NCBI RefSeq assembly: GCF_013205025.1
Contig: NZ_JABMLE010000003.1
Location: 310,001-374,000, forward strand
Direction: 5' to 3'
Length of the DNA: 64,000 bases
DNA from: Rathayibacter sp. VKM Ac-2857
GTDB lineage: Bacteria > Actinomycetota > Actinomycetes > Actinomycetales > Microbacteriaceae
A program made the position numbers and the translations under genes. The notes under the pieces were generated by a model, which made no database searches, was not told the DNA's origin, and saw only the letters and a program-made list of their open reading frames with translations. Each line of letters starts with the position of its first letter. The first letter of the stretch is position 1. This document shows positions 1-64,000 of the stretch, piece by piece.

Positions 1-248
1 ACCTCCTCCGCCTCCGGAGCGGGTGCCGTATGGCCGGCCGACCCGGACACGACGACCGCGCCGCCGTGCACGCGGCTGAGCAGGCCCTCGCGCTCCATCT
101 GCACGAGGTCGCGGCGGAGCGTGACCGTCGCCACGCCGAGCGCCTCGGTCAGCTGGGAGATGCGGACGGCGCCGTCGACGCCCAGCGCCGCGAGGATGTG
201 CGCCCGTCGCTCGGCGGCGAGGGGAGGGGACTGGGTCTGGTCGCTCAT
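1..248 (-). CDS. DeoR-family transcriptional regulator, N-terminal part (truncated by window edge)
   Basis: Reading the minus strand from ATG at 248 gives about 82 residues starting MSDQTQSPPLAAERRAHILA. They form a DeoR-type helix-turn-helix: RISQLTEALGVATVTLRRDL is the recognition region, followed by the family hallmark HGGAVVV. The effector-binding part lies outside the window. The ATG overlaps the TGA of the upstream lyase gene by 4 nt (ATGA), so the two are translationally coupled. It is the likely local regulator of the uronate locus, sensing a pathway sugar phosphate or keto-deoxy sugar; that role is inferred from position only. Confidence 0.85.
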   Translation of the reverse strand, partial: MSDQTQSPPLAAERRAHILAALGVDGAVRISQLTEALGVATVTLRRDLVQMEREGLLSRVHGGAVVVSGSAGHTAPAPEAEE

Positions 249-2224
249 CGTGGGTCTCCGATCGGTGGGTCCAGGTCTATCGCGATCCGCAGCTCCCTGC
301 GCGCGGTGGCGTCGATCTCCAGCAGCGTCAGCCGCTCGCCCCAGACGCTCGAGAGCATCGGATCGTCCAGCTCGCGGACGACGGTCTGGTGCTCGCAGGC
401 CGCGTCCCAGGCGATCCGGAGCGGCCGCGCGCCACCGAGCGGGCGGACCCGGGCGGCTCCGCGCTCGGTCACGACGTCTCCCGCGAGGAGCAGGCGGATC
501 GCGGTGCCGGGCTCATCGTCCTGATCGTCCCACGGGGCGAGGTCCCAGCGGTCCTCGAGCACGACCCTTGCGGAGGGGCGGTCGAGAGAGACGGTGCGGC
601 GCCAGGAGCGCAGGCCCGTCCCGGGGTAGGCGGCGGCGAGCTCGGCGGAGAAGGCGGCGGACGACTCGCTCAGCGCGACGGAGACGTCCACCGCGGCCGC
701 CTCCCGCCCGGGCGGCTGACCGAGGCCGCGGACGACGGGCAGGTTGTGCCACTCGCTGCGCATCGTCCAGATGCCGTACCTCTCCGGGCCGAAGGTGGCG
801 GCGGTGTAGGTGGGGCGGCCGGCGTCGACGACGACGGGCACGCCGTCGCTCGCCACCTGGAACGCGCCGACGTCGTTGTGGTTGTGGTGCTCGGCGTTGT
901 GGCCGCCCTTGGCGACGAGGGTCAGACCTTCCGCCGACCCTGCGGTCGTGCGGGCGAGGAGCACCTGGACGGACTCGAGCCAGACCTCGCGCGGGAGCGG
1001 CGGGTGCGCCGTGGGCGCCGCGGTCCAGAGCGGGTCGGTCGCTCCGCGCAGCAGGCGGCCGAGTCCCTCCTTCTCGAAGGCGGCGGGTGCGCCGGGGGAG
1101 CGCTGCGCGGCGGCGTGCGCCATCGCCGCGGTGTCGCCGACCCGGCGGCCGGCCCGGTGCACCGCGTGCCAGGGCTGGTCGCGCGACTGCAGGGCCTGGC
1201 CGTCGGCGTGCGCGACGTACCAGTCGCCGCCGAGGTGCGAGCGGTGCGGGAAGGCGACGGTCGCGCGCAGCGCCGGCACGGCCGAGGCGTCCCAGGCGCC
1301 GCCGGTCGCGTGCGCGAGGACGTCGAGCGCCTCGAGGGCGCGGCAGGCGCCGTTCCACCAGTAGGCGTAGCCCTCGTCGATCGCGCCGTCCTCCGGGAGC
1401 ACCGCGACGTAGCGGTCCAGTGCGGCGACGGCGCGGGTGACGACGGCGGCGCGCTCCTCCTCCTCGCCCGGCGCGTCGAGCAGGCGCAGCGCGGCGACCA
1501 GCACGTTGCCGGTGATCCAGGGGTTCCAGTTGTGCACGTCGCCGTCCAGGCCCAGCCAGTGCCAGTCGTCGCGGGCGAGGAACGGGGCGAGCACGCGCTC
1601 GCGGGTCTCGCGGCGGATCCTGCGGCGCAGCCCCGGGTAGCGGTCGTCGAGGCGCTCGCCGAGGACGTGGTCGAGCCAGGCGAGCTGGCCGGCGACCTCG
1701 CCCGCGCCGAGATCGAGGAAGGGGTCGGCGACGTCGGCGAGCACCGAGCCGTGCCGGCGGAGCGCGTCGTCGTGGGCCGGCCAGCACCAGGAGCTCTGCT
1801 CGCAGAGCAGCTGCACGCCGTCGGCGACCTCGTCGAGCCAGAAGTCGGCGTCTGCAGTGCCGCCGCCGGTGCTCGCAGCCAGCAGCACTGCGCGGCTCAG
1901 GCGACGCTGCCGCTCGAACGCGCGCTGCTCCCAGCCGTCCCGGTTCCCGTCGCGGTGCACGCGCACGGCCTGGCTCGCGAGCGGCTGCGGCCACGGCACG
2001 AGCAGGTCGGCGGTGGCGCGCTCGGCGAGCGCGGCCAGGGTCGGCGCGTCGGCCGCGGCCCAGGCGTCCCGGTCGGCGGCGGTCGGCACCGGCAGCGACT
2101 GCTCGGGAGAGAGGAGGAGCCCGCGCGCCGAGAGCGGACGGTCGGGCGAGAACGCGGCCGCGAGCGGGCCGCGGAAGGACTCGATCACGCCCGGCGACGA
2201 TGCCGGGGCGGGGTGCAGGGGCAT
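245..2224 (-). CDS. Heparinase II/III-family polysaccharide lyase
   Basis: About 659 residues with the heparinase II/III C-terminal beta-sandwich signature HHNHNDVGAF near residue 445, followed by VVVDAGRPTY. The N-terminal two thirds are the alpha-helical toroid usual in polysaccharide lyases of this type. No signal peptide is visible, so it probably acts on imported oligosaccharides, cleaving uronate linkages to leave 4,5-unsaturated ends. ATG at 2224 is preferred over ATG 2236 or TTG 2242: none has a ribosome site, but a good minus-strand -10 (TATGAT) ends 7 nt upstream of 2224, so a leaderless transcript fits. The 3' end overlaps the DeoR gene. The exact substrate (alginate, heparan-like, ulvan-like) cannot be read from sequence. 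Confidence 0.82.
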   Translation of the reverse strand: MPLHPAPASSPGVIESFRGPLAAAFSPDRPLSARGLLLSPEQSLPVPTAADRDAWAAADAPTLAALAERATADLLVPWPQPLASQAVRVHRDGNRDGWEQRAFERQRRLSRAVLLAASTGGGTADADFWLDEVADGVQLLCEQSSWCWPAHDDALRRHGSVLADVADPFLDLGAGEVAGQLAWLDHVLGERLDDRYPGLRRRIRRETRERVLAPFLARDDWHWLGLDGDVHNWNPWITGNVLVAALRLLDAPGEEEERAAVVTRAVAALDRYVAVLPEDGAIDEGYAYWWNGACRALEALDVLAHATGGAWDASAVPALRATVAFPHRSHLGGDWYVAHADGQALQSRDQPWHAVHRAGRRVGDTAAMAHAAAQRSPGAPAAFEKEGLGRLLRGATDPLWTAAPTAHPPLPREVWLESVQVLLARTTAGSAEGLTLVAKGGHNAEHHNHNDVGAFQVASDGVPVVVDAGRPTYTAATFGPERYGIWTMRSEWHNLPVVRGLGQPPGREAAAVDVSVALSESSAAFSAELAAAYPGTGLRSWRRTVSLDRPSARVVLEDRWDLAPWDDQDDEPGTAIRLLLAGDVVTERGAARVRPLGGARPLRIAWDAACEHQTVVRELDDPMLSSVWGERLTLLEIDATARRELRIAIDLDPPIGDPR

Positions 2225-2231
2225 GCAACTG

Positions 2232-2293
2232 ATCATAATCAATCATTTTGCTTCAACCAAATCCTTGAGGTGATCGATTTACGTATGTATAGT
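2232..2293. promoter_or_regulatory. Divergent promoter pair of the uronate locus
   Basis: Plus strand: -35 TTGAGG (2265-2270), 17-bp spacer, -10 TATAGT (2288-2293), then an AAAGGAG ribosome site before GTG 2353. Minus strand: -35 TTGGTT (2255-2260), 17-bp spacer, -10 TATGAT (2232-2237), with the lyase ATG 7 nt downstream, implying a leaderless message. The AT-rich stretch TGATCATAATCAATCA overlaps the minus -10 and could be a DeoR operator. Both promoters are read from the sequence; no transcript data are available. Confidence 0.6.
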
Positions 2294-2352
2294 CCTGTTC
2301 TGTTCAGCACCGCTCAGGCGGGGCGGACGTCACGATTCAAAGGAGAACCACC

Positions 2353-4416
2353 GTGGACGAGGGGAACCTCCGCGCCGACTGGACGCGCGAGCACTGGCTC
2401 GCCGTCGCGGACGCGCTCCTCGCCGCCGTGGCTCCCTACGCCAGCGCCGGCCACGGCCGGATCACGCTTCCCGGCGCCGAGGGCGGCTACGGCCGCGCGG
2501 TCGACGGCCTCGAGGGCTTCGCCCGCACCTTCCTGCTCGCCGGCTTCCGCATCGCCGGAGCGCGCGGCGAGGGCGTCGACGAGCTGATCGACTTCTACCG
2601 CCGCGGCGTCGAGACCGGCGTCGACCCCGACGCGGAGGACCGCTGGGTGCGGATCGACGAGCACGCCCAGGCCAAGGTCGAGGCGGCGTCGATCGCGCTG
2701 GTGCTCGACCTCACGCGGCCCTGGATCTGGGACCGCCTCGACGCCCGCACTCAGCAGCGCGTCGTCGACTACCTCGCCCCCGTCGTCGGCGACGACACGT
2801 ACCCGCAGACCAACTGGGTCTGGTTCCGCCTGGTCGTCGAGACCTTCCTCCGCTCGGTCGGCGGCCCGTGGTCGATGCAGGACATGACCGCCGATCTCGC
2901 CCGGCACGACTCCTTCGTCCGCGAGGACGGCTGGCTCGCCGACGGCGCCGAGCGCGCCTTCGACCACTACGTCGGCTGGGCCCTGCACGTGTACCCGGTG
3001 CTCTGGGCGCGGATGTCCGGCGCGGCCGAGCTGGCCGCCCCACGCGCGGCCGCCGACGTCGCCCGGCTCGACCGCTACCTCTCCGACGCCCTCGCGCTCG
3101 TCGGCGGCGACGGCTCGCCGCTGCTGCAGGGCCGCAGCCTGATCTACCGCTTCGCCGCCGCCGCGCCGTTCTGGGCCGGCGTGATCGCCGAGGTGCCCTC
3201 GCACTCCCCGGGTCGGCTGCGCCGCGCTGCGAGCGCGATCGTCGGGCACTTCGCCGAGAACGGCGCGCCCGGCGAGGACGGCCTGCTCTCGATGGGCTGG
3301 CACGACCCGTGGCGCGAGCTCGCGCAGTCCTACTCCGGCCCCGGCTCGCCGTACTGGGCGGTCAAGGGCATGCTCGGCATCCTGCTCCCGGCCGAGCACC
3401 CGGTCTGGTCCGCGCCGACGGAGCCGCTCCCGGCCGCCCTGCTCCCGATCGAGCAGGGCGACGACCTCCGCGCGATCGTCTCGCCCGGCTGGATCGTCTC
3501 CGGCACGCACGCCGACGGCATCGTCCGCGTCGTCAACCACGGCACCGACAAGGCCCTGCCCGGCGCGACGACCGGCGACTCCCCGCTCTACGCCCGCCTG
3601 GGCTACTCCACTGCCACCGCGCCGCTGCTCGACGAGCGCGGCTGGGCGGAGGCGCTCGAGCAGAGCGTCGCGCTGATCGACGCCGCGGACGACGCGACCC
3701 ACCGCACCGGCATGACGCTGACCGAGGTCCGCCTCGACGCGGACGGCCGGGTCGGTGTGGCCGGCTCGAGCTGGGACGCGCACTGGATCTCTCCGGAGCG
3801 CAGCAGCCACCGCCACGGCGAGGGCCTGCGCGGCGCCGTCCGCGTCGCCGGCCGGATCAGCGTGCACTCGCTGGTCCGCGGCCCGTGGGAGCTGCGCCTC
3901 GTGCGGGTCGATGAGCTCGCTGAGGGAGTGCGCCCGGAGCAGCTGCGGCTGCGCATCGGGGGCTGGGCGACGGCCGGCGAGCGGATCGACGCGACCGCGG
4001 ACGGCACGACGGCCCGAGCAACCGCGGGGGTCCTCACCAGCACCCTGACCCTCCTCACCCCCAGCGCCCTCACCCCCCGCGCCCTCCCCGAGGTCGTCGC
4101 CCGCGACGGCGCGAGCCCGCTCGGCCCCGCGGTCGGCGTGCCGACGCTCACCCTCCCGGCGGAGGTCGACGCCCTCGTCGTCGCGCTGGTCGGCCTCACC
4201 GCCGAAGAGACGGCCGGAGCGGAGCCCCTCTCCGCGGGCCCCGCGTCGGTCGACGTCGCCACTGACGGCGACGCCCTGTCCGTGACGGCGACCTGGCCCG
4301 ACGGCCTCGTCACCGAGCACCGACTCCCAGATTCCGGACGCGCCGCTCGGCAGCTCCGGTACCCGAGGACCCGAGGTGGAGTCCCGGACGCAGATGCAAA
4401 GGAGCAGCACGCATGA
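2353..4416 (+). CDS. DUF2264 domain-containing protein
   Basis: 687 residues from GTG 2353, chosen because AAAGGAG lies 8 nt upstream. It matches the DUF2264 family: an alpha/alpha-barrel N-terminal half (GFARTFLLAGFRIAG near residue 60; QTNWVWFRLVVETFLRSVGG near 155; MGWHDPW near 315) and a beta-rich C-terminal half. DUF2264 proteins recur in bacterial polysaccharide-utilisation loci, and the fold resembles glycan-processing lyases and hydrolases, but the reaction is not established. No signal peptide is seen. The stop overlaps the next ATG by 4 nt, so it is co-translated with the ABC transporter for the same substrate. Confidence 0.8.
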   Translation: MDEGNLRADWTREHWLAVADALLAAVAPYASAGHGRITLPGAEGGYGRAVDGLEGFARTFLLAGFRIAGARGEGVDELIDFYRRGVETGVDPDAEDRWVRIDEHAQAKVEAASIALVLDLTRPWIWDRLDARTQQRVVDYLAPVVGDDTYPQTNWVWFRLVVETFLRSVGGPWSMQDMTADLARHDSFVREDGWLADGAERAFDHYVGWALHVYPVLWARMSGAAELAAPRAAADVARLDRYLSDALALVGGDGSPLLQGRSLIYRFAAAAPFWAGVIAEVPSHSPGRLRRAASAIVGHFAENGAPGEDGLLSMGWHDPWRELAQSYSGPGSPYWAVKGMLGILLPAEHPVWSAPTEPLPAALLPIEQGDDLRAIVSPGWIVSGTHADGIVRVVNHGTDKALPGATTGDSPLYARLGYSTATAPLLDERGWAEALEQSVALIDAADDATHRTGMTLTEVRLDADGRVGVAGSSWDAHWISPERSSHRHGEGLRGAVRVAGRISVHSLVRGPWELRLVRVDELAEGVRPEQLRLRIGGWATAGERIDATADGTTARATAGVLTSTLTLLTPSALTPRALPEVVARDGASPLGPAVGVPTLTLPAEVDALVVALVGLTAEETAGAEPLSAGPASVDVATDGDALSVTATWPDGLVTEHRLPDSGRAARQLRYPRTRGGVPDADAKEQHA

Positions 4417-5714
4417 AGAGAAGACTGACCGCAGCCGGAGTGGCCCTGGTCGCCGCCCTGTCCCTCACCGCCTGCTCGGGCGGCGGTGGCGCTGACGCCC
4501 CCGCGGCCGACGGCCCGATCACGCTCAGCCTCTCCGGCTGGAGCCTGAGCACGACGCCGGAGTTCCAGGCGCTCGCCGACGCGTTCCACGAGAAGGACCC
4601 CGACGTCACGATCGAGGTCAAGGAGTACGACGCGACCAACTACGACACCCTGATGACCGCGGACCTCGCGGCCGGCAGCGGTCCGGACATCGTCACGCAG
4701 AAGAACGTCAAGAACGTCGTCACCTACCAGGCCGGCGGCCAGCTCCTCGACGTCTCGGACATCGAGCTGCCCGACGACCTCGGCGGCGTGGAGGCCTACC
4801 AGGTCGACGACAAGCAGTGGGCCGCGCCCTACCGCCAGGACTCCTGGGTCCTCTTCTACAACAAGGCCCTCTTCGACCAGGCCGGCGTCGCCTACCCCGA
4901 CGGCACCTGGACCTGGGACGACTACGAGGCCACCGCCGAGGAGCTGACCACGGCGCTCGCCGCGGCCGGCAGCAGCGCCGCCGGTACCTACGAGCACAGC
5001 TGGCAGTCGACGGTGCAGGGCTTCGCGAGCGCGCAGACCCCGGACATCGACATCCTCGACGCCGACTACGGCTACCTCGAGCCCTACTACGAGCGCGTTC
5101 TCGCGCTCCAGGACGCGGGTGCGCAGGCGGAGTACAACACGATCGTCGCGAACAAGCTCACCTACCAGGCCGAGTTCGGCAAGCAGAACGCCGCGATGAT
5201 GCCGATGGGCACCTGGTTCGTCGCGTCGCTGATCGCCCAGCAGGCGTCCGGCGACTCCGACACCTTCGACTGGGGCTTCGCGCCGATCCCGCAGTTCGAC
5301 GAGTCGACCACCGGCCTGGACCAGACCCCCGTGACCTTCGGCGACCCGACCGGCTTCGGCATCAACGCCGGCATCGACTCGGGCAAGCAGGCCGCGGCCA
5401 AGGAGTTCCTCGAGTTCGCGTCGAGCGAGGAGGGCGCGGAGGTCGTCGCCTCCCTCGGCATCACGCCCGCGCTGACCAGCGACGCGGTCGCCGAGACCTA
5501 CTTCGCGGTCGACAGCGCGCCGACCGACGAGGTCTCGAAGTTCGCCTGGTCCACGCACGACACCAAGCCGGAGAACCCGACCTCGGCCAAGACGGCCGCC
5601 GTCCAGAACGTGCTCCTCGACCTGCACACCGCCGTCATGTCGGGCTCGACGAGCCTCGATGACGCCGTGAAGACCGCCGAGGACCGCGTGAAGAACGAAG
5701 TCGGCACGAACTGA
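4413..5714 (+). CDS. Sugar ABC transporter substrate-binding lipoprotein
   Basis: 433 residues with a lipoprotein signal: KRR, hydrophobic core, lipobox LTAC with the lipidated Cys at 21, then a Gly/Ala linker. The rest is a family 1 (CUT1) solute-binding protein: ITLSLSGWSLSTTPEFQALA at the start of the mature fold, and WVLFYNKALFDQAGV near residue 145. It captures oligosaccharides outside the membrane for the two permeases downstream. AAAGGAG lies 8 nt before the ATG. No ATPase gene is present, as is usual for actinobacterial CUT1 systems that share an MsiK-type ATPase. Confidence 0.9.
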   Translation: MKRRLTAAGVALVAALSLTACSGGGGADAPAADGPITLSLSGWSLSTTPEFQALADAFHEKDPDVTIEVKEYDATNYDTLMTADLAAGSGPDIVTQKNVKNVVTYQAGGQLLDVSDIELPDDLGGVEAYQVDDKQWAAPYRQDSWVLFYNKALFDQAGVAYPDGTWTWDDYEATAEELTTALAAAGSSAAGTYEHSWQSTVQGFASAQTPDIDILDADYGYLEPYYERVLALQDAGAQAEYNTIVANKLTYQAEFGKQNAAMMPMGTWFVASLIAQQASGDSDTFDWGFAPIPQFDESTTGLDQTPVTFGDPTGFGINAGIDSGKQAAAKEFLEFASSEEGAEVVASLGITPALTSDAVAETYFAVDSAPTDEVSKFAWSTHDTKPENPTSAKTAAVQNVLLDLHTAVMSGSTSLDDAVKTAEDRVKNEVGTN

Positions 5715-5720
5715 CTCCCC

Positions 5721-5753
5721 GCGGTGGCCGGCCCCGAGCGGGCCGGCCACCGC
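5721..5753 (+). terminator. Intercistronic stem-loop after the binding-protein gene
   Basis: A perfect 14-bp GC stem (5721-5734 with 5740-5753) and a 5-nt loop, followed by a pyrimidine-rich run rather than a strict U tract. It lies 6 nt after the binding-protein stop and 35 nt before the permease ATG. Such hairpins commonly stabilise the 5' mRNA segment or partially terminate, giving more binding protein than permease. Confidence 0.7.
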
Positions 5754-5788
5754 CCCCTCTTCTTCCCCCCTCGGACCCTGGAGGTCTC

Positions 5789-6742
5789 ATGACGACCCTC
5801 GCCGCCGCGGACGCCGGCCCGTCGACTCCGCCGACGCCGTCGCCCCTGCCGCCCCGACGACGACGCTCCGCGTACGCCGTCCGGAACATGCTGATCGGCT
5901 GGACCTTCATCCTCCCGAACTTCCTGGGCTTCGCCGCGCTCACGCTCGTGCCGGTGATCACCCTCTTCTACATGTCGATGACCGACTGGAACGTCTTCGG
6001 TCAGGCGAACTGGGTCGGCATCGCGAACTTCCAGCGCCTGATCGGCGACGCGAGCTTCCGCATCGCGCTGCTGAACACGCTCTACTACGCGGCGCTGCAC
6101 ATCCCGTTGACGCTCGTCGTCTCGCTCGGGCTCGCGCTGCTGCTCAACAACAAGCTCCGCGGCGTCGCGTTCTTCCGCACCGCCGCGTTCTTCCCCTACA
6201 TCACCTCGATCGTCGCGATCGCCGTGGTCTGGAACCTGCTCTTCAGCCCGGAGTACGGCCCGATCAACCAGCTGCTCGGCCTGATCGGCGTCTCCGACCC
6301 GCCCGGCTGGCTGACCTCGTCCGAGTGGGCGATGCCCGCCGTCGTGATCATCAGCACCTGGCGGGACATGGGCTACTACATGATCCTGTTCCTCGCCGGG
6401 CTGCAGACCGTGCCGCGGGAGCTGCACGAGGCCGCCCGCGTCGACGGCGCCTCGGTCTGGCAGCGCTTCGTCAACGTGACGATCCCGTGCCTGCGGCCGA
6501 CCACCTTCTTCGTGACGGTGATGCTCACCATCAACTCGTTCAAGATCTTCGACCTGATCCTCGTGATGACGCAGGGCGGCCCGGGTCAGGCGACCCTCGT
6601 GCTCTCGCAGTTCATCTACCAGAAGGGCTTCCAGGAGAACCAGTTCGGCTACGCGTCGGCGGTCTCGGTCGTGCTCTTCCTGCTCTGCATCCTCGTGACG
6701 CTGGCCCAGTTCTTCCTCAACCGAAGGAGCGAGTCCCGATGA
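5789..6742 (+). CDS. Sugar ABC transporter permease, MalF type
   Basis: 317 residues with a Pro-rich cytoplasmic N-terminus, then six predicted transmembrane segments, beginning LIGWTFILPNFLGFAALTLV. The EAA loop contacting the ATPase is ELHEAARVDGASVWQRF near residue 212, followed by I-P-C-LRP. It is the first permease subunit of the uronate-oligomer importer. GGAGGT lies 7 nt before the ATG, and the TGA overlaps the next ATG. Confidence 0.92.
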   Translation: MTTLAAADAGPSTPPTPSPLPPRRRRSAYAVRNMLIGWTFILPNFLGFAALTLVPVITLFYMSMTDWNVFGQANWVGIANFQRLIGDASFRIALLNTLYYAALHIPLTLVVSLGLALLLNNKLRGVAFFRTAAFFPYITSIVAIAVVWNLLFSPEYGPINQLLGLIGVSDPPGWLTSSEWAMPAVVIISTWRDMGYYMILFLAGLQTVPRELHEAARVDGASVWQRFVNVTIPCLRPTTFFVTVMLTINSFKIFDLILVMTQGGPGQATLVLSQFIYQKGFQENQFGYASAVSVVLFLLCILVTLAQFFLNRRSESR

Positions 6743-7653
6743 CCGGACTTCTCATCCCCGACGGCGCTCCCACCGTCGTCGGCGTGAACGAGCCGCTGCC
6801 GCCGCGCCGCACGGAGGCCGGCCGCTCCCCGGCGCGCAAGGCCGGCCGCCTCCTCGGCTACGCCGTGATGATCATCGCCGCGGCCGCGCTGCTGCTGCCG
6901 TTCTTCTGGATGATCACGAGCTCGGTGAAGACGCCGAACGAGGTCTTCTCGGTGCCGGTGAAGTGGTTCCCGGAGACCTGGGTCTGGAGCAACTACGTCC
7001 AGATCTGGACCCAGTCGGGCATGCTCACCTGGATCCGGAACACGCTGCTGCTCGCGGTCGTCGTCACGATCCTGCAGGTGGTCACCGGCTCGTTCGCGGC
7101 CTACGGCTTCTCGCGGATGCGCTTCCCGGGCCGCGACGTGCTGTTCCTGGTCTACATCGGCACGATCGCGGTGCCGTGGCAGTCGTACATGATCCCGCAG
7201 TTCATCCTGCTGTCGAACCTCAAGGTCTCGAACACCCTCTGGGCGATCATCCTGATCCAGGCCTTCGGCGCCTTCGGCGTGTTCCTGATGAAGCAGTTCT
7301 ACGAGACGATCCCCGAGGAGCTCTCCGAGGCCGCGCGGATCGACGGGCTGAGCGAGTACGGCATCTGGGCGCGGATCATGGTGCCGCTGTCGATCCCCGC
7401 GATCGCGAGCCTCACCCTGCTCACCTTCGTCGCCACCTGGAACGACTACCTCGGACCGCTCATCTACCTGCGGAACCCGGACCTCTGGACGATCCAGCTG
7501 GGGCTGCAGAGCTTCGTCAGCACGCTCTACGACGCCAACTACGCGCTGCTGTTCGCGGGCCTGGTCATCTCGGTGGTCCCGATCGCCGTGATCTTCCTCC
7601 TCGGCCAGAAGTACTTCGTCGAGGGCATCGCGACCAGCGGACTGAAGGGCTGA
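6739..7653 (+). CDS. Sugar ABC transporter permease, MalG type
   Basis: 304 residues from ATG 6739, which overlaps the preceding stop (ATGA); the same reading frame stays open further upstream but that part is not coding. Six membrane segments, the first being GYAVMIIAAAALLLPFFWMI. The EAA loop is ELSEAARIDGLSEYGIW near residue 194. It forms the heterodimeric channel with the MalF-type subunit upstream. Confidence 0.92.
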   Translation: MTGLLIPDGAPTVVGVNEPLPPRRTEAGRSPARKAGRLLGYAVMIIAAAALLLPFFWMITSSVKTPNEVFSVPVKWFPETWVWSNYVQIWTQSGMLTWIRNTLLLAVVVTILQVVTGSFAAYGFSRMRFPGRDVLFLVYIGTIAVPWQSYMIPQFILLSNLKVSNTLWAIILIQAFGAFGVFLMKQFYETIPEELSEAARIDGLSEYGIWARIMVPLSIPAIASLTLLTFVATWNDYLGPLIYLRNPDLWTIQLGLQSFVSTLYDANYALLFAGLVISVVPIAVIFLLGQKYFVEGIATSGLKG

Positions 7654-7655
7654 TC

Positions 7656-8327
7656 GTGCGCCGCATCCCGAACGGCCTCTACGCCTCGCTCTTCGGCGTC
7701 GCCTACCTGATCCTGGTGACGAACGTGCTGCTCCTGGTCGCCTGCCTGCCGCTCGTGCTGCTGCTGGTGACGACGGATCCGGTGCTCTCCTGGCCGCTGC
7801 TCGCGGTGGCGCTGCCGCTCTGCGCGCCGGCCCTGATGGGCGCCGCCGCGGTCTTCGCGGCGCACTCGCGCGGCGAGACCGCGGTCGTGCGGACGTTCTG
7901 GCGGGCGTGGCGCGCGAGCTGGCGCCGCCCCGTCTGGCTGCTGGCCGCCGCCACCGCGGTCGTCGTGCTGGTGCTCGTCGACGTGCGCTTCCTCGCGCCG
8001 ACGCAGATCGGCGTGGTCGTCATCCCGTTCCTCGCGGTCATCGCCCTCCTCGTGGTCGGCTGCGTCCCGGTGGCGCTCGTCGCCCTCGCGGAGGCGGGCG
8101 GATCGACGTTGCGCCAGGCCGTGAAGGCGGCGGTGTTCCTCGCCGCCCGCCGCTGGCACCTGTCGGTGGTCTCGCTGCTGGTCCTCGCGTTCCAGGCGTA
8201 CCTCTTCACCGCCTCGCCCGCGCTCGCCCTCGGCGTCTCGGCCGCTCCCGCCCTCTACCTGGTCTGGGCGAACGCCCGGTTCACCCTCCGCCCCGCGCTC
8301 GCCGCCGACCAGCCGGTCGCGGCCTGA
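7656..8327 (+). CDS. YesL-like (DUF624) membrane protein
   Basis: 223 residues from GTG 7656, two nucleotides after the permease stop. It has four to five hydrophobic helices and the DUF624 pattern: an LYASLFGVAYLILVTNVLLL opening helix, a central F-x-RAWRASWRRP loop, and a C-terminal RRWHLSVVSLLVLAFQAYLF. YesL-type proteins accompany CUT1 transporters for pectin or uronate oligomers in Firmicutes and Actinobacteria; their molecular role is unknown. Confidence 0.8.
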   Translation: MRRIPNGLYASLFGVAYLILVTNVLLLVACLPLVLLLVTTDPVLSWPLLAVALPLCAPALMGAAAVFAAHSRGETAVVRTFWRAWRASWRRPVWLLAAATAVVVLVLVDVRFLAPTQIGVVVIPFLAVIALLVVGCVPVALVALAEAGGSTLRQAVKAAVFLAARRWHLSVVSLLVLAFQAYLFTASPALALGVSAAPALYLVWANARFTLRPALAADQPVAA

Positions 8328-8349
8328 CCTCCCACGAAGGACTCTCCCC

Positions 8350-9528
8350 ATGACGACCACTCCACCCACCACGGGGAGGACGACCACCGAGCAGGCCGTG
8401 GCGGACGCCCTCGAGGTCGTCCGCCGGATGATCGGGGCCTTCGGCTCCGCGTATCCCGACGACACGACCACGGACGGCCGCTACCCGATCCGCCCCGCGG
8501 CGCAGGGCTTCGCCGCCGGCGCCAACCGCGGCTGGACGACGAGCTTCTGGCCGGGGATGCAGTGGATCGCCTGGGAGGCGACCGGCGAGGACGTCTTCCT
8601 CGACGCCGCGCGCGGCCACCTGCAGGACTTCGCCCGCCGCGTGCGGGAGGGCGAGGACCTGGAGACCCACGACCTCGGCTTCCTCTACACGCTCTCCTGC
8701 GTCGCGCCCTTCCGGCTGCTCGGCGACGAGCTCGGCCGCACCGCGGCGCTCGAGGCCGCCGAGCACCTGATGACGCGGTTCCTGCCGACGGCCGGCATCG
8801 TGCAGGCCTGGGGTGATCTGCGCGATCCGAAGCAGCGCGGCCGCACGATCATCGACTCGCTGATGAACATGCCGCTGCTGACCTGGGCCGGCGAGCAGAC
8901 CGGCGACCCGCGCTACGCCGAGGCCGTCGCGCGGCACGTCGAGGCGCTGCGGGTGAACATCCTCCGCCCCGACTCGTCGACCTTCCACACCTTCTACTGG
9001 GACGCCGAGACCGGCGAGCCGCTGCGCGGCGGCACCGAGCAGGGCGCGTTCGACGACTCCTGCTGGGCGCGCGGGCAGGCCTGGGGCGTCTACGGCTTCG
9101 CGATGGGCTTCCGCGTGCTCGGCGACGAGGCGCTGCTGGAGGCGTCGCGGGCCTGCGCCGAGTACTTCCTCGCGCACCTGCCGCGCGACCTCGTCCCCTA
9201 CTGGGACCTCGTCTACACCGAGGGCAGCGACGCTCCGCGCGACAGCTCGGCGGCGGCGATCGCGGTCTGCGGACTGCTCGAGCTGGCTCTGGTCGAGACC
9301 GACGCCGAGTGCGCCGCGCGCTGGCGCGACGCCGCGCACCGGATCCTCGCGGCGCTGATCCGGGAGTGCGCTCCCGAGAGCCCCGAGGCCGCCGACACCG
9401 TCCTGCTGCACAGCGTCTACGACCTGCCGAAGAACGTCGGCGTCGACGAGGGCACGCTCTGGGGCGACTACTTCTACCTGGAGGCGCTCATGCGCGTCTC
9501 GCGACCGGAATGGCGGCCCTACTGGTGA
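8350..9528 (+). CDS. Glycoside hydrolase family 88, unsaturated glucuronyl hydrolase
   Basis: 392 residues, an (alpha/alpha)6 barrel. ETHDLGF places a catalytic Asp at 108 and TIIDSLMNMPLL a second at 169. The 61-residue spacing equals that of Asp88/Asp149 in the Bacillus sp. GL1 enzyme. DSCWARGQAWGVYGF is the other strong family block. No signal peptide, so it is cytoplasmic: it hydrates the 4,5-double bond of the unsaturated uronate at the non-reducing end, releasing 5-keto-4-deoxyuronate for KduI. Its stop overlaps the next gene. Confidence 0.92.
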   Translation: MTTTPPTTGRTTTEQAVADALEVVRRMIGAFGSAYPDDTTTDGRYPIRPAAQGFAAGANRGWTTSFWPGMQWIAWEATGEDVFLDAARGHLQDFARRVREGEDLETHDLGFLYTLSCVAPFRLLGDELGRTAALEAAEHLMTRFLPTAGIVQAWGDLRDPKQRGRTIIDSLMNMPLLTWAGEQTGDPRYAEAVARHVEALRVNILRPDSSTFHTFYWDAETGEPLRGGTEQGAFDDSCWARGQAWGVYGFAMGFRVLGDEALLEASRACAEYFLAHLPRDLVPYWDLVYTEGSDAPRDSSAAAIAVCGLLELALVETDAECAARWRDAAHRILAALIRECAPESPEAADTVLLHSVYDLPKNVGVDEGTLWGDYFYLEALMRVSRPEWRPYW

Positions 9529-10373
9529 GACTCGTCAGATTCGAGAGTGCTGAGGGCGCTCGGACCGGGGTCGTGCTCGACGGCGACGGCGACGGTGACC
9601 GCGTCCTGGACCTGGGCACCGCGACCGTCACGGAGCTGCTCGCCGACCGCGCGCTGCTGACCGCGGCCCGGGCGGTCGGCACTGCGACGGTGCCGCTCGA
9701 CTCCCTCCGCCTCCTGCCGCCGGTCGTGCCGGGCAAGATCCTCTGCATCGGCTACAACTACCGCGGGCACGTGCCCGCCGGCGGCGAGGACCGGCCGGTG
9801 CCGACGACGCCCGACGTGTTCGTCAAGACGCCGAACACCCTCGGCGCCCCCGGCGACCCGGTGACGCTGCCGCTGACGGCGACCGACGTCGACTACGAGG
9901 GCGAGATCGCGCTCGTCATCGGCCGCGGGGGGCGGGACATCCCGCTCGAGGAGGCGGCCGGCCACATCGCCGGCTACACCGTGATCAACGACGTCTCCGA
10001 GCGCACCTGGCAGGGCCGCTCCAGCCAGTGGACGCTCGGCAAGTGCTCCGACGGCTTCGCCCCGCTCGGGCCGTGGCTCGTGACGCCCGACGAGATCGCG
10101 GACACCGGCGACCTCCGCGTCGAGGTCGTCCGCGACGGCGTCGTCACCGTCTCGCAGAGCACCGCCGACCTGGTCTTCAGCATGGCGGCGCTCGTCCACC
10201 ACCTCAGCGAGGGGATGACCCTCGAGCCGGGCGACGTGATCGCCACGGGCAGCCCGCAGAAGCTGCCGGAGGCGCTCGCGGCGCACCGCCCGCTGGCCGA
10301 CGGCGACGCGGTGACGATCCGCGTCGACGGGATCGGCTCCCTCACCACGACCTTCCGAAAGGGACGACCATGA
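9525..10373 (+). CDS. Fumarylacetoacetate hydrolase (FAH) family protein
   Basis: 282 residues from GTG 9525, which makes a GTGA overlap with GH88 (ATG 9510 is the alternative). The FAH fold is clear: GKILCIGYNYRGHV, the metal-site strand DYEGEIALVIGRGGRDI, GYTVINDVSERTWQ, and GDVIATGSP. FAH enzymes cleave C-C bonds or decarboxylate 2,4-diketo acids. In sugar-acid operons they are often 2,4-diketo-3-deoxy-sugar-acid hydrolases or oxaloacetate/acylpyruvate decarboxylases. Its step here is unclear, because KdgK and aldolase already complete the route. It may add a second exit for another deoxy sugar acid. Confidence 0.85.
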   Translation: MRLVRFESAEGARTGVVLDGDGDGDRVLDLGTATVTELLADRALLTAARAVGTATVPLDSLRLLPPVVPGKILCIGYNYRGHVPAGGEDRPVPTTPDVFVKTPNTLGAPGDPVTLPLTATDVDYEGEIALVIGRGGRDIPLEEAAGHIAGYTVINDVSERTWQGRSSQWTLGKCSDGFAPLGPWLVTPDEIADTGDLRVEVVRDGVVTVSQSTADLVFSMAALVHHLSEGMTLEPGDVIATGSPQKLPEALAAHRPLADGDAVTIRVDGIGSLTTTFRKGRP

Positions 10374-11149
10374 CCGCCGACGCCTTCACCCTCGACGCCT
10401 TCCGCCTCGACGGACGGGTCGCCGCCGTCACCGGCACCAGCCGGGGCATCGGCCGGGGCGCCGCGCTGGCGCTCGCCGAGGTCGGCGCCGACATCGCGCT
10501 GATCGACCGCGGCGATGCGAGCGAGACGGCCGAGCTGATCCGCGGGCTGGGTCGCCGCGCCTTCCTGATCCGCCGCGACTTCGCCACCGCGACCGCCGCC
10601 GAGCTGCACTCCGCGATCGACGAGGTCGTCGGCGAGTTCGGCCGGATCGACGTGCTGGTCAACAACGCCGGCACGATCAAGCGCACCGCCGCGGCCGAGC
10701 ACAGCACCGCGGACTGGGACGAGGTGCTGAAGGTGAACCTCGACTCGGTCTTCCACCTCAGCCAGGCGGCCGGCCGGCGGATGCTCGAGCAGGGCTCGGG
10801 CCGCATCATCACCGTCGCGTCGATGCTGTCCTTCCAGGGCGGCGTGCTCGTCCCCGGCTACACCGCGTCGAAGCACGCTGTCGCGGGGCTCACCAAGGCG
10901 CTCGCCAGCGAGTGGGCCGCCTCGGGAGTGACGGTCAACGCGATCGCCCCGGGCTACCTCGCCACCGACAACACCACCGCGATCCGCGCCGACGCGGCCC
11001 GCGAGGCCGCCATCCGCGGGCGCATCCCCGCCGGCCGCTGGGGCACCCCTGCGGACCTGCAGGGGGCCTTCGTGTTCCTCGCCTCGGACGCCGCCGCCTA
11101 CGTCACGGGGACGATCCTCCCCGTCGACGGCGGCTGGCTCGTGCGCTGA
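10370..11149 (+). CDS. kduD: 2-dehydro-3-deoxy-D-gluconate 5-dehydrogenase (SDR)
   Basis: 259 residues from ATG 10370 (ATGA overlap). Classical SDR: nucleotide-binding TGTSRGIGRG near residue 24, NNAG near 98, catalytic YTASK with the Ser in the preceding strand, and C-terminal VTGTILPVDGGWL. Context with KduI, KdgK and KDPG aldolase makes it KduD, reducing 2,5-diketo-3-deoxygluconate to 2-keto-3-deoxygluconate in the cytoplasm. Confidence 0.88.
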   Translation: MTADAFTLDAFRLDGRVAAVTGTSRGIGRGAALALAEVGADIALIDRGDASETAELIRGLGRRAFLIRRDFATATAAELHSAIDEVVGEFGRIDVLVNNAGTIKRTAAAEHSTADWDEVLKVNLDSVFHLSQAAGRRMLEQGSGRIITVASMLSFQGGVLVPGYTASKHAVAGLTKALASEWAASGVTVNAIAPGYLATDNTTAIRADAAREAAIRGRIPAGRWGTPADLQGAFVFLASDAAAYVTGTILPVDGGWLVR

Positions 11150-11214
11150 CCCGCGCCCCCCATCCCTTCTCACACCGCCCGACGACACGGCACGACGACA
11201 CAGGAGCATCCGAC

Positions 11215-12045
11215 ATGGAGCAGCGCTACGCCACCAACCCCTCGCAGATCCCCGGCATGAGCACCGAGGACCTGCGCCGGGAGTACCTCGTCCCCGAGGT
11301 GTTCGTCGCCGGCGAGATCACGCTCGTCTACACGCACCACGACCGCATCGTGCTCGGCGGCGCCGTCCCCGCGGGGCAGCGCCTCGAGCTGACCGGCTAC
11401 GAGGAGATCCGCAGCGACACCTTCCTCGAGCACCGCGAGCTCGGGATCGTCAACGTCGGCGGCACCGGAACGGTGACCGCGGACGGCGAGACGTACACGC
11501 TGGTGTCGGGCGCCTGCCTCTACCTGGGCCGCGGGATCGAGGCGGTGGCGTTCGAGGACGGATCGGACGGGACCGGCGCGCAGTTCTACCTCTTCTCGGC
11601 CCCCGCGCACACGAGCTACCCCTCCGTTCTCGTCGCGCCCGGCGAGGGCACCGTCCGCGAGCTCGGCGAGCAGGCGACGAGCAACCGCCGCACGCTCAAC
11701 CAGTACATCCACGAGAACGGCGTGCGCAGCTGCCAGATCGTGATGGGCGTGACGACCCTGCACGAGGGCTCGATGTGGAACACCATGCCCGCGCACACCC
11801 ACGACCGCCGCACCGAGTGCTACCTCTACTTCGACCTGCCCGAGGACGCGCGAGTCATCCACCTGCTCGGGGAGCGCCAGGAGACCCGGCACCTCGTCGT
11901 GGCCGACCGCCAGGCGATCCTCTCGCCGAGCTGGTCGCTGCACTCCGGCGTCGGCACCGCCGCGTACTCCTTCGTCTGGGCGATGGCGGGCGAGAACCAG
12001 GCGTTCGACGACATGGATGCGGCGCCGGTGAAGGACCTGGCGTGA
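11215..12045 (+). CDS. kduI: 5-dehydro-4-deoxy-D-glucuronate isomerase
   Basis: 276 residues from ATG 11215, with CAGGAG 8 nt upstream. Double cupin whose zinc site is intact: H194, H196 and E201 in HTHDRRTE, plus H243 in SLHSG. These match H196/H198/E203/H245 of the E. coli enzyme with a constant offset of two. Converts 5-keto-4-deoxyuronate, the product of GH88 action, to 2,5-diketo-3-deoxygluconate, the substrate of KduD. It is the only gene in this stretch with a real leader (65 nt). Confidence 0.95.
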   Translation: MEQRYATNPSQIPGMSTEDLRREYLVPEVFVAGEITLVYTHHDRIVLGGAVPAGQRLELTGYEEIRSDTFLEHRELGIVNVGGTGTVTADGETYTLVSGACLYLGRGIEAVAFEDGSDGTGAQFYLFSAPAHTSYPSVLVAPGEGTVRELGEQATSNRRTLNQYIHENGVRSCQIVMGVTTLHEGSMWNTMPAHTHDRRTECYLYFDLPEDARVIHLLGERQETRHLVVADRQAILSPSWSLHSGVGTAAYSFVWAMAGENQAFDDMDAAPVKDLA

Positions 12046-12971
12046 CGTCCGGATCGGTGCCTCCGACGTCCGGCGGTCCGGGGGTGCTGCTGGCCATGGG
12101 GGAGACCATGGCCGTGCTGGTGCCCTGCGGCGGCTCGGTCGCCGACGCGGACGACTTCCTCGTCGATGCGGGCGGTGCGGAGTCGAACGTGCTCGCGCAC
12201 GCGGCGGCGCTCGGCGTCCCGGTGCGCTGGCACAGCCGGCTCGGTGCCGACGCGCTGGGCGAGCGGGTGCTCCGGCAGCTCGCGGCGCGGCGGATCGACG
12301 TCGCGCGCGTCGTCCGCGACCCCGGGCATCCCACCGGCGTCTACGTGAAGGACCCCGGCCGCGGAGTCTCGTACTACCGGGCGGGCTCGGCCGCCGCGTA
12401 CCTCGACACCGCCGACGCCGACACCGCGCCGTTCGACGACGTGGCGCTGCTGCATTTGTCCGGGATCACCGCGGCGCTCTCCTCGAGTGCCGATCGCTTC
12501 CTCCGTCGCGCCGCCCTGCGCGCCCGCGAGCTCGGCGTCCCGGTGAGTCTCGACGTCAACTACCGCGCCGCGCTCTGGAGCATTGCCGATGCCGCGCCGG
12601 TGCTCGCCGAGCTGGTGCGGCTGGCCGACGTGGTCTTCGTCGGCCGCGACGAGGCGGAGACCCTGTGGGGCACCCGCACCGCCGAGGACGTCCGCGCGCT
12701 GTTCCCGGACGTCGCCGAGCTCGTCGTCAAGGACGGCCACATCGGCGCGACGGTGTTCTCGGCGGACGTCGGTGCTCCGGTCTTCGAGCCCTCGCACGAG
12801 GTCGAGGTGCTCGACGCCGTCGGCGCGGGCGACGCCTTCGCCGGTGGCTACCTGGCCGCCCTGCTCCAGGGCGCGGACCCCGGAGCGCGCCTGCGCCGCG
12901 GCCACGACCGCGCCGCCCTCACCCTCGCCGTGGCGGGCGACTCCCTCGACGAGAGAACGGCACGACGATGA
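12042..12971 (+). CDS. kdgK: 2-keto-3-deoxygluconate kinase (PfkB family)
   Basis: 309 residues from GTG 12042 (GTGA overlap with kduI). PfkB/ribokinase signature 2 is VLDAVGAGDAFAGGYLAALL with the catalytic base Asp at 264. The N-terminal Gly-rich substrate loop is DAGGAESNVLAHAAALG. It phosphorylates KDG to KDPG for the aldolase that follows with another 4-nt overlap. Confidence 0.9.
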   Translation: MTSGSVPPTSGGPGVLLAMGETMAVLVPCGGSVADADDFLVDAGGAESNVLAHAAALGVPVRWHSRLGADALGERVLRQLAARRIDVARVVRDPGHPTGVYVKDPGRGVSYYRAGSAAAYLDTADADTAPFDDVALLHLSGITAALSSSADRFLRRAALRARELGVPVSLDVNYRAALWSIADAAPVLAELVRLADVVFVGRDEAETLWGTRTAEDVRALFPDVAELVVKDGHIGATVFSADVGAPVFEPSHEVEVLDAVGAGDAFAGGYLAALLQGADPGARLRRGHDRAALTLAVAGDSLDERTARR

Positions 12972-13618
12972 CTGTGTTCACCACCGCGACGACCACCACC
13001 ACCACCCCGACCGCGAGCCCGTTCGACGAGGTCTTCGCGGGCGCCCCGCTGATGGCGATCCTGCGCGGAATGGGCGTGGAGCGCTCGATCGCCCTAGCGA
13101 CCACCGCCTGGGACCTCGGCATCGACTCGGTCGAGGTGCCGCTGCAGACCGCGGAGGACGAGGTCGCCCTCCGCGAGGTCGCGCGCCTCGGCGCCGAGCG
13201 CGGCAAGACCGTCGGAGCGGGCACGATCGTCCGCCCCGAGCAGGTCGCCCTCGCCCGCGAGGCCGGCGCCGGCTACCTCGTCTCTCCGGGACTCGACCAG
13301 CGCATCCTCGCCGCGGCCGGCGCCGTCGACCTCCCGCTGCTGCCCGGAGTCGCGACCCCCTCGGAGGTGCAGCTCGCCGCCTCGCTCGGCCTCACCTGGC
13401 TGAAGGCCTTCCCCGCGACCTGGCTCGGTGCGGGCTGGTTCAAGCACATCCGCGGCCCCTTCCCCGGCATCCGCTTCGTCGCCACCGGCGGCCTCGACGC
13501 CGCCAACGTCTCCGACTTCCTCGACGCCGGCGTCCGCGTCGCCGCCGTCGGCTCCGCCCTCGAGGACCCGGCCCAGCTCACCCGCCTCGGCGCCCTCCTC
13601 GCCGCCGCCCGCGCCTGA
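12968..13618 (+). CDS. eda: KDPG aldolase
   Basis: 216 residues from ATG 12968 (ATGA overlap). Class I aldolase TIM barrel: Glu56 in DSVEVPLQ, Schiff-base Lys146 in WLKAFPA, phosphate loop VATGGL, and C-terminal VGSAL. The N-terminus carries a run of Thr codons (TTATTTTTTPT), unusual but in frame. Splits KDPG to pyruvate and glyceraldehyde-3-phosphate, ending the operon. The repeat array starts 6 nt after the stop. Confidence 0.93.
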   Translation: MTVFTTATTTTTTPTASPFDEVFAGAPLMAILRGMGVERSIALATTAWDLGIDSVEVPLQTAEDEVALREVARLGAERGKTVGAGTIVRPEQVALAREAGAGYLVSPGLDQRILAAAGAVDLPLLPGVATPSEVQLAASLGLTWLKAFPATWLGAGWFKHIRGPFPGIRFVATGGLDAANVSDFLDAGVRVAAVGSALEDPAQLTRLGALLAAARA

Positions 13619-13624
13619 CCCCCC

Positions 13625-14268
13625 GGGTCTCGATACGCGCTGCGTGCTCCTCGACCAGCACGGGCGCTGCCCACGGTCGGCTCCCTGCTGTTCGGCCAGG
13701 CGGCGGAGCGGGCCCTCCGTGCTGATCGAGTAGCCCGCAGAGCGGCCCCGTCATGCTGATCGAGTAGCCCGCGCAGCGGGCGTATCGAGATCCACCACCG
13801 TCAGGACGCTGAGTCTGCAGACCCGTCCTGCTGGCGACGGCGGGTCTCGATACGCCCCTGCGGGGCTACTCGACCACCATGACGCGGCGCAGCCGCGTCC
13901 TTTCCCTCACCACCGAGACGCGAAGCGGCTTCGCCGCTCGATACGCGCTGCGCGCTACTCGACCAGCACGCCCGTGGCGCACGCCGATGTGTCTGCGCGC
14001 ACTGCTGCAGGGCGGGGAAGAGACCGACGTTCATGCGGTGGTGGGGTCTCGATACGCCCCTGCGGGGGTACTCGACCAGCATGTTCTGCGGGCGTCTCTT
14101 CCCTGTAGATCCACCCGCGTCAGAGCCTCGGGGGGCATGCCTGGTCACGGTGGGTCTCGATACGCGCTGCGCGCTACTCGACCAGCATGCGTCGGGGCAC
14201 GCTGACGCGCCGTGCACCCACTCCATGTTGATCGAGTAGCCCGCGGAGCGGGCGTATCGAGATCCACC
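13625..14268. repeat. Palindromic repeat array 1 (about eight REP-like units)
   Basis: Units at about 13625-13660, 13721-13747 (partial), 13752-13796, 13841-13881, 13935-13970, 14043-14082, 14151-14189 and 14224-14268, in both orientations. Each is an imperfect hairpin: TCTCGATACGC, a short variable GC stem, CTACTCGACCAGCATG. The array fills the gap between the 3' ends of the aldolase and HNH genes. Apparent open reading frames here are repeat translations. The unit at 14043 sits inside a longer conserved element (14014-14115) found inverted at 22645 and 23194. Confidence 0.9.
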
Positions 14269-14273
14269 CACCG

Positions 14274-15577
14274 TCAGAACGGTGCGGGAGCATCGTCGAA
14301 CCGAGGCCCCGGCGGCGGGTCGGGCGGCCGCCCGGGCAGGGGTGGCGGGCGGTTGCTGATCCGCCGGCCGGTCGGGCTCGTCCAGACGAGGGTCCCGTGG
14401 TCGTCGACCCGGTCGTAGCTCCACTGCTCTCCGTGCCGCACGTGGTGGTGGGACGTGCAGAGCGAGACGAGATTGTCGAGGGAGGTCTCTCCGCCGTTGC
14501 GCCACTCGAGGGTGTGGTCCGCCTCGGCCCTCGATGCACTGCGTGTGCAGCCGGGGAACCGGCAGGTCTGTCCCGCAGCTGCAGGTGCAGGCGCATCTGT
14601 GGCGGTGGGACGCGCCAGGTGCGGCCGACCGAGACGACTGCCCCGGTGTCGGAGTCGGTGAGCACCCGTGTGAAGGACGCAGCTGTGCGGATCAGCTCGC
14701 GCGCGATCTCCGCGGGCACCGGCCCATAGCCGTCGAGGTCGGCCGGCGCGTCGTCGAGGCCGACGGCCGTGGACGCCGCGAGCGCGAGCCGCACCTCGGC
14801 GCGGATGCCGGGGACGAACGTCGGGTCGGGCCGGTGCTCGGCGTTCGGCGACGTGCCGACGATGTCGCCGTCGCAGAGCAGATCGACCGCCGCATCGGCG
14901 CTGAGCTGCTGCAGGGTGCGCGGGTCGCCCTCGTCGCGAAGGGTGCGGGCGATGCGGCGCAGCCGGTCGTGCGCGCCCATCACGGCAGGCGCCGGGCCGT
15001 AGACGCAGAGCGTGGCCATCCCGTCGATGTCGGGCGTGACCCAGACGGCCCGGTCCTCGCGGGCACGGGCGTGCCGCTGGGCGAGGGGCTGCTCGTGCAG
15101 CTCCTCCCGCCAGCGGCTGAGGGCTCGGCGCAGCTGCGTCGTCGTCATCGTGAGGGCGGCGTCGGCGGCGCGCTCGTCGAGTGCGGAGCGGGAGGTCTCG
15201 GGGAGGCTGCTCGCGGTCTTGCAGATCGCCTCGCCGACCTCCCAGAGGATCCGCGCGTCCCTCAGCAGTGCGCGGGTGAGGGGGAGGTGCTCCATCAGCA
15301 TCTGCGCGGTCTCGAGGCGGCGGGAGACGTCCCGCTCGGACAGGCCGAACGCCACTGCGAGTTCGGCGCGGAGGGAGCGCTCGACGAGGTCGCGGGTCTC
15401 GCTGCGGGTCGCGCCGCGGGCGAAGGCCTCCGGAACGGTGAGCGCGACGCGATAGCCGCGGTGCAGGCGTTCCGCTGCTCGGAGGCGTGTCGGGGAGGTG
15501 GCGCGCTCGTCGGCTGCGGCGCCGTCGAAGCAGTCGCGCACCTCCGCGAGTGCCGCTGCCGTCTCGTCCTCTGTCAT
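14274..15577 (-). pseudogene. DUF222/HNH endonuclease gene with a 1-nt frameshift
   Basis: The first about 335 codons from ATG 15577 encode a DUF222 domain (AERLHRGYRVALTVPEAFAR; LTRALLRDARILWEVGEAIC). At LHLQLRD the frame breaks. Restoring one G at about position 14570 continues as TCRFPGCTRSASRAEADH, then NGGETSLDNLVSLCTSHHHV, the expected zinc-coordinating HNH domain, ending at a TGA at 14274. Without the fix the reading frame runs on into the downstream repeats. It is either a recent inactivation, programmed slippage, or a sequencing error in a GG run. Such genes are highly multiplied in Actinobacteria and their role is obscure. Confidence 0.85.
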
Positions 15578-15691
15578 ACGCGTATTCAAGCAGGGACCAC
15601 CGACACCGGAGCGGGGATGCAGGTCGGTCGGGGAGAGCGCCGTCAGGTGGACGGCTGTGGAGGAGGCTCGCTCCCGGATGTCTCTGCGGTG

Positions 15692-16020
15692 GTGGGTCTC
15701 GATACGCCGCCGGAGGCGGCTACTCGACCAGCATGAATCGCCTGCGGCTTGTGCGACCAGCATGAATCGCCTGCGGCTTGTGCGGCCAGCAGGGGTCGCC
15801 CTGCGGGATGCGCGACCAGCATGAGGCGGTTGGTCATGCACAGTGGTCGCGGACTGTGCCCCTCCATGCTGATCGAGTAGCCCGCGCAGCGGGCGTATCG
15901 AGATCCACCAGTGTCGGGACGAAAGCCTGCAGACCACTGTGCCGGCGGTGGTGGGTCTCGATACGCCCTTCGGGCTACTCGACCAGCATGGGCTGCTCTT
16001 CGGGCTACTCGACCAGCAGG
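15692..16020. repeat. Palindromic repeat array 2
   Basis: Units at 15692-15734 (+), 15866-15910 (-) and 15952-15990 (+), with a half-unit at 15998-16020. It lies between the HNH gene 5' side and the DoxX 3' end, both on the minus strand. A short tandem array is nested inside and is listed separately. Confidence 0.88.
15725..15824. repeat. 29-bp tandem repeat derived from the REP tail
   Basis: Two perfect 29-bp copies, 15725-15753 and 15754-15782, each CGACCAGCATGAATCGCCTG followed by CGGCTTGTG. A diverged copy follows (15783-15812) and the start of a fourth at 15813. The unit begins with the CGACCAGCATG tail of the palindrome, so it probably arose by local slippage or unequal exchange. Confidence 0.85.
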
Positions 16021-16028
16021 GTCCGGGG

Positions 16029-16484
16029 TCAGCGGCGGCGGCGCAGCAGCGCGTCGACCGAGAGGCGGCTGGGGCCGGTCAGCGCGAGCGCCACCGCGCC
16101 GGCGGCCAGGACGAGGACGAACTCGATGCCGCCGGTGGCCGCGAAGAAGCCGCCCGGCAGGTGGACGACGACGAGCGCGACCAGCGCCGTGACTGCGAGG
16201 CCGGCGGCGGCGATCCGGGTCAGCAGGCCGACGATGATCGCGGCGCCTCCGAGCAGCTCGGTGAAGGCGGCGACCGGGGCGAGGACGGCGGCGAACGGGA
16301 TCCCCATCGCTCCGAAGCCCTCGATCGTCGCGGCGAGGCCGTCGACGGCGATCTTCTGCCAGCCGTGCGCGAGGAACACGGCGCCCAGCGCGAGGCGGAG
16401 GACGAGCAGTCCGGCGGAGGCCCCCGGCAGCGCGCCGCGGCGGGCCGTGGACGAGGTGGTCGGGCGGTCGAGCGTGGTGGTCAT
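16029..16484 (-). CDS. DoxX-family membrane protein
   Basis: 151 residues from ATG 16484, with GGAAGG upstream; an in-frame extension to 16574 lacks support. DoxX features: RLALGAVFLAHGWQKI in the first helix, a central FAAVLAPVAAFTELLGGAAI helix, and four membrane segments in all. DoxX proteins are linked to redox and thiol-stress membrane functions. A single-gene unit with nothing nearby to specify its role. Confidence 0.88.
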   Translation of the reverse strand: MTTTLDRPTTSSTARRGALPGASAGLLVLRLALGAVFLAHGWQKIAVDGLAATIEGFGAMGIPFAAVLAPVAAFTELLGGAAIIVGLLTRIAAAGLAVTALVALVVVHLPGGFFAATGGIEFVLVLAAGAVALALTGPSRLSVDALLRRRR

Positions 16485-16642
16485 GGCGTGCCTTCCGGTC
16501 GGAGCGGATCTCGAGGGGGAGTGCCGCACGCCGTCGTGCTCGTGCTCGACCGTAGGCGCGACCGTCGCCCGCACGAGCGCCGTGGAGTGGACACTGAGAA
16601 CTCACACAGGCGCACCCCAGGCGGCAAGGCCCCGCACACGCC

Positions 16643-16683
16643 GGAGCCGGCGCCGCCCTCCTCACGAAGGCGACGCCGGCTCC
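16643..16683 (-). terminator. Stem-loop downstream of the GH59-like gene
   Basis: Arms 16643-16657 and 16669-16683 pair at 14 of 15 positions around an 11-nt loop. It begins 11 nt past the stop codon at 16695. No U tract, as is common in high-GC Actinobacteria. Confidence 0.65.
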
Positions 16684-16694
16684 CGCACCGATCC

Positions 16695-19600
16695 TCAGCA
16701 GCTCGCGGCCGGGTACTCCTCGCTCTGCTCCCGCGTCACGTCCTCGCCGTCGACGGTCCCCGTCACGGTCAGGTCGACCGCATCGGCCGGCACCGCCTTC
16801 GCCCGGGTGGTGAAGGAGTGGAACGCGCTCTTGCCGGGAGCCACGGCGGTGAACGCCTTCTCGCCGTAGGGCGTCGTCATCGTGATCCCCACCGGCACGT
16901 CGGCCGTGTTGACCGCGGTGACGCCCAGCTGCACCTTGCCCGCGACGCACCGGCTCTGCACCGTCACGTCCAGGTCCGGCAGCGCCGGGGCGGCGGGGGC
17001 GACCGCGGCCACTCCGAGCCACGAGATCACCGGCTTCTCGCCGCCCGCGCCCTCGTTCGTCACCCGGTACTCCACCGTGGTCGCCGCATCGAGCGTGAAG
17101 GTCAGCGCCCCGGTCAGCGGCGTGTTCGTGCCCGACAGCGGGATGTTGCCCTTGGCCAGCTCCGCACCCCCGGCCGAGACCGTGTGGTTCATCGTCCGGC
17201 TGAGGCCCCACCACTCGGTGAACCCGCCCGTCAGCGTGTACGTCCCGGCGGCCAGCGGCAGTCGGTAGATCAGCTGCGTCGTGTCCTGGTAGAGACCGGT
17301 CGAGAACTTGTCGTTGACGTCCGTCCCGGTCTTCACCTTCATCCCCTCGGGCGCGAAGCCCCACTGGTCGGCGGCGGTCGAGGCCCGGTCCGACACGGCG
17401 TTGAGCAGCGACGGGACGGCCGCTTGCACCGCGCCGTACTGCGGCGAGGAGGTCGCCGCGGTGCCGGAGTCGATGTAGTAGGCAAGTCCCTCCGGCACGA
17501 TCTCGTAGCGCGCGGTCACCTTCGCGCCGTTCGCGAGCGTCCCGCGCAGGGTCACCGGCGCGTAGTCGGTGCGGGTCTGGGCTGCGGAGTCCGCGTCCCA
17601 GGTGACGCCGACGGAGGCGCCGTCGACCGTGAGCGCGGTCGGCAGCGCGGCGCTCGCGGTGAGCGCGCCCTGGTAGCCGAGGTCGCGGGTGACGCTCTGG
17701 ACGTAGACCAGCGCGAGCCGCGCGTTGTAGCCGCTCGTCCCGTCGGTCCCGAAGGACACGTCCACGACGCCCGGCGCCGCGAGGGTCACCTGCTGGCGCA
17801 CCGGCGTGGCCGCCCCGGTCGAGACCGCGGTGGCGCGCTTCGTCGTGCCGGCCGCGGTGACGGTCGAGACGACGTTGGTGGTCAGTCCGGCTCGCGGCGC
17901 CTGCACGGCGACGACGTCGTAGGTGCCGGCGGGCAGGGTGAGGTGCGTCACGACGGGCTTGCCGAAGTCGGCCGGCACGTACGAGGAGCTCCAGTCCGCG
18001 GGGTTGCCCGGGACGACGGCGCCGGTCGACGTGGTCGAGTAGCCCCAGGTGCTCCCCGCGGTGACCCCGTCCCACTTCCGGTCGGCGGCGTCGTTGAGGA
18101 CGCCCGGCTGGCTCGCCTTCACGGCCGCGTAGGCGGATCCGGCGGCGGCTCCGCTCGACCCCGAGTCGACGAAGTAGCGCAGGTCGGCGGGAGTCACGAG
18201 CAGCGGCACCGAGAAGCGCTGGAAGACGCCGGCGACCTTCTCGGAAGTCCGGCCGGTCAGCCGCACCGTGCCGAGCTCGGCCGTCCCGGCGAGGGCCTGC
18301 GCGGCTCCCGCGTCCCAGGTCACGGCGCGCTCGGCGCCCTCGAGGGTCACGGTCTTCGGCAGTCCGGCGGAGGCGGTCCCGGCGATCAGGCCGAGGTCGC
18401 GGACGTCGGTGCTCACGCCCTCGGGCACGAGCTCCGCGGCGGTCCGGCTGAGGCGTGCCACCAGAGCGGCGGTCCCCTCCGCGTCGAGGCCGTAGCCGGC
18501 CGGGTCGGCCAGCGCCGATCGCGCGGAAGCCACGACGCTCGCGAACGGGGCCCAGGAGGAGGCGCTCCACTCCGCCTCGACGAAGGACTCGGCCGTCGCC
18601 AGCGCCGCCGCGAGGGCGGTCGTGTCGACCGCCGACGAGTCCGCGTTCGCGACGACCAGGCCGACCGCGTCGACGTTGAGCACGCCGTCGTTCGCCGTCT
18701 CCAGCACCACGGTGTGCGCGCCGTCCGCGAGTCCGCGGAGCTGGAACGCCGTGCGCTCGCTGCCCGCCGCCCAGGTCGGCGCGTTCGTCGCCACCCGGAC
18801 GCCGTCCACGGTGACGTTCAGGGTCGCCGCCCCGGTGTTGCTGCCGAGGACGTCGAGTCCGGTCCCGGTGAAGGAGTAGGTCAGTGCCGCGCCCTTGCCG
18901 GTGCTCTTCGACGCCGTGCGCTGCCACTCGAACATGCCCTGGCCGTTGACGTGCGTCCACTGCTCGTCGAACTCGAGGATCGGCGTCGAGCTGTCGCTCC
19001 AGCTGGTCTGGTGCATGCCGTCGACGACGGTGGAGTAGTAGGGAGTGAAGCCGGGCACCTGCTCGACGACGAGGTCGTCGAACTGCGTGAAGGTGAACGC
19101 CGAGCCGAGCTGCACGCGCCCCGCGGCCTGCGGCGCCGGGTCGGTGTACGCGGCGACCTGCACGCCGTTGAGGTACGCGGTGTAGCGGTCGCCCGCCACC
19201 TGCACGGCGATCCGGTTCCACACTCCGGTGCCGGTGCGGAACGCCGTGCCGGGGGTGGCCGAGGCGGTGCCGGACGCGACGGAGGTGCCGTAGCGCAGCA
19301 GACTCCAGGCGCCCGTCGCGTCGACCCGCAGCTCGGCCGCGGAGACGTTCTGGCCGTTGGCCGTCCCGCCCTGCTCCCGGGCGCCGATCGTCGCGTACGG
19401 GGTGCCGCCGTTCTCGAAGAGCACGTCGACCGAGGCGCGGTAATTCGCCCAGCGGTAGTCGCCGATCGTCGTCTTCGGGTCGCCGCTGTTCCAGGCCGAG
19501 CCGTTCATGCCCGGGCCGACCTGCTGGCGCAGCACGCGGTCGCGCGCGGCGTCGCCGGTGGCCACCGACTCGAAGGCGCCGTTGGTGTCGTTCGTGTAGC

Positions 19601-21599
19601 GCGGGATCGCGCCGTCGTCCTCCGGCTGCACCGCGGGGGTGCCGGCGGGCTTCGCCTTCGCGCCGCGGCTGTCGAGGAACGACTCGCCCGAGTCGCTCAG
19701 CGCGCCGGTCGCCGGGTCGTAGGAGCGGATGTCCGCGGCCTCGGCGTAGTCGAAGTCGTCCGCGTACAGGAAGGAGTCGGTGGTGACGCCGTTGACGTCG
19801 CCGCTCGCGTCGGTGTCGAGCACGTCGCGGCCGCCGTCGGCGTCGGTGTACTCGGGCGAGGTCGGCAGGGTCGAGCCGTAGCCCTCGCGCGGAGTGAGGA
19901 CACCGCCGGCGCTCGCCGCGTGGTCGAGCGTGGTCGCGGTCGCCGTCGACCAGGGCTTCACCGTCACCGTGTAGACGCCGTCCACAGCGGACAGCTCCGA
20001 CACGGGCGCGACGTAGTTCGCGTCGTAGGCCTCGCCGGCGTCGGCCGCGCGGGTCTCCCAGACCTCCATCGTGCGGTCGGCGCCCAGGTCGAGGTCCTTC
20101 GCCGAGAGCGCGTAGGTCTTCTCGAACGGGCTGTCGTTGACGATCACGGTGGAGAAGTCCGAGCCGTCGGGCGCGGCGAGCGTCGTGTACGACACCGCGC
20201 CGGTCGACGCGCCGCTGGGCGGGTTGCCGCCGCCGAGCGCGCTGCCGGAGGCCTGTGGGATGCCGCGCCAGACGCCCGCGGTGTTGTCCTCGTTCTCCCA
20301 GCCGAGCTGCGCGAACTGCGTGTACTGCTCGACCGCGGCCAGGCCGCCGTCGTAGTACAGCCAGCCCGACCACGGGTCGCGGGCGCTGACCAGCTCCTTC
20401 GAGGAGTACTGGAAGCCGTCGTAGAAGGAGCCGATCGCGGGCTGGAAGATGTTCAGGGTGCGCAGCGACTTCGCGAAGCCGGAGGTGACCCAGTTGCTCA
20501 TCTCGAGGGCACTGTTGGTGCCGCCGAACTCGGTCCCGGTGCCGCCCTGGCCGTCGGGGTTCGTGTTGTTCGGGCGGTCGGCGGAGTTGGAGAAGGTCGC
20601 CTGGCCCTCGGAGTTCCAGATCTCCTTGTCGTAGGTCTGCGCGAACTTCTTGAGGTTGCCGTTCGCGTCGTCCGCCGTGGAGTAGTGGAAGCCGACGACG
20701 TCGACGGCGTCGCGGAGCGAGGAGTCGGTGGCCGAGTTCAACTGGTCGCCGAAGGAGGTCGGGGGAGTGCCGACCGTGTCCGCCGCGACCGTGCGGATCG
20801 CGCGGTAGCGCTCCCCCTCGTCCGCCGAGGCGAAGCCGTTGTTCGGGTCCTGCGCGCTCGCGCCCTCGTAGCCCTTGGTGTCGGTGCGGAGCCAGGTCGA
20901 GAACTTCTTGTAGAGCGCGGCGTTCGGGCTCGTGGTCTCGTTGGTGTCCGGGTTGATCGAGTCGACCATGATCCCGTACTCGCGCTCCGCCGCCAGGACG
21001 GTGTTCTTGAACCAGATGTACTGGTCCTCGTCGCTGGTGACCCAGGTCGGGCGGCTCCAGCGCAGGATGCTGACGTGCACGTCGCCCTCGGCGACCGACT
21101 GCGCGTCCGCGGCCAGCTGGAAGCCGGGCTCGCGCTGCACGTTCGGGTACTCGTCGCGCGAGCGCATCGTCGCGACGTTCGGCCCGGTCGAGGTGTTGCG
21201 GTCGTTGCCCATCTCGATCTTGATGGTGGTCATGATCGGGTGCTCGCCGCCGAAGAGCGTCTCGATCAGCTCCCAGTACTTCTCGGGGTGCTGGGACTTG
21301 TAGTCGAGCAGCAGCGCGCTGGTGGAGTTGGCGGAGAGGATGCCGAAGCCCTTGAAGGTCAGCGCGTTGACGCTCTCCGCCGCGGCGGCGACGTCGGCCG
21401 CAGTGATGGTCACGGCCTGGACGTCGGAGGGCGCGGCCTGGGCGGCCGGCACCTGGGTGAGCCCCGCGGCGAGCAGGGCGCCGAGCGCGGTCGCCGCGAC
21501 GAGGGTCCGTCCCCTCCCCTCCTTCCTGCGGTGCGGCCTGCTGTGCGAGGGGGGCTCGGGCTGCGAGCCTCGAGCGTGCCGGGGAGAGCGGTTGAGCAT
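16695..21599 (-). CDS. Large secreted GH59-like glycosidase with Ig-like and lectin-like modules
   Basis: 1634 residues from ATG 21599; a TTG extension to 21644 is less likely. Sec signal peptide ending AQA|AP near residue 55. Catalytic region about 75-620 resembles GH59 galactocerebrosidases: KGFGILSANSTSALLLDY, TTIKIEMGNDRNTSTGPN, acid/base candidate Glu222 in PDTNETT, nucleophile candidate Glu331 in EIWNSEGQA. Then a laminin/lectin-like module, an FIVAR-like helical segment, and two BIG4-like domains alternating with two copies of a YF(V/I)DSG module. The C-terminal domain is SRCVAGKV...YPAASC, also present in the 31.9 kb glycosidase. Extracellular beta-galactoside hydrolase is the best guess; the exact substrate is unknown. 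Confidence 0.82.
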   Translation of the reverse strand: MLNRSPRHARGSQPEPPSHSRPHRRKEGRGRTLVAATALGALLAAGLTQVPAAQAAPSDVQAVTITAADVAAAAESVNALTFKGFGILSANSTSALLLDYKSQHPEKYWELIETLFGGEHPIMTTIKIEMGNDRNTSTGPNVATMRSRDEYPNVQREPGFQLAADAQSVAEGDVHVSILRWSRPTWVTSDEDQYIWFKNTVLAAEREYGIMVDSINPDTNETTSPNAALYKKFSTWLRTDTKGYEGASAQDPNNGFASADEGERYRAIRTVAADTVGTPPTSFGDQLNSATDSSLRDAVDVVGFHYSTADDANGNLKKFAQTYDKEIWNSEGQATFSNSADRPNNTNPDGQGGTGTEFGGTNSALEMSNWVTSGFAKSLRTLNIFQPAIGSFYDGFQYSSKELVSARDPWSGWLYYDGGLAAVEQYTQFAQLGWENEDNTAGVWRGIPQASGSALGGGNPPSGASTGAVSYTTLAAPDGSDFSTVIVNDSPFEKTYALSAKDLDLGADRTMEVWETRAADAGEAYDANYVAPVSELSAVDGVYTVTVKPWSTATATTLDHAASAGGVLTPREGYGSTLPTSPEYTDADGGRDVLDTDASGDVNGVTTDSFLYADDFDYAEAADIRSYDPATGALSDSGESFLDSRGAKAKPAGTPAVQPEDDGAIPRYTNDTNGAFESVATGDAARDRVLRQQVGPGMNGSAWNSGDPKTTIGDYRWANYRASVDVLFENGGTPYATIGAREQGGTANGQNVSAAELRVDATGAWSLLRYGTSVASGTASATPGTAFRTGTGVWNRIAVQVAGDRYTAYLNGVQVAAYTDPAPQAAGRVQLGSAFTFTQFDDLVVEQVPGFTPYYSTVVDGMHQTSWSDSSTPILEFDEQWTHVNGQGMFEWQRTASKSTGKGAALTYSFTGTGLDVLGSNTGAATLNVTVDGVRVATNAPTWAAGSERTAFQLRGLADGAHTVVLETANDGVLNVDAVGLVVANADSSAVDTTALAAALATAESFVEAEWSASSWAPFASVVASARSALADPAGYGLDAEGTAALVARLSRTAAELVPEGVSTDVRDLGLIAGTASAGLPKTVTLEGAERAVTWDAGAAQALAGTAELGTVRLTGRTSEKVAGVFQRFSVPLLVTPADLRYFVDSGSSGAAAGSAYAAVKASQPGVLNDAADRKWDGVTAGSTWGYSTTSTGAVVPGNPADWSSSYVPADFGKPVVTHLTLPAGTYDVVAVQAPRAGLTTNVVSTVTAAGTTKRATAVSTGAATPVRQQVTLAAPGVVDVSFGTDGTSGYNARLALVYVQSVTRDLGYQGALTASAALPTALTVDGASVGVTWDADSAAQTRTDYAPVTLRGTLANGAKVTARYEIVPEGLAYYIDSGTAATSSPQYGAVQAAVPSLLNAVSDRASTAADQWGFAPEGMKVKTGTDVNDKFSTGLYQDTTQLIYRLPLAAGTYTLTGGFTEWWGLSRTMNHTVSAGGAELAKGNIPLSGTNTPLTGALTFTLDAATTVEYRVTNEGAGGEKPVISWLGVAAVAPAAPALPDLDVTVQSRCVAGKVQLGVTAVNTADVPVGITMTTPYGEKAFTAVAPGKSAFHSFTTRAKAVPADAVDLTVTGTVDGEDVTREQSEEYPAASC

Positions 21600-21887
21600 G
21601 AGTGCGCCTCGTCGTCGAGTCGAATGGGATGAGCGATCCGCCAACTCCGATCATTTCAGAACATGAGGAGAGCGATCGCTGTGGTCACCGTATCCGAGCG
21701 GTTTCCCGGGCGCAACGGCTCGAAGCGGCTCGCGAGCAGGGTCTTTCCTCTTGGAGCGACCACGGGATAGTCTGCTCGCCAGCGCGGAACGCTCTTCCTT
21801 GATGATCGATAATGATCGAATGGGAGGGACGGGACGCGCGACGACGAGTCGGCGACGAGGCCGACCGGAGAATGGAGAACCCCCGCC
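21600..21887. promoter_or_regulatory. Divergent intergenic region with direct-repeat ATGATCGA
   Basis: 288 bp between the GH59-like gene (minus) and the secreted protein gene (plus). It contains ATGATCGA at 21802-21809 and again at 21812-21819, a 10-bp step, and a GATAAT -10-like hexamer between them. CCGATCATTTC lies on the other side near 21646. A ribosome site GGAG (21874-21877) precedes ATG 21888. Operators for a shared regulator are possible but unproven. Confidence 0.35.
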
Positions 21888-22526
21888 ATGACCACCCGCT
21901 CCACACGGATCCACCCCCTTCTCACCCGCGGCGCCGCCGGTCTCGCCGGTGGCCTGCTGCTGCTCGGCGTCGCCGGCACCGCGTTCGCCGACGAGGTCGA
22001 GCTCGGCAACGACGACGTCGACGTGAACGTGCAGATCGCGCCGCTCACGACGCCGGGCTTCCTCTCGATGACCGTCGCGAGCGACTCCACCGCGCTGACC
22101 GAGGCGGGCTCGACCGGCGTGATCCGCCAGTTCACCGGCACGCTGCCCACCGTCACCGTGACCGACACCCGCGACGCCGCCGACATCCCCGCCGAGGCCG
22201 GCTGGTACGTGCTCGGCACCGCGAGCGACTTCGTCTCGTCGGCGGGCGACACCATCGGCGCCGAGAACCTCGGCTGGGCGCCGAACCTCATCGACGGCGG
22301 CGACTCCGGCCTCGTCGCCGAGGGCGACGTCGTCGACCCGATCATCGACGGCGGCCCCGACGGCGTCGGCCTCGTCGACCAGGAGCTGCTCGCCCTCACC
22401 AACGACAGCGCCGGAGTGGCCGAGGAGGGCTCCTGGACCGCGAACGCGGCCCTGACCCTCAAGACCCCCACCACCGTCGACGCCGGCGACTACACCTCGA
22501 CCCTCACCCTCTCCCTCTTCGAGTGA
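21888..22526 (+). CDS. Secreted beta-sandwich protein, WxL-like
   Basis: 212 residues: signal peptide with a Gly/Leu core ending AFA|DEVEL near residue 35, then a mature acidic domain rich in Val and Thr strands. The ending DAGDYTSTLTLSLFE resembles the closing strands of WxL-type cell-surface domains, but no tryptophan-x-leucine motif is obvious. It could attach to peptidoglycan or form a surface layer. The function is not established. It is divergent from the giant glycosidase and might share its surface location. Confidence 0.7.
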   Translation: MTTRSTRIHPLLTRGAAGLAGGLLLLGVAGTAFADEVELGNDDVDVNVQIAPLTTPGFLSMTVASDSTALTEAGSTGVIRQFTGTLPTVTVTDTRDAADIPAEAGWYVLGTASDFVSSAGDTIGAENLGWAPNLIDGGDSGLVAEGDVVDPIIDGGPDGVGLVDQELLALTNDSAGVAEEGSWTANAALTLKTPTTVDAGDYTSTLTLSLFE

Positions 22527-22529
22527 ATA

Positions 22530-23377
22530 TGTCGGTCGAGTAGCCGCCTCGGGCGGCGTGCACCCTCCATGCTGGTCGAGTAGCCCCGCAGGGGCGTATC
22601 GAGACCCGCCGTCACCAGAAGGCGGGTCTGCAGACTCGTCTTCCGGTGGATCTACTTGCAAGAGACGCCCGCAGACATGTTGGTCGAGTAGCCCCGCAGG
22701 GGCGTATCGAGACCCACCACCCCAAGGACGTCGGTCTCTTCCCCGCCCTGCGCTGGCGCCGAAGGCGCCCCCTCCGCTCGATACGCCCGCTGCGCGGCCT
22801 ACTCGATCAGCATGGAGCGGACCCGCCGCGTGGGCTGGCCGATCAGCATGCTCCGGACCCGCCGCGCGGGAGGTCCCGCGCCCGGCACATGCTGGTCGAG
22901 TAGCCGCCTCCGGCGGCGTATCGAGACCCGCGGGCTGGGGACGGGCGGATCTCGATGCGCCGCGCTGCGCGGCCTCCTCGATCAGCAGGAATCCTCGAGT
23001 GGACCCGCGACGGGCCTCGAGTCCCGAGCGGGCCCCCGCGCGCGTCCACTCGGCGGGGCCGGCTCGCGCGAGTAGACCCGCGTCGGGCCCTGCACCTGGG
23101 ACGGAGCCCGTTCCGGGTCGACTCGCCTGCCCGCCTCATGCTGGTCGAGTAGCCGACGCAGGCGGCGTATCGAGACCCGGCGTGAGGGGGGACGGTGGAT
23201 CTACTGGGAAGAGACGCCCGCAGACATGCTGGTCGAGTAGCCCCGAAGGGGCGTATCGAGACCCACCACCGCATGAACGTCGGTTTCTTCCCCGCCTGCG
23301 GTGGTGCCGGAGGCGCCCCCTCCGCTCGATACGCCCGCTGCGCGGCCTGCTCGATCAGCAGGAAAGGGGCTGCTCGA
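22530..23377. repeat. Palindromic repeat array 3 with a duplicated ~168-bp module
   Basis: About nine units, near 22530, 22568, 22677, 22776, 22888, 22947, 23137, 23225 and 23322, in both orientations. A larger block, 22645-22814, recurs at 23194-23361 in the same orientation: GGTGGATCTACT, AGAGACGCCCGCAGACATG, a palindrome unit, the ACGTCGGT stretch, GGCGCCCCCTCCGCTCGATA, a second unit. Its first ~100 bp also occur inverted at 14014-14115. No gene is supported in this roughly 930-bp interval. Confidence 0.88.
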
Positions 23378-23462
23378 TCGGCAGGGGGTCGATGAGGCCG
23401 GCGGGTGCGGGGTCCGCGGGTGTTCGGTATCGTGGCGCGCTCCGAGACCCGAGGGGGGCATC

Positions 23463-24032
23463 GTGGGCCGTCAGCACACCATCGCAGGAGCCGTGGGGAT
23501 TCTTGTGCTCGCGCTCGCCGGCTGCGCCTCGCCCGCGGATCCGGAGCCGGAGGCGGCCGGCGGCGGGCTCGACATCGCCGTCTCCTCGGTCTGCGAGGTG
23601 GGAGCCGATCCGCAGTGCACCGCGGTCGGCGGCCAGGACGTGCTCGTCGATCCGGCGGCCTTCACCCGGGCGGGCGTCGCGTCCGTCGAGGTGTCCGGCA
23701 CCGGCGACGCCCAGACCGTCGACGTGCGCTTCGACGAGGACGGCGCCGAGCTCTTCCAGGACGCGACGGCGGAGGCGGCCGGCGCCGGCCCGGACGCGCG
23801 GCTGCTGCTGCGGGCCGGCGACGTGGTCGTCTCGGCCGTGGCGGTGATGCAGGCGATCGAGGGCGACTCGGTGCAGATCCTCCCGGGCGACGAGGACGCG
23901 CAGGACCTCGCCGACCGCATCGGGCTGACCCGAGCGGTCAGGACGCCGGCGGCTCCTCCACGCCGAGCTGCACGGCCAGCTCCATGCAGCGCACCCGGGC
24001 CGGCGAGAAGTCGTAGGGCAGGCTCCGGATGA
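23463..24032 (+). CDS. Lipoprotein with a SecD P1-like head domain
   Basis: 189 residues from GTG 23463. Lipobox ALAGC with Cys21. The mature region resembles the periplasmic P1 head of SecD: VDVRFDEDGAELFQDATAEA followed by RLLLRAGDVVVSAVAVMQAI, matching the SecD pattern of a beta strand, D/E-G-A-x-x-F, and a G-x-VVSAP-like strand. No membrane helices, so it is not a translocase. The last about 30 codons overlap the 3' end of the convergent MerR gene by 95 bp and are low-complexity Pro/Ala/Arg, suggesting the original stop was lost or the true frame ends earlier. Confidence 0.6.
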   Translation: MGRQHTIAGAVGILVLALAGCASPADPEPEAAGGGLDIAVSSVCEVGADPQCTAVGGQDVLVDPAAFTRAGVASVEVSGTGDAQTVDVRFDEDGAELFQDATAEAAGAGPDARLLLRAGDVVVSAVAVMQAIEGDSVQILPGDEDAQDLADRIGLTRAVRTPAAPPRRAARPAPCSAPGPARSRRAGSG

Positions 24033-24828
24033 CGTCCGCCGCGCTCCTGGCGCGCGGATCGGCCGCGGGGGCGGGCGTCTCGGCGTCCTCGGGCGCGTGC
24101 CGCTCGTCCCAGGCGTCGAAGAGAGCGTCGTCCTCCTCCAGCTGACCGGACTCCATGCAGACGCGCAGCAGCTCCGTCTCGAAGGCGTGCCGCTCGGCCG
24201 CCACCTGCGCCACCCGGGGATCGTCGACGGCGACGGAATCGTCCAGGGCCTCCTCGGCGGCGTCGACGCGGTCGGACGCGGCGCGCAGGTCGGGGTGCGC
24301 GGCGAGAGCGGCGAAGCGGCCGGCCTGTATTGCGGCGCCGAGCGGGCCGAACACGCGCTCGGTCACCAGCAGGGTGTCCAGGTCGTCCTGGCGCAGCGAG
24401 CCCTCGGGCGCGCTCTCGAGGCGGCCGGACACGAGGTCGTCGAGCAGGCCCAGCCGGCTGCCGAGCGTGCGCATGCGCTCCACCGAGGCCCGCTGCCGCT
24501 GCAGCTCGGCCTCCTGCGCGGCGAGGGTCTCCTCCAGCCGGGCGAGGACGGCGGCGACCTCGTCCGCGCCGTCCGCACTGTCCGGCGCGGCGCCGGCGAA
24601 GGCGTCGCGCACGTCGTCGAGGGCGATGCCCACCTCGGCCGTCCGGCGGATCCAGAGCAGCCGGATGATCTCCTCGTAGCCGTATCGGCGGCGCCCGTCG
24701 CCGCCCCGCTCGCGCTCGGGGAGCAGGCCGACCTGGTGGTAGTGGCGGATCGCCCGGGGCGTGACGCCGACGAACGCCGCGGCGTCGCCGATCAGGACCT
24801 CGCGGGGCGGAGTCGGGAACGGGTGCAT
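23938..24828 (-). CDS. MerR-family transcriptional regulator
   Basis: 296 residues from ATG 24828, with GGAAGG upstream. N-terminal winged helix: LIGDAAAFVGVTPRAIRHYH then QVGLLPERERGGDGRRRYGY, then the dimerisation coiled coil (LARLEETLAAQEAELQRQRA). The C-terminal half is an acidic helical domain without the Cys residues of metal-sensing MerRs, so a ligand-sensing or stress type is more likely. It stands alone; its target could be itself or the adjacent lipoprotein. Confidence 0.88.
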   Translation of the reverse strand: MHPFPTPPREVLIGDAAAFVGVTPRAIRHYHQVGLLPERERGGDGRRRYGYEEIIRLLWIRRTAEVGIALDDVRDAFAGAAPDSADGADEVAAVLARLEETLAAQEAELQRQRASVERMRTLGSRLGLLDDLVSGRLESAPEGSLRQDDLDTLLVTERVFGPLGAAIQAGRFAALAAHPDLRAASDRVDAAEEALDDSVAVDDPRVAQVAAERHAFETELLRVCMESGQLEEDDALFDAWDERHAPEDAETPAPAADPRARSAADVIRSLPYDFSPARVRCMELAVQLGVEEPPAS

Positions 24829-24915
24829 GGTTGGCCTTCCGGGTCGGGTCGGGACGTGCTTCGAGCAGACCACATGACGCTGCGGCAGGAGCAAGCCGCT
24901 CGACGTCTCCGGCGG

Positions 24916-25091
24916 TGGTGGATCTCGATACGCCCGCAGGGCGGGCTACTCGATCAGCATGCAGGGGCCCGCAGAGCGGGCTGCTCGATCAGCATGGACT
25001 CGGGCTGCCCGATCCACGGGGGAGGGGACGGTCTGCGCCGCCATGCATGCTGGTCGAGTAGCCGCCGCAGGCGGCGTATCGAGACCCACCC
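24916..25091. repeat. Palindromic repeat array 4
   Basis: Full units at 24916-24960 (+) and 25046-25091 (-), and a half-unit GAGCGGGCTGCTCGATCAGC near 24974-24995. It lies between the MerR start and the LacI 3' end (both minus strand). Confidence 0.88.
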
Positions 25092-25127
25092 CTCCGGGAG
25101 GCGTGCCTCTCCTCGAGCAGGCTGGGG

Positions 25128-26147
25128 TCAGGCGCGCGGGCGCGGGGCCGCGGCGCTCTCGCGGAGGACGAGCTCCGGGAGCTCGGAGGAGAAGGCGGCG
25201 CCCGTGCGGCCCTCCATCGCGGGGAGGAGCAGGCCGAAGCCGCGGCGGCCGAGGCCGGCGAAGTCCTGGCGGACGGTCGTCAGGGCGGGCGTCCACATCC
25301 GGGCGAGCGGGTGGTCGTCGAAGCCGACGACGCTGATGTCCTCGGGGACGCGCAGCCCGGCCTCGGTGATGCCCTTGATCACGCCCATCGCGATCTCGTC
25401 GTTGCCGCAGAAGACGGCGGTGACGCTCGGGTCCTCGACCAGCCGCGCGGCGAGCAGTCGCCCGGACTCCGGCTCCCAGGTCGCCTCGAGCGGGGTCGGC
25501 GCGGTCGCCACTCCCGCGGCCTTCAGCGCGCGGCGCCAGCCGGTCGTCCGGCCGTCCTCGCGCCGCGACGGCGGGATGCGGATGTGGTGCACCGTCGAGT
25601 GCCCCAGCTCGAGCAGGTGCTCGGTCAGCGACTGCGCCGCGCGGAGCTCGTCGAGCACCGCCTGCGGCCGCCGCCCGCGGACCCCCGAGAGCGCGACGAC
25701 CGGCACGGTCTCCGGGATCGCCGCGAGCACGGCCACGCCCGGCGGGTCGAACTTGAGGACCACGATCCCGTCGGGGCTCTGGTCGAGCACCGAGGAGAGC
25801 GCCCGCTGGACGTGCTCCGGGTCGGCTGACTCGACGACGGTGATGGTGACGGTCCAGCCGCCGGCGCGCGCCTCCTCCTCGATGCCGCGGATCGCCTCGG
25901 CGTAGCCGTACTGCGAGGTGTTGCCGGCGACGACGGCGATGGTGCGCGAGCGCCGGGTCACGAGGTTCCGGGCGACGGCGCTGGGCCGGTAGTTGAGCTC
26001 CGCGATGGCCGCGAGCACCCGCTCGCGCTTGTCGGGGGCGACTCGCGCGGCGCCGGTCAGCACCCGCGACACGGTCGGCACCGAGACGCCGGCGAGGCGG
26101 GCGACGTCGGCGATGACCGGGGCCCTCGTCGCCTTGTCGCGCGTCAC
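25128..26147 (-). CDS. LacI-family transcriptional regulator
   Basis: 339 residues from GTG 26147; GGAAGCGGGAC lies just upstream. The N-terminal DNA-binding domain is VIADVARLAGVSVPTVSRVL, with the hinge helix around YRPSAVARNL. The periplasmic-binding-protein-like effector core follows, ending with ISVVGFDDHPLARMWTPALT. Located at the end of the alpha-galactoside operon, so it probably represses that operon and perhaps the divergent glycosidase, responding to a galactoside. Confidence 0.92.
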   Translation of the reverse strand: MTRDKATRAPVIADVARLAGVSVPTVSRVLTGAARVAPDKRERVLAAIAELNYRPSAVARNLVTRRSRTIAVVAGNTSQYGYAEAIRGIEEEARAGGWTVTITVVESADPEHVQRALSSVLDQSPDGIVVLKFDPPGVAVLAAIPETVPVVALSGVRGRRPQAVLDELRAAQSLTEHLLELGHSTVHHIRIPPSRREDGRTTGWRRALKAAGVATAPTPLEATWEPESGRLLAARLVEDPSVTAVFCGNDEIAMGVIKGITEAGLRVPEDISVVGFDDHPLARMWTPALTTVRQDFAGLGRRGFGLLLPAMEGRTGAAFSSELPELVLRESAAAPRPRA

Positions 26148-26242
26148 GCCGTCCCGCTTCCGTCCTCGACCGTCCTGCAAGTGCCCGGCGAGCCACGACG
26201 GAGCGAGGGCGACCGGCTCGGTGCCGCGGGCTCCGGCGGTGG

Positions 26243-27154
26243 TCACTTCACCGCGCCGCTCGTGATGCCGGAGATGATCTTGCGCTGCGCGAAGACGAAC
26301 ACCAGGAGCAGGGGCAGGCTCATCAGGATGATATAGGAGAAGATCAGGTGCCAGTTCTGCAGGTAGAGCCCGGCGCTGGCCACCTGGTAGAGGTTCAGCG
26401 GCAGGGTGTCGAGCCGGCCGCCGACCACGAACAGCGCGTAGAAGACGTCGTTCCAGATGTAGAGGCAGATCAGGATCGTCGCGGTCGCGAGCACTGGCAT
26501 CAGCAGCGGCAGGATGATCGTGAAGAACACCCGGATCGGCCGCGCGCCGTCGACGCGGGCCGCCTCCTCCAGCTCCGCGGGGATGGTGCGGACGAAGCCG
26601 GTGACGAAGAAGATCACGGTCGAGAGGTACATCCCCATGTACACGCCGACCATGCCGACGGCGGTGCCGGCGAGGCCGAGCTGGCGCAGCAGCAGCACCA
26701 CGGTGACGACCGCGGGCGGCAGGACGATGCCGCTGATGGCGAGCGCGTAGACGACGGCCATCCCGCGGCCGGTGCGGCGGCCGAGGATCCAGGCGGCCAT
26801 CGAGCCGAGCACGAGCACGCCGAGCACGGACGGCACCATCACGAGGACGCTGCCGAGGAACGCGGGGACCATCCGCCCGTCGGTGAAGACGGTCGCGAAG
26901 TTCTCGAGGAGCTGCCACTGCGAGGGGGCGGCGAGGTTGGGGTTCAGCGCCTCCGCCTGGGTCTTGCCCGCGGTGCTGATGATCAGCCAGAACGGCACGC
27001 CGAGCAGCAGGGCGACGGCGGCGAGGGCAGCGGCGGGCTGGGCGAAGCGAGCGAGCATTCGGGCTACTTCAGCCCGCTTCTTCGGTGTGGGGCCGGTATT
27101 CGAGCGCGGTGCGGACGTGCGCGCTGGAGCCAGTTTCTCGATCATGGTGCTCAC
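26243..27154 (-). CDS. Sugar ABC transporter permease, MalG type
   Basis: 303 residues, six membrane segments, EAA loop ELEEAARVDGARPIRVFF near residue 200, and a positively charged N-terminus. The start ATG overlaps the stop of the MalF-type gene by 4 nt. Second permease of the galactoside importer; the 95-nt gap to the LacI gene holds no obvious terminator. Confidence 0.92.
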   Translation of the reverse strand: MSTMIEKLAPARTSAPRSNTGPTPKKRAEVARMLARFAQPAAALAAVALLLGVPFWLIISTAGKTQAEALNPNLAAPSQWQLLENFATVFTDGRMVPAFLGSVLVMVPSVLGVLVLGSMAAWILGRRTGRGMAVVYALAISGIVLPPAVVTVVLLLRQLGLAGTAVGMVGVYMGMYLSTVIFFVTGFVRTIPAELEEAARVDGARPIRVFFTIILPLLMPVLATATILICLYIWNDVFYALFVVGGRLDTLPLNLYQVASAGLYLQNWHLIFSYIILMSLPLLLVFVFAQRKIISGITSGAVK

Positions 27155-28098
27155 AGGACGTCCTCTCGACGGCGCAGGGTGCGGATGACGGGGAAGGCGA
27201 GGACGGCGACGGTGACGAAGAGGATCAGGCTCATCGTCGTCGCCTGGGCGAACAGGCCCTGGCCGAAGGTGCGGAAGATGAAGATGTTGAGCAGCTCGGT
27301 CGTGCCGCCGGGTCCGCCCTCGGTGGTGGCCTGGACGATGTCGAAGCCGTTCATCGAGCCGAGCAGCGCGGTGGCGACGTTGAAGGTCAGCGCCGGCGCG
27401 ATCAGCGGGAAGCGGATGTCACGGAAGGTCTGCCACCAGGACGAGCCGTCCAGGCGCGCGGCCTCGAGCACGTCGCCCGAGATCGTCTTGAGCCCCGCCA
27501 GGTAGATCAGCATCGACAGGCCCATCCACTTCCAGGAGTGGATCAGCGCGACGACGACGATCGTCCAGGTGGTGTCCCCGAGCCAGGCGATCGAGACCGG
27601 CTGCCCGGAGACGAAGGAGAGGATCCCGTTCAGCGCGCCGTCGGGCTTGAGCAGCGCCTGGAAGACGTAGCCGACCGCGAGGGCGGACATGATCACCGGG
27701 ATGAAGAACATCACCCGGGCGAAGCGGTTGACCCGGGTGTCCTTCTCCAGCAGCAGCGCGAGGATCAGGCCGAAGACGTTCTGGAACACCGCGACGAGCA
27801 CCGCGTAGACCAGCGTCACCCGCAGCGCCTGAATCAGCGTGCCGCTCTGGAAGAGGTCGACGAAGTTCGAGAATCCGACGAACCCGATGGCGGCCTTGAA
27901 GCTGGACCAGTCGGTGAACGCGTAGACGAAGTTGAACACCGTCGGCACGAAGAAGAAGACGATCAGGACCAGGAGGGCCGGCACGAGGAAGACCAGCGGG
28001 TGGTCGGAGCGGCGTCCGCTCGGCATGCCGCCGGTCTTCACGGCGCGGGCGAGGACCCGGGGTGGCGCGGCTGCTCGGGTGGTGGACACGCGGGGCAC
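27151..28098 (-). CDS. Sugar ABC transporter permease, MalF type
   Basis: 315 residues. First membrane segment HPLVFLVPALLVLIVFFFVP; EAA loop DVLEAARLDGSSWWQTFRDI near residue 215. First permease of the importer, preceded by GAAAGGC and separated from the binding-protein gene by a stem-loop. Confidence 0.92.
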   Translation of the reverse strand: MPRVSTTRAAAPPRVLARAVKTGGMPSGRRSDHPLVFLVPALLVLIVFFFVPTVFNFVYAFTDWSSFKAAIGFVGFSNFVDLFQSGTLIQALRVTLVYAVLVAVFQNVFGLILALLLEKDTRVNRFARVMFFIPVIMSALAVGYVFQALLKPDGALNGILSFVSGQPVSIAWLGDTTWTIVVVALIHSWKWMGLSMLIYLAGLKTISGDVLEAARLDGSSWWQTFRDIRFPLIAPALTFNVATALLGSMNGFDIVQATTEGGPGGTTELLNIFIFRTFGQGLFAQATTMSLILFVTVAVLAFPVIRTLRRREDVL

Positions 28099-28133
28099 TG
28101 CCTTTCGAGAGAGGGGGTCGTGCGCGGGAGGGT

Positions 28134-28163
28134 CCGGGGCCCGCCGTCGTGGCCGGGCCCCGG
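28134..28163 (-). terminator. Intercistronic stem-loop after the second binding-protein gene
   Basis: Ten-bp perfect arms, CCGGGGCCCG (28134-28143) and CGGGCCCCGG (28154-28163), with a 10-nt loop, 11 nt past the binding-protein stop and before the permeases. It has the same placement as the hairpin at 5721, fitting differential expression of binding protein over permeases. Confidence 0.6.
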
Positions 28164-28173
28164 TGTCGAGCGG

Positions 28174-29499
28174 CTAGAAGCCGGTGGCGCCCTGCGCCTT
28201 CGCGAGCTGCGCGAACTGGTCCTGCGTGGCTTGCGCGACCTGCTCCGGGGTCTTGGTGCCCTGGATCATGTCGGCGAGGTAGATGTAGAGGTCGGGGTTC
28301 GCGATCGCCTGGGCCTGCATCGAGCCGACCGAGTCGCCGACGGAGTCGCTGACCGAGACGAGCGCGGTGGGCACGGTGTCGGGCGTGGTGACCGAGGGCT
28401 GGAGCGAGATGGTGTCCTGCGCGGTGACGAAGTCCGAGTAGCCGTCGCCGAGCCAGTAGGAGAGGAACTGGCGCGAGGCCGCCTCCTTCTCGGCGTCGCC
28501 CGTCTTGAAGGCGACGAGCGCGTTCGACTGGTCGGGGATGAAGGTGCCGACGTTGCCCGAGGGCGAGATCGGGAAGAAGCCGATGGTGTCGTTCAGCGTC
28601 GCGGTGTCGGACAGCGACTGCAGCTGGCCGAAGAACGAGTTGACCTGGACGACCATCGCCGCGTCGCCGGCGAGGAGGGCCGCGCCCTGGTCCTCGAAGG
28701 TGGCGGTCTTGATGTCCTCGTTGAACAGGCCCTCGTCGATCAGTCCCTTGTAGGTGTCGATCGTGCCCTGGATCGTCGGGTCGGTGAACTTCTCCTCGCC
28801 CGAGTTCACGCGGTCCCAGAGGCCGTCCTTCGCGGCGTCGGCGAGCTGCACCTGCACCCACCACTGGGTGGCCCAGCGGTCGGCGCCCATCTCGAAGAAC
28901 GGGGTGACGCCCTTGTCCTTCAGCTGCCGGCCGAGCTCGACGAACGAGTCCCAGTCGGTCGGCGTCTCGGTGATCCCGTTCGCCTCGAAGACCTTCTTGT
29001 TGTAGTAGACGCCCTCGACCGCGGGGGTGGTGACCAGCGCGGCGTAGCGGGTGTCGTCGAGCAGGCCGGTGATGTCCTTCAGCGAGGGATCGACGTCCTC
29101 GAGCCAGGGCGCTCCGTCGAGGCTCTGCAGGTTCGTCGAGGCGTTGAGCGCGGTGAGCTGCGAGGCGGTGGGCTGCCAGAAGGCGAGATCGGGCTTGTCG
29201 CCGGTCGCGACCTTGGTCTGCACGCCCTGCTCGTAGGGGTCCGGGATCGTTTCGACGTCGACGCTGGCGCCGGTGAGCTCCTCGAAGCCCTCGATCACCG
29301 ACTCCGGGACGGTGTTGGAGTTCTGCGCGGCCCAGATGGTGAGGTCGGTGCCGGACAGGTCGGCGTCCTGAGCGGGCCAGGAGGCGGGTGCGGCGTCGCC
29401 GCCCGCGGTGCCGCCGCCGGCCCCGGGGTCGCTGCAACCGGCGAGGAGCAGGGCGGAGGCCGCCGTGAGGACGGCCGCGCTGAGGAGTGACTTCTTCAT
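28174..29499 (-). CDS. Sugar ABC transporter substrate-binding lipoprotein
   Basis: 441 residues from ATG 29499. Lipobox LLAGC with Cys22, a Gly-rich linker, then a CUT1 solute-binding fold (LTIWAAQNSNTVPESVIEGF; GVYYNKKVFEANGI near residue 170). Extracellular capture of alpha-galactosides such as raffinose or melibiose is inferred from the adjoining GH36 gene. No ATPase gene is linked. Confidence 0.9.
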   Translation of the reverse strand: MKKSLLSAAVLTAASALLLAGCSDPGAGGGTAGGDAAPASWPAQDADLSGTDLTIWAAQNSNTVPESVIEGFEELTGASVDVETIPDPYEQGVQTKVATGDKPDLAFWQPTASQLTALNASTNLQSLDGAPWLEDVDPSLKDITGLLDDTRYAALVTTPAVEGVYYNKKVFEANGITETPTDWDSFVELGRQLKDKGVTPFFEMGADRWATQWWVQVQLADAAKDGLWDRVNSGEEKFTDPTIQGTIDTYKGLIDEGLFNEDIKTATFEDQGAALLAGDAAMVVQVNSFFGQLQSLSDTATLNDTIGFFPISPSGNVGTFIPDQSNALVAFKTGDAEKEAASRQFLSYWLGDGYSDFVTAQDTISLQPSVTTPDTVPTALVSVSDSVGDSVGSMQAQAIANPDLYIYLADMIQGTKTPEQVAQATQDQFAQLAKAQGATGF

Positions 29500-29561
29500 C
29501 GAAATACTCGAGCTTTCTGTGAGGGGAGAGGGTGTGCCGGGACGGGTGGATCCGGCAGGGG

Positions 29562-31673
29562 TCAGGTGGTGCGGAGGGACAGGCGGAAGGTGCGGGCGGA
29601 GGGACCGGAGCCGGTGGGCCGGACGGTGAGGCGGGCAGTGCTGGGCTCCCACTCGACGGGCCACGCCGTCAGTGCGACCGGGAACACGACCGAGACGTCG
29701 ACGTCCTGCCCGCGCAGCTCCGGGACGTGCAGCACGACGTCGTCGCTGCCGCTGCGGCGCCAGACCGAGACCAGGTGCTCGTCCTCGGTCCGCAGCGCCA
29801 GGGCGACCGCGTCGTCCGTCCAGCCCGGCAGCCCGAGCGGCCAGCGCGGCGAGGAGGAGGCGATCGGCCCGCGGAGCCGCTTCGCCGCGGCGACGGCCTC
29901 GTGCACCAGGGCGAGCTGCGGGTCGGACATCCGGTTGAGGTAGCCCGAGAGGTAGAACCGGCCGAGGAGCCCGGTGACCAGGCAGAACGCGATCTCCTCG
30001 TCGTCCATGTCGGCCTGCGGGTACGCCCAGCTGGCGGCCTGCTCCGGGAGGAGCATCATCGGCGCGGCGGCCGCGATCGGCGGGTAGCGGCGGAAGTCCT
30101 GCTGGTCGGAGGTCGACTGCATCTGCAGGCGGGACATCACGGCCCAGTCCTGCCGCATCGCGCCCGAGGAGCAGCTCTCGATCACCAGGGTCGGGTGCCG
30201 GTCGAGCACGCCGTCGAGCCAGGCGAGGTAGGCGCGGTTGTGGCCGAGCAGGCCCGCGCCGATCGAGTCGGCGTCGCGGTCGGTGCCGGGGCCGGCGTCG
30301 ATGTTGTAGTCGAGCTTGAAGAAGCCGATGCCGAAGTCGGCGATCAGGCGGTCGACCGTCGCGTCGAGGTGCGCGCGCGCCGCGGGGTGGCGCAGGTCGA
30401 GGTGGAACCGCTCGTGCTCCTCGATCCGCGCGCCGGCCCGCTGCAGGAACGCGTCGTCCGGCAGCTCGCCGGCGAGGGGGCTGTCCACGCCGATGACCTC
30501 GGGCTCGAGCCACAGCCCCGGGACCAGGCCGCGGGCGCGGATCCGCTCGATCACCTCGCAGAGGCCGTCCGGGAAGCGGACCGTGGACGGCTGCCAGGCG
30601 CCGACGCTGCTCCACCAGCCGCCGGCGACCCCGCTGTCGTCGTACCAGCCGGCGTCGATGCAGAAGATCTCGGCGCCCGCCGCGGCCGCCGCGTCGATGA
30701 GCGGCAGCAGCTTCTCTGTGGTCGGATCGCCGTCGAGGGTGTTCATGTAGTCGTTGAAGACCACGGGCATCGCCGTGTTGTCCGGGTGCGCGCGGCGCCG
30801 GGCCCGGCGGCTGAGGGTGAGCGCGTCCGCGGCGGCCGTGGTGTCGGCGCCGACGGCGACCGTGACGGGGACGGAGCGGAACTCCTCGCCCGGCTCGAGC
30901 ACGCAGAGCCAGCCGTGGTCGAGATCGGTGGGGCCGGAGAGGGCGATCGAGCCGCCGTCGATGTCCTCGCCGACCTCCCAGCGCCAGGCGCCGTTGTGCT
31001 CGATCTGCCAGAGGAGGGCGGCGTCGGGGGCGTGGAGGCCGGCGACCGGGAGCTGCTCGCCCGTCGACCAGCTGCCGGTCGAGACCGCGCCGACCGCGCC
31101 GCGCGGGTCGTGCCCGGTGATGTCCTCGCGGAGGGCGACCAGGCCGGCCTCGCGCAGCGGCGTGCTGCTCCAGCGGCCCTCGCCGAGCCAGTCGTTCCGG
31201 CCGCGCAGCAGCGACCAGCGGGCGAAGGACTCCTTGCCCGTATCCGCTGCGTCGCTCGCGGTGGCACCCGGGTCGCAGCTCCATGAGGCGACCGAGCGCA
31301 GCACCTGCCGCTCGACCGCGCGGACGACGACCTCGGAGGTGACGGCGGCGACGCCGGGCACACTCCGGAGCACGGCGGTCGCGACCAGTCCCGGCGCCTC
31401 GGCCGTGACCTCCAGCACGTCGACGCCGTCGACGACGCTCTCGCGGTGCGAGATGTAGCGCAGCGCGGCGCCGAGCTGCGAGTGGGTCAGCCGGCTGCTC
31501 GCCGGGGCGTGACCGGCGGCGACGGTGGTGATCTCGAAGAACGGAGCGGCGTGCGTCGCCCGGAGCGCGACACCGCGGGCCGTCAGCGCCACCAGCCGGA
31601 ACGGAGCGTCGGCGTCGCAGGCGAACGTCAGCTGGAGGGCCTCGGGGTCTCCCCAGGTCAGGTCGTTCGGCAC
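29562..31673 (-). CDS. Alpha-galactosidase, glycoside hydrolase family 36
   Basis: 703 residues from GTG 31673, chosen for GAGGAG 5 nt upstream. N-terminal beta-supersandwich, then a TIM barrel with FCIDAGWYDD, GLVPGLWLEPEVIG, the nucleophile Asp455 in FFKLDYNID, ESCSSGAMRQDW, and acid/base Asp523 in STSDQQD. No signal peptide, so it hydrolyses imported alpha-galactosides in the cytoplasm. First gene of the minus-strand operon GH36, binding protein, permeases, LacI. Confidence 0.93.
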   Translation of the reverse strand: MPNDLTWGDPEALQLTFACDADAPFRLVALTARGVALRATHAAPFFEITTVAAGHAPASSRLTHSQLGAALRYISHRESVVDGVDVLEVTAEAPGLVATAVLRSVPGVAAVTSEVVVRAVERQVLRSVASWSCDPGATASDAADTGKESFARWSLLRGRNDWLGEGRWSSTPLREAGLVALREDITGHDPRGAVGAVSTGSWSTGEQLPVAGLHAPDAALLWQIEHNGAWRWEVGEDIDGGSIALSGPTDLDHGWLCVLEPGEEFRSVPVTVAVGADTTAAADALTLSRRARRRAHPDNTAMPVVFNDYMNTLDGDPTTEKLLPLIDAAAAAGAEIFCIDAGWYDDSGVAGGWWSSVGAWQPSTVRFPDGLCEVIERIRARGLVPGLWLEPEVIGVDSPLAGELPDDAFLQRAGARIEEHERFHLDLRHPAARAHLDATVDRLIADFGIGFFKLDYNIDAGPGTDRDADSIGAGLLGHNRAYLAWLDGVLDRHPTLVIESCSSGAMRQDWAVMSRLQMQSTSDQQDFRRYPPIAAAAPMMLLPEQAASWAYPQADMDDEEIAFCLVTGLLGRFYLSGYLNRMSDPQLALVHEAVAAAKRLRGPIASSSPRWPLGLPGWTDDAVALALRTEDEHLVSVWRRSGSDDVVLHVPELRGQDVDVSVVFPVALTAWPVEWEPSTARLTVRPTGSGPSARTFRLSLRTT

Positions 31674-31737
31674 AGGGGCTCCTCGTCGTCGTGGAGGGGG
31701 AAGGGCGCTGCCCCGGATTCGGGACTGGACAGATACT

Positions 31738-31849
31738 GATACCGATTTCACGAAAGCGCAAGGCCGAGATGAAAGCGTTATTGCCGAGGGGGACGAGGAC
31801 GCGATACCGATTTCACGATTTCCTGGCCCGCCGAGTCTGAAATCGCTAT
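31738..31849. promoter_or_regulatory. Repeated operator-like motif in the divergent GH36/glycosidase promoter
   Basis: The 16-mer GATACCGATTTCACGA occurs at 31738-31753 and again at 31803-31818. GAAATCGCTATC (31838-31849) is its near-complement in inverted orientation. The first copy runs into TTTCACGAAAGCG, and TGAAAGCG recurs at about 31769, both close to LacI-type half-sites. A cluster of three related sites in a 225-bp divergent region is a strong candidate for binding by the LacI regulator encoded at 25128. Confidence 0.55.
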
Positions 31850-31898
31850 CGTGCTGGCAGCGGCGCCTCGCCGTCCCCTCCCATAGGAAGAGCATTCG

Positions 31899-34800
31899 AT
31901 GATGAAAGCCTCCAGAGCACTGGCCTGCGTCGCCGCGATCGGCGTCGCCCTCAGCGGATTCGGCCTCGTCGCGGTCGCCGCCCCCGCGAGCGCGGCGGGC
32001 AGCTCCGAGACCCTCGCCGTGGACTTCTCACGGCCCACCGGCGATTTCCGCGGCGGTGCGACCGGCACCCTCTACGGCTTCGGCGACGAAGGAGCGCCCA
32101 CGCAGGCGCTCATCGACGGAGCGCACATCACCAACACGTCGCAGAAGGCGCCGTTCGGCACCCAGCACCCGAGCGGTGACGCCCTCAAGGTCGAGGACGG
32201 CTTCTTCGCCGAGCACGGCGAGGACATGTACATCTACACGCAGGACTACTACCCCGACTGGGCCTACAACGGCGGTCAGCGCCCGGGCGACACCCGCACC
32301 TATGACCAGGCGACCGGCACGTACACGAGCACGCCGAACGGAGTGTGGGACTACCTCGAGATCGTCGAGTTCGTCACCGAGGCGGTCGCGACGAAGTCGG
32401 ATCGCCCGCAGGACTACGTGCACATCCCGTTCAACGAGCCGGACGGCGGCAACTGGTACAACGACTGGGGCGCGCTGAAGGACACCTTCCTCGCCGACTG
32501 GAAGGCCTCGTACGACGTCATCCAGAAGGTCTACGCCCGCCACGGCCTGGGCACCGCGCGCGTCGGCGGCCCCGGCGACGCCTCCTATCACGCCGATCGC
32601 ACCGCGGACTTCCTCGACTACGCGAAGTCCACCGGCACCCTCCCGCAGGTGATGATCTGGCACGAGCTCGGCATCGACAACCTCGCCACCTTCCGCTCGC
32701 ACCTGCAGGACTACCGCGCCCTCGAGGACGCCCGCGGGATCGCCGACATCCCGATCAACATCACCGAGTACGGGATGCTGCGCGACATGGGCACGCCCGG
32801 TCAGCTGATCCAGTGGCTCGCGATGTTCGAGGACGAGAAGGTCGACGCGCAGGTCGCCTACTGGAACTACGCCGGCAACCTCTCCGACAACAGCGCCCGC
32901 CCGAATGCGGCGAACGCCGGCTGGTGGATGTTCAAGTGGTACGGCGACCTCGACGGCTCGAAGACCGTCGCGGTCACGCCCCCGAAGCTGAACACCGCCG
33001 ACACCCTGCAGGGCATCGGCGCGGTCGACGCGGTGAACAAGCGCGCGACCGTCCTCTACGGCGGCTCGGGCGCGCAGAACGTCGCCCTCGACCTCGACGG
33101 GCTCGACCCGGCCGTCTTCGGCTCGACCGTGGATGTCGAGGTCCGCGAGGCGACTCTCTCCGGCGCCCAGGGCGTGCACGGCACGCCGCGCGTGATCGCC
33201 GCCGTCGACGGAGCGGCCCTCGCCGCCGGCTCGCTCGACCTGGCGATCCCGAGCTACGACCGCTACGCCGCCTACCAGGTGGTCATCACTCCCGCCCAGG
33301 ACCGCGTTGTCAGCACCACCGCGAGCTGGCAGTCGAGCATCGAGGCCGAGAACACGGCGCTCACCGGCGCCCAGGCCTTCACGCAGAACCCGACCGACGG
33401 CGGCGGCTGGAAGTTCCTCGCCTCCGGCGGGCGCGACGTCGGAGCGTTCAACAACGCCTCCTCGAAGGCCGACTGGACCGTCACCGTCCCGCGCACCGGC
33501 AGCTACCGCTTCCAGGTGATCGGAGCGACGCCCGGCGTCCCCGGCCGGCACGCCCTCTTCGTCGACGGCGCGAAGAACCAGCTCGTGCAGTACACCGCCG
33601 ACCTCGCCCTGACGACCACGCAGAAGTGGCAGTACCGCGGCAGCGCCGAAGTGACCGTCGAGCTGACCGCCGGCCAGCACACCCTCTCGCTGCGCGCCAG
33701 CGAGAACGGCACGACCGTCCTCCCGAACGCCGACATCACGCTCGACAAATTCCTCCTCACCGACGTCACCGACGGAGAGAGGACCGTCTACCCGGCCTCG
33801 ACCCTGCGCTACGCGGGAGGCGCGAAGGTCGTCTACGACACGGCGGGTGCGCGCGGCTTCGCGAGCATCGCCGGCCAGCAGCGCGCCGACGTCTACGCCA
33901 ACGCCTGGAAGACCGGCTACTACGACGTCGCGCTCGACTACCGCACGAGCGGAGCGTCGAGCATCGACGTGTCCGTCAACGGCCGCACGGTCAGCACCGT
34001 CAGCGCCGGATCGGCCGGGCTGTGGTCCTCGACCACCCGACTGAACCTCGTCGAGGGCATCAACGAGATCGAGCTGCGCTCCGCTGCCGGCGTGCTGCTC
34101 AGCACCGTGACGACGACCCGCGCCGCCGACTCCGACTCCGCCGCGACGACGATCGAGGCCGAGAACGCGACGAAGACGGGTGCGGCGGCGAACGCCTCGC
34201 TCGCCGCGAGCACCGGCTCCAACGTGTCGGGTGGGCAGTACGTGGGCTTCGTCGGCAACGGCGCGGCGAACACCCTCGAGATCGCGCGGGCCGCGGGCTT
34301 CGACACCGCCGGCGCCTACGACCTCTCGGTGACCTACTCCAACGCCGAGCTCAGCGGCCGCCACGACTACAACCCGCAGGTCGTCGACCGCCGGATCGAC
34401 GTGACGGAGAAGGGGGTCGCCGGCACCGTCGGCAGCGCCTACTTCCGCTACACGATCTCGTGGAACAGCTTCTGGGAGCGCACCGTTCCCCTGACGCTGA
34501 CCACGGGCACCGCGCCGATCGTCCTGGGCAACGCCACGGCGTACGCCCCGAACATCGACAAGGTCACCATCGCGCCCGTCGCCGTCGGCACACCCACCAC
34601 GGTGTCGCTCGCGCCGGCGCTGCCGACGACCGTCACCGCGTCGAGCCGCTGCGTCGCCGGCAAGGTCGTGCTGACCGTCAGCGCCCGCAACGACGCGACG
34701 GTTCCGGCCGACCTGCAGGTCGCGACCAGCCACGGCACGAAGTCGTTCCCGAAGGTCGCGCCCGGCTCGAGTGCCAGCGCCGCCTTCACCGTCCGCGCGA

Positions 34801-34904
34801 CGAGCATGCCGACCGGAACGGCGACGGTGACCAGCACCGCCACGGTCGGCGGCACCCCCGCGACGACCACGACGAGAGCCCCGTACCCGGCGTTCACCTG
34901 CTGA
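31899..34904 (+). CDS. Secreted clan GH-A glycosidase with two CBM-like modules
   Basis: 1001 residues. Signal peptide ending ASA|AG near residue 33. Catalytic barrel about 40-380 with acid/base Glu180 in IPFNEPDGGNWY and nucleophile Glu290 in INITEYGM, the NE/E pattern of clan GH-A; GH39- or GH79-like, family not certain. Two carbohydrate-binding-like modules, each opening with IEAEN (about 484 and 750). The C-terminal domain SRCVAGKV...YPAFTC matches that of the GH59-like protein. Divergent from the alpha-galactosidase operon and likely co-regulated, supplying oligosaccharides from an extracellular polymer. Confidence 0.8.
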   Translation: MMKASRALACVAAIGVALSGFGLVAVAAPASAAGSSETLAVDFSRPTGDFRGGATGTLYGFGDEGAPTQALIDGAHITNTSQKAPFGTQHPSGDALKVEDGFFAEHGEDMYIYTQDYYPDWAYNGGQRPGDTRTYDQATGTYTSTPNGVWDYLEIVEFVTEAVATKSDRPQDYVHIPFNEPDGGNWYNDWGALKDTFLADWKASYDVIQKVYARHGLGTARVGGPGDASYHADRTADFLDYAKSTGTLPQVMIWHELGIDNLATFRSHLQDYRALEDARGIADIPINITEYGMLRDMGTPGQLIQWLAMFEDEKVDAQVAYWNYAGNLSDNSARPNAANAGWWMFKWYGDLDGSKTVAVTPPKLNTADTLQGIGAVDAVNKRATVLYGGSGAQNVALDLDGLDPAVFGSTVDVEVREATLSGAQGVHGTPRVIAAVDGAALAAGSLDLAIPSYDRYAAYQVVITPAQDRVVSTTASWQSSIEAENTALTGAQAFTQNPTDGGGWKFLASGGRDVGAFNNASSKADWTVTVPRTGSYRFQVIGATPGVPGRHALFVDGAKNQLVQYTADLALTTTQKWQYRGSAEVTVELTAGQHTLSLRASENGTTVLPNADITLDKFLLTDVTDGERTVYPASTLRYAGGAKVVYDTAGARGFASIAGQQRADVYANAWKTGYYDVALDYRTSGASSIDVSVNGRTVSTVSAGSAGLWSSTTRLNLVEGINEIELRSAAGVLLSTVTTTRAADSDSAATTIEAENATKTGAAANASLAASTGSNVSGGQYVGFVGNGAANTLEIARAAGFDTAGAYDLSVTYSNAELSGRHDYNPQVVDRRIDVTEKGVAGTVGSAYFRYTISWNSFWERTVPLTLTTGTAPIVLGNATAYAPNIDKVTIAPVAVGTPTTVSLAPALPTTVTASSRCVAGKVVLTVSARNDATVPADLQVATSHGTKSFPKVAPGSSASAAFTVRATSMPTGTATVTSTATVGGTPATTTTRAPYPAFTC

Positions 34905-34933
34905 GGCTTCGCTGCGCGGGCTGCAAGCGGAGG

Positions 34934-35131
34934 GCCGCTGCGCGGGCTACTCGATCAGCATGTTCTCCGCGGGCTGCTCGATCAGCGCCGTTCCATGCTG
35001 GTCGAGTAGCCGCGGGACGCGGCGTATCGAGACCCACGTGTCCGGCGACGGTGGATCTCGATACGCCCGCGGAGCGGGCTACTCGATCAGCATGAAAGGT
35101 AGGCCCGCGGAGCGGTCCGCCCGATCAGCGT
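34934..35131. repeat. Palindromic repeat array 5
   Basis: Half-units at 34934-34962, about 34970-34987 and 35104-35131, with full units at 34994-35035 (-) and 35050-35093 (+). It fills the 234-bp convergent gap between the glycosidase and binding-protein 3' ends. Confidence 0.88.
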
Positions 35132-35138
35132 GCGGCCG

Positions 35139-36479
35139 CTACGAGGTGTAACCCGCCTGGATGGTGTCGAGGACCTGGTCGGTGCTCGAGCCGTCGATCC
35201 AGTCGACGATGCCCTTGAAGAAGCTGTCGGAGCCGACGGCCTTGGGCATCAGGTCGGAGGCGTCGAAGCGGAACGTGGTGCCCGGGTCCTGGAGGATCGA
35301 GATCGAGCTGCGCAGCAGGTCGCTGCTCGCGTTCGCCGGGTCGAGGCCGGTGTTGGCCGAGATGACTCCGCCGAGCGAGACACGGCTGTTCGCCCAGTCG
35401 GCGCTGGCCAGGTACTCCTGCACCTTCGCGGTGTCCTCGTCGTTCGAGAACGCGGCGACGAACTCGCCACCACCCGTCACGGCCTGGTCGTCGTCCGCGG
35501 AGATCGGCGGGGTGAGGAACGCCCACACGTCGCCGTCCTCCGCCACGGTCGCGTCCGCTCCGGTGAGGAAGCCCTCGAAGAAGGACGCCTGGTGGGTCAG
35601 CGCGCAGGACCCGTTCGCGATGTTCTGCGCGACGTCACCGAAGGCCGTGGAGTTGATCGACGACACGTCGCCGTAGCCCGCGTTCACGAGCGTCGGGTCG
35701 AGCAGGATCGAGCCGACCTTGTCGAACGCGGTCTTGATCGAAGGGTCGGTGAACGGGGTGTCGCCCGCGACCCACGAGTCGTAGACGTCCGGACCCGACT
35801 CGCGGAGCACGGCGTCCTCGATCCAGTCCGTTCCCGGCCAGCCCGAGGCGGCGTCGGAGGCGAAGCCCGCGCACCAGGACGGTCCGCCGGACTTCTCGGC
35901 GATGGTCTTCCCCAGCGCCTCCATCTCGTCCCAGGTCGTCGGGACCGAGACGCCCCACTCGGCGAACTTCGCCGGCGAGTACCAGACGTAGCCCTTCACG
36001 CTCGCCATCAGCGGCGCGCCGTACTGGGTGCCGTCGACCTGGCCGTACTTCTGCCAGTCCTCCGACCAGTTCTGCTTCACGTTGGCCAGCGCGCCCTCGG
36101 GCAGCGCGACGACCTTGCCCGACGCGACCGTGTCGGCGAGCAGTCCCGGCTGCGGGAAGATCGCGAGGTCGGGGACGTCGCCGCCCTGCACCTTGATGCC
36201 GATCTGCTGCTCGAAGCCCTTGTCGCCGGTGTACTTGATGTCGATGCCCGACTCCTCCTCCCAGTCCGCCCAGGACTGCTCGAGCAGGGTGGCCTCGTCG
36301 CCGTTGATCGTGCCGTAGACGGTGACGGAGCCGTCGCCCGCCGCGGCAGCGCCGCTCGCGCCGCCCCCGGCGTTCGGGTCGTTGGGGTCGCTGCTGCTGG
36401 AGCAGCCCGCGAGCGCGATTCCGGCGGCCGCGAGAACGGCGACCGGAAGGGTGAGACGACGGTGCAGGGATGACCGCAT
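35139..36479 (-). CDS. Orphan sugar ABC substrate-binding lipoprotein (alpha-glucoside type)
   Basis: 446 residues from ATG 36479, preceded by GAGGAGGAAC. Lipobox ALAGC with Cys26. The fold is CUT1-like (VTVYGTINGDEATLLEQSWA; GYVWYSPAKFAEWGV) and resembles AglE-type alpha-glucoside receptors. No permease, ATPase or glycosidase gene adjoins it, so it either feeds a transporter encoded elsewhere or is a stranded component. A perfect LacI-type palindrome lies 74 bp upstream of the start. Confidence 0.85.
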   Translation of the reverse strand: MRSSLHRRLTLPVAVLAAAGIALAGCSSSSDPNDPNAGGGASGAAAAGDGSVTVYGTINGDEATLLEQSWADWEEESGIDIKYTGDKGFEQQIGIKVQGGDVPDLAIFPQPGLLADTVASGKVVALPEGALANVKQNWSEDWQKYGQVDGTQYGAPLMASVKGYVWYSPAKFAEWGVSVPTTWDEMEALGKTIAEKSGGPSWCAGFASDAASGWPGTDWIEDAVLRESGPDVYDSWVAGDTPFTDPSIKTAFDKVGSILLDPTLVNAGYGDVSSINSTAFGDVAQNIANGSCALTHQASFFEGFLTGADATVAEDGDVWAFLTPPISADDDQAVTGGGEFVAAFSNDEDTAKVQEYLASADWANSRVSLGGVISANTGLDPANASSDLLRSSISILQDPGTTFRFDASDLMPKAVGSDSFFKGIVDWIDGSSTDQVLDTIQAGYTS

Positions 36480-36552
36480 GGTTCCTCCTCGTTGAGTGAT
36501 GAAGCGACGAGGGGGAGTAGCCCCCCAGCTGCGTCTACCCAGAGTACGTCGT

Positions 36553-36568
36553 GAGAGAGCGCTCTCTC
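36553..36568. promoter_or_regulatory. Perfect 16-bp LacI-type operator palindrome
   Basis: GAGAGAGCGCTCTCTC is a perfect inverted repeat centred on the CG step typical of LacI/GalR-family operators (compare the CebR-type GGGAGCGCTCCC core). It lies in the leader of the orphan binding-protein gene, which points to repression of that gene by a LacI-family protein, perhaps not the one in this window. Confidence 0.65.
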
Positions 36569-36841
36569 GGTAACGATCCGGCGTCGGATCGGCGAAGACG
36601 CGGGCGGGCGTCCCTGCCGCGGTCACGCCGGAGCGGATTGCCCGCCCCCGCACCCTCCGCTTCCGGTAGCTTCGAGTCGCTCGGCATCCCGGTCCACCCG
36701 CCCGGCGTCCCCTTCCTCCCCGATCCTGGCGGGGCGGCAGAAGGACCCTCGCAGGCCCGGGCTCGGCGCGTCCTCGGGCGCCGCCCCGTCGCCGGCTCCC
36801 GCGTACCCGGCGCGGGAACGACCCCCCGAAAGGCGTCCCCG

Positions 36842-39800
36842 ATGGACCCCGCCCCCGCTCCGCGCACCCTTCTGCGAACGCCGCCCACCCGCCGCAGCCG
36901 CCTCCGCGCCTCGTTCCTCGCGATCGCCGCCGCCGCAGCCCTCGTCGTCGTCGGCCTCGTCGTCCCCACCGCGAGCGCCGACACCGCCTGCGCGCCCGGG
37001 CAGAACGCGATCGTCTGCGAGAACGCGAAGCCGGGCACCGACCCCTCCGTCTGGGACATCACCGGAGCCGGCGACCCGTCGATCCAGGGCTACTCCACCG
37101 ACATCAGCGTGAACGTCGGCCAGCGGATCGACTTCAAGATCGACACCGACGCCGCGGCCTACTCCATCGACGTCTACCGCACCGGCTGGTACTCCGGGAG
37201 GGGCGCCCGCCTGATCACCTCGGTGACCCCGACCGCGGCCCTCCCGCAGACTCAGCCCGAGTGCCTCTCCGACGTCACCACCGAGCTCTACGACTGCGGC
37301 ACCTGGGCCGTCTCGGCCGGCTGGGACGTCCCGAGCACCGCCGTCTCCGGCGTCTACGTCGCCCTGCTCACCCGCGCCGACACCGGCGGCCGAAGCCAGA
37401 TCACCTTCGTCGTGCGCGACACCGCCAGCACCTCGGCCGTGCTCTTCCAGACCTCCGACCCCACCTGGCAGGCCTACAACACCTACGGCGGCTCGAACTT
37501 CTACAGCGGCGGCGCGAACGGCCGCGCCTACAAGCTCAGCTACAACCGCCCCGTCACCACCCGCGGCGACAACCAGGGCCGCGACTTCTACTTCGCCAAC
37601 GAGTTCCCGCTGGTGCGCTTCCTCGAGCGCAACGGCTACGACGTCAGCTACTTCAGCGGCGTCGACGCCGACCGCTTCGGCTCGGCGCTCAAGCAGCACC
37701 GCTCCTTCCTCTCGGTCGGCCACGACGAGTACTGGTCCGGCGCCCAGCGCGCGAACGTCACCGCCGCGCGCGACGCCGGCGTGAACCTCCAGTTCCTCTC
37801 CGGCAACGAGAACTACTGGCGCACCCGCTACGAGCCCTCGCCGACCACCGGCGGCCAGGACTACCGCACCGTCGTCACCTACAAGGAGACCTGGGCGAAC
37901 GCCAAGACCGACCCGTCGACCGAGTCCACCGGCACCTGGCGCGACCCGCGCTTCGCCTCGGTGGCGAACGGCGGCGGCCGCCCCGAGAACTCCCTCGCCG
38001 GCACGCTCTACATGGTGAACTACTCCGACCTGCCGGTGACCGTCAGCGCCGCGGAGGGGAAGCTGCGGCTCTGGCGCAACACCTCGCTCACCGGCCTCGC
38101 CACCGGGAGCAGCGCCGCGCTGGCCCCGCACACCATCGGCTACGAGTCCAACGAGGACGTCGACAACGGCGCCCGGCCGCCCGGCCTGATCCGCCTCTCG
38201 ACGACGACCGGCGCCGTCCCCGAGTACCTGCAGGACTTCGGCACCACCGTCGCGGCCGGCACCACCCGGCACAACCTCACTCTCTACAAGGCCGCGAGCG
38301 GCGCGCTGGTGTTCTCCGCCGGCTCCGTCCAGTGGACCTGGGGCCTCGATCAGGAGCACGACGGCAACGGCGCAGCCGCGGACGTCCGGATGCAGCAGGC
38401 GCAGGTGAACCTCTTCGCCGACATGGGCGTGCAGCCGACCACGCTGATGAGCGGCCTGGTCGCCGCGACCAAGAGCACCGACACCGCGGGTCCGACCGTC
38501 TCGGTCACGAACCCGTCGGGCGCCACGAGCAAGGCCAACGGCGCCGCGGTGACGGTCTCCGGCACCGCCTCCGACGCCGCGGGCAAGGTCGCCGGCGTCG
38601 AGGTCTCGACCGACGGCGCCACCTGGCACCCCGCCTCCGGCACCACCTCGTGGACCTACAGCTACGTCCAGCACGGGACCGGCACCGGCACGATCCGCGT
38701 GCGCGCCGTCGACGACAGCGCGAACGTCGGCGCCGTTACGAGCCGCGCCGTCACCATCACCGGCACCGGCACCGTGTTCGGCGCCGAGGTGCCGAAGACC
38801 GCGGACTCCGGCGACGTCGATCCGGTCACGCTCGGCCTGCGCTTCACACCCACCGCGGACGGCTTCCTCCAGGGCGTGCGCTTCTTCAAGAGCGCGGCCA
38901 ACACCGGCGCGCACACCGGCACGCTCTGGAGCGTCGACGGCCGGCAGCTGGCCACCGTCGCCTTCGCGAACGAGACGGCGAGCGGCTGGCAGACCGCCAC
39001 GTTCGGCGCGCCCGTCGCCGTCACCGCCGGCACCACCTACGTCGTCTCGTACACGACCGCGACCGGCCACTACACGGCCGCGGACTGGTTCTGGTCGAGC
39101 GCCGGCTACGACGCCGCCCCGCTGAAGGTCGCCGGCGGCTTCGGAGCGACGCCCGCCGGGGTCTACAGCACGACCGGCGGCTTCCCGACCGACAGCTACC
39201 GCGCGAACAACTACTACGTCGACGCCGTCTACAGCACGGTCGACGCCACGCCGCTGAGCGTCGGGTCGCAGACCCCGCTGGCCGGCTCCTCGAGCGTCGC
39301 ACCGTCGACGAGCGTGTCGGCCGTCTTCTCGAAGGCGGTGACGGCGAGCACGGTCGTGATGACCCTGAAGACCGCCGCCGGCGCGAGCGTCGCGGGCAGC
39401 ACCTCCTACAGCGCCACCACCCGCACCGCCGTGTTCACGCCCACCGCCCCGCTCGCCGCCTCGACCGGCTACACCGCCACCCTCGCGGGCACCGCGACCG
39501 GCGGCGGCACCGTCACGGCCGGCGGCAGCTGGACCTTCACCACCCGGGCGCCCGACGCCGTCGTGGGAGCCTGCCCGTGCCGGCTCTTCGACGACTCGAC
39601 GACCCCCGGGATCGCACAGGTCGCCGAGGGCACGCCCGTCACCCTGGGCGTGCGCTTCGCACCGCTCGTGAACGGCACCGTCACGTCGCTCCGCTTCTAC
39701 AAGGGCCCCGGCAACACCGGCACCCACGTCGGCACGCTCTCGAACGCCGACACCGGCGCCGAGATCGGCCGGGCGACCTTCACCGCCGAGAGCACGGCCG

Positions 39801-40561
39801 GCTGGCAGCAGGTGACGTTCGCCACCCCGGTGGCCGTGACCGGCGGCACCGACTACATCGCCGCCTACACGACGACCACGGGCAACTACTCCGCCACGAT
39901 CAACGGCTTCGGTTCGGGATCGACGCGCGGCCCGCTCGTCACCGCGAGCGACTCCGGCGCCTACACGTACACCGGCGGCTTCGCGGGGCAGCGCTCGACC
40001 ACGAACTACCTGGTCGACGTCTCCTTCACGCCGTCGGCGACGCCCACGCCGACCCCGACGCCGACGCCGACGCCGGTCGCACCGACGGGCACCCGCCTGT
40101 TCGCCGACGCGACGCCCGCGACGGCCTCCGCCGAGGACTCCTCCTCGGTCGAGGTCGGGGTGGCCTTCACTGCGTCGACGGCGGGCAGCGCCACCGGCCT
40201 CGCCTTCTACAAGGGCTCCCGCAACACCGGCACCCACGTCGGCTCGCTGTGGGACGCCTCCGGCACGCGGATCGCGCAGGTGACCTTCACCGGCGAGACC
40301 GCGACCGGCTGGCAGAGCGCCGCCTTCGCGACACCGGTCGAGCTCGTGCCGGGCGCGCGCTACACGGTGTCGTACCTCGCGCCCGCGGGCTACTACGCGG
40401 CGACGGGAGGCGGGCTCGCGTCGCCGGTCACCAACGGGGCGCTGACCTCGGCCTCCGGGGGGAACGGGGTGTACCGCTACGGATCCGGCGGGGTCATGCC
40501 CGCGTCGTCGTACAACTCCACGAACTACTTCGTGGACGTGTACTTCCAGGCGAAGGGGTAG
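36842..40561 (+). CDS. Large secreted protein: N,N-dimethylformamidase-beta-like domain plus three DUF4082 domains
   Basis: 1239 residues from ATG 36842. Signal peptide ending SADT near residue 43. Residues about 55-540 match the N,N-dimethylformamidase beta-subunit-like domain (VDVYRTGWYSGRGARLI; SVGHDEYWSGAQR; LQFLSGNENYWRTRY), common in secreted actinobacterial proteins of unknown activity. An Ig-like segment follows, then DUF4082 domains starting near 643, 911 and 1081, each with FYKG/FFKS-x-x-NTG-x-H-x-G, and a bacterial Ig-like domain between the first two. A TPTPTPTPTPTP linker precedes the last. No cell-wall anchor. Presumably an extracellular glycan-binding protein. Confidence 0.8.
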   Translation: MDPAPAPRTLLRTPPTRRSRLRASFLAIAAAAALVVVGLVVPTASADTACAPGQNAIVCENAKPGTDPSVWDITGAGDPSIQGYSTDISVNVGQRIDFKIDTDAAAYSIDVYRTGWYSGRGARLITSVTPTAALPQTQPECLSDVTTELYDCGTWAVSAGWDVPSTAVSGVYVALLTRADTGGRSQITFVVRDTASTSAVLFQTSDPTWQAYNTYGGSNFYSGGANGRAYKLSYNRPVTTRGDNQGRDFYFANEFPLVRFLERNGYDVSYFSGVDADRFGSALKQHRSFLSVGHDEYWSGAQRANVTAARDAGVNLQFLSGNENYWRTRYEPSPTTGGQDYRTVVTYKETWANAKTDPSTESTGTWRDPRFASVANGGGRPENSLAGTLYMVNYSDLPVTVSAAEGKLRLWRNTSLTGLATGSSAALAPHTIGYESNEDVDNGARPPGLIRLSTTTGAVPEYLQDFGTTVAAGTTRHNLTLYKAASGALVFSAGSVQWTWGLDQEHDGNGAAADVRMQQAQVNLFADMGVQPTTLMSGLVAATKSTDTAGPTVSVTNPSGATSKANGAAVTVSGTASDAAGKVAGVEVSTDGATWHPASGTTSWTYSYVQHGTGTGTIRVRAVDDSANVGAVTSRAVTITGTGTVFGAEVPKTADSGDVDPVTLGLRFTPTADGFLQGVRFFKSAANTGAHTGTLWSVDGRQLATVAFANETASGWQTATFGAPVAVTAGTTYVVSYTTATGHYTAADWFWSSAGYDAAPLKVAGGFGATPAGVYSTTGGFPTDSYRANNYYVDAVYSTVDATPLSVGSQTPLAGSSSVAPSTSVSAVFSKAVTASTVVMTLKTAAGASVAGSTSYSATTRTAVFTPTAPLAASTGYTATLAGTATGGGTVTAGGSWTFTTRAPDAVVGACPCRLFDDSTTPGIAQVAEGTPVTLGVRFAPLVNGTVTSLRFYKGPGNTGTHVGTLSNADTGAEIGRATFTAESTAGWQQVTFATPVAVTGGTDYIAAYTTTTGNYSATINGFGSGSTRGPLVTASDSGAYTYTGGFAGQRSTTNYLVDVSFTPSATPTPTPTPTPTPVAPTGTRLFADATPATASAEDSSSVEVGVAFTASTAGSATGLAFYKGSRNTGTHVGSLWDASGTRIAQVTFTGETATGWQSAAFATPVELVPGARYTVSYLAPAGYYAATGGGLASPVTNGALTSASGGNGVYRYGSGGVMPASSYNSTNYFVDVYFQAKG

Positions 40562-40583
40562 GGGGCGCGGCGAGCTGACGGCG

Positions 40584-40970
40584 TCAGGCCGTCGGGAGGA
40601 GGTAGTCGTCGAGTGCGCGGCGCATGATGACGCTGAGCTCGACGTCCTCCAGCGCGGCACGGGCGGCGAGCCGTGCGTCGAGATTTTGAGGCAGCCGCAC
40701 CTGGCGCTTGACGGAGGGCCCGCCGCCGGCCCGTCCTTCGAGTCCGGGCCGTCCCCGTCCGATCGCCTCGCTGAGAGCGTCGGCGCCGATGAGGGACTCC
40801 AGCAGCTCGGTCGCGTTCTCGGCCGCTGCCGCTCCCTCGAAGACTTCGCCGTCGGCGGCGGGCTCGTACCGACCGGCTTCGATCCGCTCGGCCCAGGCGG
40901 AGTAGGCGCGCTGCTCGTCGTCGCTGACCGGTCCGCCGATCAGCGGGTCCGTCTGTGGGGTGCTACTCAT
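40584..40970 (-). CDS. Ribbon-helix-helix (CopG/Arc-like) protein
   Basis: 128 residues from ATG 40970, with GGAGGAAC upstream. The C-terminal 45 residues (VKRQVRLPQNLDARLAARAA, then ELSVIMRRALDDYL) are a ribbon-helix-helix DNA-binding motif. The N-terminal 80 residues are acidic. It looks like an antitoxin or small repressor, but no toxin gene is adjacent; upstream sequence is non-coding as far as can be seen. It overlaps no neighbour and ends 22 bp from the DUF4082 gene. Confidence 0.75.
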   Translation of the reverse strand: MSSTPQTDPLIGGPVSDDEQRAYSAWAERIEAGRYEPAADGEVFEGAAAAENATELLESLIGADALSEAIGRGRPGLEGRAGGGPSVKRQVRLPQNLDARLAARAALEDVELSVIMRRALDDYLLPTA

Positions 40971-41687
40971 GGCGGGTTCCTCCGTTCCTCGATGACTCGC
41001 TAGCTCAAGGTTCGAGCGACGTAGGGGCATGACGTGGGTGATCAGGGCATCCTGAGCACGCAGAGCCGCTCCGCCGCTTGCTGCTGGCAGCGCTCTTGCT
41101 CGCCGCGGCGGTCGACGGCCGCTCGGTCACGGTCTCTAAGGCAGGCCGATGACCATGAACAATCATGCGGCCGGCGACATCCTCGCCGCCCGTGAGTAAA
41201 CCCAGTCCATGTACAGCGTGCAGGACCCGAGTCGCGTTGAGCCTAGGTGGCACGGATCGATGTACCCCACCACAGGCGCGCGGCGTCCTACTCGCCGTCG
41301 ATCACGGACATGACCTCACCCCGATGACTTTTCGATTAGCGGCTACGACGATCGACTCGTTCGGCGCCGACGAGCCCGCCACTGAGGCAGTGGACGTCGA
41401 CGTCGACGTCGAGGCGGAGGTGGAGCCGACGACGCACTTCGATCCGACGGATGAGTCCATAGACAAGCGACTTGTCGGCGTCTAATGGCACTGAGATACG
41501 GCGTAGGGCTCCGGTGGCGGTCTGCAGTGGAAAGTGTCCCGGAGAACCTAAGGCATCGACCATCACCCGCGAAGCGGTGACGAGTGATGCGAAGGATTAC
41601 GGACAGATGCTGTGCAAATGCGGCATGCGCGCTGGCCAAGTCAATAGCGTAAATTCAGTCCCGTCGCAGATACCTCTTATGAGACAC
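40971..41687. other. Intergenic stretch with no supported gene
   Basis: About 717 bp with falling GC toward 41.7 kb. Short open frames exist, one giving an acidic peptide with EAVDVDVDVEAEVEPT (ATG 41324), but they lack ribosome sites and recognisable similarity. It may mark the left edge of the lower-GC patch that continues to about 43.9 kb. Confidence 0.5.
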
Positions 41688-42482
41688 TTAGTGCGCGAGT
41701 TCTGGCTCTTCGTCATCAGGCTCAACCATTGAGTCGAGAATACCTAGAAACGAATGTGCCGACAAATGCCAATCGACTGATTTTCCATCTAGCCCAGGGC
41801 CCTTGAGTGAAGAATCCACCACGTCGTCGTTCACAAGATGTCGTTGCGCTAGGCCTTCGACAACTGCAGCTCCGGCCGCAGCCAGACGATGTGAATCAAA
41901 ACCAGGCTTAAAGCGCATCTTCAAGACAGGCAATAGCTCGTCGTAGAATTCCGCCATGCGGTTGATGAAGATCCGCTCAGTTTCCCGAAGAGCGGCGAGA
42001 ATTCTCGATCGCTTCTCCTCTTCGGCAAGGCCGGGGAGAGTGGCAACGACAGCGTTGTAGGTGGCCCACTTCGGTGAGTTGACTGTCGACCAGTAATTCC
42101 GCTCTGCCGCTAATCGAACGGCTTCAACGAGAACCGCTCTACGCCCCGGTGCTTCGGCGAGACGAGTTAGATTTTCTTCGACTACTCGCTTGCCTATGAC
42201 AAGCGTCTCCGGGTCGTATGCGGCGCCAGAAAATTCGTCCGGTAAAACAAGTTCTTCCAGCAAGCGAGTGAAAAATTCTTCCTTACTCGCCCAGACCCTG
42301 TAGAACGAGGTTTTTGGAACCCCCGCAAGCTCCATGAGCTCATCCATGCGTAGATGCTCCAGACTCACAGTCAGGCCGTGTTGCTCCACAAGTCGCTTAG
42401 CCGTTTCCAGCAGCCTATGTTCGATTTCCGCCTGCGCCAGCCTCGTAGGCCGGGCCGAGCTTCCGGTCCACGACACGCTCAT
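41688..42482 (-). CDS. TetR-family transcriptional regulator
   Basis: 264 residues from ATG 42482. N-terminal helix-turn-helix: EIEHRLLETAKRLVEQHGL then LRMDELMELAGVPKTSFYRV. The long C-terminal half is helical and carries no recognisable ligand signature. Base composition is lower in GC than the flanks, suggesting acquisition with the two tiny genes divergent from it. The shared intergenic region holds a TTGACAC tandem that could be its operator. Confidence 0.88.
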   Translation of the reverse strand: MSVSWTGSSARPTRLAQAEIEHRLLETAKRLVEQHGLTVSLEHLRMDELMELAGVPKTSFYRVWASKEEFFTRLLEELVLPDEFSGAAYDPETLVIGKRVVEENLTRLAEAPGRRAVLVEAVRLAAERNYWSTVNSPKWATYNAVVATLPGLAEEEKRSRILAALRETERIFINRMAEFYDELLPVLKMRFKPGFDSHRLAAAGAAVVEGLAQRHLVNDDVVDSSLKGPGLDGKSVDWHLSAHSFLGILDSMVEPDDEEPELAH

Positions 42483-42569
42483 ATCCGGTACTCCATACAG
42501 TAAGTATGCGCCGTGTTCGTGAGCGCCGCGCGCACGTTCGAAAGCCAACACGGGACTTGAGGTTCCAAC

Positions 42570-42605
42570 TTGACACTTGACACGTCCTCCCGCGTGGTCT
42601 ACGGT
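42570..42605 (+). promoter_or_regulatory. Promoter for the 75-residue protein gene
   Basis: TTGACAC is repeated in tandem at 42570-42583. The second copy supplies a perfect -35 TTGACA (42577-42582), followed by a 17-bp spacer and -10 TACGGT (42600-42605). The -35 duplication may be the TetR operator. Confidence 0.6.
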
Positions 42606-42677
42606 CGTACTACGTCTCAGCCGTTGCGCTGAGAAACAGGCCGATCGGCCGCTGCAGTACCAACGACGGGAGCAGCA

Positions 42678-42905
42678 ATGAGCAACTGGGGCGAGGCAAT
42701 GGGTGGCGCAGACTCGGACGGCAACCCGATCACCGTGGCATTCGGGCAGGGAAAGCGTGATGGCGAGACGCTGCTCGGAGACGGGGATCGCAGCGAGCCG
42801 AAGGGTGAGTTCCACAAGAGTGAGAATCACGACCACTACGGCAAGGGATCCGGGCCGAACAACAACGGCACGAATCGCGGCCAGTACACCGGCCCGGGTC
42901 ACTAG
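42678..42905 (+). CDS. Small hydrophilic protein of unknown function (75 aa)
   Basis: 75 residues, MSNWGEAMGGADSDGNPITV to ...RGQYTGPGH. GGGAG lies 5 nt before the ATG and a consensus promoter upstream. It is Gly, Asn, His and Asp rich with no hydrophobic segment, so probably disordered and cytosolic. The tail GPNNNGTNRGQYTGPGH looks like a conserved C-terminal motif of small actinobacterial proteins, but I cannot name a family. Divergent from the TetR gene and perhaps its target. Confidence 0.75.
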   Translation: MSNWGEAMGGADSDGNPITVAFGQGKRDGETLLGDGDRSEPKGEFHKSENHDHYGKGSGPNNNGTNRGQYTGPGH

Positions 42906-42925
42906 GTCGGACCAGGGCGCTGGCC

Positions 42926-43144
42926 ATGAGCGATGAAGAGCTGATTAGAAGGTTCCTGGCGAAGAACGCAAGCTCGACGAGACCCGCCTGGGACAATCGT
43001 TCGGACACAAGTCGAGGTCATTCAATGACGGTCAAGACGTGTCCGGGGTGCGATGGCTCCGGTCACTTGCCGAGTCCAGTAAGGCCGGGAGACCGCGTCA
43101 CATGCACTTCCTGTGGCGGGGAAGGCGAGCTGGTCTATAACTAA
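42926..43144 (+). CDS. Small protein with two CxxCxGxG zinc-ribbon motifs
   Basis: 72 residues from ATG 42926, or 39 from ATG 43025, which has GAGG 7 nt upstream. Contains CPGCDGSG and CTSCGGEG, the DnaJ-type cysteine-rich zinc motif pair separated by about 15 residues. A DnaJ zinc-finger remnant, a small metallochaperone-like protein or an actinobacterial zinc-ribbon peptide are all possible. It follows the 75-residue gene by 20 bp and is probably co-transcribed. Confidence 0.65.
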   Translation: MSDEELIRRFLAKNASSTRPAWDNRSDTSRGHSMTVKTCPGCDGSGHLPSPVRPGDRVTCTSCGGEGELVYN

Positions 43145-43219
43145 AGCATTTACTCTCGAATCTCACGGAGTGAGTAACGGTCGTAGGTTATATTGAACTT
43201 GCTCGGTCGAAACGACGGC

Positions 43220-43267
43220 GGATTGGTAAGGGGGAAGGCGCATATGCGTTTTCCTTCTTACTGATTC
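43220..43267. other. Long RNA-type hairpin (22-bp stem, 4-nt loop)
   Basis: GGATTGGTAAGGGGGAAGGC at 43220 begins a self-complementary 48-nt segment with the loop ATAT. Most deviations from perfect complementarity are G-T, so they pair as G-U in RNA (for example 43231/43256 and 43237/43250). That asymmetry suggests a transcribed plus-strand structure: terminator of the small-gene pair, or a small structured RNA. No U tract follows. Confidence 0.55.
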
Positions 43268-43964
43268 ACCTGCTCCTCAATTGTAAACGTCGCTTGATGC
43301 CGGTAGCGGCGTGTCGTATAACGGCCAGAACGCCCGCGACCAGGGTCAGGTCCTCGTGGTCGCTGAGAAGATCGGCTAAAGTGCGGTTGTCGCCGGATCC
43401 CAGCACGCACGGTCACCTTCTAAGAAGTCAGCGGCAACGCGGGTGATGGATGTCGAGGCGCTTCGGCTGTCTGTGGTTGGGCGTCGCGAACTTGTGCGGG
43501 TCGGGCTGGAGGTCCCCGAACTCGTGGAGGATCGCCGCGGTGCGCCCCTTGACGACCACTCCGGGGTCGTGGACGCGACCCGCCCGGCAGCGTTGCGCGT
43601 TGGGTCGGTGCTGAGCCATTCGGGGCGGATGGAGTCAACGCCGCTGGGCGCCCCCGCGTTTCGCTACACGCAGTGGATGGACCGCTCGAGGCGACCTTGC
43701 TTGGTGAAACGGGTGAACTGCATGCGGCTTGCGCCGACCGAGGCTGTCTGGGTGGGGGTCAGCGTGCTTCACGAGCCTGACGGACACATCACCAGGCTCG
43801 CTCAGTGCTCCTACAGTCGTCACGTGGCGACTGTTGCACTAGAGAGATACATATCGGGCTTAGTCGCGCAGAGCAGCAAGGTTCGGCGCGCGACCGATGG
43901 AGCGGCGACTCGATCGCCCTGCCGCTGTCAGCCCCCGCCCCGGAGCGCGACGGATGATGGCGGG
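43268..43964. other. Intergenic stretch with no supported gene
   Basis: About 700 bp between the hairpin and the photolyase-like gene. A frame open from 43443 joins the photolyase frame, but its 174 codons bear no resemblance to that family and the family start is at 43965. Minus-strand fragments such as KGRTAAILHEFGDLQPDPHK look protein-like and could be a decayed gene I cannot identify. Confidence 0.45.
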
Positions 43965-45188
43965 ATGTTCATCCCGACCCGAGCCGCCGGTCTCGAGGCG
44001 CTCGACGACTTCGTCGCGCGCGCCGGCTCCGCCTACACGCGCGAGCGCAATCACGACCACGGACCGTCCCGGAGCAACGTCTCCGGGCTCTCCCCGTACC
44101 TCCGCCACCGGCTCGTCACCGAGCGGGAGGTCGTCGCCGCCGTCCTCGCCCGCCACAAGCTCACCGCCGCGGAGAAGTTCGTCCAGGAGGTGTTCTGGCG
44201 CACCTACTGGAAGGGCTGGCTCGAGCAGAACCCGGAGGTCCGGCGCCGCTACCGCCGCGAGGTGAGCGAGGTCGAGGGGCACCTCCCGACCGGCTACCGC
44301 GACGCGATCGAGGGCCGGAGCGGCATCGACGCGATGGACGCCTGGGTGCAGGAGCTCGTCGAGACCGGGTACCTGCACAATCACACGCGCATGTGGTTCG
44401 CGAGCATCTGGATCTTCACCCTCGGCCTGCCCTGGCAGCTCGGCGCCGACTTCTTCTACCGGCACCTCCTCGACGGCGACGCCGCCTCCAACACCCTGTC
44501 CTGGCGCTGGGTCGTCGGCCTGCAGACCCCGGGCAAGACGTACCTCGCGACCGCATCCAACATCGCCAAGTACACCGAGGGCCGCTTCTCGCCGCAGGGG
44601 CTCGCCGCCTCGGCGCCCGCGCTCAGCGAGGAGCACTTCCCGCCCCGCACGCCGATCGAGCCGGACGACGTCGCCGGCACCCTCGGCACCCGCCCCGGCC
44701 TCCTGCTGCACGAGGAGGACCTCGACGCGGCGAGCCTCCTCGCCGAGCAGCCCGGGCTGGCGGAGCGGCTCATCGCGACCGCGGTGTTCGCCGACCCGGG
44801 GGAGCGCTCGCCGTTCGCGGTCTCCGAGGCGGTGCAGGACTTCACGGCCGCGGCGATCGCCGACGCCGCGGAGCACACGCCGGACAAGGGCGGCCGGCCG
44901 GCGCGGGTGCTGGCCGATGCGCTGCCCGCGACGGTCGTCGACTGGGCGGCGTCCGAGCGGCTCGACACCGTCGTGGTCCCGTACGCGCCGGTCGGCCCCG
45001 TGCAGGAGCGGCTGGACACGCTCCGCTCGGCCCTCGCTCAGGAGGGGATCGCGCTCGTCACGGTGCGCCGCCGCTGGGACGGCACCGCGTGGCCCTCGGC
45101 CTCGCGCGGGTTCTTCGCCTTCAAGAAGCGCATCCCGACGCTGGTGCGCGGGCTGGACGAACCGGAGGACGCGGTCCGGCTGTTCTGA
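43965..45188 (+). CDS. Photolyase/cryptochrome-like FAD-binding protein
   Basis: 407 residues from ATG 43965. The first about 230 residues form the FAD-binding domain of photolyases: AAEKFVQEVFWRTYWKGWLE, ETGYLHNHTRMWFASIWIFT, and the hallmark ASNTLSWRWVVGLQTPGKTY with YTEGRF. There is no N-terminal antenna domain. Instead the C-terminal about 110 residues (LDTVVVPYAPVGPVQERLDT, GIALVTVRRRWDGTAWPSAS) look like an alpha/beta unit. Probably a light-dependent DNA repair or blue-light protein of the short photolyase-related type; activity unproven. Confidence 0.82.
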   Translation: MFIPTRAAGLEALDDFVARAGSAYTRERNHDHGPSRSNVSGLSPYLRHRLVTEREVVAAVLARHKLTAAEKFVQEVFWRTYWKGWLEQNPEVRRRYRREVSEVEGHLPTGYRDAIEGRSGIDAMDAWVQELVETGYLHNHTRMWFASIWIFTLGLPWQLGADFFYRHLLDGDAASNTLSWRWVVGLQTPGKTYLATASNIAKYTEGRFSPQGLAASAPALSEEHFPPRTPIEPDDVAGTLGTRPGLLLHEEDLDAASLLAEQPGLAERLIATAVFADPGERSPFAVSEAVQDFTAAAIADAAEHTPDKGGRPARVLADALPATVVDWAASERLDTVVVPYAPVGPVQERLDTLRSALAQEGIALVTVRRRWDGTAWPSASRGFFAFKKRIPTLVRGLDEPEDAVRLF

Positions 45189-45239
45189 GCCGCGGTGGGA
45201 GGCCTCGTCACCGGACGGTCGATCGGCCTCGACGCGACA

Positions 45240-45803
45240 TCAGTCCCAGATCCGCCGGGCGGGATCCCAGGTCCCGGAGGTCACGGTTCCGCCCAGGATC
45301 GGGTCGAGGAGACGACTCATGACCGCGACGGCCTCGACGACGGTGGGTGCGATCGTCGACAGCGCGGTCGCCCCGGCCAAGCGACGGTAGGCAGCGCCCC
45401 AGTGCGAGGGGACGGTGAACGCGTCGATCGGTTCGAGACCGCGGCGCCGGAATTCGGTGGCCAGCGCGACTCGCAGTTGCGCGGCGTCGAGAGGCTGGGA
45501 GGACGCGATCAGGGCGAGGTCGACGAGGTCCTTCTCTCGGGAGGACGGGCGTTGTCGTTCTCCGTACAGCTGGAGCGTGGCGCAGACCTTGTCGCTGACC
45601 TGATCGGCGAGAGGGTACAGCAGATAGTCGTGGCTGAGGAAGCGGAGCTGCGTGAGCCGGTTCGACGGGGCGACGCGTTCCGCAGGCGCGGTGGGGTCGT
45701 ACCCGACGGCGAGGTCGATGTTCACGGTCCCGCGCGGTGACGCCGAGGTAGGAGTCGAAGGCGAGCCGGCAGCCGCTGGTGCAGGCCTCTTAGCAAGGAT
45801 CAA
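45240..45803 (-). pseudogene. AbiEii/AbiGii-type toxin, N-terminally truncated
   Basis: About 187 codons matching only the C-terminal two thirds of the AbiEii nucleotidyltransferase family: NIDLAVGY, then SHDYLLYPLADQVSDKVCAT, SSREKDLVDLALIASSQPLD, and the ending TWDPARRIWD. The N-terminal catalytic G-G-T/S and D-x-D nucleotidyltransferase motifs are missing, and no AbiEi antitoxin gene is present. The 5' side runs directly into palindromic repeats at 45823. A remnant of a type IV toxin-antitoxin or abortive-infection locus. Confidence 0.75.
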
Positions 45804-45822
45804 CTTGTGCGTACGAGAAGTT

Positions 45823-45950
45823 CATGCTGATCGAGTAGCCCGCGAAGCGGGCGTATCGAGATCCACCAGCATCAGAGGTCGAGTGTGCAGACCACCCCAC
45901 GGACGACGGTGGGTCTCGATACGCCGCTGCGCGGCTACTCGACCAGCATC
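45823..45950. repeat. Palindromic repeat array 6
   Basis: Units at 45823-45868 (-) and 45909-45950 (+), lying between the truncated AbiEii 5' side and the phosphonate operon 3' end. Confidence 0.88.
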
Positions 45951-46010
45951 ACGAGGCCGAGATCCTGCTGGGGCTGTTCGTCGTGACGATCTCAGGCGGG
46001 TGAGCGCACA

Positions 46011-46050
46011 CGGCGGAGCCGGGCGCCCCGTCAGGCGCCCGGCTCCGCCG
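46011..46050 (-). terminator. Terminator of the phosphonate operon
   Basis: A perfect 17-bp stem (46011-46027 with 46034-46050) and a 6-nt loop, 12 nt past the phnS stop. No U tract, typical of high-GC Actinobacteria. Confidence 0.8.
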
Positions 46051-46062
46051 TTCTGATCGACG

Positions 46063-47136
46063 TCAGAGCGTTCCGGTGACGGTGTTCCACTCGTCGATGT
46101 AGTCGTCGAGGTTGCCCGCGATGTCCTTCCAGTCGGGGTGGACGACAGTGACGCCGTTCATGATGCCGGCGAGCTCGTCCGCCACGTCTCCGGTGGGGGT
46201 GACGTCGGTGCGCGCAGGGAAGCCTCCGCCGGCGGTCGTGACGAGCGCCTGGGCGTCCTCGGTGTAGAGGTGGTCGAGGAGCTGCTTCGCCGCGTCTTCG
46301 TGCGGAGCATCCTTCACGAGGCCGACGGTGTACGGGACGGAGAGGGTGGTGGGGGTGCCGTCTTCGCCGTCGAGGAAGAAGATGCCGAGGTTGGGCATCG
46401 TGGAGGACTGGGCGTAGTTCATCTGCACGTCGCCGTTGGCGATGAGCAGTTCGCCCTTGTCGACCTTCGCGGCGAGCTGGCCGGTGGAGTCGGAGGGGCC
46501 GACGTTGTTGGTCTGCAGTTCGCCGATGAAGTCGTAGGCGGCGTCGGCGCCGAGGACCTCGCGGGCGAGCATGAGGAACGCGGTGCCGTCGCCGGCGATC
46601 CCGGGTGTGGAGTACTGCAGCTTGCCCTGGTAGGCGGGATCGAGGAGGTCGTCCCAGCTGGTCGGGGCGTCGGTGACTTCGGCGGTGTTGCGGATGAAGC
46701 CGATGTAGTTGTTGACGAGGGTCGTGTAGGCGCCGTCGGCGGCCTTGTCGTCCGCGGGGACGCTCTCGGATCCGGCGGGCGCATAGGGGGTGAGCAGGCC
46801 GTCTGCGTCGGCGAGCTGGATGAACGGCGGCAGGGTGACGAGGAGGTCGGCCTGGGTGTTGCCGGATTCCTGGTCGACGCGCTGCAGGACCTCTCCGGAG
46901 CCGCCCTCGACGACCTGGACGTCGATCCCGGTCTCGGCGGTGAACGCGGCGAACACCTGGGCGTAGTACGAGCCGTCGCCGTCGTTGAGGCCGTCGGCGG
47001 TGTAGACGGTGACGGTGTCGGCGCTGCCGGCCGAGGCGCCGCTGTCGGCGGTCGCGGTGCCGGCGCAGCCGGTGAGGGCGAGGGCGGTGACGCCGGCGGC
47101 GAAGGTGAGTGCGAGGCGGGCGCGAGAGCTGGTCAT
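46063..47136 (-). CDS. phnS: Aminoalkylphosphonate ABC transporter substrate-binding lipoprotein
   Basis: 357 residues from ATG 47136. Lipobox ALTGC with Cys24. Family 1 iron/phosphonate-type binding fold: VTVYTADGLNDGDGSYYAQV at the mature N-terminus, LQYSTPGIAGDGTAFLML near residue 190. Its linkage to PhnX-like and HpnW-like genes supports 2-aminoethylphosphonate, or an N-methylated or hydroxylated relative, over iron as ligand. Last gene of the operon. Confidence 0.82.
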   Translation of the reverse strand: MTSSRARLALTFAAGVTALALTGCAGTATADSGASAGSADTVTVYTADGLNDGDGSYYAQVFAAFTAETGIDVQVVEGGSGEVLQRVDQESGNTQADLLVTLPPFIQLADADGLLTPYAPAGSESVPADDKAADGAYTTLVNNYIGFIRNTAEVTDAPTSWDDLLDPAYQGKLQYSTPGIAGDGTAFLMLAREVLGADAAYDFIGELQTNNVGPSDSTGQLAAKVDKGELLIANGDVQMNYAQSSTMPNLGIFFLDGEDGTPTTLSVPYTVGLVKDAPHEDAAKQLLDHLYTEDAQALVTTAGGGFPARTDVTPTGDVADELAGIMNGVTVVHPDWKDIAGNLDDYIDEWNTVTGTL

Positions 47137-47189
47137 GGTGGCAGGTCCTTCGTGGGTGAGAGGAGCGGTGCGGAGCAGGGGTGGGCGCT

Positions 47190-48002
47190 TCAGCGACCGG
47201 AGGCGATGCCGGTGCGTCGGCCGGCGACGCGTTGCAGGACGAGCAGCGCGGTGAGGGTGATCGCGAGGAGGAGCACGGCCAGGGCGGCACCTTCGTAGAG
47301 GCGGATGCCGCGGCTGGTGAAGGAGAAGATCTGGAGCGGCATGGTGCGCCAGGTCGGCGGGGCGACCATCATCATCGCGGTGAGCTCACCCATCGACATC
47401 GCGATGCACATCGCTGCCGCGCCGGCCATCGCCGGTCGCAGCAGGGGGAGCACGATGGTGGCGATGATGCGAGCTCGTCCGGCGCCGAGAGCGGACGCGG
47501 CCTCTTCGAAGGCAGGATCGAGTCGCGTGACGGCGGCGGAGATGGGCTGGTAGGCGAGGGCGACGACCAGCACGGTGTGCGCCACGACGACGATCCAGAC
47601 GGTGCCGTTCAGGGGCAGCGGCCCGGAGGAGAACGCCATCAGCAGAGCCAACCCGACGGCGACGGACGGGATCGCGACCGGAAGCAGGAACACGGTGTCG
47701 ACGATCCGCTTGAGCGCCGGGCTGCGTCGGGTGGACAGCGCCGCTGTCGTCGCGATCGCCAGGGCGAGCACGGTGGCGACGACGGCGGTGATGAGGGAGG
47801 CGGTGACGGTGTGGGCGGTCGCGGACTCGGTGAACACGGTCGTGAAGTTGCCGAGGGTGCCGCCGCTGGGGAGGACGCCGGACCAGCTGGTCGCGAAGGC
47901 GCCGAGGACGATGACGAGGAACGGGAGCGCGAAGAGCGCGAGCAGGACGGTGATGGCGATGGCCTGGATGACGAGGCGGGGGGTGCGGTTCCTAACGAGC
48001 AC
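47190..48002 (-). CDS. phnV: Phosphonate ABC transporter permease
   Basis: 270 residues, six membrane segments; EAA-type loop DPAFEEAASALGAGRARIIA near residue 160. Binding-protein-dependent permease of the iron/2-aminoethylphosphonate class. Its start overlaps the phnU stop by 11 nt; phnS follows after a 53-nt gap. Confidence 0.85.
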   Translation of the reverse strand: MLVRNRTPRLVIQAIAITVLLALFALPFLVIVLGAFATSWSGVLPSGGTLGNFTTVFTESATAHTVTASLITAVVATVLALAIATTAALSTRRSPALKRIVDTVFLLPVAIPSVAVGLALLMAFSSGPLPLNGTVWIVVVAHTVLVVALAYQPISAAVTRLDPAFEEAASALGAGRARIIATIVLPLLRPAMAGAAAMCIAMSMGELTAMMMVAPPTWRTMPLQIFSFTSRGIRLYEGAALAVLLLAITLTALLVLQRVAGRRTGIASGR

Positions 48003-48879
48003 GGGAGCCTCCGAGAGCGCGGCTGGTGACCTGGCGGTAGAGCACGTACAGGCCGAGGGAGAGCACGATGTTCACCACGGCGGCGACGGCGGCGACGTCG
48101 TAGTTGCCGCGGCCGATGGCCTGGCCGTAGACGAGGGTGGGCAGGGTGGAGACGCCCTTGGCGCCGGTGAAGAGCACGATGCCGAACTCGTTCAGGGCCC
48201 GCAGCAGCACGAGCGAGCCGCCGGCGAGGACGGAGGGCAGGATCTCGGGGATGATCACCTGCCGCACGATCCGCCACGGCGTGGCGCCGAGGGCCTCGGC
48301 GACCTCGACCTGGCCGGTGTCCATCACCTGGAGTGCGGCGAGGGCGGGGCGCAGAGCGAAGGGGGTGAAGTAGATGACTTCTGCGAGGATGACGCCCCAC
48401 TGGGTGCTGAGCAGGCTCACCGGCGGCAGTGCGACGGAGTCGAGGGCGCCGTTGACGATGCCGACGTTCCCCCAGATGAAGACGAGCGCGAGGGTGATCA
48501 GGAAGGAGGGGAAGGAGAGGTAGACGTTGAGAGCGTTGGTGACGAGGTCGGTTCCGCGGAACGGGATGAACACCATCACGATCGCGAGGAAGGTGCCGAG
48601 CACGACGCAGAGCACGGCGACGATCGTCGCGATGCGGACGGTGTTCCCGACGGTGTCGAGGAACACCGGGTTCGTGAACAGGCGATCCCAGGTGGCGAGG
48701 GTCAGGGTGCCGTCCTCGTCCTGGACGGACTCGCTCAGGAGGAGCAGCACCGGGTGGACGGTGAAGACCAGCATCAGCGTCAGCGGGATCAGCGCGATGA
48801 GAAGGCCCGGGCGGCGGCGCTTGCGCGCGGGAGGCGTCGGCGGTGGTGCGATGGGGGTGGGGGTGCCGAGGGTGGTCAT
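47992..48879 (-). CDS. phnU: Phosphonate ABC transporter permease
   Basis: 295 residues. Hydrophobic opening LLIALIPLTLMLVFTVHPVL; EAA loop GQVEVAEALGATPWRIVRQV near residue 198. Forms the channel with the PhnV-type protein. ATG overlaps the phnT stop by 4 nt. Confidence 0.85.
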   Translation of the reverse strand: MTTLGTPTPIAPPPTPPARKRRRPGLLIALIPLTLMLVFTVHPVLLLLSESVQDEDGTLTLATWDRLFTNPVFLDTVGNTVRIATIVAVLCVVLGTFLAIVMVFIPFRGTDLVTNALNVYLSFPSFLITLALVFIWGNVGIVNGALDSVALPPVSLLSTQWGVILAEVIYFTPFALRPALAALQVMDTGQVEVAEALGATPWRIVRQVIIPEILPSVLAGGSLVLLRALNEFGIVLFTGAKGVSTLPTLVYGQAIGRGNYDVAAVAAVVNIVLSLGLYVLYRQVTSRALGGSRAR

Positions 48880-50072
48880 GAGGCGACCGCCACCCGCTGC
48901 ATCGCGTCACCGCGACTCGCTGCCGCGCCCGCGTCGTGCGCTGACGGTGCGACCGGCAGGTCGACGACCGTCCCCTCGGCGTCGCGGGTCTCCGCGCGAA
49001 GCATGATCGCGTCCGATGCGGCGAAACCGATGCGCACCGTGCTGCCGGGGCGGGGCAGGTCGGTGAGCTCGAGAGCCTCGACGCAGAAGGATCCTCCCGC
49101 GACCGTGCCGGCGACGAGGTGAGTGGAGCCGCGCCACTGGATGTCGTCGACGGTCATGTCGAGTTCGTTGTCGGCGCTCTCGTCGGCTGCGAGCAGACGG
49201 ACTCGGTGCGGGCGGATGGACAGCTTCGCCGAGAGGCCGGCGGCCTGGACGGTTCGCGCGATGCGCAACTCGCGATCGTGGCCGGCGAGGGCGGCGGATT
49301 CCGGGGCGGTGATCGTGACGGGGAGCACGTTGGAGGAGCCGAGGAAGCGGGCGGTGAACTCGAATTCCGGGTCGCGGTACAGCTTGGCGGCGGTGCCGAA
49401 CTCGACCAGTCGGGAGTTCGCCATGACGGCGATCCGGTCGGCGAGGGTGAGTGCTTCGTTCTGCCCGTGCGTGACGTAGAGCATGGTCACGTCGGGCAGC
49501 TCGCGGTGCAGCCGGCCGAGCTCGGCGAGCATGCCCTGACGCAGCTGCGCGTCGAGCGCGGAGAGCGGTTCGTCGAACAGCAGCACCTCGGGCCGGGGGG
49601 CGAGGGCTCGGGCGATGGCGATGCGCTGCTGCTGCCCGCCGGAGAGGGTGCGCGGCTGGCGGTTCGCCTTGTCGGCCATGCCCACCATCTCGAGCGCCTC
49701 GGCGACCCGCGTGCGGATCTCGCGGCGTGGCACTCTGCGGGTCCTCAGGCCGAAGGCGACGTTCTCGGCGACGCTCATGTGGGGGAAGAGGGCGTAGTTC
49801 TGCACGACCATCCCGATCCCGCGCGAGCGCGGGTCGGTGTGCGTGACGTCGACGCCGGAGAGCAGGATGCTGCCTGCGGACGGCTCGGCGAAGCCCGCGA
49901 CGGCGCGCAGAGCGGTGGTCTTCCCCGCGCCGGAGGGGCCGAGAAGAGCGACGACCTCGCCACGCGCGACAGAGAGGGTGAGGTCCTCGAGGATGACGAC
50001 GCCGCCGGTGCCGCGCACGGTGACGTCGCGGAACTCGATGCCGGGGTCGGATGCGGTGGTGCTGGTGATCAC
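48876..50072 (-). CDS. phnT: Phosphonate ABC transporter ATP-binding protein
   Basis: 398 residues from GTG 50072, with GAGAGGGACC upstream. Walker A GPSGAGKT near residue 43, Q-loop VVQNYALFPHMSVAENVAFG, signature LSGGQQQRIAIARALA, Walker B VLLFDEPLSALD, switch His in YVTHGQNEAL, and a C-terminal TOBE-like regulatory domain. Unlike the sugar importers in this window, this transporter carries its own ATPase. Confidence 0.88.
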   Translation of the reverse strand: MITSTTASDPGIEFRDVTVRGTGGVVILEDLTLSVARGEVVALLGPSGAGKTTALRAVAGFAEPSAGSILLSGVDVTHTDPRSRGIGMVVQNYALFPHMSVAENVAFGLRTRRVPRREIRTRVAEALEMVGMADKANRQPRTLSGGQQQRIAIARALAPRPEVLLFDEPLSALDAQLRQGMLAELGRLHRELPDVTMLYVTHGQNEALTLADRIAVMANSRLVEFGTAAKLYRDPEFEFTARFLGSSNVLPVTITAPESAALAGHDRELRIARTVQAAGLSAKLSIRPHRVRLLAADESADNELDMTVDDIQWRGSTHLVAGTVAGGSFCVEALELTDLPRPGSTVRIGFAASDAIMLRAETRDAEGTVVDLPVAPSAHDAGAAASRGDAMQRVAVAS

Positions 50073-50106
50073 GAGATGGTCCCTCTCGGTTCGGTAGCGG
50101 TGCGGA

Positions 50107-50841
50107 TCAGTCGAGGGGGATGCCGAGCAGCAGGGGCAGCTCGGCGATCGAGGAGAGCACGTGGGTGGCGCCGGCGGCGCGCAGCTGCTGCTCGTCGTGG
50201 GCGCCGGTGAGCACACCGATCGCCGCGGCGGCCCCGGAGCGGACGCCGGTGAGGATGTCGTTGGCGGTGTCGCCGACGACGATCATGTTCGCCACCGACT
50301 CCGTCTGCGTCGCGATCAGCGCGGCGAGGGCCATGTCCGGGAACGGACGCCCCCGGCCGGCCTCGGCGGGGGTGAGGGTGACGTCAGCGATGTCCGTCCA
50401 GCCCAGCGCGTCCAGGAGTGCGGTCTGCGTGTCGACGGCGAAGCCCGTGGTCATCGCGATCTTCACGCCGGCTCTGCGCAGCGCCTCCATCGTGGCGCGC
50501 GCGCCGGGGATCTCGGCGGCGGCGCCGTCGGCGACGATCTGCTGGTAGGCCGTCTCGAAGGCGGCGTTGGCGCGCTGCGCTCGCTCCTCGTCGCCGTCGG
50601 TGAGGTGGCGGAAGACGACGATCTTCGAGTAGCCCATGGTGTCGCGGACGTACTGCAGCATCTGCGCGAGGGCGGAGTCGTCGGTGGCGAGCTGCTCGGC
50701 GTCGTTCGCGGCGAGGAAGGCGCGTTCCACGAGGCCGTCGTCGGTGATGGTGGTGCCGGCCATGTCGAGCACGGCCAGGGTGATCGGCGCGGAGTCGGGG
50801 TCGGCGCTGAGGCGCCCGGGGGCGGTGAGGGTGCTGGTCAT
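50107..50841 (-). CDS. Phosphonatase-like HAD hydrolase (PhnX-like)
   Basis: 244 residues from ATG 50841. HAD motif I is DMAGTT (Asp26, Ala28), the phosphonatase-type variant. Then a helical cap, AMTTGFAVDT (motif II), and IVVGDTANDI (motif IV). Proposed to split phosphonoacetaldehyde, or a close relative, into phosphate and an aldehyde. It sits 11 nt after the FAD oxidase, matching the known pairing of PhnX-like with HpnW-like genes. Confidence 0.88.
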   Translation of the reverse strand: MTSTLTAPGRLSADPDSAPITLAVLDMAGTTITDDGLVERAFLAANDAEQLATDDSALAQMLQYVRDTMGYSKIVVFRHLTDGDEERAQRANAAFETAYQQIVADGAAAEIPGARATMEALRRAGVKIAMTTGFAVDTQTALLDALGWTDIADVTLTPAEAGRGRPFPDMALAALIATQTESVANMIVVGDTANDILTGVRSGAAAAIGVLTGAHDEQQLRAAGATHVLSSIAELPLLLGIPLD

Positions 50842-50852
50842 GTGCGGGTCTC

Positions 50853-52010
50853 CTAGACGAGGGTGCCGACCGCGGCTGCGGTGGTCGAGCGGGCGAAGGT
50901 GTGCGGGGCGATGCCCAGCGCGGTGGTCATGCCGATGCCGGTGGCGACGGTGACGACGTGCACGCCGGGGACGGGTTCTTCGAGGACGAACTCCTGGGTC
51001 GGCGCGGAGGCGTAGACGCCCTGCCACCGCTCGAGAACAGGCAGCTCGGCCAGGCCGAACAGGGCTTTCGTCTCGGTGACGAGCAGGTCGAAGCCCGCTT
51101 CGGATTGGAAGGGCGCGGCGTCCACCGAGCGCTCGTGGGTGTCCCCGACGATGAGGCTCCCGTCGGGCGGGGAGGTGTACATCTGGTTCAGGTCGAAGCG
51201 GATGCCGTCCGGAAGCTCTCGTGCGAGGCGCTTCCTCAGGGCCGGCGCGGAGGGCTGCGCGGCGAACCCGGAGTAGCGCAGCAGCGACCACCCGGTGAGC
51301 AGCGGCGTCGTCAGGGGCATCCGCAGCCGCGGCATCGCCTTCAGCATGTGCAGCCGGCAGCGGACGATGCCGATCCGCTCGGCGATCTCCGGGTAGAGCC
51401 GGTCGAGATCATGGTTGGTCGCGACGATCACGAGGTCACCGGTGACGACGCCGCGAGTCGTCTCCACGCGGCCGGAGGCGATGCCCGCGGCGCGGGTCCG
51501 CCAGGCGAAGTCGACGCCCTGCGTGGCCAGCCACTCGGCGATCGCGGGCGCGGCCTCCCTCGGGTCGACCTGCAGATCGTTCGGCAGCCACGCGCCACCG
51601 ACGACGCTCTCGGCGGCGACGGGAACCGTGCTGACGACCGCGTTCGTGTCGAGGATCCGCACCTGTGCGGGGCCTGCCGTCTCGGCGAATTCGCGGAGGA
51701 CGGCGAGCTCCTCCTCACGGCGGGCGACGATCGTCGTGCCGGTCTCTCCCGCGAAGAAGCCGATCTCCGCCGCGAGGCTCAGCCAGCGTTCCCGTGCCTC
51801 GCGAGCGAACTCGGCGGCGATACCGCTCTGCGGCGTGAGGCAGGCGTGGCCGAAGTTGCGCACCGAGGCGCCCGTGACGCCGGCCGCCTGGTCGAGGACG
51901 AGCACGCGCGCTCCCTGGCGCAGCCCCTCGTAGGCGTGGGCGAGTCCGACAATGCCGGCGCCGACGACGACGACGTCGTAGTGGCGGGAGAGATCGTGGG
52001 GTGTGCTCAT
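50853..52010 (-). CDS. FAD-dependent aminophosphonate oxidoreductase (HpnW-like, TIGR03364 type)
   Basis: 385 residues from ATG 52010 (GTG 52019 is possible). N-terminal Rossmann VVVVGAGIVGLAHAYEGLRQ near residue 13, DAO-type fold, ASVRNFGHACLTPQSG block, C-terminal VVTVATGIGMTTALGIAPHT FAD site. The family is found beside PhnX-like hydrolases and was proposed to replace the transaminase PhnW by oxidising the aminophosphonate to phosphonoacetaldehyde. No phnW is present here, which fits. First gene of the operon, divergent from the GntR gene. Confidence 0.85.
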   Translation of the reverse strand: MSTPHDLSRHYDVVVVGAGIVGLAHAYEGLRQGARVLVLDQAAGVTGASVRNFGHACLTPQSGIAAEFAREARERWLSLAAEIGFFAGETGTTIVARREEELAVLREFAETAGPAQVRILDTNAVVSTVPVAAESVVGGAWLPNDLQVDPREAAPAIAEWLATQGVDFAWRTRAAGIASGRVETTRGVVTGDLVIVATNHDLDRLYPEIAERIGIVRCRLHMLKAMPRLRMPLTTPLLTGWSLLRYSGFAAQPSAPALRKRLARELPDGIRFDLNQMYTSPPDGSLIVGDTHERSVDAAPFQSEAGFDLLVTETKALFGLAELPVLERWQGVYASAPTQEFVLEEPVPGVHVVTVATGIGMTTALGIAPHTFARSTTAAAVGTLV

Positions 52011-52060
52011 GCCGATCACAGTGCCACCGCTCGCGGCTACGTAGGTAGATATGTCGTGCC

Positions 52061-52096
52061 ATTTAATCTCTTCTTAACATGCTGTATACATAACTC
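52061..52096. promoter_or_regulatory. Shared site A: ATTTAATC-N5-TTAAC in the phn/gntR intergenic region
   Basis: ATTTAATC TCTTC TTAAC (52061-52078), then GTATACATAACTC (52084-52096). TTAATC, TTAACA and TATACA are spaced exactly 11 bp apart, like PhoP boxes of Gram-positive phosphate regulons. GTATAC alternatively suits a GntR/HutC operator. The same 18-bp site occurs upstream of the phosphodiesterase gene at 52962. Confidence 0.55.
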
Positions 52097-52157
52097 AGCG
52101 CCTGCAGGCTGCCGCGACTCGCTCGGATCCGAGGTGGGGGCTCGGTAATATGCACAG

Positions 52158-52901
52158 GTGGCAGGGATGATGTACAACCGGATCGCCGACGCGCTGCGGC
52201 AGCAGATCGTCACGGGCGTCCTCGCGCCCGGCGACGAGGTCCCCCCGGAGGGCGAACTCGCGGCGCAGTGGGAGTCCTCTCGCGGCCCGGTCCGCAACGC
52301 CCTCGCCACGCTCCGTGCGGAGGGGCTCATCGAGACCACCCGCGGACGTCCCAGTCGAGTGCTCTCGCGCAAAGCGCGACAGGCGGCGGACGTCTACGTG
52401 CCCTTCACCCGGTGGGCGGAGAGCTTCGGCCGCACTCCAGGGGCGCACACCGAGGCGCTCGGCCTGCGCCGCGCCGCTCCCGACACCGCGCAGGCGCTCG
52501 GTGTCGAACCGGGTTCGTTGATCGTGGAACTCACCCGCCTGCGCCTTCTGGACGGCGTGCCGACCATGCTCGAGCGCACGAGCTTCATCGAGCACGTCGG
52601 CCGGCTGCTGTTCGATGTCGACCTCGACACCGTCTCCATCACCGAGTACCTCGCCTCCCGCGGCCACCGCTTCAGCGGCGTCACGCACGAGATCGATGCG
52701 GTCGCCGCCGATGAGACCGATGCACGGATGCTCGAGGTCGAACCCGCCTCTCCGATCCTGCGGCTGCGTCGCACCTCGATCGACGCCGACGGCACGCCGT
52801 TCGAGTACTCCGACGACCGCTACCGCAGCGACATCGTCCGTTTCACGGTCGACGCCTCCGGACGGCAGGCCGATGGATCGCACCTCATCCAGCCCAAGTA
52901 G
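52158..52901 (+). CDS. GntR-family regulator with UTRA domain
   Basis: 247 residues from GTG 52158 (ATG 52167 or 52170 are alternatives). A -10 TAATAT ends 6 nt before the GTG, so the message may be leaderless. Winged helix: YNRIADALRQQIVTGVLAPG then GELAAQWESSRGPVRNALAT and GLIETTRGRP. A C-terminal UTRA ligand domain (LDGVPTMLERTSFIEHVGRL; FEYSDDRYRSDIVRFTVD). Probable regulator of the divergent phosphonate operon, sensing an aminophosphonate or its aldehyde. Confidence 0.88.
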   Translation: MAGMMYNRIADALRQQIVTGVLAPGDEVPPEGELAAQWESSRGPVRNALATLRAEGLIETTRGRPSRVLSRKARQAADVYVPFTRWAESFGRTPGAHTEALGLRRAAPDTAQALGVEPGSLIVELTRLRLLDGVPTMLERTSFIEHVGRLLFDVDLDTVSITEYLASRGHRFSGVTHEIDAVAADETDARMLEVEPASPILRLRRTSIDADGTPFEYSDDRYRSDIVRFTVDASGRQADGSHLIQPK

Positions 52902-52961
52902 GCGGCTCTCTTGTCTCGACACCGGGTGCCGAACCCCTGTCGTGAGCCGACTTGTGTAGAT

Positions 52962-53020
52962 ATTTAATCCGCCGTTAACGCCTTCATCGCGTTCGACCCT
53001 TGCTGTTGTGTACCTAACTC
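52962..53020 (+). promoter_or_regulatory. Shared site B upstream of the phosphodiesterase gene
   Basis: ATTTAATC CGCCG TTAAC (52962-52979) is identical to site A outside the 5-nt spacer. GTGTACCTAACTC (53008-53020) matches site A's second block at 11 of 13 positions. This ties the phosphodiesterase gene to the phosphonate operon under one regulator, either GntR or a PhoP-type protein. Confidence 0.55.
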
Positions 53021-53074
53021 GGCTCTACTGGTGCGCGGGCATCCGCCCCGCCCTCGAGAGAAGAAGGTCCCATC

Positions 53075-54565
53075 GTGCGCAAGAAGACACCGCTCGTCGT
53101 TCCACTCGTCCTCGCCACCGCCCTGGCCGGCGGTGCCGTCCTCGCGCCCGCCGCGCAGGCCGCCGTCGACACCTCCCGCCACGTCGTCGTGATCGGCATC
53201 GACGGCTTGCTGTTCGACAAGATCGCCCCCGCGAACACGCCGAACCTGGACGCCATGATCTCCTCCGGCTACTCCAGCAGGACCACCCTCTACGCCGACC
53301 CGATGGCCCCCACGTTCTCCGGGCCGGGCTGGGCGACGAACCTCACCGGCGTCTGGCCCGACAAGCACCGGGTGCTCGGCAACACCTGGAGCGGCAGCAG
53401 CATCACCAGCTACCCCGACTTCCTCACTCGACTCGAGCAGAACGACTCCGCCCACAAGACCTACGCCGCATCGACCTGGGGACCGATCGTCGACGACTCC
53501 GAAGGTCCCGCCCTGATCACCTCCGCCGTCGACAGCCGCTACGCCTCCACCGGCGACGCCGACACCGCCGCCGCCGCGGCCGCCTACCTGAAGAGCACCG
53601 GTCCGAACGCCACCTTCCTGCAGTTCGACGACGTCGATCACGCGGGCCACGACTGCGGATCCAGCTGCGCCGACTACACCGCCGAGCTCGAGGAGATCGA
53701 CGGCTACATCGGCCGGCTCACCACTGCTGTCAAGGCTCGCCCCGGCTACGCCTCCGAGAAGTGGACGTACATCGTCACCTCCGACCACGGTCACACCCCC
53801 ACCGGCGGTCACGGCGGCAGCACCGAGCCCGAGCGCGCCTCGTTCATCGTGAAGAGCGGATACGGGGTCACCGCCACGACGCCGGCGATCCAGCCGAAGA
53901 ACGTCGACATCGCCGCCGACGTCCTCGCCGCGTTCGGCGTCGCGATCCCCGCCGTGCTGGACGGTCAGCCTCTCGCGACCGTCTCCACCGATCCGTTCGA
54001 CACGAGAGTCGGCGCACTGCAGGCGCGGGTCGATGAGACCGCTGTCCCCGCCGCCGTCCTCGGCTGGACCAAGAGCATGCCCACGGGATGGAGCGTCGAC
54101 AACAGCAGCATGGGCAGCGGAGGCGTGACCGAGTGGCGGGGCTGGTCGCTCGCCACCGACGCCTTCTGGACGAGGACGGACCCGGGGCAGCAGCGCGAGA
54201 GCAACGTCCGCGAGCGCGGCGTCTTCGCCGTCGCCGACTCCGACGAATGGTCGGACAAGACTCGCAGCGGCCTGTTCACCAGCTCCCTGATCTCGCAGAA
54301 CTACACCGTCACGGGCAAGAGCAGTGTCACCCTCACGTTCGGGTCGCACTACCGCAAGGAGGGCAGTGAAACGGCCTCCGTGCAGGTGTCCTTCGACGGG
54401 GGTGCGTGGACGAACCTGTTCACCTACTCCGGCGACACGATCGCGAAGATCGAGTCACGCTCCATCGCCGTCCCGGCCGGGGCGAGCGGCATGCGCGTCG
54501 CCTACAAGCTCGCCAACGGCGACAACAACTGGTACTGGGCCATCGACAACCCGCAGGTGAAGTGA
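53075..54565 (+). CDS. Secreted alkaline-phosphatase-superfamily phosphodiesterase
   Basis: 496 residues, GTG or ATG-type start with AGAAGAAGG upstream. Signal peptide ending AQA|AVD near residue 30. Nucleotide pyrophosphatase/phosphodiesterase fold: metal Asp43 in IGIDGLLF, nucleophile Thr80 in MAPTFSGPGW, FLQFDDVDHAGHDCG, and TSDHGHTPTGGHG. The C-terminal 100 residues are a beta-sandwich (TLTFGSHYRKEGSETASVQV). Likely frees phosphate or phosphonate groups from extracellular esters. Shares an upstream site with the phn operon. Confidence 0.88.
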   Translation: MRKKTPLVVPLVLATALAGGAVLAPAAQAAVDTSRHVVVIGIDGLLFDKIAPANTPNLDAMISSGYSSRTTLYADPMAPTFSGPGWATNLTGVWPDKHRVLGNTWSGSSITSYPDFLTRLEQNDSAHKTYAASTWGPIVDDSEGPALITSAVDSRYASTGDADTAAAAAAYLKSTGPNATFLQFDDVDHAGHDCGSSCADYTAELEEIDGYIGRLTTAVKARPGYASEKWTYIVTSDHGHTPTGGHGGSTEPERASFIVKSGYGVTATTPAIQPKNVDIAADVLAAFGVAIPAVLDGQPLATVSTDPFDTRVGALQARVDETAVPAAVLGWTKSMPTGWSVDNSSMGSGGVTEWRGWSLATDAFWTRTDPGQQRESNVRERGVFAVADSDEWSDKTRSGLFTSSLISQNYTVTGKSSVTLTFGSHYRKEGSETASVQVSFDGGAWTNLFTYSGDTIAKIESRSIAVPAGASGMRVAYKLANGDNNWYWAIDNPQVK

Positions 54566-54571
54566 CGTTCA

Positions 54572-54601
54572 CGGAGGTGCGACGTCCGCGTCGCACCTCC
54601 G
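54572..54601 (+). terminator. Terminator after the phosphodiesterase gene
   Basis: A perfect 13-bp stem (54572-54584 with 54589-54601) closed by TCCG, 6 nt after the stop codon. Confidence 0.75.
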
Positions 54602-54655
54602 ACCGAGCCCCTGCAGGAGAGCTCCGGGTCCCCCGGAGGTGGGCGCTGACCGCGC

Positions 54656-56557
54656 TCACGCCTCGCTGAGCGCCTCCTCCTCCGCCGCCACGTCCTTCTG
54701 CACCGCGAACTGCGTGCGGTGCAGCTCCTCGTAGCGGCCGGCCGCGGCGAGCAGCTCCTCGTGCGTGCCGCGCTCGACGATCATGCCGTCCTCGATCACG
54801 AGGATCAGGTCGGCGCTGCGGATGGTGGAGAGGCGGTGGGCGATCACCATCGCGGTCCGGCCCTCGAGCGCCTCGCTGAGCGCCGCCTGCACCGCGGCCT
54901 CCGAGGTGGAGTCGAGCGCCGCGGTCGCCTCGTCGAGGATGACGACGCGCGGCTGGGCGAGCAGGAGTCGCGCGATGGTCAGCCGCTGGCGCTCGCCGCC
55001 GGAGAGGCGGTAGCCGCGCTCGCCGACGAGGGTGTCCAGCTGGTCGGGCAGGGAGCGGATGAGCGGCTCGAGCCGCGCGCGGCGGAGGGCGTCCCACACC
55101 TCGTCGTCGGTCGACTCCGGCCGGGCGAGGCGCAGGTTGGACAGGATCGTCTCGTGGAAGAGGTGGCCGTCCTGCGTCACCATGCCCAGGGTGTGCCGCA
55201 TCGAGGCGAAGGTGACGTCGCGGACGTCGGTGCCGGCCAGGCGCACCGCGCCGCTGTCGACGTCGTAGAGGCGCGAGAGCAGCTGCGCGATCGTCGACTT
55301 GCCGGCCCCCGACGTGCCGACGAGCGCGACGGTCTGCCCCGGCTCGATCCGGAAGGAGAGGCCGTGCAGCACCTCCTCGCCGCCGCGGGTGTCGAGGACG
55401 GCGACCTCCTCGAGGGAGGCGAGGGACACCTTGTCCGCGGACGGGTAGGCGAAGCGGACGTCGTCGAACTCGACGGACACCGGGCCCTCGGGGACCGTGC
55501 CCGCGTCGGGCTTCTCCTGGATGAGCGGCTGGAGGTCGAGCACCTCGAAGACGCGCTCGAAGCTGACGACCGCGCTCATGATCTCAACGCGCGCGTTCGC
55601 GAGGCTGGTCAGCGGCGCGTAGAGGCGGGTGAGGAGGAGGGCCAGGGTGACGACCGCGCCGGTGTCGAGCTGCCCGCCGAGCGCGAGGACGCCGCCGAGC
55701 CCGTAGACGAGCGCGAGGGCGAGCGCGGAGACGAGGGTCAGCGCGGTGACGAAGACCAGCTGCAGCATCGCCGTCCGGACCCCGATGTCGCGGACGCGGG
55801 CCGCGCGGACGCGGAACTCCTCGGCCTCCTCGTCGGGCCGGCCGAACAGCTTGACCAGGGTGGCACCGGGCGCCGAGAAGCGCTCGGTCATCTGCGTGCT
55901 CATCGCGGAGTTGTGGTCGGCGGCCTCGCGGCGGAGCGCGGCGAGGCGGCTGCCCATCCGGCGCGCGGGGATGAGGAAGATCGGCAGCATGATCACCGCG
56001 AGGACGGTGACCAGCCAGGACGTGCTGAGCATGACGATCAGGGTGAGGACCAGCGCCACGACGTTCGTGACCACGCCGGAGAGCGTGCCGCTGAAGGCCT
56101 GCTGCGCGCCAATAACGTCGTTGTTGAGCCGGCTGACGAGCGCGCCCGTGCGGGTGCGGGTGAAGAACGCGATCGGCATCTTCTGCACATGGTTGAAGAC
56201 GGCGGTGCGCAGGTCGAGGATGACGCCCTCGCCGATCCGCGCCGAGTACCAGCGCGTGACGAGCGAGACGCCGGCGTCGGCCACGGCCACGAGGGCGATG
56301 ACCACGGCGAGCTGGACGATCGTGCCGACCGCCCCACGGGCGACGATGGTGTCGACCACCCGTCCGGCGAGCACCGGCGTCGCGACTGCGAGGAACGCGC
56401 CGACGACGGACAGGCCGATGAAGAGGAGGAGGCGGGCGCGGTAGGGGACCGCGAAGGTCATGATGCGGCGCACGGACTCGCGCGAGATGCCGTGCTTGCC
56501 GCCCTGGGCGGAGGAGATCCGGTAGAGGGAGCTCCAGGCGACGCCTTCCATGCTCAT
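54656..56557 (-). CDS. ABC exporter, fused transmembrane and ATP-binding domains
   Basis: 633 residues. Six-helix type IV exporter domain (about 35-325), then an ATPase: Walker A GTSGAGKST at 414-422, signature LSGGERQRLTIARLLLAQP, Walker B VVILDEATAALD, and AHRLSTIRSADLI. A homodimeric half-transporter of the MsbA/multidrug group; substrate unknown. Fragments of a close paralogue lie 1.5-2 kb away (57.95-58.24 kb). Confidence 0.92.
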   Translation of the reverse strand: MSMEGVAWSSLYRISSAQGGKHGISRESVRRIMTFAVPYRARLLLFIGLSVVGAFLAVATPVLAGRVVDTIVARGAVGTIVQLAVVIALVAVADAGVSLVTRWYSARIGEGVILDLRTAVFNHVQKMPIAFFTRTRTGALVSRLNNDVIGAQQAFSGTLSGVVTNVVALVLTLIVMLSTSWLVTVLAVIMLPIFLIPARRMGSRLAALRREAADHNSAMSTQMTERFSAPGATLVKLFGRPDEEAEEFRVRAARVRDIGVRTAMLQLVFVTALTLVSALALALVYGLGGVLALGGQLDTGAVVTLALLLTRLYAPLTSLANARVEIMSAVVSFERVFEVLDLQPLIQEKPDAGTVPEGPVSVEFDDVRFAYPSADKVSLASLEEVAVLDTRGGEEVLHGLSFRIEPGQTVALVGTSGAGKSTIAQLLSRLYDVDSGAVRLAGTDVRDVTFASMRHTLGMVTQDGHLFHETILSNLRLARPESTDDEVWDALRRARLEPLIRSLPDQLDTLVGERGYRLSGGERQRLTIARLLLAQPRVVILDEATAALDSTSEAAVQAALSEALEGRTAMVIAHRLSTIRSADLILVIEDGMIVERGTHEELLAAAGRYEELHRTQFAVQKDVAAEEEALSEA

Positions 56558-57073
56558 GGTGTGGGGTCCTTACTTTGATGTGCTGGGGCGGTACCCGGCC
56601 GGCGAGCAAAGGCGCGCTACTGGGTGGCTTGGCTGGCGAAGGACGGTGGTCTCGCTACGGGATGCCGAGGTTGGGTGAGCTGATCGGGGCGTCGTGGTGA
56701 TCCCGGCGGGGAGCAGCGGCAGGCGGCCGCGTCGCGCGCTGTGCAGCGCGCGAGGCGGTCACTATCGGTGAGCGATCCACGCGACCGCTGGCGGCGGACC
56801 GAGGGGGTGCAGCGGGCGGCAGCCTGAAGACCTACGGGCACGTTACGCCCCGCTCCTGTGCGGAACGGTGTCATCCCTCCGCGGGGAAGGCTTCGCCGGA
56901 TCGGCCATGCGCTCCGCTTGAGTGCACTGCCAGCGGACCCGGACTGAGCTGGGCGAACCAAGGGGAACCCCCTCGTCTATTCGCTTAGGTTCTAGCCACG
57001 AGCCCTCAACGCATGACACCACTTCGCACCGCGCCAGCAGGCTTCGACGCGCAAGTGTTCTGAGGTGACTTGG
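56558..57073. other. Intergenic stretch with no supported gene
   Basis: About 516 bp upstream of the exporter and downstream of the membrane-anchored gene. The exporter has AAGGACC before its ATG. Nothing else with codon structure, palindrome or family resemblance was recognised. Confidence 0.5.
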
Positions 57074-57877
57074 TCACCGCGTCGCTGTTGCCTGCCATGT
57101 CTCGACGTCAGGGTTGTCCGACGCGATCAGCCAGGTGATCTCGAACGCGGAGTCGCTCGCCTCACCCGTGTCGTAGTTGAAGCCTCCGGCGTAGGAGGCG
57201 AGCCATCCGGTCTTGTCAATCTCCGGGATCGTCTTCTGCGCGTAGTCCAGGCCGCGCTCCGCGATGAAGGTCTCGTACGTCGAAGGCGACTCCGCGAGTG
57301 CGATGTCCCTGTCGCTGACGACCTCGACGAAGAGCGAGCTGGATCCGTCGGCACGCGCGACGTCGTCGACGATCTCTTTGATCTGATCGCGGCCGGCTGT
57401 GGTGGACGCTTCGACTCCTTCCGTGAATACCCAGTACTGGGTGAGACCGGCACTGCTCTGACCGCGGTCCGTCGACACGATCTCGTAGGGCACGCCGCTG
57501 TAGGTGGAGACGTCGGCGGGCGCCTCGGACGGTACTGCCGCTGGCGCCTGCGTCGGAACTGAAGTCGGGGTCTGTGCGGGCGCGGCCGACGTAGGCGACG
57601 TGGAAGGAGCTGCAAGCTCCTCGTCGTCCCCCGTGATCAGGCTCATGACGGTGATGACGGCCGCGAGGATCACGAGGACGCCTCCGACTCCTCCGATGAG
57701 GAGCCACGGCGGCTTCGGCTTCACGCGTCGGAAGCTGAGGCTCGTCCGCAGCATCGTCTGCTCCTGCTGGGAGAGGAGCTCCCAGCCCGCCTTCTCCCAC
57801 TTGGTGATCGAACGGCCTTCAAGACCTCGGATGGTGGTGACCGTCTTGGTCTCGTAACGAATCTCACCGTCGGGCAT
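57074..57877 (-). CDS. Membrane-anchored protein of unknown function
   Basis: 267 residues. The cytoplasmic N-terminus (about 1-55, YETKTVTTIRGLEGRSITKW then EKAGWELLSQ) resembles DUF4177-type small domains. One transmembrane helix near 58-82 (PWLLIGGVGGVLVILAAVIT), then a Ser/Pro/Thr-rich linker (about 85-125) and an extracytoplasmic alpha/beta domain (SSLFVEVVSDRDIALAESPS). No catalytic motif. A sensor or cell-envelope role is possible but not evident. Confidence 0.75.
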   Translation of the reverse strand: MPDGEIRYETKTVTTIRGLEGRSITKWEKAGWELLSQQEQTMLRTSLSFRRVKPKPPWLLIGGVGGVLVILAAVITVMSLITGDDEELAAPSTSPTSAAPAQTPTSVPTQAPAAVPSEAPADVSTYSGVPYEIVSTDRGQSSAGLTQYWVFTEGVEASTTAGRDQIKEIVDDVARADGSSSLFVEVVSDRDIALAESPSTYETFIAERGLDYAQKTIPEIDKTGWLASYAGGFNYDTGEASDSAFEITWLIASDNPDVETWQATATR

Positions 57878-57949
57878 TGTCTACTCCTCAGGTGCCGCCG
57901 ATGAAGTCATCGCTCGTGCACCCGCTTGAGCATAGGAGGCGCCGTCCGC

Positions 57950-58243
57950 TTGAGCGCGACAGGGGGTCTCGACCCGGACGATGATGGTGCCGACTGTTTG
58001 TCCGGCGAGTATCTGCGTCGCGATAAAGGGCAACGCGCCTAGGACGGAGAGCCCGCTGAGGCGCAGCCACCACGGAAGGGCAGAGGCCGAGGCCGCGGTC
58101 GTGATCCGCCACACGACTCGAGCCAGCTACCGTGCGTGCCGCTGAAGGCCTGTTAAGCGCCGATCATCTCGTTGTTGAGCTGGCTGACGAGGGCGCGCGT
58201 GTGGGTGCGGGTGAAGATCGCGACCGGCATCTTCTGCACGCGG
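57950..58243 (-). pseudogene. Scrambled fragments of a second ABC exporter gene
   Basis: 58135-58243 aligns with 56086-56193 of the intact exporter at roughly 85-90% identity by eye, covering the region of MPIAFFTRTRTG and LNNDVIG, with an in-frame stop (gttaag on the plus strand). 57970-58065 aligns more loosely (about 70%) with 56338-56412, the first membrane helix (GLSVLGALPFIATQILAGQT against GLSVVGAFLAVATPVLAGRV). The two pieces are in reversed order relative to the intact gene, so this is a rearranged relic rather than a simple truncation. Confidence 0.7.
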
Positions 58244-58379
58244 CACTGGAAGCTGCATCGATTCGCCAAGACAGTGGTGAACGCCGAGCACCCTGATTTC
58301 CTGCTCACCCGGCGGGCCGCACTGTGCGCCTGCTGCCCCTCGCGCAGTGGCGTCCTCTGCGGATCATGGGCTCAGTACA

Positions 58380-59388
58380 TGACCGAGCCGGCTCTTCCCG
58401 ATGACTACGCCGGATTGCTCATCGGCTTTGAGGAGCAGGTGCGCACGGCCCGGTTTCGGGTGCAGCGTCGGCCAACACGGAGCTGATCCACCTCAATCGG
58501 TGGATCGGGTGGGTCCTCGTGGAGCAGACGGAACGCGCGGCGTGGGGCGACAAGGACATCCAGCGCCTCTCGGCTGACCTCCGCGCCGAGTTCGTCGGCG
58601 TCACCGGGTTCTTGCTGCGCAATCTGAAGTAGACGCGCTCTTCGCGCGAGCCTGGCCGTCGTTAGAGGAGATCGGGCAACACGCTGTTGCCCAATTGCCG
58701 TGGGGCCACATCACCGTGCTGCTCGACAATCTCACCGACCGAGAGGATCGAGAGTGGTCCGCCGAACACGCGGTCACCAACGGCTGGACGAGAAGCACTC
58801 TCGAGCACCACATCAAGACGCACGCGCACCAGCGCTTCGGCGCAGCCTCCACGAACTTCGATCACATTCTCGAGCCGACAACCTCAGATATCGTCCAACA
58901 GATAACGAAGGACCCATGCATCTTCGACTTCCTCACCGTCGAGCCCGGCCACGTGTGACGAGATCAAGCAGGCCCTCGTCGATCGAATCATCGAAACTCT
59001 GGGAGAACTCGGACGCGGCGTCAGCTTCGTCGGCCGGCAAGTGGAGTTCGACGTCGACGCCGACGAATTCTCCGTCGACCTCCTCTTCTTCCACATCGAG
59101 CAATTGCGCTACGTCGTCGTGGAGCTGAAGGTGGGGAAGTTCAGGCCGGAGTACGTCGGCCAGCTCGGGTTCTACGTCGGAGTCGTGGAGAACCATCTCC
59201 GCCGTGCGGCGCATGCGCCCACCGTCGGCCTGCTGCTCTGCACCGACAAAATCGATCGCGTCGTGCGGTACGCGCTGGCGAGTAGCACGCATCCCCCATC
59301 GCAATCGCCAGCTACAACCTCCGCCTTCGAGGACCAGGCCGCACTGCCATCCGAAGCCGACCTGGACCGCGCCGTCAGCAAGCGCTGA
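58380..59388 (+). pseudogene. DUF1016 (YhcG-type) PD-(D/E)XK nuclease, multiple frameshifts
   Basis: Pieces of one protein lie in successive frames: PDDYAGLLIGFEEQVRTARF; ELIHLNRWIGWVLVEQTERA with RLSADLRAEF and GFLLRNLK; LFARAWPSLEEIGQHAVAQL with WGHITVLLDNLTD and ITKDPCIFDFL; then IIETLGELGRGVSFVGRQVE, VDLLFFHIEQLRYVVVELKV and LPSEADLDRAV. At least three shifts and a stop separate them, with a further compensating shift near 59295 (IAIASYNL in another frame). The nuclease core D...E-x-K motif (VELKV) is present, but the gene is dead. DUF1016 genes are often in defence or mobile regions. Confidence 0.85.
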
Positions 59389-59409
59389 AGAATATTCGGC
59401 CGGCAAGTT

Positions 59410-59733
59410 TTGAGCGCTGGCCGGGCAGCGAAAACAGCAAGCCCTGACCGCTTTTGCCCCACGATCGGCTGCCACTGGTTCGACGTGATCCGCTCCGAGC
59501 ACGCGATCGACCTGCGGGAAGACGACGAGGGCATGATCAACGTGAGCATCATCAACCGCCCCGCCAAACTCGTCGCCAACCCCCTTCGCGACCCCAGCCA
59601 CGTTTACGGAAGCGCCGTAATCCTCGTCGGGAACGCCGACACAACACACACCGCAGCCCTAACTCCGGAGCGGGAAGCGCGCATGTGTGACCTCCTCGGT
59701 ATCCCCGCAGCGTTCGAGGCGGACCCGCGATGA
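59410..59733 (+). CDS. Small hypothetical protein, DUF3846-like
   Basis: 107 residues from a TTG at 59410, or 67 from ATG 59534; the start is uncertain. IRSEHAIDLREDDEGMINVS and YGSAVILVGNADTT are reminiscent of DUF3846 domains, found on plasmids, phages and integrated elements. It follows the dead DUF1016 gene. It could itself be a fragment. Confidence 0.4.
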   Translation: MSAGRAAKTASPDRFCPTIGCHWFDVIRSEHAIDLREDDEGMINVSIINRPAKLVANPLRDPSHVYGSAVILVGNADTTHTAALTPEREARMCDLLGIPAAFEADPR

Positions 59734-60207
59734 GCGCCCCAAACCGCAACCCGAGCCTCCGCAATCTCCGCCACACTGCCCGGCTGCTGCGCTTGCCGCA
59801 GGCGGCCGCGCGCCGGTGGTGAAGTTGTCCCCGTCGCGAGCTAGGCGCAGGGTGAGGAGTTGCAGGGCGTGGCGATTGCGAGTGCTGCGTCCGCACCGTT
59901 GTTCACGGGCGGTGCTACTTGGAGGCGCACCGTTCGAGTCGACAGCCGGCTCATCGTGACGCCTGCGGCTTCGCCTCCGATCAAGACGAAGCCCGTGCAG
60001 CCGAAGGTCGCGGTGGCCGCCGGGTTGTAGAAGCGCGGCCCGCTATCCCGGTCATTGCTTCTCGCTTCCGGCTGCCATCGGCGCAGTCAGGCGGCGACGG
60101 ATGAGACGGGTACCGGACCGGGTGTTGACAAGGTGGTCTCAGCGCTTTGTGCTGTGGCGGTTCGGTAGCAGCAGAAGCAGCCGGTGCCTCAGATCTATCA
60201 GGATAAG
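59734..60207. other. Intergenic stretch with no supported gene
   Basis: About 470 bp with short, low-complexity open frames only. No tRNA, terminator or repeat unit was recognised. It separates the decayed region from the low-GC nucleotide cassette. Confidence 0.45.
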
Positions 60208-60474
60208 CTAACCCCCGGTGAGCGCGGGAGCAGGTTTCACGATGACGTCGCCGTCGTACAGCGCGAGACAGTCGAGATCTGCAAGAAGGTCCAGGTCGGC
60301 TTCAAAAAGGTCCCAGCCACGCGTTCTGTAGCTGTCCGTCAGGTCGTTTACAGCTCGGTATAGGCGCACAAATGAAACGCGGTCTGCCTGACAGCGGTCA
60401 AGAGCTGAAATCAGCGCGTTCAGTCGTTCCTGTCGTATCTTGATGAGCTGTTCGAGAGGTGCGAGCTTCTCCAT
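60208..60474 (-). CDS. Small helical protein of unknown function, last gene of the nucleotide cassette
   Basis: 88 residues from ATG 60474. GGAG lies 6 nt upstream, within the end of the HD gene, and the gap to that gene's stop is only 3 nt, so it is co-translated. Predicted helices: LEQLIKIRQERLNALISALD and VSFVRLYRAVNDLTDSY. The tail is acidic and Leu-rich (DLLADLDCLALYDGDVIVKP). No family recognised; a partner or inhibitor of the HD protein is plausible from the tight linkage. Confidence 0.7.
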   Translation of the reverse strand: MEKLAPLEQLIKIRQERLNALISALDRCQADRVSFVRLYRAVNDLTDSYRTRGWDLFEADLDLLADLDCLALYDGDVIVKPAPALTGG

Positions 60475-60477
60475 AAA

Positions 60478-62202
60478 TCACTCCTTGGTTTGCTTCTGTG
60501 AAGCTGACTTTGTGGGGCCGATGAACTCGGATAGGAATATGCGCGCGACCTCAGACCCGCTATGCGCGCGGTCTCCGCGGTCGTAGCTTGTTCGCTCAAA
60601 TGGCACGAAGCACGCCCAAAGTTTCAGGCGCATGTCGTCGGCCTGTTCGAGTCCCTTCGCAATGGGCGATAGCCGCTCGAAGCTGATGGGCACGGAGTCG
60701 TGCCATAGTTGAATTTTCGCGGTCCGCATCGAGAAACGAAGGCGCTGAGTAACGATCCATGTTCCTCTGACTGAGGCTACTTGCCCGTGCCGCCCATTCA
60801 GAAGCGACTCGACGGTGTGCTCCAGATTCTCGTCACCCTCGAGTCGTAGCTTCGCTACCGCGTTCAGAGCGGCCGCGAAGTTCTCCTCATTGGCTCGCCA
60901 AGTGCGGGCTGCGCCACTGCGGTCGGCGACCGTTTCCTCAGCGCGCTTCGCTTGTTCGACGAGATTCTCGCACCAATCAAGCTTCATCGCCCGGAGCCCG
61001 GCAAGTAACTCTTCGTAGCTGCGCCACGCGAACAGCACCCCACGGTCCCCGTCAAAGGCGAGACGATGAAGGGCACGCAGCCGCTCGACCTTGGTGTCAC
61101 TGCTTGGCGTCCGCTGGAGCACGGAGTTCAGGTAGCTGATGATCATCGCGTCATCGACCCAGGCTGAACCGTCGTAAGCGTGCTCATCTCCCCACTTCGA
61201 TAGAAAGTCGAACTGTGAGAGGTCGTCTTCCTCGCGGGTGAACGCTTCGTGGACGAGACGTCGCAGCGCAGTGTCCGAGGCGAGTGCATTCGCGTGGAAG
61301 TAAACCCACCGGTAGGCGCGCTCGCGGTTGGTGAGGAGGGTTTCAATGGCCGAGATAGCACGCGAACCGTAGCCGATGAACCATTCGGGCTTCGGGTCGC
61401 TGCGCGCCTCGATTGTTATCGACTCGAGGATCCGCTCGACATCGATTGCTCCGAACTCTGTTCCTGCGCGGGAGGAATCGCGTAACAGGTAGTCCAGTCG
61501 ATCCGTATCAATTGGAGCAGAGATAATGTGGTGGATAGCGCGAGCCCACTGAGGGGTGGTCGCACGGTCGCCTGTCAGAATCTGCATCGTGATCCAGGTG
61601 CAAAATTCATCCTTCAAAGAGGCGAGCGCACGCTCCGCAAGGAGCTGCCCACACACTTCGTGGAACTGAAGCCTTGGTGACTCTTCTTCGATGCGCGCGA
61701 GTTCCACTAGCGTTTCCTCTTGAAAGATGCGCTCACGGAACCGCGAAAACTCCGGTTCGAGGGTGTGTGAGTACGGTCCATGACCGACGTCGTGAAGTAG
61801 CGCCGCGGCCCCCAGTGCTATCCGCATGATCTTGCCGAAGGCGTCGACCCACACTCGCTCGCGATCTTCGAGGCGGTCGCGCTTTTGGAGATGCGAGAAG
61901 TATGGATCTCTGCCATCTGCCACCAAGTCTTTATAAACGTCCCCTGCTAACGCGGATTGTGTTGTAAATCCGGCGTTGTGCCAGGCGCTATCCCAGGCTT
62001 TCATACCGAGATGCATAACGCCGAGAGCGTGCTCGAACCGGTTTCCAGTTAGCGAGGGGTAGACCACGTGACCGCAGCCGTTTTGGTGAATGCGTCGCAG
62101 TCGTGCGATGAATGGCGAGTCCACGAGCTCGACAAGCTCCTGCGGCACGTAGACATAGCCGTGCACAGGATCGCGATATCGACGTCCGTATCGAACGCTC
62201 AT
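60478..62202 (-). CDS. HD-domain phosphohydrolase (dNTPase-like)
   Basis: 574 residues from ATG 62202, overlapping the upstream stop by 4 nt. Metal-binding H...HD...D set: His58 in GNRFEHALGVMHLG, His137-Asp138 in LLHDVGHGPYSH, and the later Asp in IDTDRLDYLLRDS. These are arranged as in SAMHD1/dGTPase-type enzymes (opening RYRDPVHGYVYVP). The 300-residue C-terminal half is helical and unassigned. Probable dNTP triphosphohydrolase or nucleotide phosphohydrolase. Confidence 0.85.
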   Translation of the reverse strand: MSVRYGRRYRDPVHGYVYVPQELVELVDSPFIARLRRIHQNGCGHVVYPSLTGNRFEHALGVMHLGMKAWDSAWHNAGFTTQSALAGDVYKDLVADGRDPYFSHLQKRDRLEDRERVWVDAFGKIMRIALGAAALLHDVGHGPYSHTLEPEFSRFRERIFQEETLVELARIEEESPRLQFHEVCGQLLAERALASLKDEFCTWITMQILTGDRATTPQWARAIHHIISAPIDTDRLDYLLRDSSRAGTEFGAIDVERILESITIEARSDPKPEWFIGYGSRAISAIETLLTNRERAYRWVYFHANALASDTALRRLVHEAFTREEDDLSQFDFLSKWGDEHAYDGSAWVDDAMIISYLNSVLQRTPSSDTKVERLRALHRLAFDGDRGVLFAWRSYEELLAGLRAMKLDWCENLVEQAKRAEETVADRSGAARTWRANEENFAAALNAVAKLRLEGDENLEHTVESLLNGRHGQVASVRGTWIVTQRLRFSMRTAKIQLWHDSVPISFERLSPIAKGLEQADDMRLKLWACFVPFERTSYDRGDRAHSGSEVARIFLSEFIGPTKSASQKQTKE

Positions 62203-63671
62203 CTCTTGGGCTCCGATATCTCAAAATTGTCGACCAAGTCTTGCAGGAGTTCAGCGTCGGCTTTGTGTGGCGCATACACTCGCACTAGCGGCTGACCGCG
62301 TTCCACAAGTGTGCCGAGCGCGGCCCCAAGCATGATACCCCCGGCTCCAGGTGCGAGGGGGAGTCCACCAGATCCTGGTGTGTAGACGTTCAGCCGATTG
62401 TTCACCATGTCAGCGAGCTCGACTGTGTCCTTCGATGTCAGGGTTCCGGTAGAAGACGCAGTAATGTCCGTGAACGGCAACCCTTGAAGGATCGCTTCGG
62501 CCCCCGTGTCCCTTACTCTTGCGAGAAAGGGCGCTTCGACACCATGATCTTGCCATAGGGACAGTAGGTTTTCTTTCAGAGTCCCATCACGCCATGCGTC
62601 CACGACCGTGGAATGGATGTCTTTCTCGGTCAGCGAAGGGCATTGAGCGAGATGTGAAGCGAAAGACGCCGAGAGCGCGAGTTCACTTCCTTCGGGAATT
62701 GATAGGTCGGCGGGAGCGTCGAGGAGGTCGAGGACTTCACTGATCTCGGTAGCATTACCAATGCTCCGCCAAGTTACCCGCGATGTTGAGCGGACTCTGA
62801 AATCAATAAACAGTGGTAGCCCGGCACACACTTTGGATGCGAGTGCGACGAATGCATCCGCTTCACCCCGTGTGTAGAAGAACGCGCCAGGGCCGTATAG
62901 GACGTCGAGGAGCGTCAGATCGGTTTGCAGGGCGTACTGCTTGGCGATGATGCTAGCGACGATGAGTCCGACCTGCCGGACGGTACCGGTCTCACCTCGG
63001 AGGAAATACAGCACCTCGTCGCGAGGGCAGAAGTCGGGTCCGGCAGTGAAGTACCTCACCGCCGGGGGCTCGCCGCTCCAGCCGCTCACCGCCGCCGCGG
63101 ACATCGGGCGGAAGCCGGGAAGAATGCGAAGCTTGTCGCTCGTCCCCCCTGTGTGCCCTAATCTGCGGGCGACAAGAAAGCTTGAGTTCAGGCCGGCCCG
63201 CTCGCTCAACAACCGGAGGACCGCCGGAAGGAGGATTGCCTGCTTTTCTGAAATGCCCCCCGTTGGGTAGCGTCGGACACTCTTCGTCTTCTGCGGCCGC
63301 TTGCGAAAGAGAGGTTCGGCAAGAAACCGAGTTAGCAGCGCAACCTGCTGGGTGGAGACGCCACGCAGTCTCATCGACGTTAGCCAGTACCCTAGGGCGA
63401 CCCCCGCATCCCGCTCAGCGGATGTCGCCCACGCCTCGATGGCCGAGGCGAGTAGTTTCCAGAGGTCCGCAGACTCTGTGAACCAAGCGTCCGCAAGCAC
63501 GTCTGGACGCGACCCGCTCATGCTGCGCCAGTCTGACGCGTTCGTGGCGCGGCCAAATGCCGCATGGCAAAGAAGTGCACCGAACTGCGCCGGCGTTGGG
63601 ACGTCGCTGAACAGAATGGGATCGCCCTGGCGTTGAAAGGCGACCTCGAGCCTAAGCGCGTTAGATCGCAT
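62199..63671 (-). CDS. Divergent thymidine-phosphorylase-family protein
   Basis: 490 residues from ATG 63671, overlapping the kinase-like gene by 11 nt. Family blocks: TGGISEKQ at 137, LGHTGGTSDKLRILPGF at 171-187, LRGETGTVRQVGLIVASIIA, LYGPGAFFYTRGEADAF at 258. Residues matching E. coli TP Arg171, Ser186 and Lys190 are kept (Arg225, Ser240, Lys244). The K-H-S triad (84-86) is R-Y-P (134-136) and the DVK-x-G-x-GAF lysine is Leu. So the nucleoside/phosphate site is altered; activity may be changed or lost. ATGA-coupled to the HD gene. Confidence 0.75.
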   Translation of the reverse strand: MRSNALRLEVAFQRQGDPILFSDVPTPAQFGALLCHAAFGRATNASDWRSMSGSRPDVLADAWFTESADLWKLLASAIEAWATSAERDAGVALGYWLTSMRLRGVSTQQVALLTRFLAEPLFRKRPQKTKSVRRYPTGGISEKQAILLPAVLRLLSERAGLNSSFLVARRLGHTGGTSDKLRILPGFRPMSAAAVSGWSGEPPAVRYFTAGPDFCPRDEVLYFLRGETGTVRQVGLIVASIIAKQYALQTDLTLLDVLYGPGAFFYTRGEADAFVALASKVCAGLPLFIDFRVRSTSRVTWRSIGNATEISEVLDLLDAPADLSIPEGSELALSASFASHLAQCPSLTEKDIHSTVVDAWRDGTLKENLLSLWQDHGVEAPFLARVRDTGAEAILQGLPFTDITASSTGTLTSKDTVELADMVNNRLNVYTPGSGGLPLAPGAGGIMLGAALGTLVERGQPLVRVYAPHKADAELLQDLVDNFEISEPKR

Positions 63672-64000
63672 AGCGTTGAATACTCTCAAGGAGGAGCCGC
63701 ACGTCCTCCGCAGTCTCCTCAGGCGATCCGACCTGCTGTCGGTGGACGATGAACTCCACGCCCTTCTCGGCTGTGTAAGCGCGTGCTACGTCAGACATCA
63801 GTTCCTGCATCGCGAGATTCTCGCCAATGTCCACCCCTGCATCGAACTCTCGACCTCGCTTAGTCAGCATGGTATTCCAGGTGGGCTCGTCAACCTGTAC
63901 GAACACTAGATGGGTGGGGTCAGGCAACGACGCGTAGTCCACTTCCGCGGCGCTTTGAGCTGCGTCGAAGTAGGGGTTTTCGGGTGAGATCAGCCAGCGC
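63661..64000 (-). CDS. Deoxynucleoside kinase-like protein, C-terminal part (truncated by window edge)
   Basis: The minus-strand frame stays open to the window edge; about 112 residues are visible. PENPYF, then DPTHLVFVQVDEPTWNTMLT, KRGREFDAGVDIGENLAMQE and a C-terminal helix fit the post-P-loop half of deoxynucleoside or nucleotide kinases: a P-x-LV strand, a K/R-RGR-x-F/Y-D/E lid, a Y...L helix. The Walker A region lies outside the window. Its stop lies inside the TP-like gene's start, so the three genes form one translational unit. Confidence 0.6.
   Translation of the reverse strand, partial: RWLISPENPYFDAAQSAAEVDYASLPDPTHLVFVQVDEPTWNTMLTKRGREFDAGVDIGENLAMQELMSDVARAYTAEKGVEFIVHRQQVGSPEETAEDVRLLLESIQRYAI

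Follow-up and report, generated by a model that had tools for sequence, protein, structure and literature searches.

A five-gene nucleotide-acting cassette in a variable defence hotspot of Rathayibacter sp. VKM Ac-2857: a candidate anti-phage module

Do the closely packed genes at the end of this stretch of Rathayibacter DNA, whose products belong in part to families acting on nucleosides or nucleotides, form a joint system, and would such a system serve defence or salvage? The stretch analysed as a whole, here called the window, comprises 64,000 nt (NZ_JABMLE010000003.1, positions 310,001 to 374,000) and provides the numbering for all coordinates. An extended locus, L002, reaches beyond its end, so that L002:4301-5179 corresponds to 64301-65179 in window numbering. 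The explanation favoured here, with a probability of roughly 0.55, is that the cassette is a horizontally acquired, uncharacterised five-gene anti-phage module acting on the deoxynucleotide pool.

The cassette lies on the minus strand. Its most upstream gene encodes an EEP/ExoIII-like phosphodiesterase (64301-65179, minus strand) and is located wholly past the window end, 4 nt upstream of the gene for a P-loop nucleotide-kinase-like protein (63661-64296, minus strand). The latter is cut by the window edge at 64000; reading past this point gives a complete kinase of 211 aa as well as the EEP gene. The kinase gene overlaps by 11 nt that of a thymidine/pyrimidine-nucleoside phosphorylase homologue, hereafter TP-like (62199-63671, minus strand), which starts with ATG, an alternative TTG at 63689 being possible. 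TP-like in turn overlaps by 4 nt the gene for an HD phosphohydrolase of the SAMHD1/EF1143 kind (60478-62202, minus strand, 574 aa), and a 3-nt gap separates this from the last gene, which encodes a small protein of 88 aa (60208-60474, minus strand). All five frames are open and co-directional, with spacings of -11, -4, +3 and +4 nt; judged from this anatomy, five intact and tightly spaced frames exceed by far what chance open reading frames would give. The four genes of the earlier note were recovered intact with identical spacings, and its operon stands with one correction, the number of genes being five. The low GC content that it had reported is also found, its value being 0.58-0.60 between 60 and 64 kb, whereas most of the window has about 0.70-0.75; third-codon-position GC is 0.62-0.68 across the cassette genes and 0.82 in the neighbouring ORF 57074-57877. 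These values support a foreign composition.

The probable effector is the HD protein. It matches PF01966 above the family cut-off in a Pfam scan (4.6e-5), and its closest PDB relative is 2o6i (E 2.5e-26). An alignment with 37 relatives reveals that H58, H137, D138, H181, E182 and D234 are all retained; among the relatives, H58, H137 and D138 occur in 37/37, H181 in 35/37, and E182 and D234 in 36/37 each. These residues form the H...HD...HE...D pattern that we take to be the catalytic set of SAMHD1. The protein is therefore classed, from its sequence, as SAMHD1/EF1143-like and as a predicted dNTP triphosphohydrolase, in agreement with its first description as a dNTPase-like HD protein.

The kinase and the small protein are more divergent. 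For the kinase, weak P-loop matches alone were obtained from Pfam (E up to 0.1), and the PADLOC model VakA gave 6.2e-4 with only 18.4 bits. The gene is absent from the matches of PF01712 (deoxynucleoside kinase) in a search of its own genome at E up to 10. By its sequence, it is a divergent P-loop protein outside the dNK family model, and the ‘dNK-like’ label of the earlier note, that is, membership of the dNK family, is unsupported. The 88-aa protein matches nothing in Pfam, PADLOC or NCBIfam at E up to 1, and a single PHROG match was obtained at E 0.06. AlphaFold, foreseen earlier for four of the proteins, was run on this one and on TP-like, and both models are too poor for use (single-sequence model of the small protein, mean pLDDT 60.2; TP-like, 50.6).

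The fifth protein links the cassette to another type of operon. It matches PF03372 (Exo_endo_phos) at 5e-9, with 36.7 bits against a cut-off of 24.5, and the xth model at 3e-10, under its cut-off. Its catalytic residues N39, E67, D179, N181, D233, D263 and H264 are invariant in 6/6 aligned rows, and the gene product is classed on this basis as a member of the EEP/exonuclease III superfamily and a putative phosphodiesterase. Proteins of the same family are found in an actinobacterial operon comprising a radical SAM protein, a dTMP kinase, the EEP protein and a NUDIX or MazG protein. The cassette EEP ends in ...VEPPTLF; of the 23 EEP rows belonging to radical-SAM/kinase loci, 20 likewise have a C-terminal LF (as TLF or ALF in 19), compared with 0/44 rows from the other main context. 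This common TLF/ALF tail suggests a layout shared between the cassette and the radical-SAM operon, and argues for a close tie between their EEP proteins. The EEP tree, built by a quick method, argues against such a tie: the cassette row, on a long branch, stands apart from the 84 remaining rows of the family and does not fall within the radical-SAM group.

Kinship of this sort would favour an alternative in which the cassette performs nucleotide-analogue chemistry in immunity. TP-like would make an unusual pyrimidine nucleoside, the kinase would convert it into a nucleotide, the HD protein would remove the natural dNTP competing with it, and the EEP protein would excise the analogue from host 3′ ends. 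Beyond the tail and the family tie, the arrangement of modifying enzyme, kinase, EEP protein and nucleotide hydrolase in the radical-SAM operons resembles that of the cassette, and in one of these operons the radical SAM protein is matched over its core by PADLOC pVip models (1.1e-15). However, no radical SAM protein is found among the five of the cassette, the kinases of the two operons can be aligned over 40 columns at the P-loop only, and the long branch of the cassette EEP also counts against the idea. Furthermore, the radical SAM protein of operon L043 is fitted better by SPASM-type maturase models (mycofactocin maturase 3.3e-26, under cut-off), so viperin-like chemistry is not to be assumed for these operons. 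On balance, this alternative is unlikely, albeit credible. It constitutes a specific form of the favoured explanation.

The genomic setting is that of a defence hotspot. Comparison of the flanks with three sister genomes places the cassette in a variable site of roughly 13 kb: the left flank is shared to window position 58243 in G791 and G787 and to 56571 in G789, the right flank resumes at 71213-71227 in all three, and the cargo in between is unrelated. One of these sites contains a GTPase-associated system (DO-GTPase1/2, GASH, GAP1), another an MmeI-type IIG restriction enzyme with a DEAD helicase, and the third the PDC-M09A/B candidate defence genes together with a PRA-PH/MazG protein, a kinase-PurA/PurZ fusion and DUF7002. 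In the present genome, the site also carries PD-Lambda-5 A (in two ORFs) and B, and Abi_2. The defence neighbourhood proposed earlier is thus reinforced, as is the decayed DUF1016 gene near the cassette: a 115-aa ORF at 59041-59388 (plus strand) matches PF06250 (YhcG_C) at 4.5e-24 over profile positions 52-134 of 157, which corresponds to the YhcG PDDEXK nuclease domain. Signs of a mobile-unit border were not found: searches of the window and of L002 gave no tRNA, and in L002:1-12000 no repeat reaches 20 bases.

The co-occurrence of the genes elsewhere, to which the earlier note had looked, was not found: no second genome with the cassette appeared in the samples searched. The HD protein is present in 1/15 genomes of the genus (its own), in 2/393 of the family, where the other match (G867), an HD protein of 894 aa, stands alone with no cassette partners, and in 7/396 of the phylum, where the six others share 25-28% identity over the HD region. 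The kinase was found in its own genome only in two samples (1/392 and 1/389). None of 82 EEP loci carries a match to the HD protein, TP-like, the kinase or the small protein, and none of 64 HD or TP loci (29 HD and 8 TP from viral contigs, plus 27 others) carries a second cassette gene. Alignment scans of viral contigs yielded at least 29 HD loci and 8 TP loci, and single-protein scans of these contigs with the HD protein, the kinase and TP-like yielded no confirmed relatives; two Klebsiella phage HD proteins have no cassette partners alongside. The kinase has no match in plasmids or phages, the EEP protein none in phages and the 88-aa protein none in plasmids, while the HD protein and TP-like find low-identity, partial matches alone in plasmids.

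The missing second copy among these EEP, HD and TP loci, like the partial decay of the neighbours (the YhcG fragment and the split PD-Lambda-5 A), is what would be expected from a chance assembly or decaying remnant, in which unrelated hotspot genes lie together without a joint function. Five open frames that overlap or abut and share a similar composition speak against it, as do the conserved catalytic residues of the HD and EEP proteins, and this possibility is judged improbable.

TP-like is the most unusual member. Its description as a thymidine-phosphorylase homologue holds: an NCBIfam scan gives TIGR02644 at 1e-32, yet with 113.5 bits against a curated cut-off of 409.05, PYNP_C reaches 19.5 bits against a cut-off of 27 in the Pfam scan, and PDB TP/PyNP entries match with a best E of 1.5e-21, this best match excluding the first 94 or so residues. 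The residues Y168, R171, S186 and K190 (E. coli numbering), which we take to form the pyrimidine pocket of thymidine phosphorylase, are all kept as Y228, R231, S246 and K250, each identical in 28/28 relatives. Those presumed to make up the phosphate/catalytic site (K84, H85, S86, S95, S113 and T123 in E. coli numbering) are altered at five of six positions, which read R140, Y141, P142, A151 (L153 in another alignment) and V173, T183 alone being kept. In the relatives, these positions are strongly conserved (K 26/28, H 26/28, S 27/28, T/S 28/28, S 27/28 and T 28/28). Because five of these six positions are lost, TP-like is probably not a phosphorylase. Specialised salvage of pyrimidine deoxynucleosides or scavenging of nucleic acids, the other hypothesis of the earlier note, in which the EEP protein would release mononucleotides, the HD protein would yield nucleosides, TP-like would free the base and the kinase would salvage, follows a plausible order of reactions in fold families that each have salvage or repair members, but it is the least probable alternative, since the loss of K, H, S, S/T and S makes phosphorolysis unlikely, Pfam scans recognise no transporter or regulator among the five genes, and the location in a variable defence hotspot, together with the site losses, leads us to reject an ordinary salvage operon as the main reading.

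For the anti-phage module favoured here, the operon, the fold families, the active-site residues kept or lost, the hotspot with its defence cargo and the shared EEP tail are read from the sequences, and from them we infer that the five proteins would act jointly against phage, each step being conditional. The HD protein would be the effector and strip the triphosphate from one or more dNTPs. TP-like would bind a pyrimidine nucleoside or base without the canonical phosphorylase use of phosphate, for which reason it is proposed either to sense a thymidine or uridine compound rising in infection or to transfer a base in another reaction. The kinase would phosphorylate the nucleoside or nucleotide involved, and the EEP nuclease may trim or repair DNA 3′ ends, or destroy a nucleic acid product, and so protect the host. 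A broader proposal, which is speculative and rather doubtful, sees in the cassette a defence type of its own. Here, a TP paralogue that no longer uses phosphate would either produce or detect a pyrimidine nucleoside serving as signal or analogue, and a dedicated kinase would activate this compound; the SAMHD1-like enzyme would deplete the dNTP competing with it, and host DNA would be protected by the ExoIII-like enzyme, whose conserved C-terminal TLF/ALF tail would serve for docking. The actinobacterial radical-SAM/dTMP-kinase/EEP operons would then be sister systems on the same kinase-EEP-hydrolase chassis. Bacterial immunity by attack on the nucleotide pool is an expanding field, and its principle is common to animal SAMHD1 and viperin. 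If the favoured explanation is true, a module with a repurposed nucleoside phosphorylase and possibly a host-protecting nuclease would show how infection can be sensed or self-harm avoided.

As in the earlier note, the combination is not recognised as a named system: in the PADLOC library, which dates from 2023, no model matches the HD protein, TP-like, the small protein or the EEP protein, and the kinase has only its VakA match. In the open-licence literature on phosphorylase or HD proteins and defence, no title or abstract among the matches listed describes this gene set. Stand-alone dGTPase and dCTP deaminase defence, reportedly described by Tal et al. in 2022, likewise attacks the nucleotide pool, whereas the cassette is multi-gene and its HD protein escapes PADLOC. 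Prokaryotic viperin (pVip) was considered and set aside, as none of the five proteins has a radical SAM match in the Pfam scans. dNTPases are established defence effectors, as in Clover, which consists of the dNTPase CloA and the nucleotidyltransferase CloB (PMC12265719). Like Clover, the cassette has an HD protein of dNTPase type that is probably the effector, stands in a defence setting and includes a partner with a possible link to thymidine compounds; it differs in having kinase, TP-like and EEP genes instead of a nucleotidyltransferase, and the Pfam scans give no match to a Pol-beta-type nucleotidyltransferase among its five proteins. Nucleotide-modifying domains, including purine phosphorylase, are listed among predicted, unvalidated defence parts in another study (PMC13092281). 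Kongming uses a dITP signal and borrows a phage kinase (PMC12948488); like the cassette as proposed here, it relies on kinases and on a modified nucleotide for defence, but the cassette carries its own kinase-like gene, and no KomA/B/C-like genes are recognised here in searches made without Kom-named models. The radical-SAM operons share the EEP family with its TLF/ALF tail, a nucleotide kinase and a nucleotide hydrolase, whereas the cassette has no radical SAM protein, replaces NUDIX/MazG by HD, adds TP-like and follows a different gene order. Finally, TP-like has the fold family and pyrimidine pocket of DeoA/PyNP but replaced phosphate/catalytic positions, and this phosphate-less homologue offers a clear target for biochemical testing.

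The cassette at the end of the window, on contig C3 of a 4.6-Mb genome, is best read as a nucleotide-pool defence module, a reading that derives, like the roles proposed for its individual proteins, from sequence comparison. The four minus-strand ORFs described in the earlier note occupy the positions, open frames and overlaps or abutments claimed for them. With the DNA past the window end (locus L002), the kinase is complete at 211 amino acids (63661-64296), and a fifth minus-strand gene appears at 64301-65179 (L002:4301-5179), ending 4 nt before the kinase start. It encodes a 292-residue EEP (endonuclease/exonuclease/phosphatase) protein that matches PF03372 (5e-9) and an ExoIII model (3e-10, under that model's cut-off); since most relatives start about 30 codons downstream of the longest-ORF start, its real start may lie there. 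The lower GC content also holds, at 0.58-0.60 in the cassette versus about 0.70-0.75 across most of the window, and third-position GC is 0.62-0.68 in the cassette genes versus 0.82 in the neighbouring ORF 57074-57877.

Its profile match (TIGR02644, E 1e-32, 113.5 bits versus a cut-off of 409) and its PDB match both place the TP-like protein in the pyrimidine-nucleoside phosphorylase family. Alignment with 28 relatives shows an intact pyrimidine pocket, which we take to consist of Y228, R231, S246 and K250, each found in 28/28. The phosphate/catalytic site, whose six positions we assume from E. coli TP, is altered at five of them: R140 in place of K (K in 26/28 relatives), Y141 of H (26/28), P142 of S (27/28), A151 of S or T (28/28; a second alignment puts this position on L153, again not S/T) and V173 of S (27/28). 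Only T183 is kept (28/28), and in the 28-relative alignment four residues are inserted between A151 and V173. The most direct inference is that the protein would bind a pyrimidine base or nucleoside, either as a sensor or as an enzyme, and would not phosphorolyse it in the canonical way.

The HD protein matches Pfam HD (4.6e-5). Among solved structures 2o6i is the closest (E 2.5e-26), and further HD proteins and SAMHD1 come next. Aligned with 37 relatives, it keeps H58, H137-D138, H181-E182 and D234, equivalents of the SAMHD1 catalytic set according to the numbering that we assume for it. Y301 (same in 32/37 relatives) and H303 (35/37), presumably near the sugar site, are also kept. Local matches to relatives stop at about residue 350, or 425 at most, with none in the C-terminal part. 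A P-loop (GVPGCGKS) is clearly present in the kinase. Its previous description as dNK-like is not supported, as a PF01712 (dNK) search of its own genome does not list it, and no family can be assigned with confidence. It gives weak P-loop matches in Pfam, VakA at 18.4 bits in PADLOC, thymidylate kinase at 0.017 in PHROG and no NCBIfam match; a PDB search returned no credible solved relative, its single row (E 0.78) being an antibody fragment. Family and plasmid searches with the 88-residue small protein gave no match beyond one in PHROG at 0.06, and its structure model is poor.

The cassette lies in a variable chromosomal site of about 13 kb. Sister genomes share the left flank, which comprises an ABC transporter and the gene after it, as far as window position 58243 (G791 and G787) or 56571 (G789). 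Their right flank starts again at 71213-71227, with other DNA in between. Both flanks are present in three of the seven sister regions retrieved; in G784, G788, G786 and G781 no right flank turned up in the 20 kb covered. The sister cargo was identified from 13 of the larger ORFs across the three sites. G791 carries metallophosphatase-GAAD, GASH, DO-GTPase2, DO-GTPase1 and GAP1 proteins, and G787 an MmeI-type IIG restriction-methyltransferase and a DEAD helicase. G789 carries the candidate defence proteins PDC-M09A and PDC-M09B, a PRA-PH/MazG protein, DUF7002 and a P-loop kinase fused to adenylosuccinate synthetase, which also matches PurZ (197 bits, below the cut-off of 300). The adjoining PRA-PH/MazG, kinase-PurA/PurZ fusion and DUF7002 genes (L182:7304-10520) are a candidate second nucleotide-modifying defence set. 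The window's own genome holds, besides the cassette, PD-Lambda-5 A and B, an Abi_2 protein and a YhcG fragment. The defence-type neighbourhood proposed earlier is thereby upheld. The evidence that this site acquires defence cargo is good, and it favours a defence setting for the cassette.

Other features of the site deserve mention. PD-Lambda-5 A (L002:7418-8943, that is 67418-68943) looks interrupted, since two adjoining ORFs match consecutive parts of the model. A fragment at 58134-58243 has about 90% similarity to the 5′ portion of the ABC transporter gene (54656-56557), and longer copies of that portion lie near the site in G789 and G791. No tRNA was found in the window or L002, and no repeat of at least 20 bases in L002:1-12000.

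The HD protein was found in 1/15 genomes of its genus (its own), 2/393 of its family and 7/396 of its phylum, the six others in the phylum showing 25-28% identity across the HD region. The second family member, G867, has a lone 894-aa protein (L129:5733-8417) whose HD domain is SAMHD1-like and whose long C-terminal part looks by eye like a phosphoribosyltransferase. The kinase was found in 1/392 genomes of the phylum sample and 1/389 of the class sample, its own in both cases. TP matches occur in 36/396 genomes of the order sample, its own included (best other match E 1.6e-22, 32% identity), which is what ordinary phosphorylases would be expected to give. These samples overlap and hold only a minor share of the species known, so the cassette counts as rare, not as demonstrably unique.

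Relatives of the EEP protein come from eight plasmid records and a scan of genome contigs with the EEP alignment, in which one pattern matched 116 stretches; 79 were confirmed, in 77 loci, and five plasmid loci complete the set of 82. None of the 82 matches the cassette HD, TP, kinase or small protein (tblastn, E up to 1e-3). With queries from locus L037, a radical SAM protein is matched in 22 loci, L037 included (in pieces in L048, L060, L065 and L082), a dTMP kinase in 24 (L111 weakly only, L093 in part only) and a MazG-like protein in seven. A further protein cluster, present in 13 loci and with a NUDIX protein as its one tested member, follows EEP in several others. From these counts, the operon usually runs from radical SAM through dTMP kinase and EEP to MazG-like or NUDIX. 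This operon, for which no name was found, is conserved in actinobacteria (L037, L038, L043, L046, L049-L056, L060, L062, L063, L066, L067, L095 and others), and its radical SAM protein is SPASM-maturase-like, with a weak pVip match. In a second context, EEP is accompanied by a large radical SAM protein together with an aldo/keto reductase. Each of the two forms a cluster present in 34 loci, and the members tested, those of L040, are B12-binding plus radical SAM and Aldo_ket_red.

The window EEP protein ends in VEPPTLF, and an LF end occurs in 20 of the 23 EEP rows assigned to the radical-SAM/kinase context (19 TLF or ALF, one VLF; the exceptions are L057, L093 and the second EEP of L048). The tail pattern was counted in 6/62 other rows: L044, L045, L047, L058 and L117 end in TLF, and L059, ending in ELFE, is no true match. 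It occurs in 0/44 rows of the second context and is absent from the seven other EEP matches of the window's genome, read in the frame of the listed match start. We take the tail to be a genuinely shared feature, perhaps a docking motif; one guess is that it would bind a replication protein such as the sliding clamp. Two observations count against a close tie to the operon: a quick tree places the window EEP outside the family rows, at the end of a long branch, and the cassette kinase aligns with the operon dTMP kinase over 40 columns at the P-loop only. Elsewhere in the same genome, another ExoIII-like protein (L121, C3:76446-77210) ends in DDDRPMIF, which in our view resembles the acidic Ile-Pro-Phe tip of SSB.

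No description of a gene set that combines a TLF-tailed EEP with a TP homologue lacking the phosphate site was found in the open-licence literature searched by title and abstract. Nucleotide-pool defence, as a general class, is already known. Clover links an HD dGTPase with dTTP sensing and with a thymidine-based inhibitor (PMC12265719), and Kongming relies on dITP, according to a review (PMC12948488). The defence parts listed by DefensePredictor include a thymidylate synthase and a 5-hydroxymethyluracil kinase among those validated, and domains of MazG, nucleotide kinase, dUTPase and purine phosphorylase among those predicted and still awaiting validation (PMC13092281).
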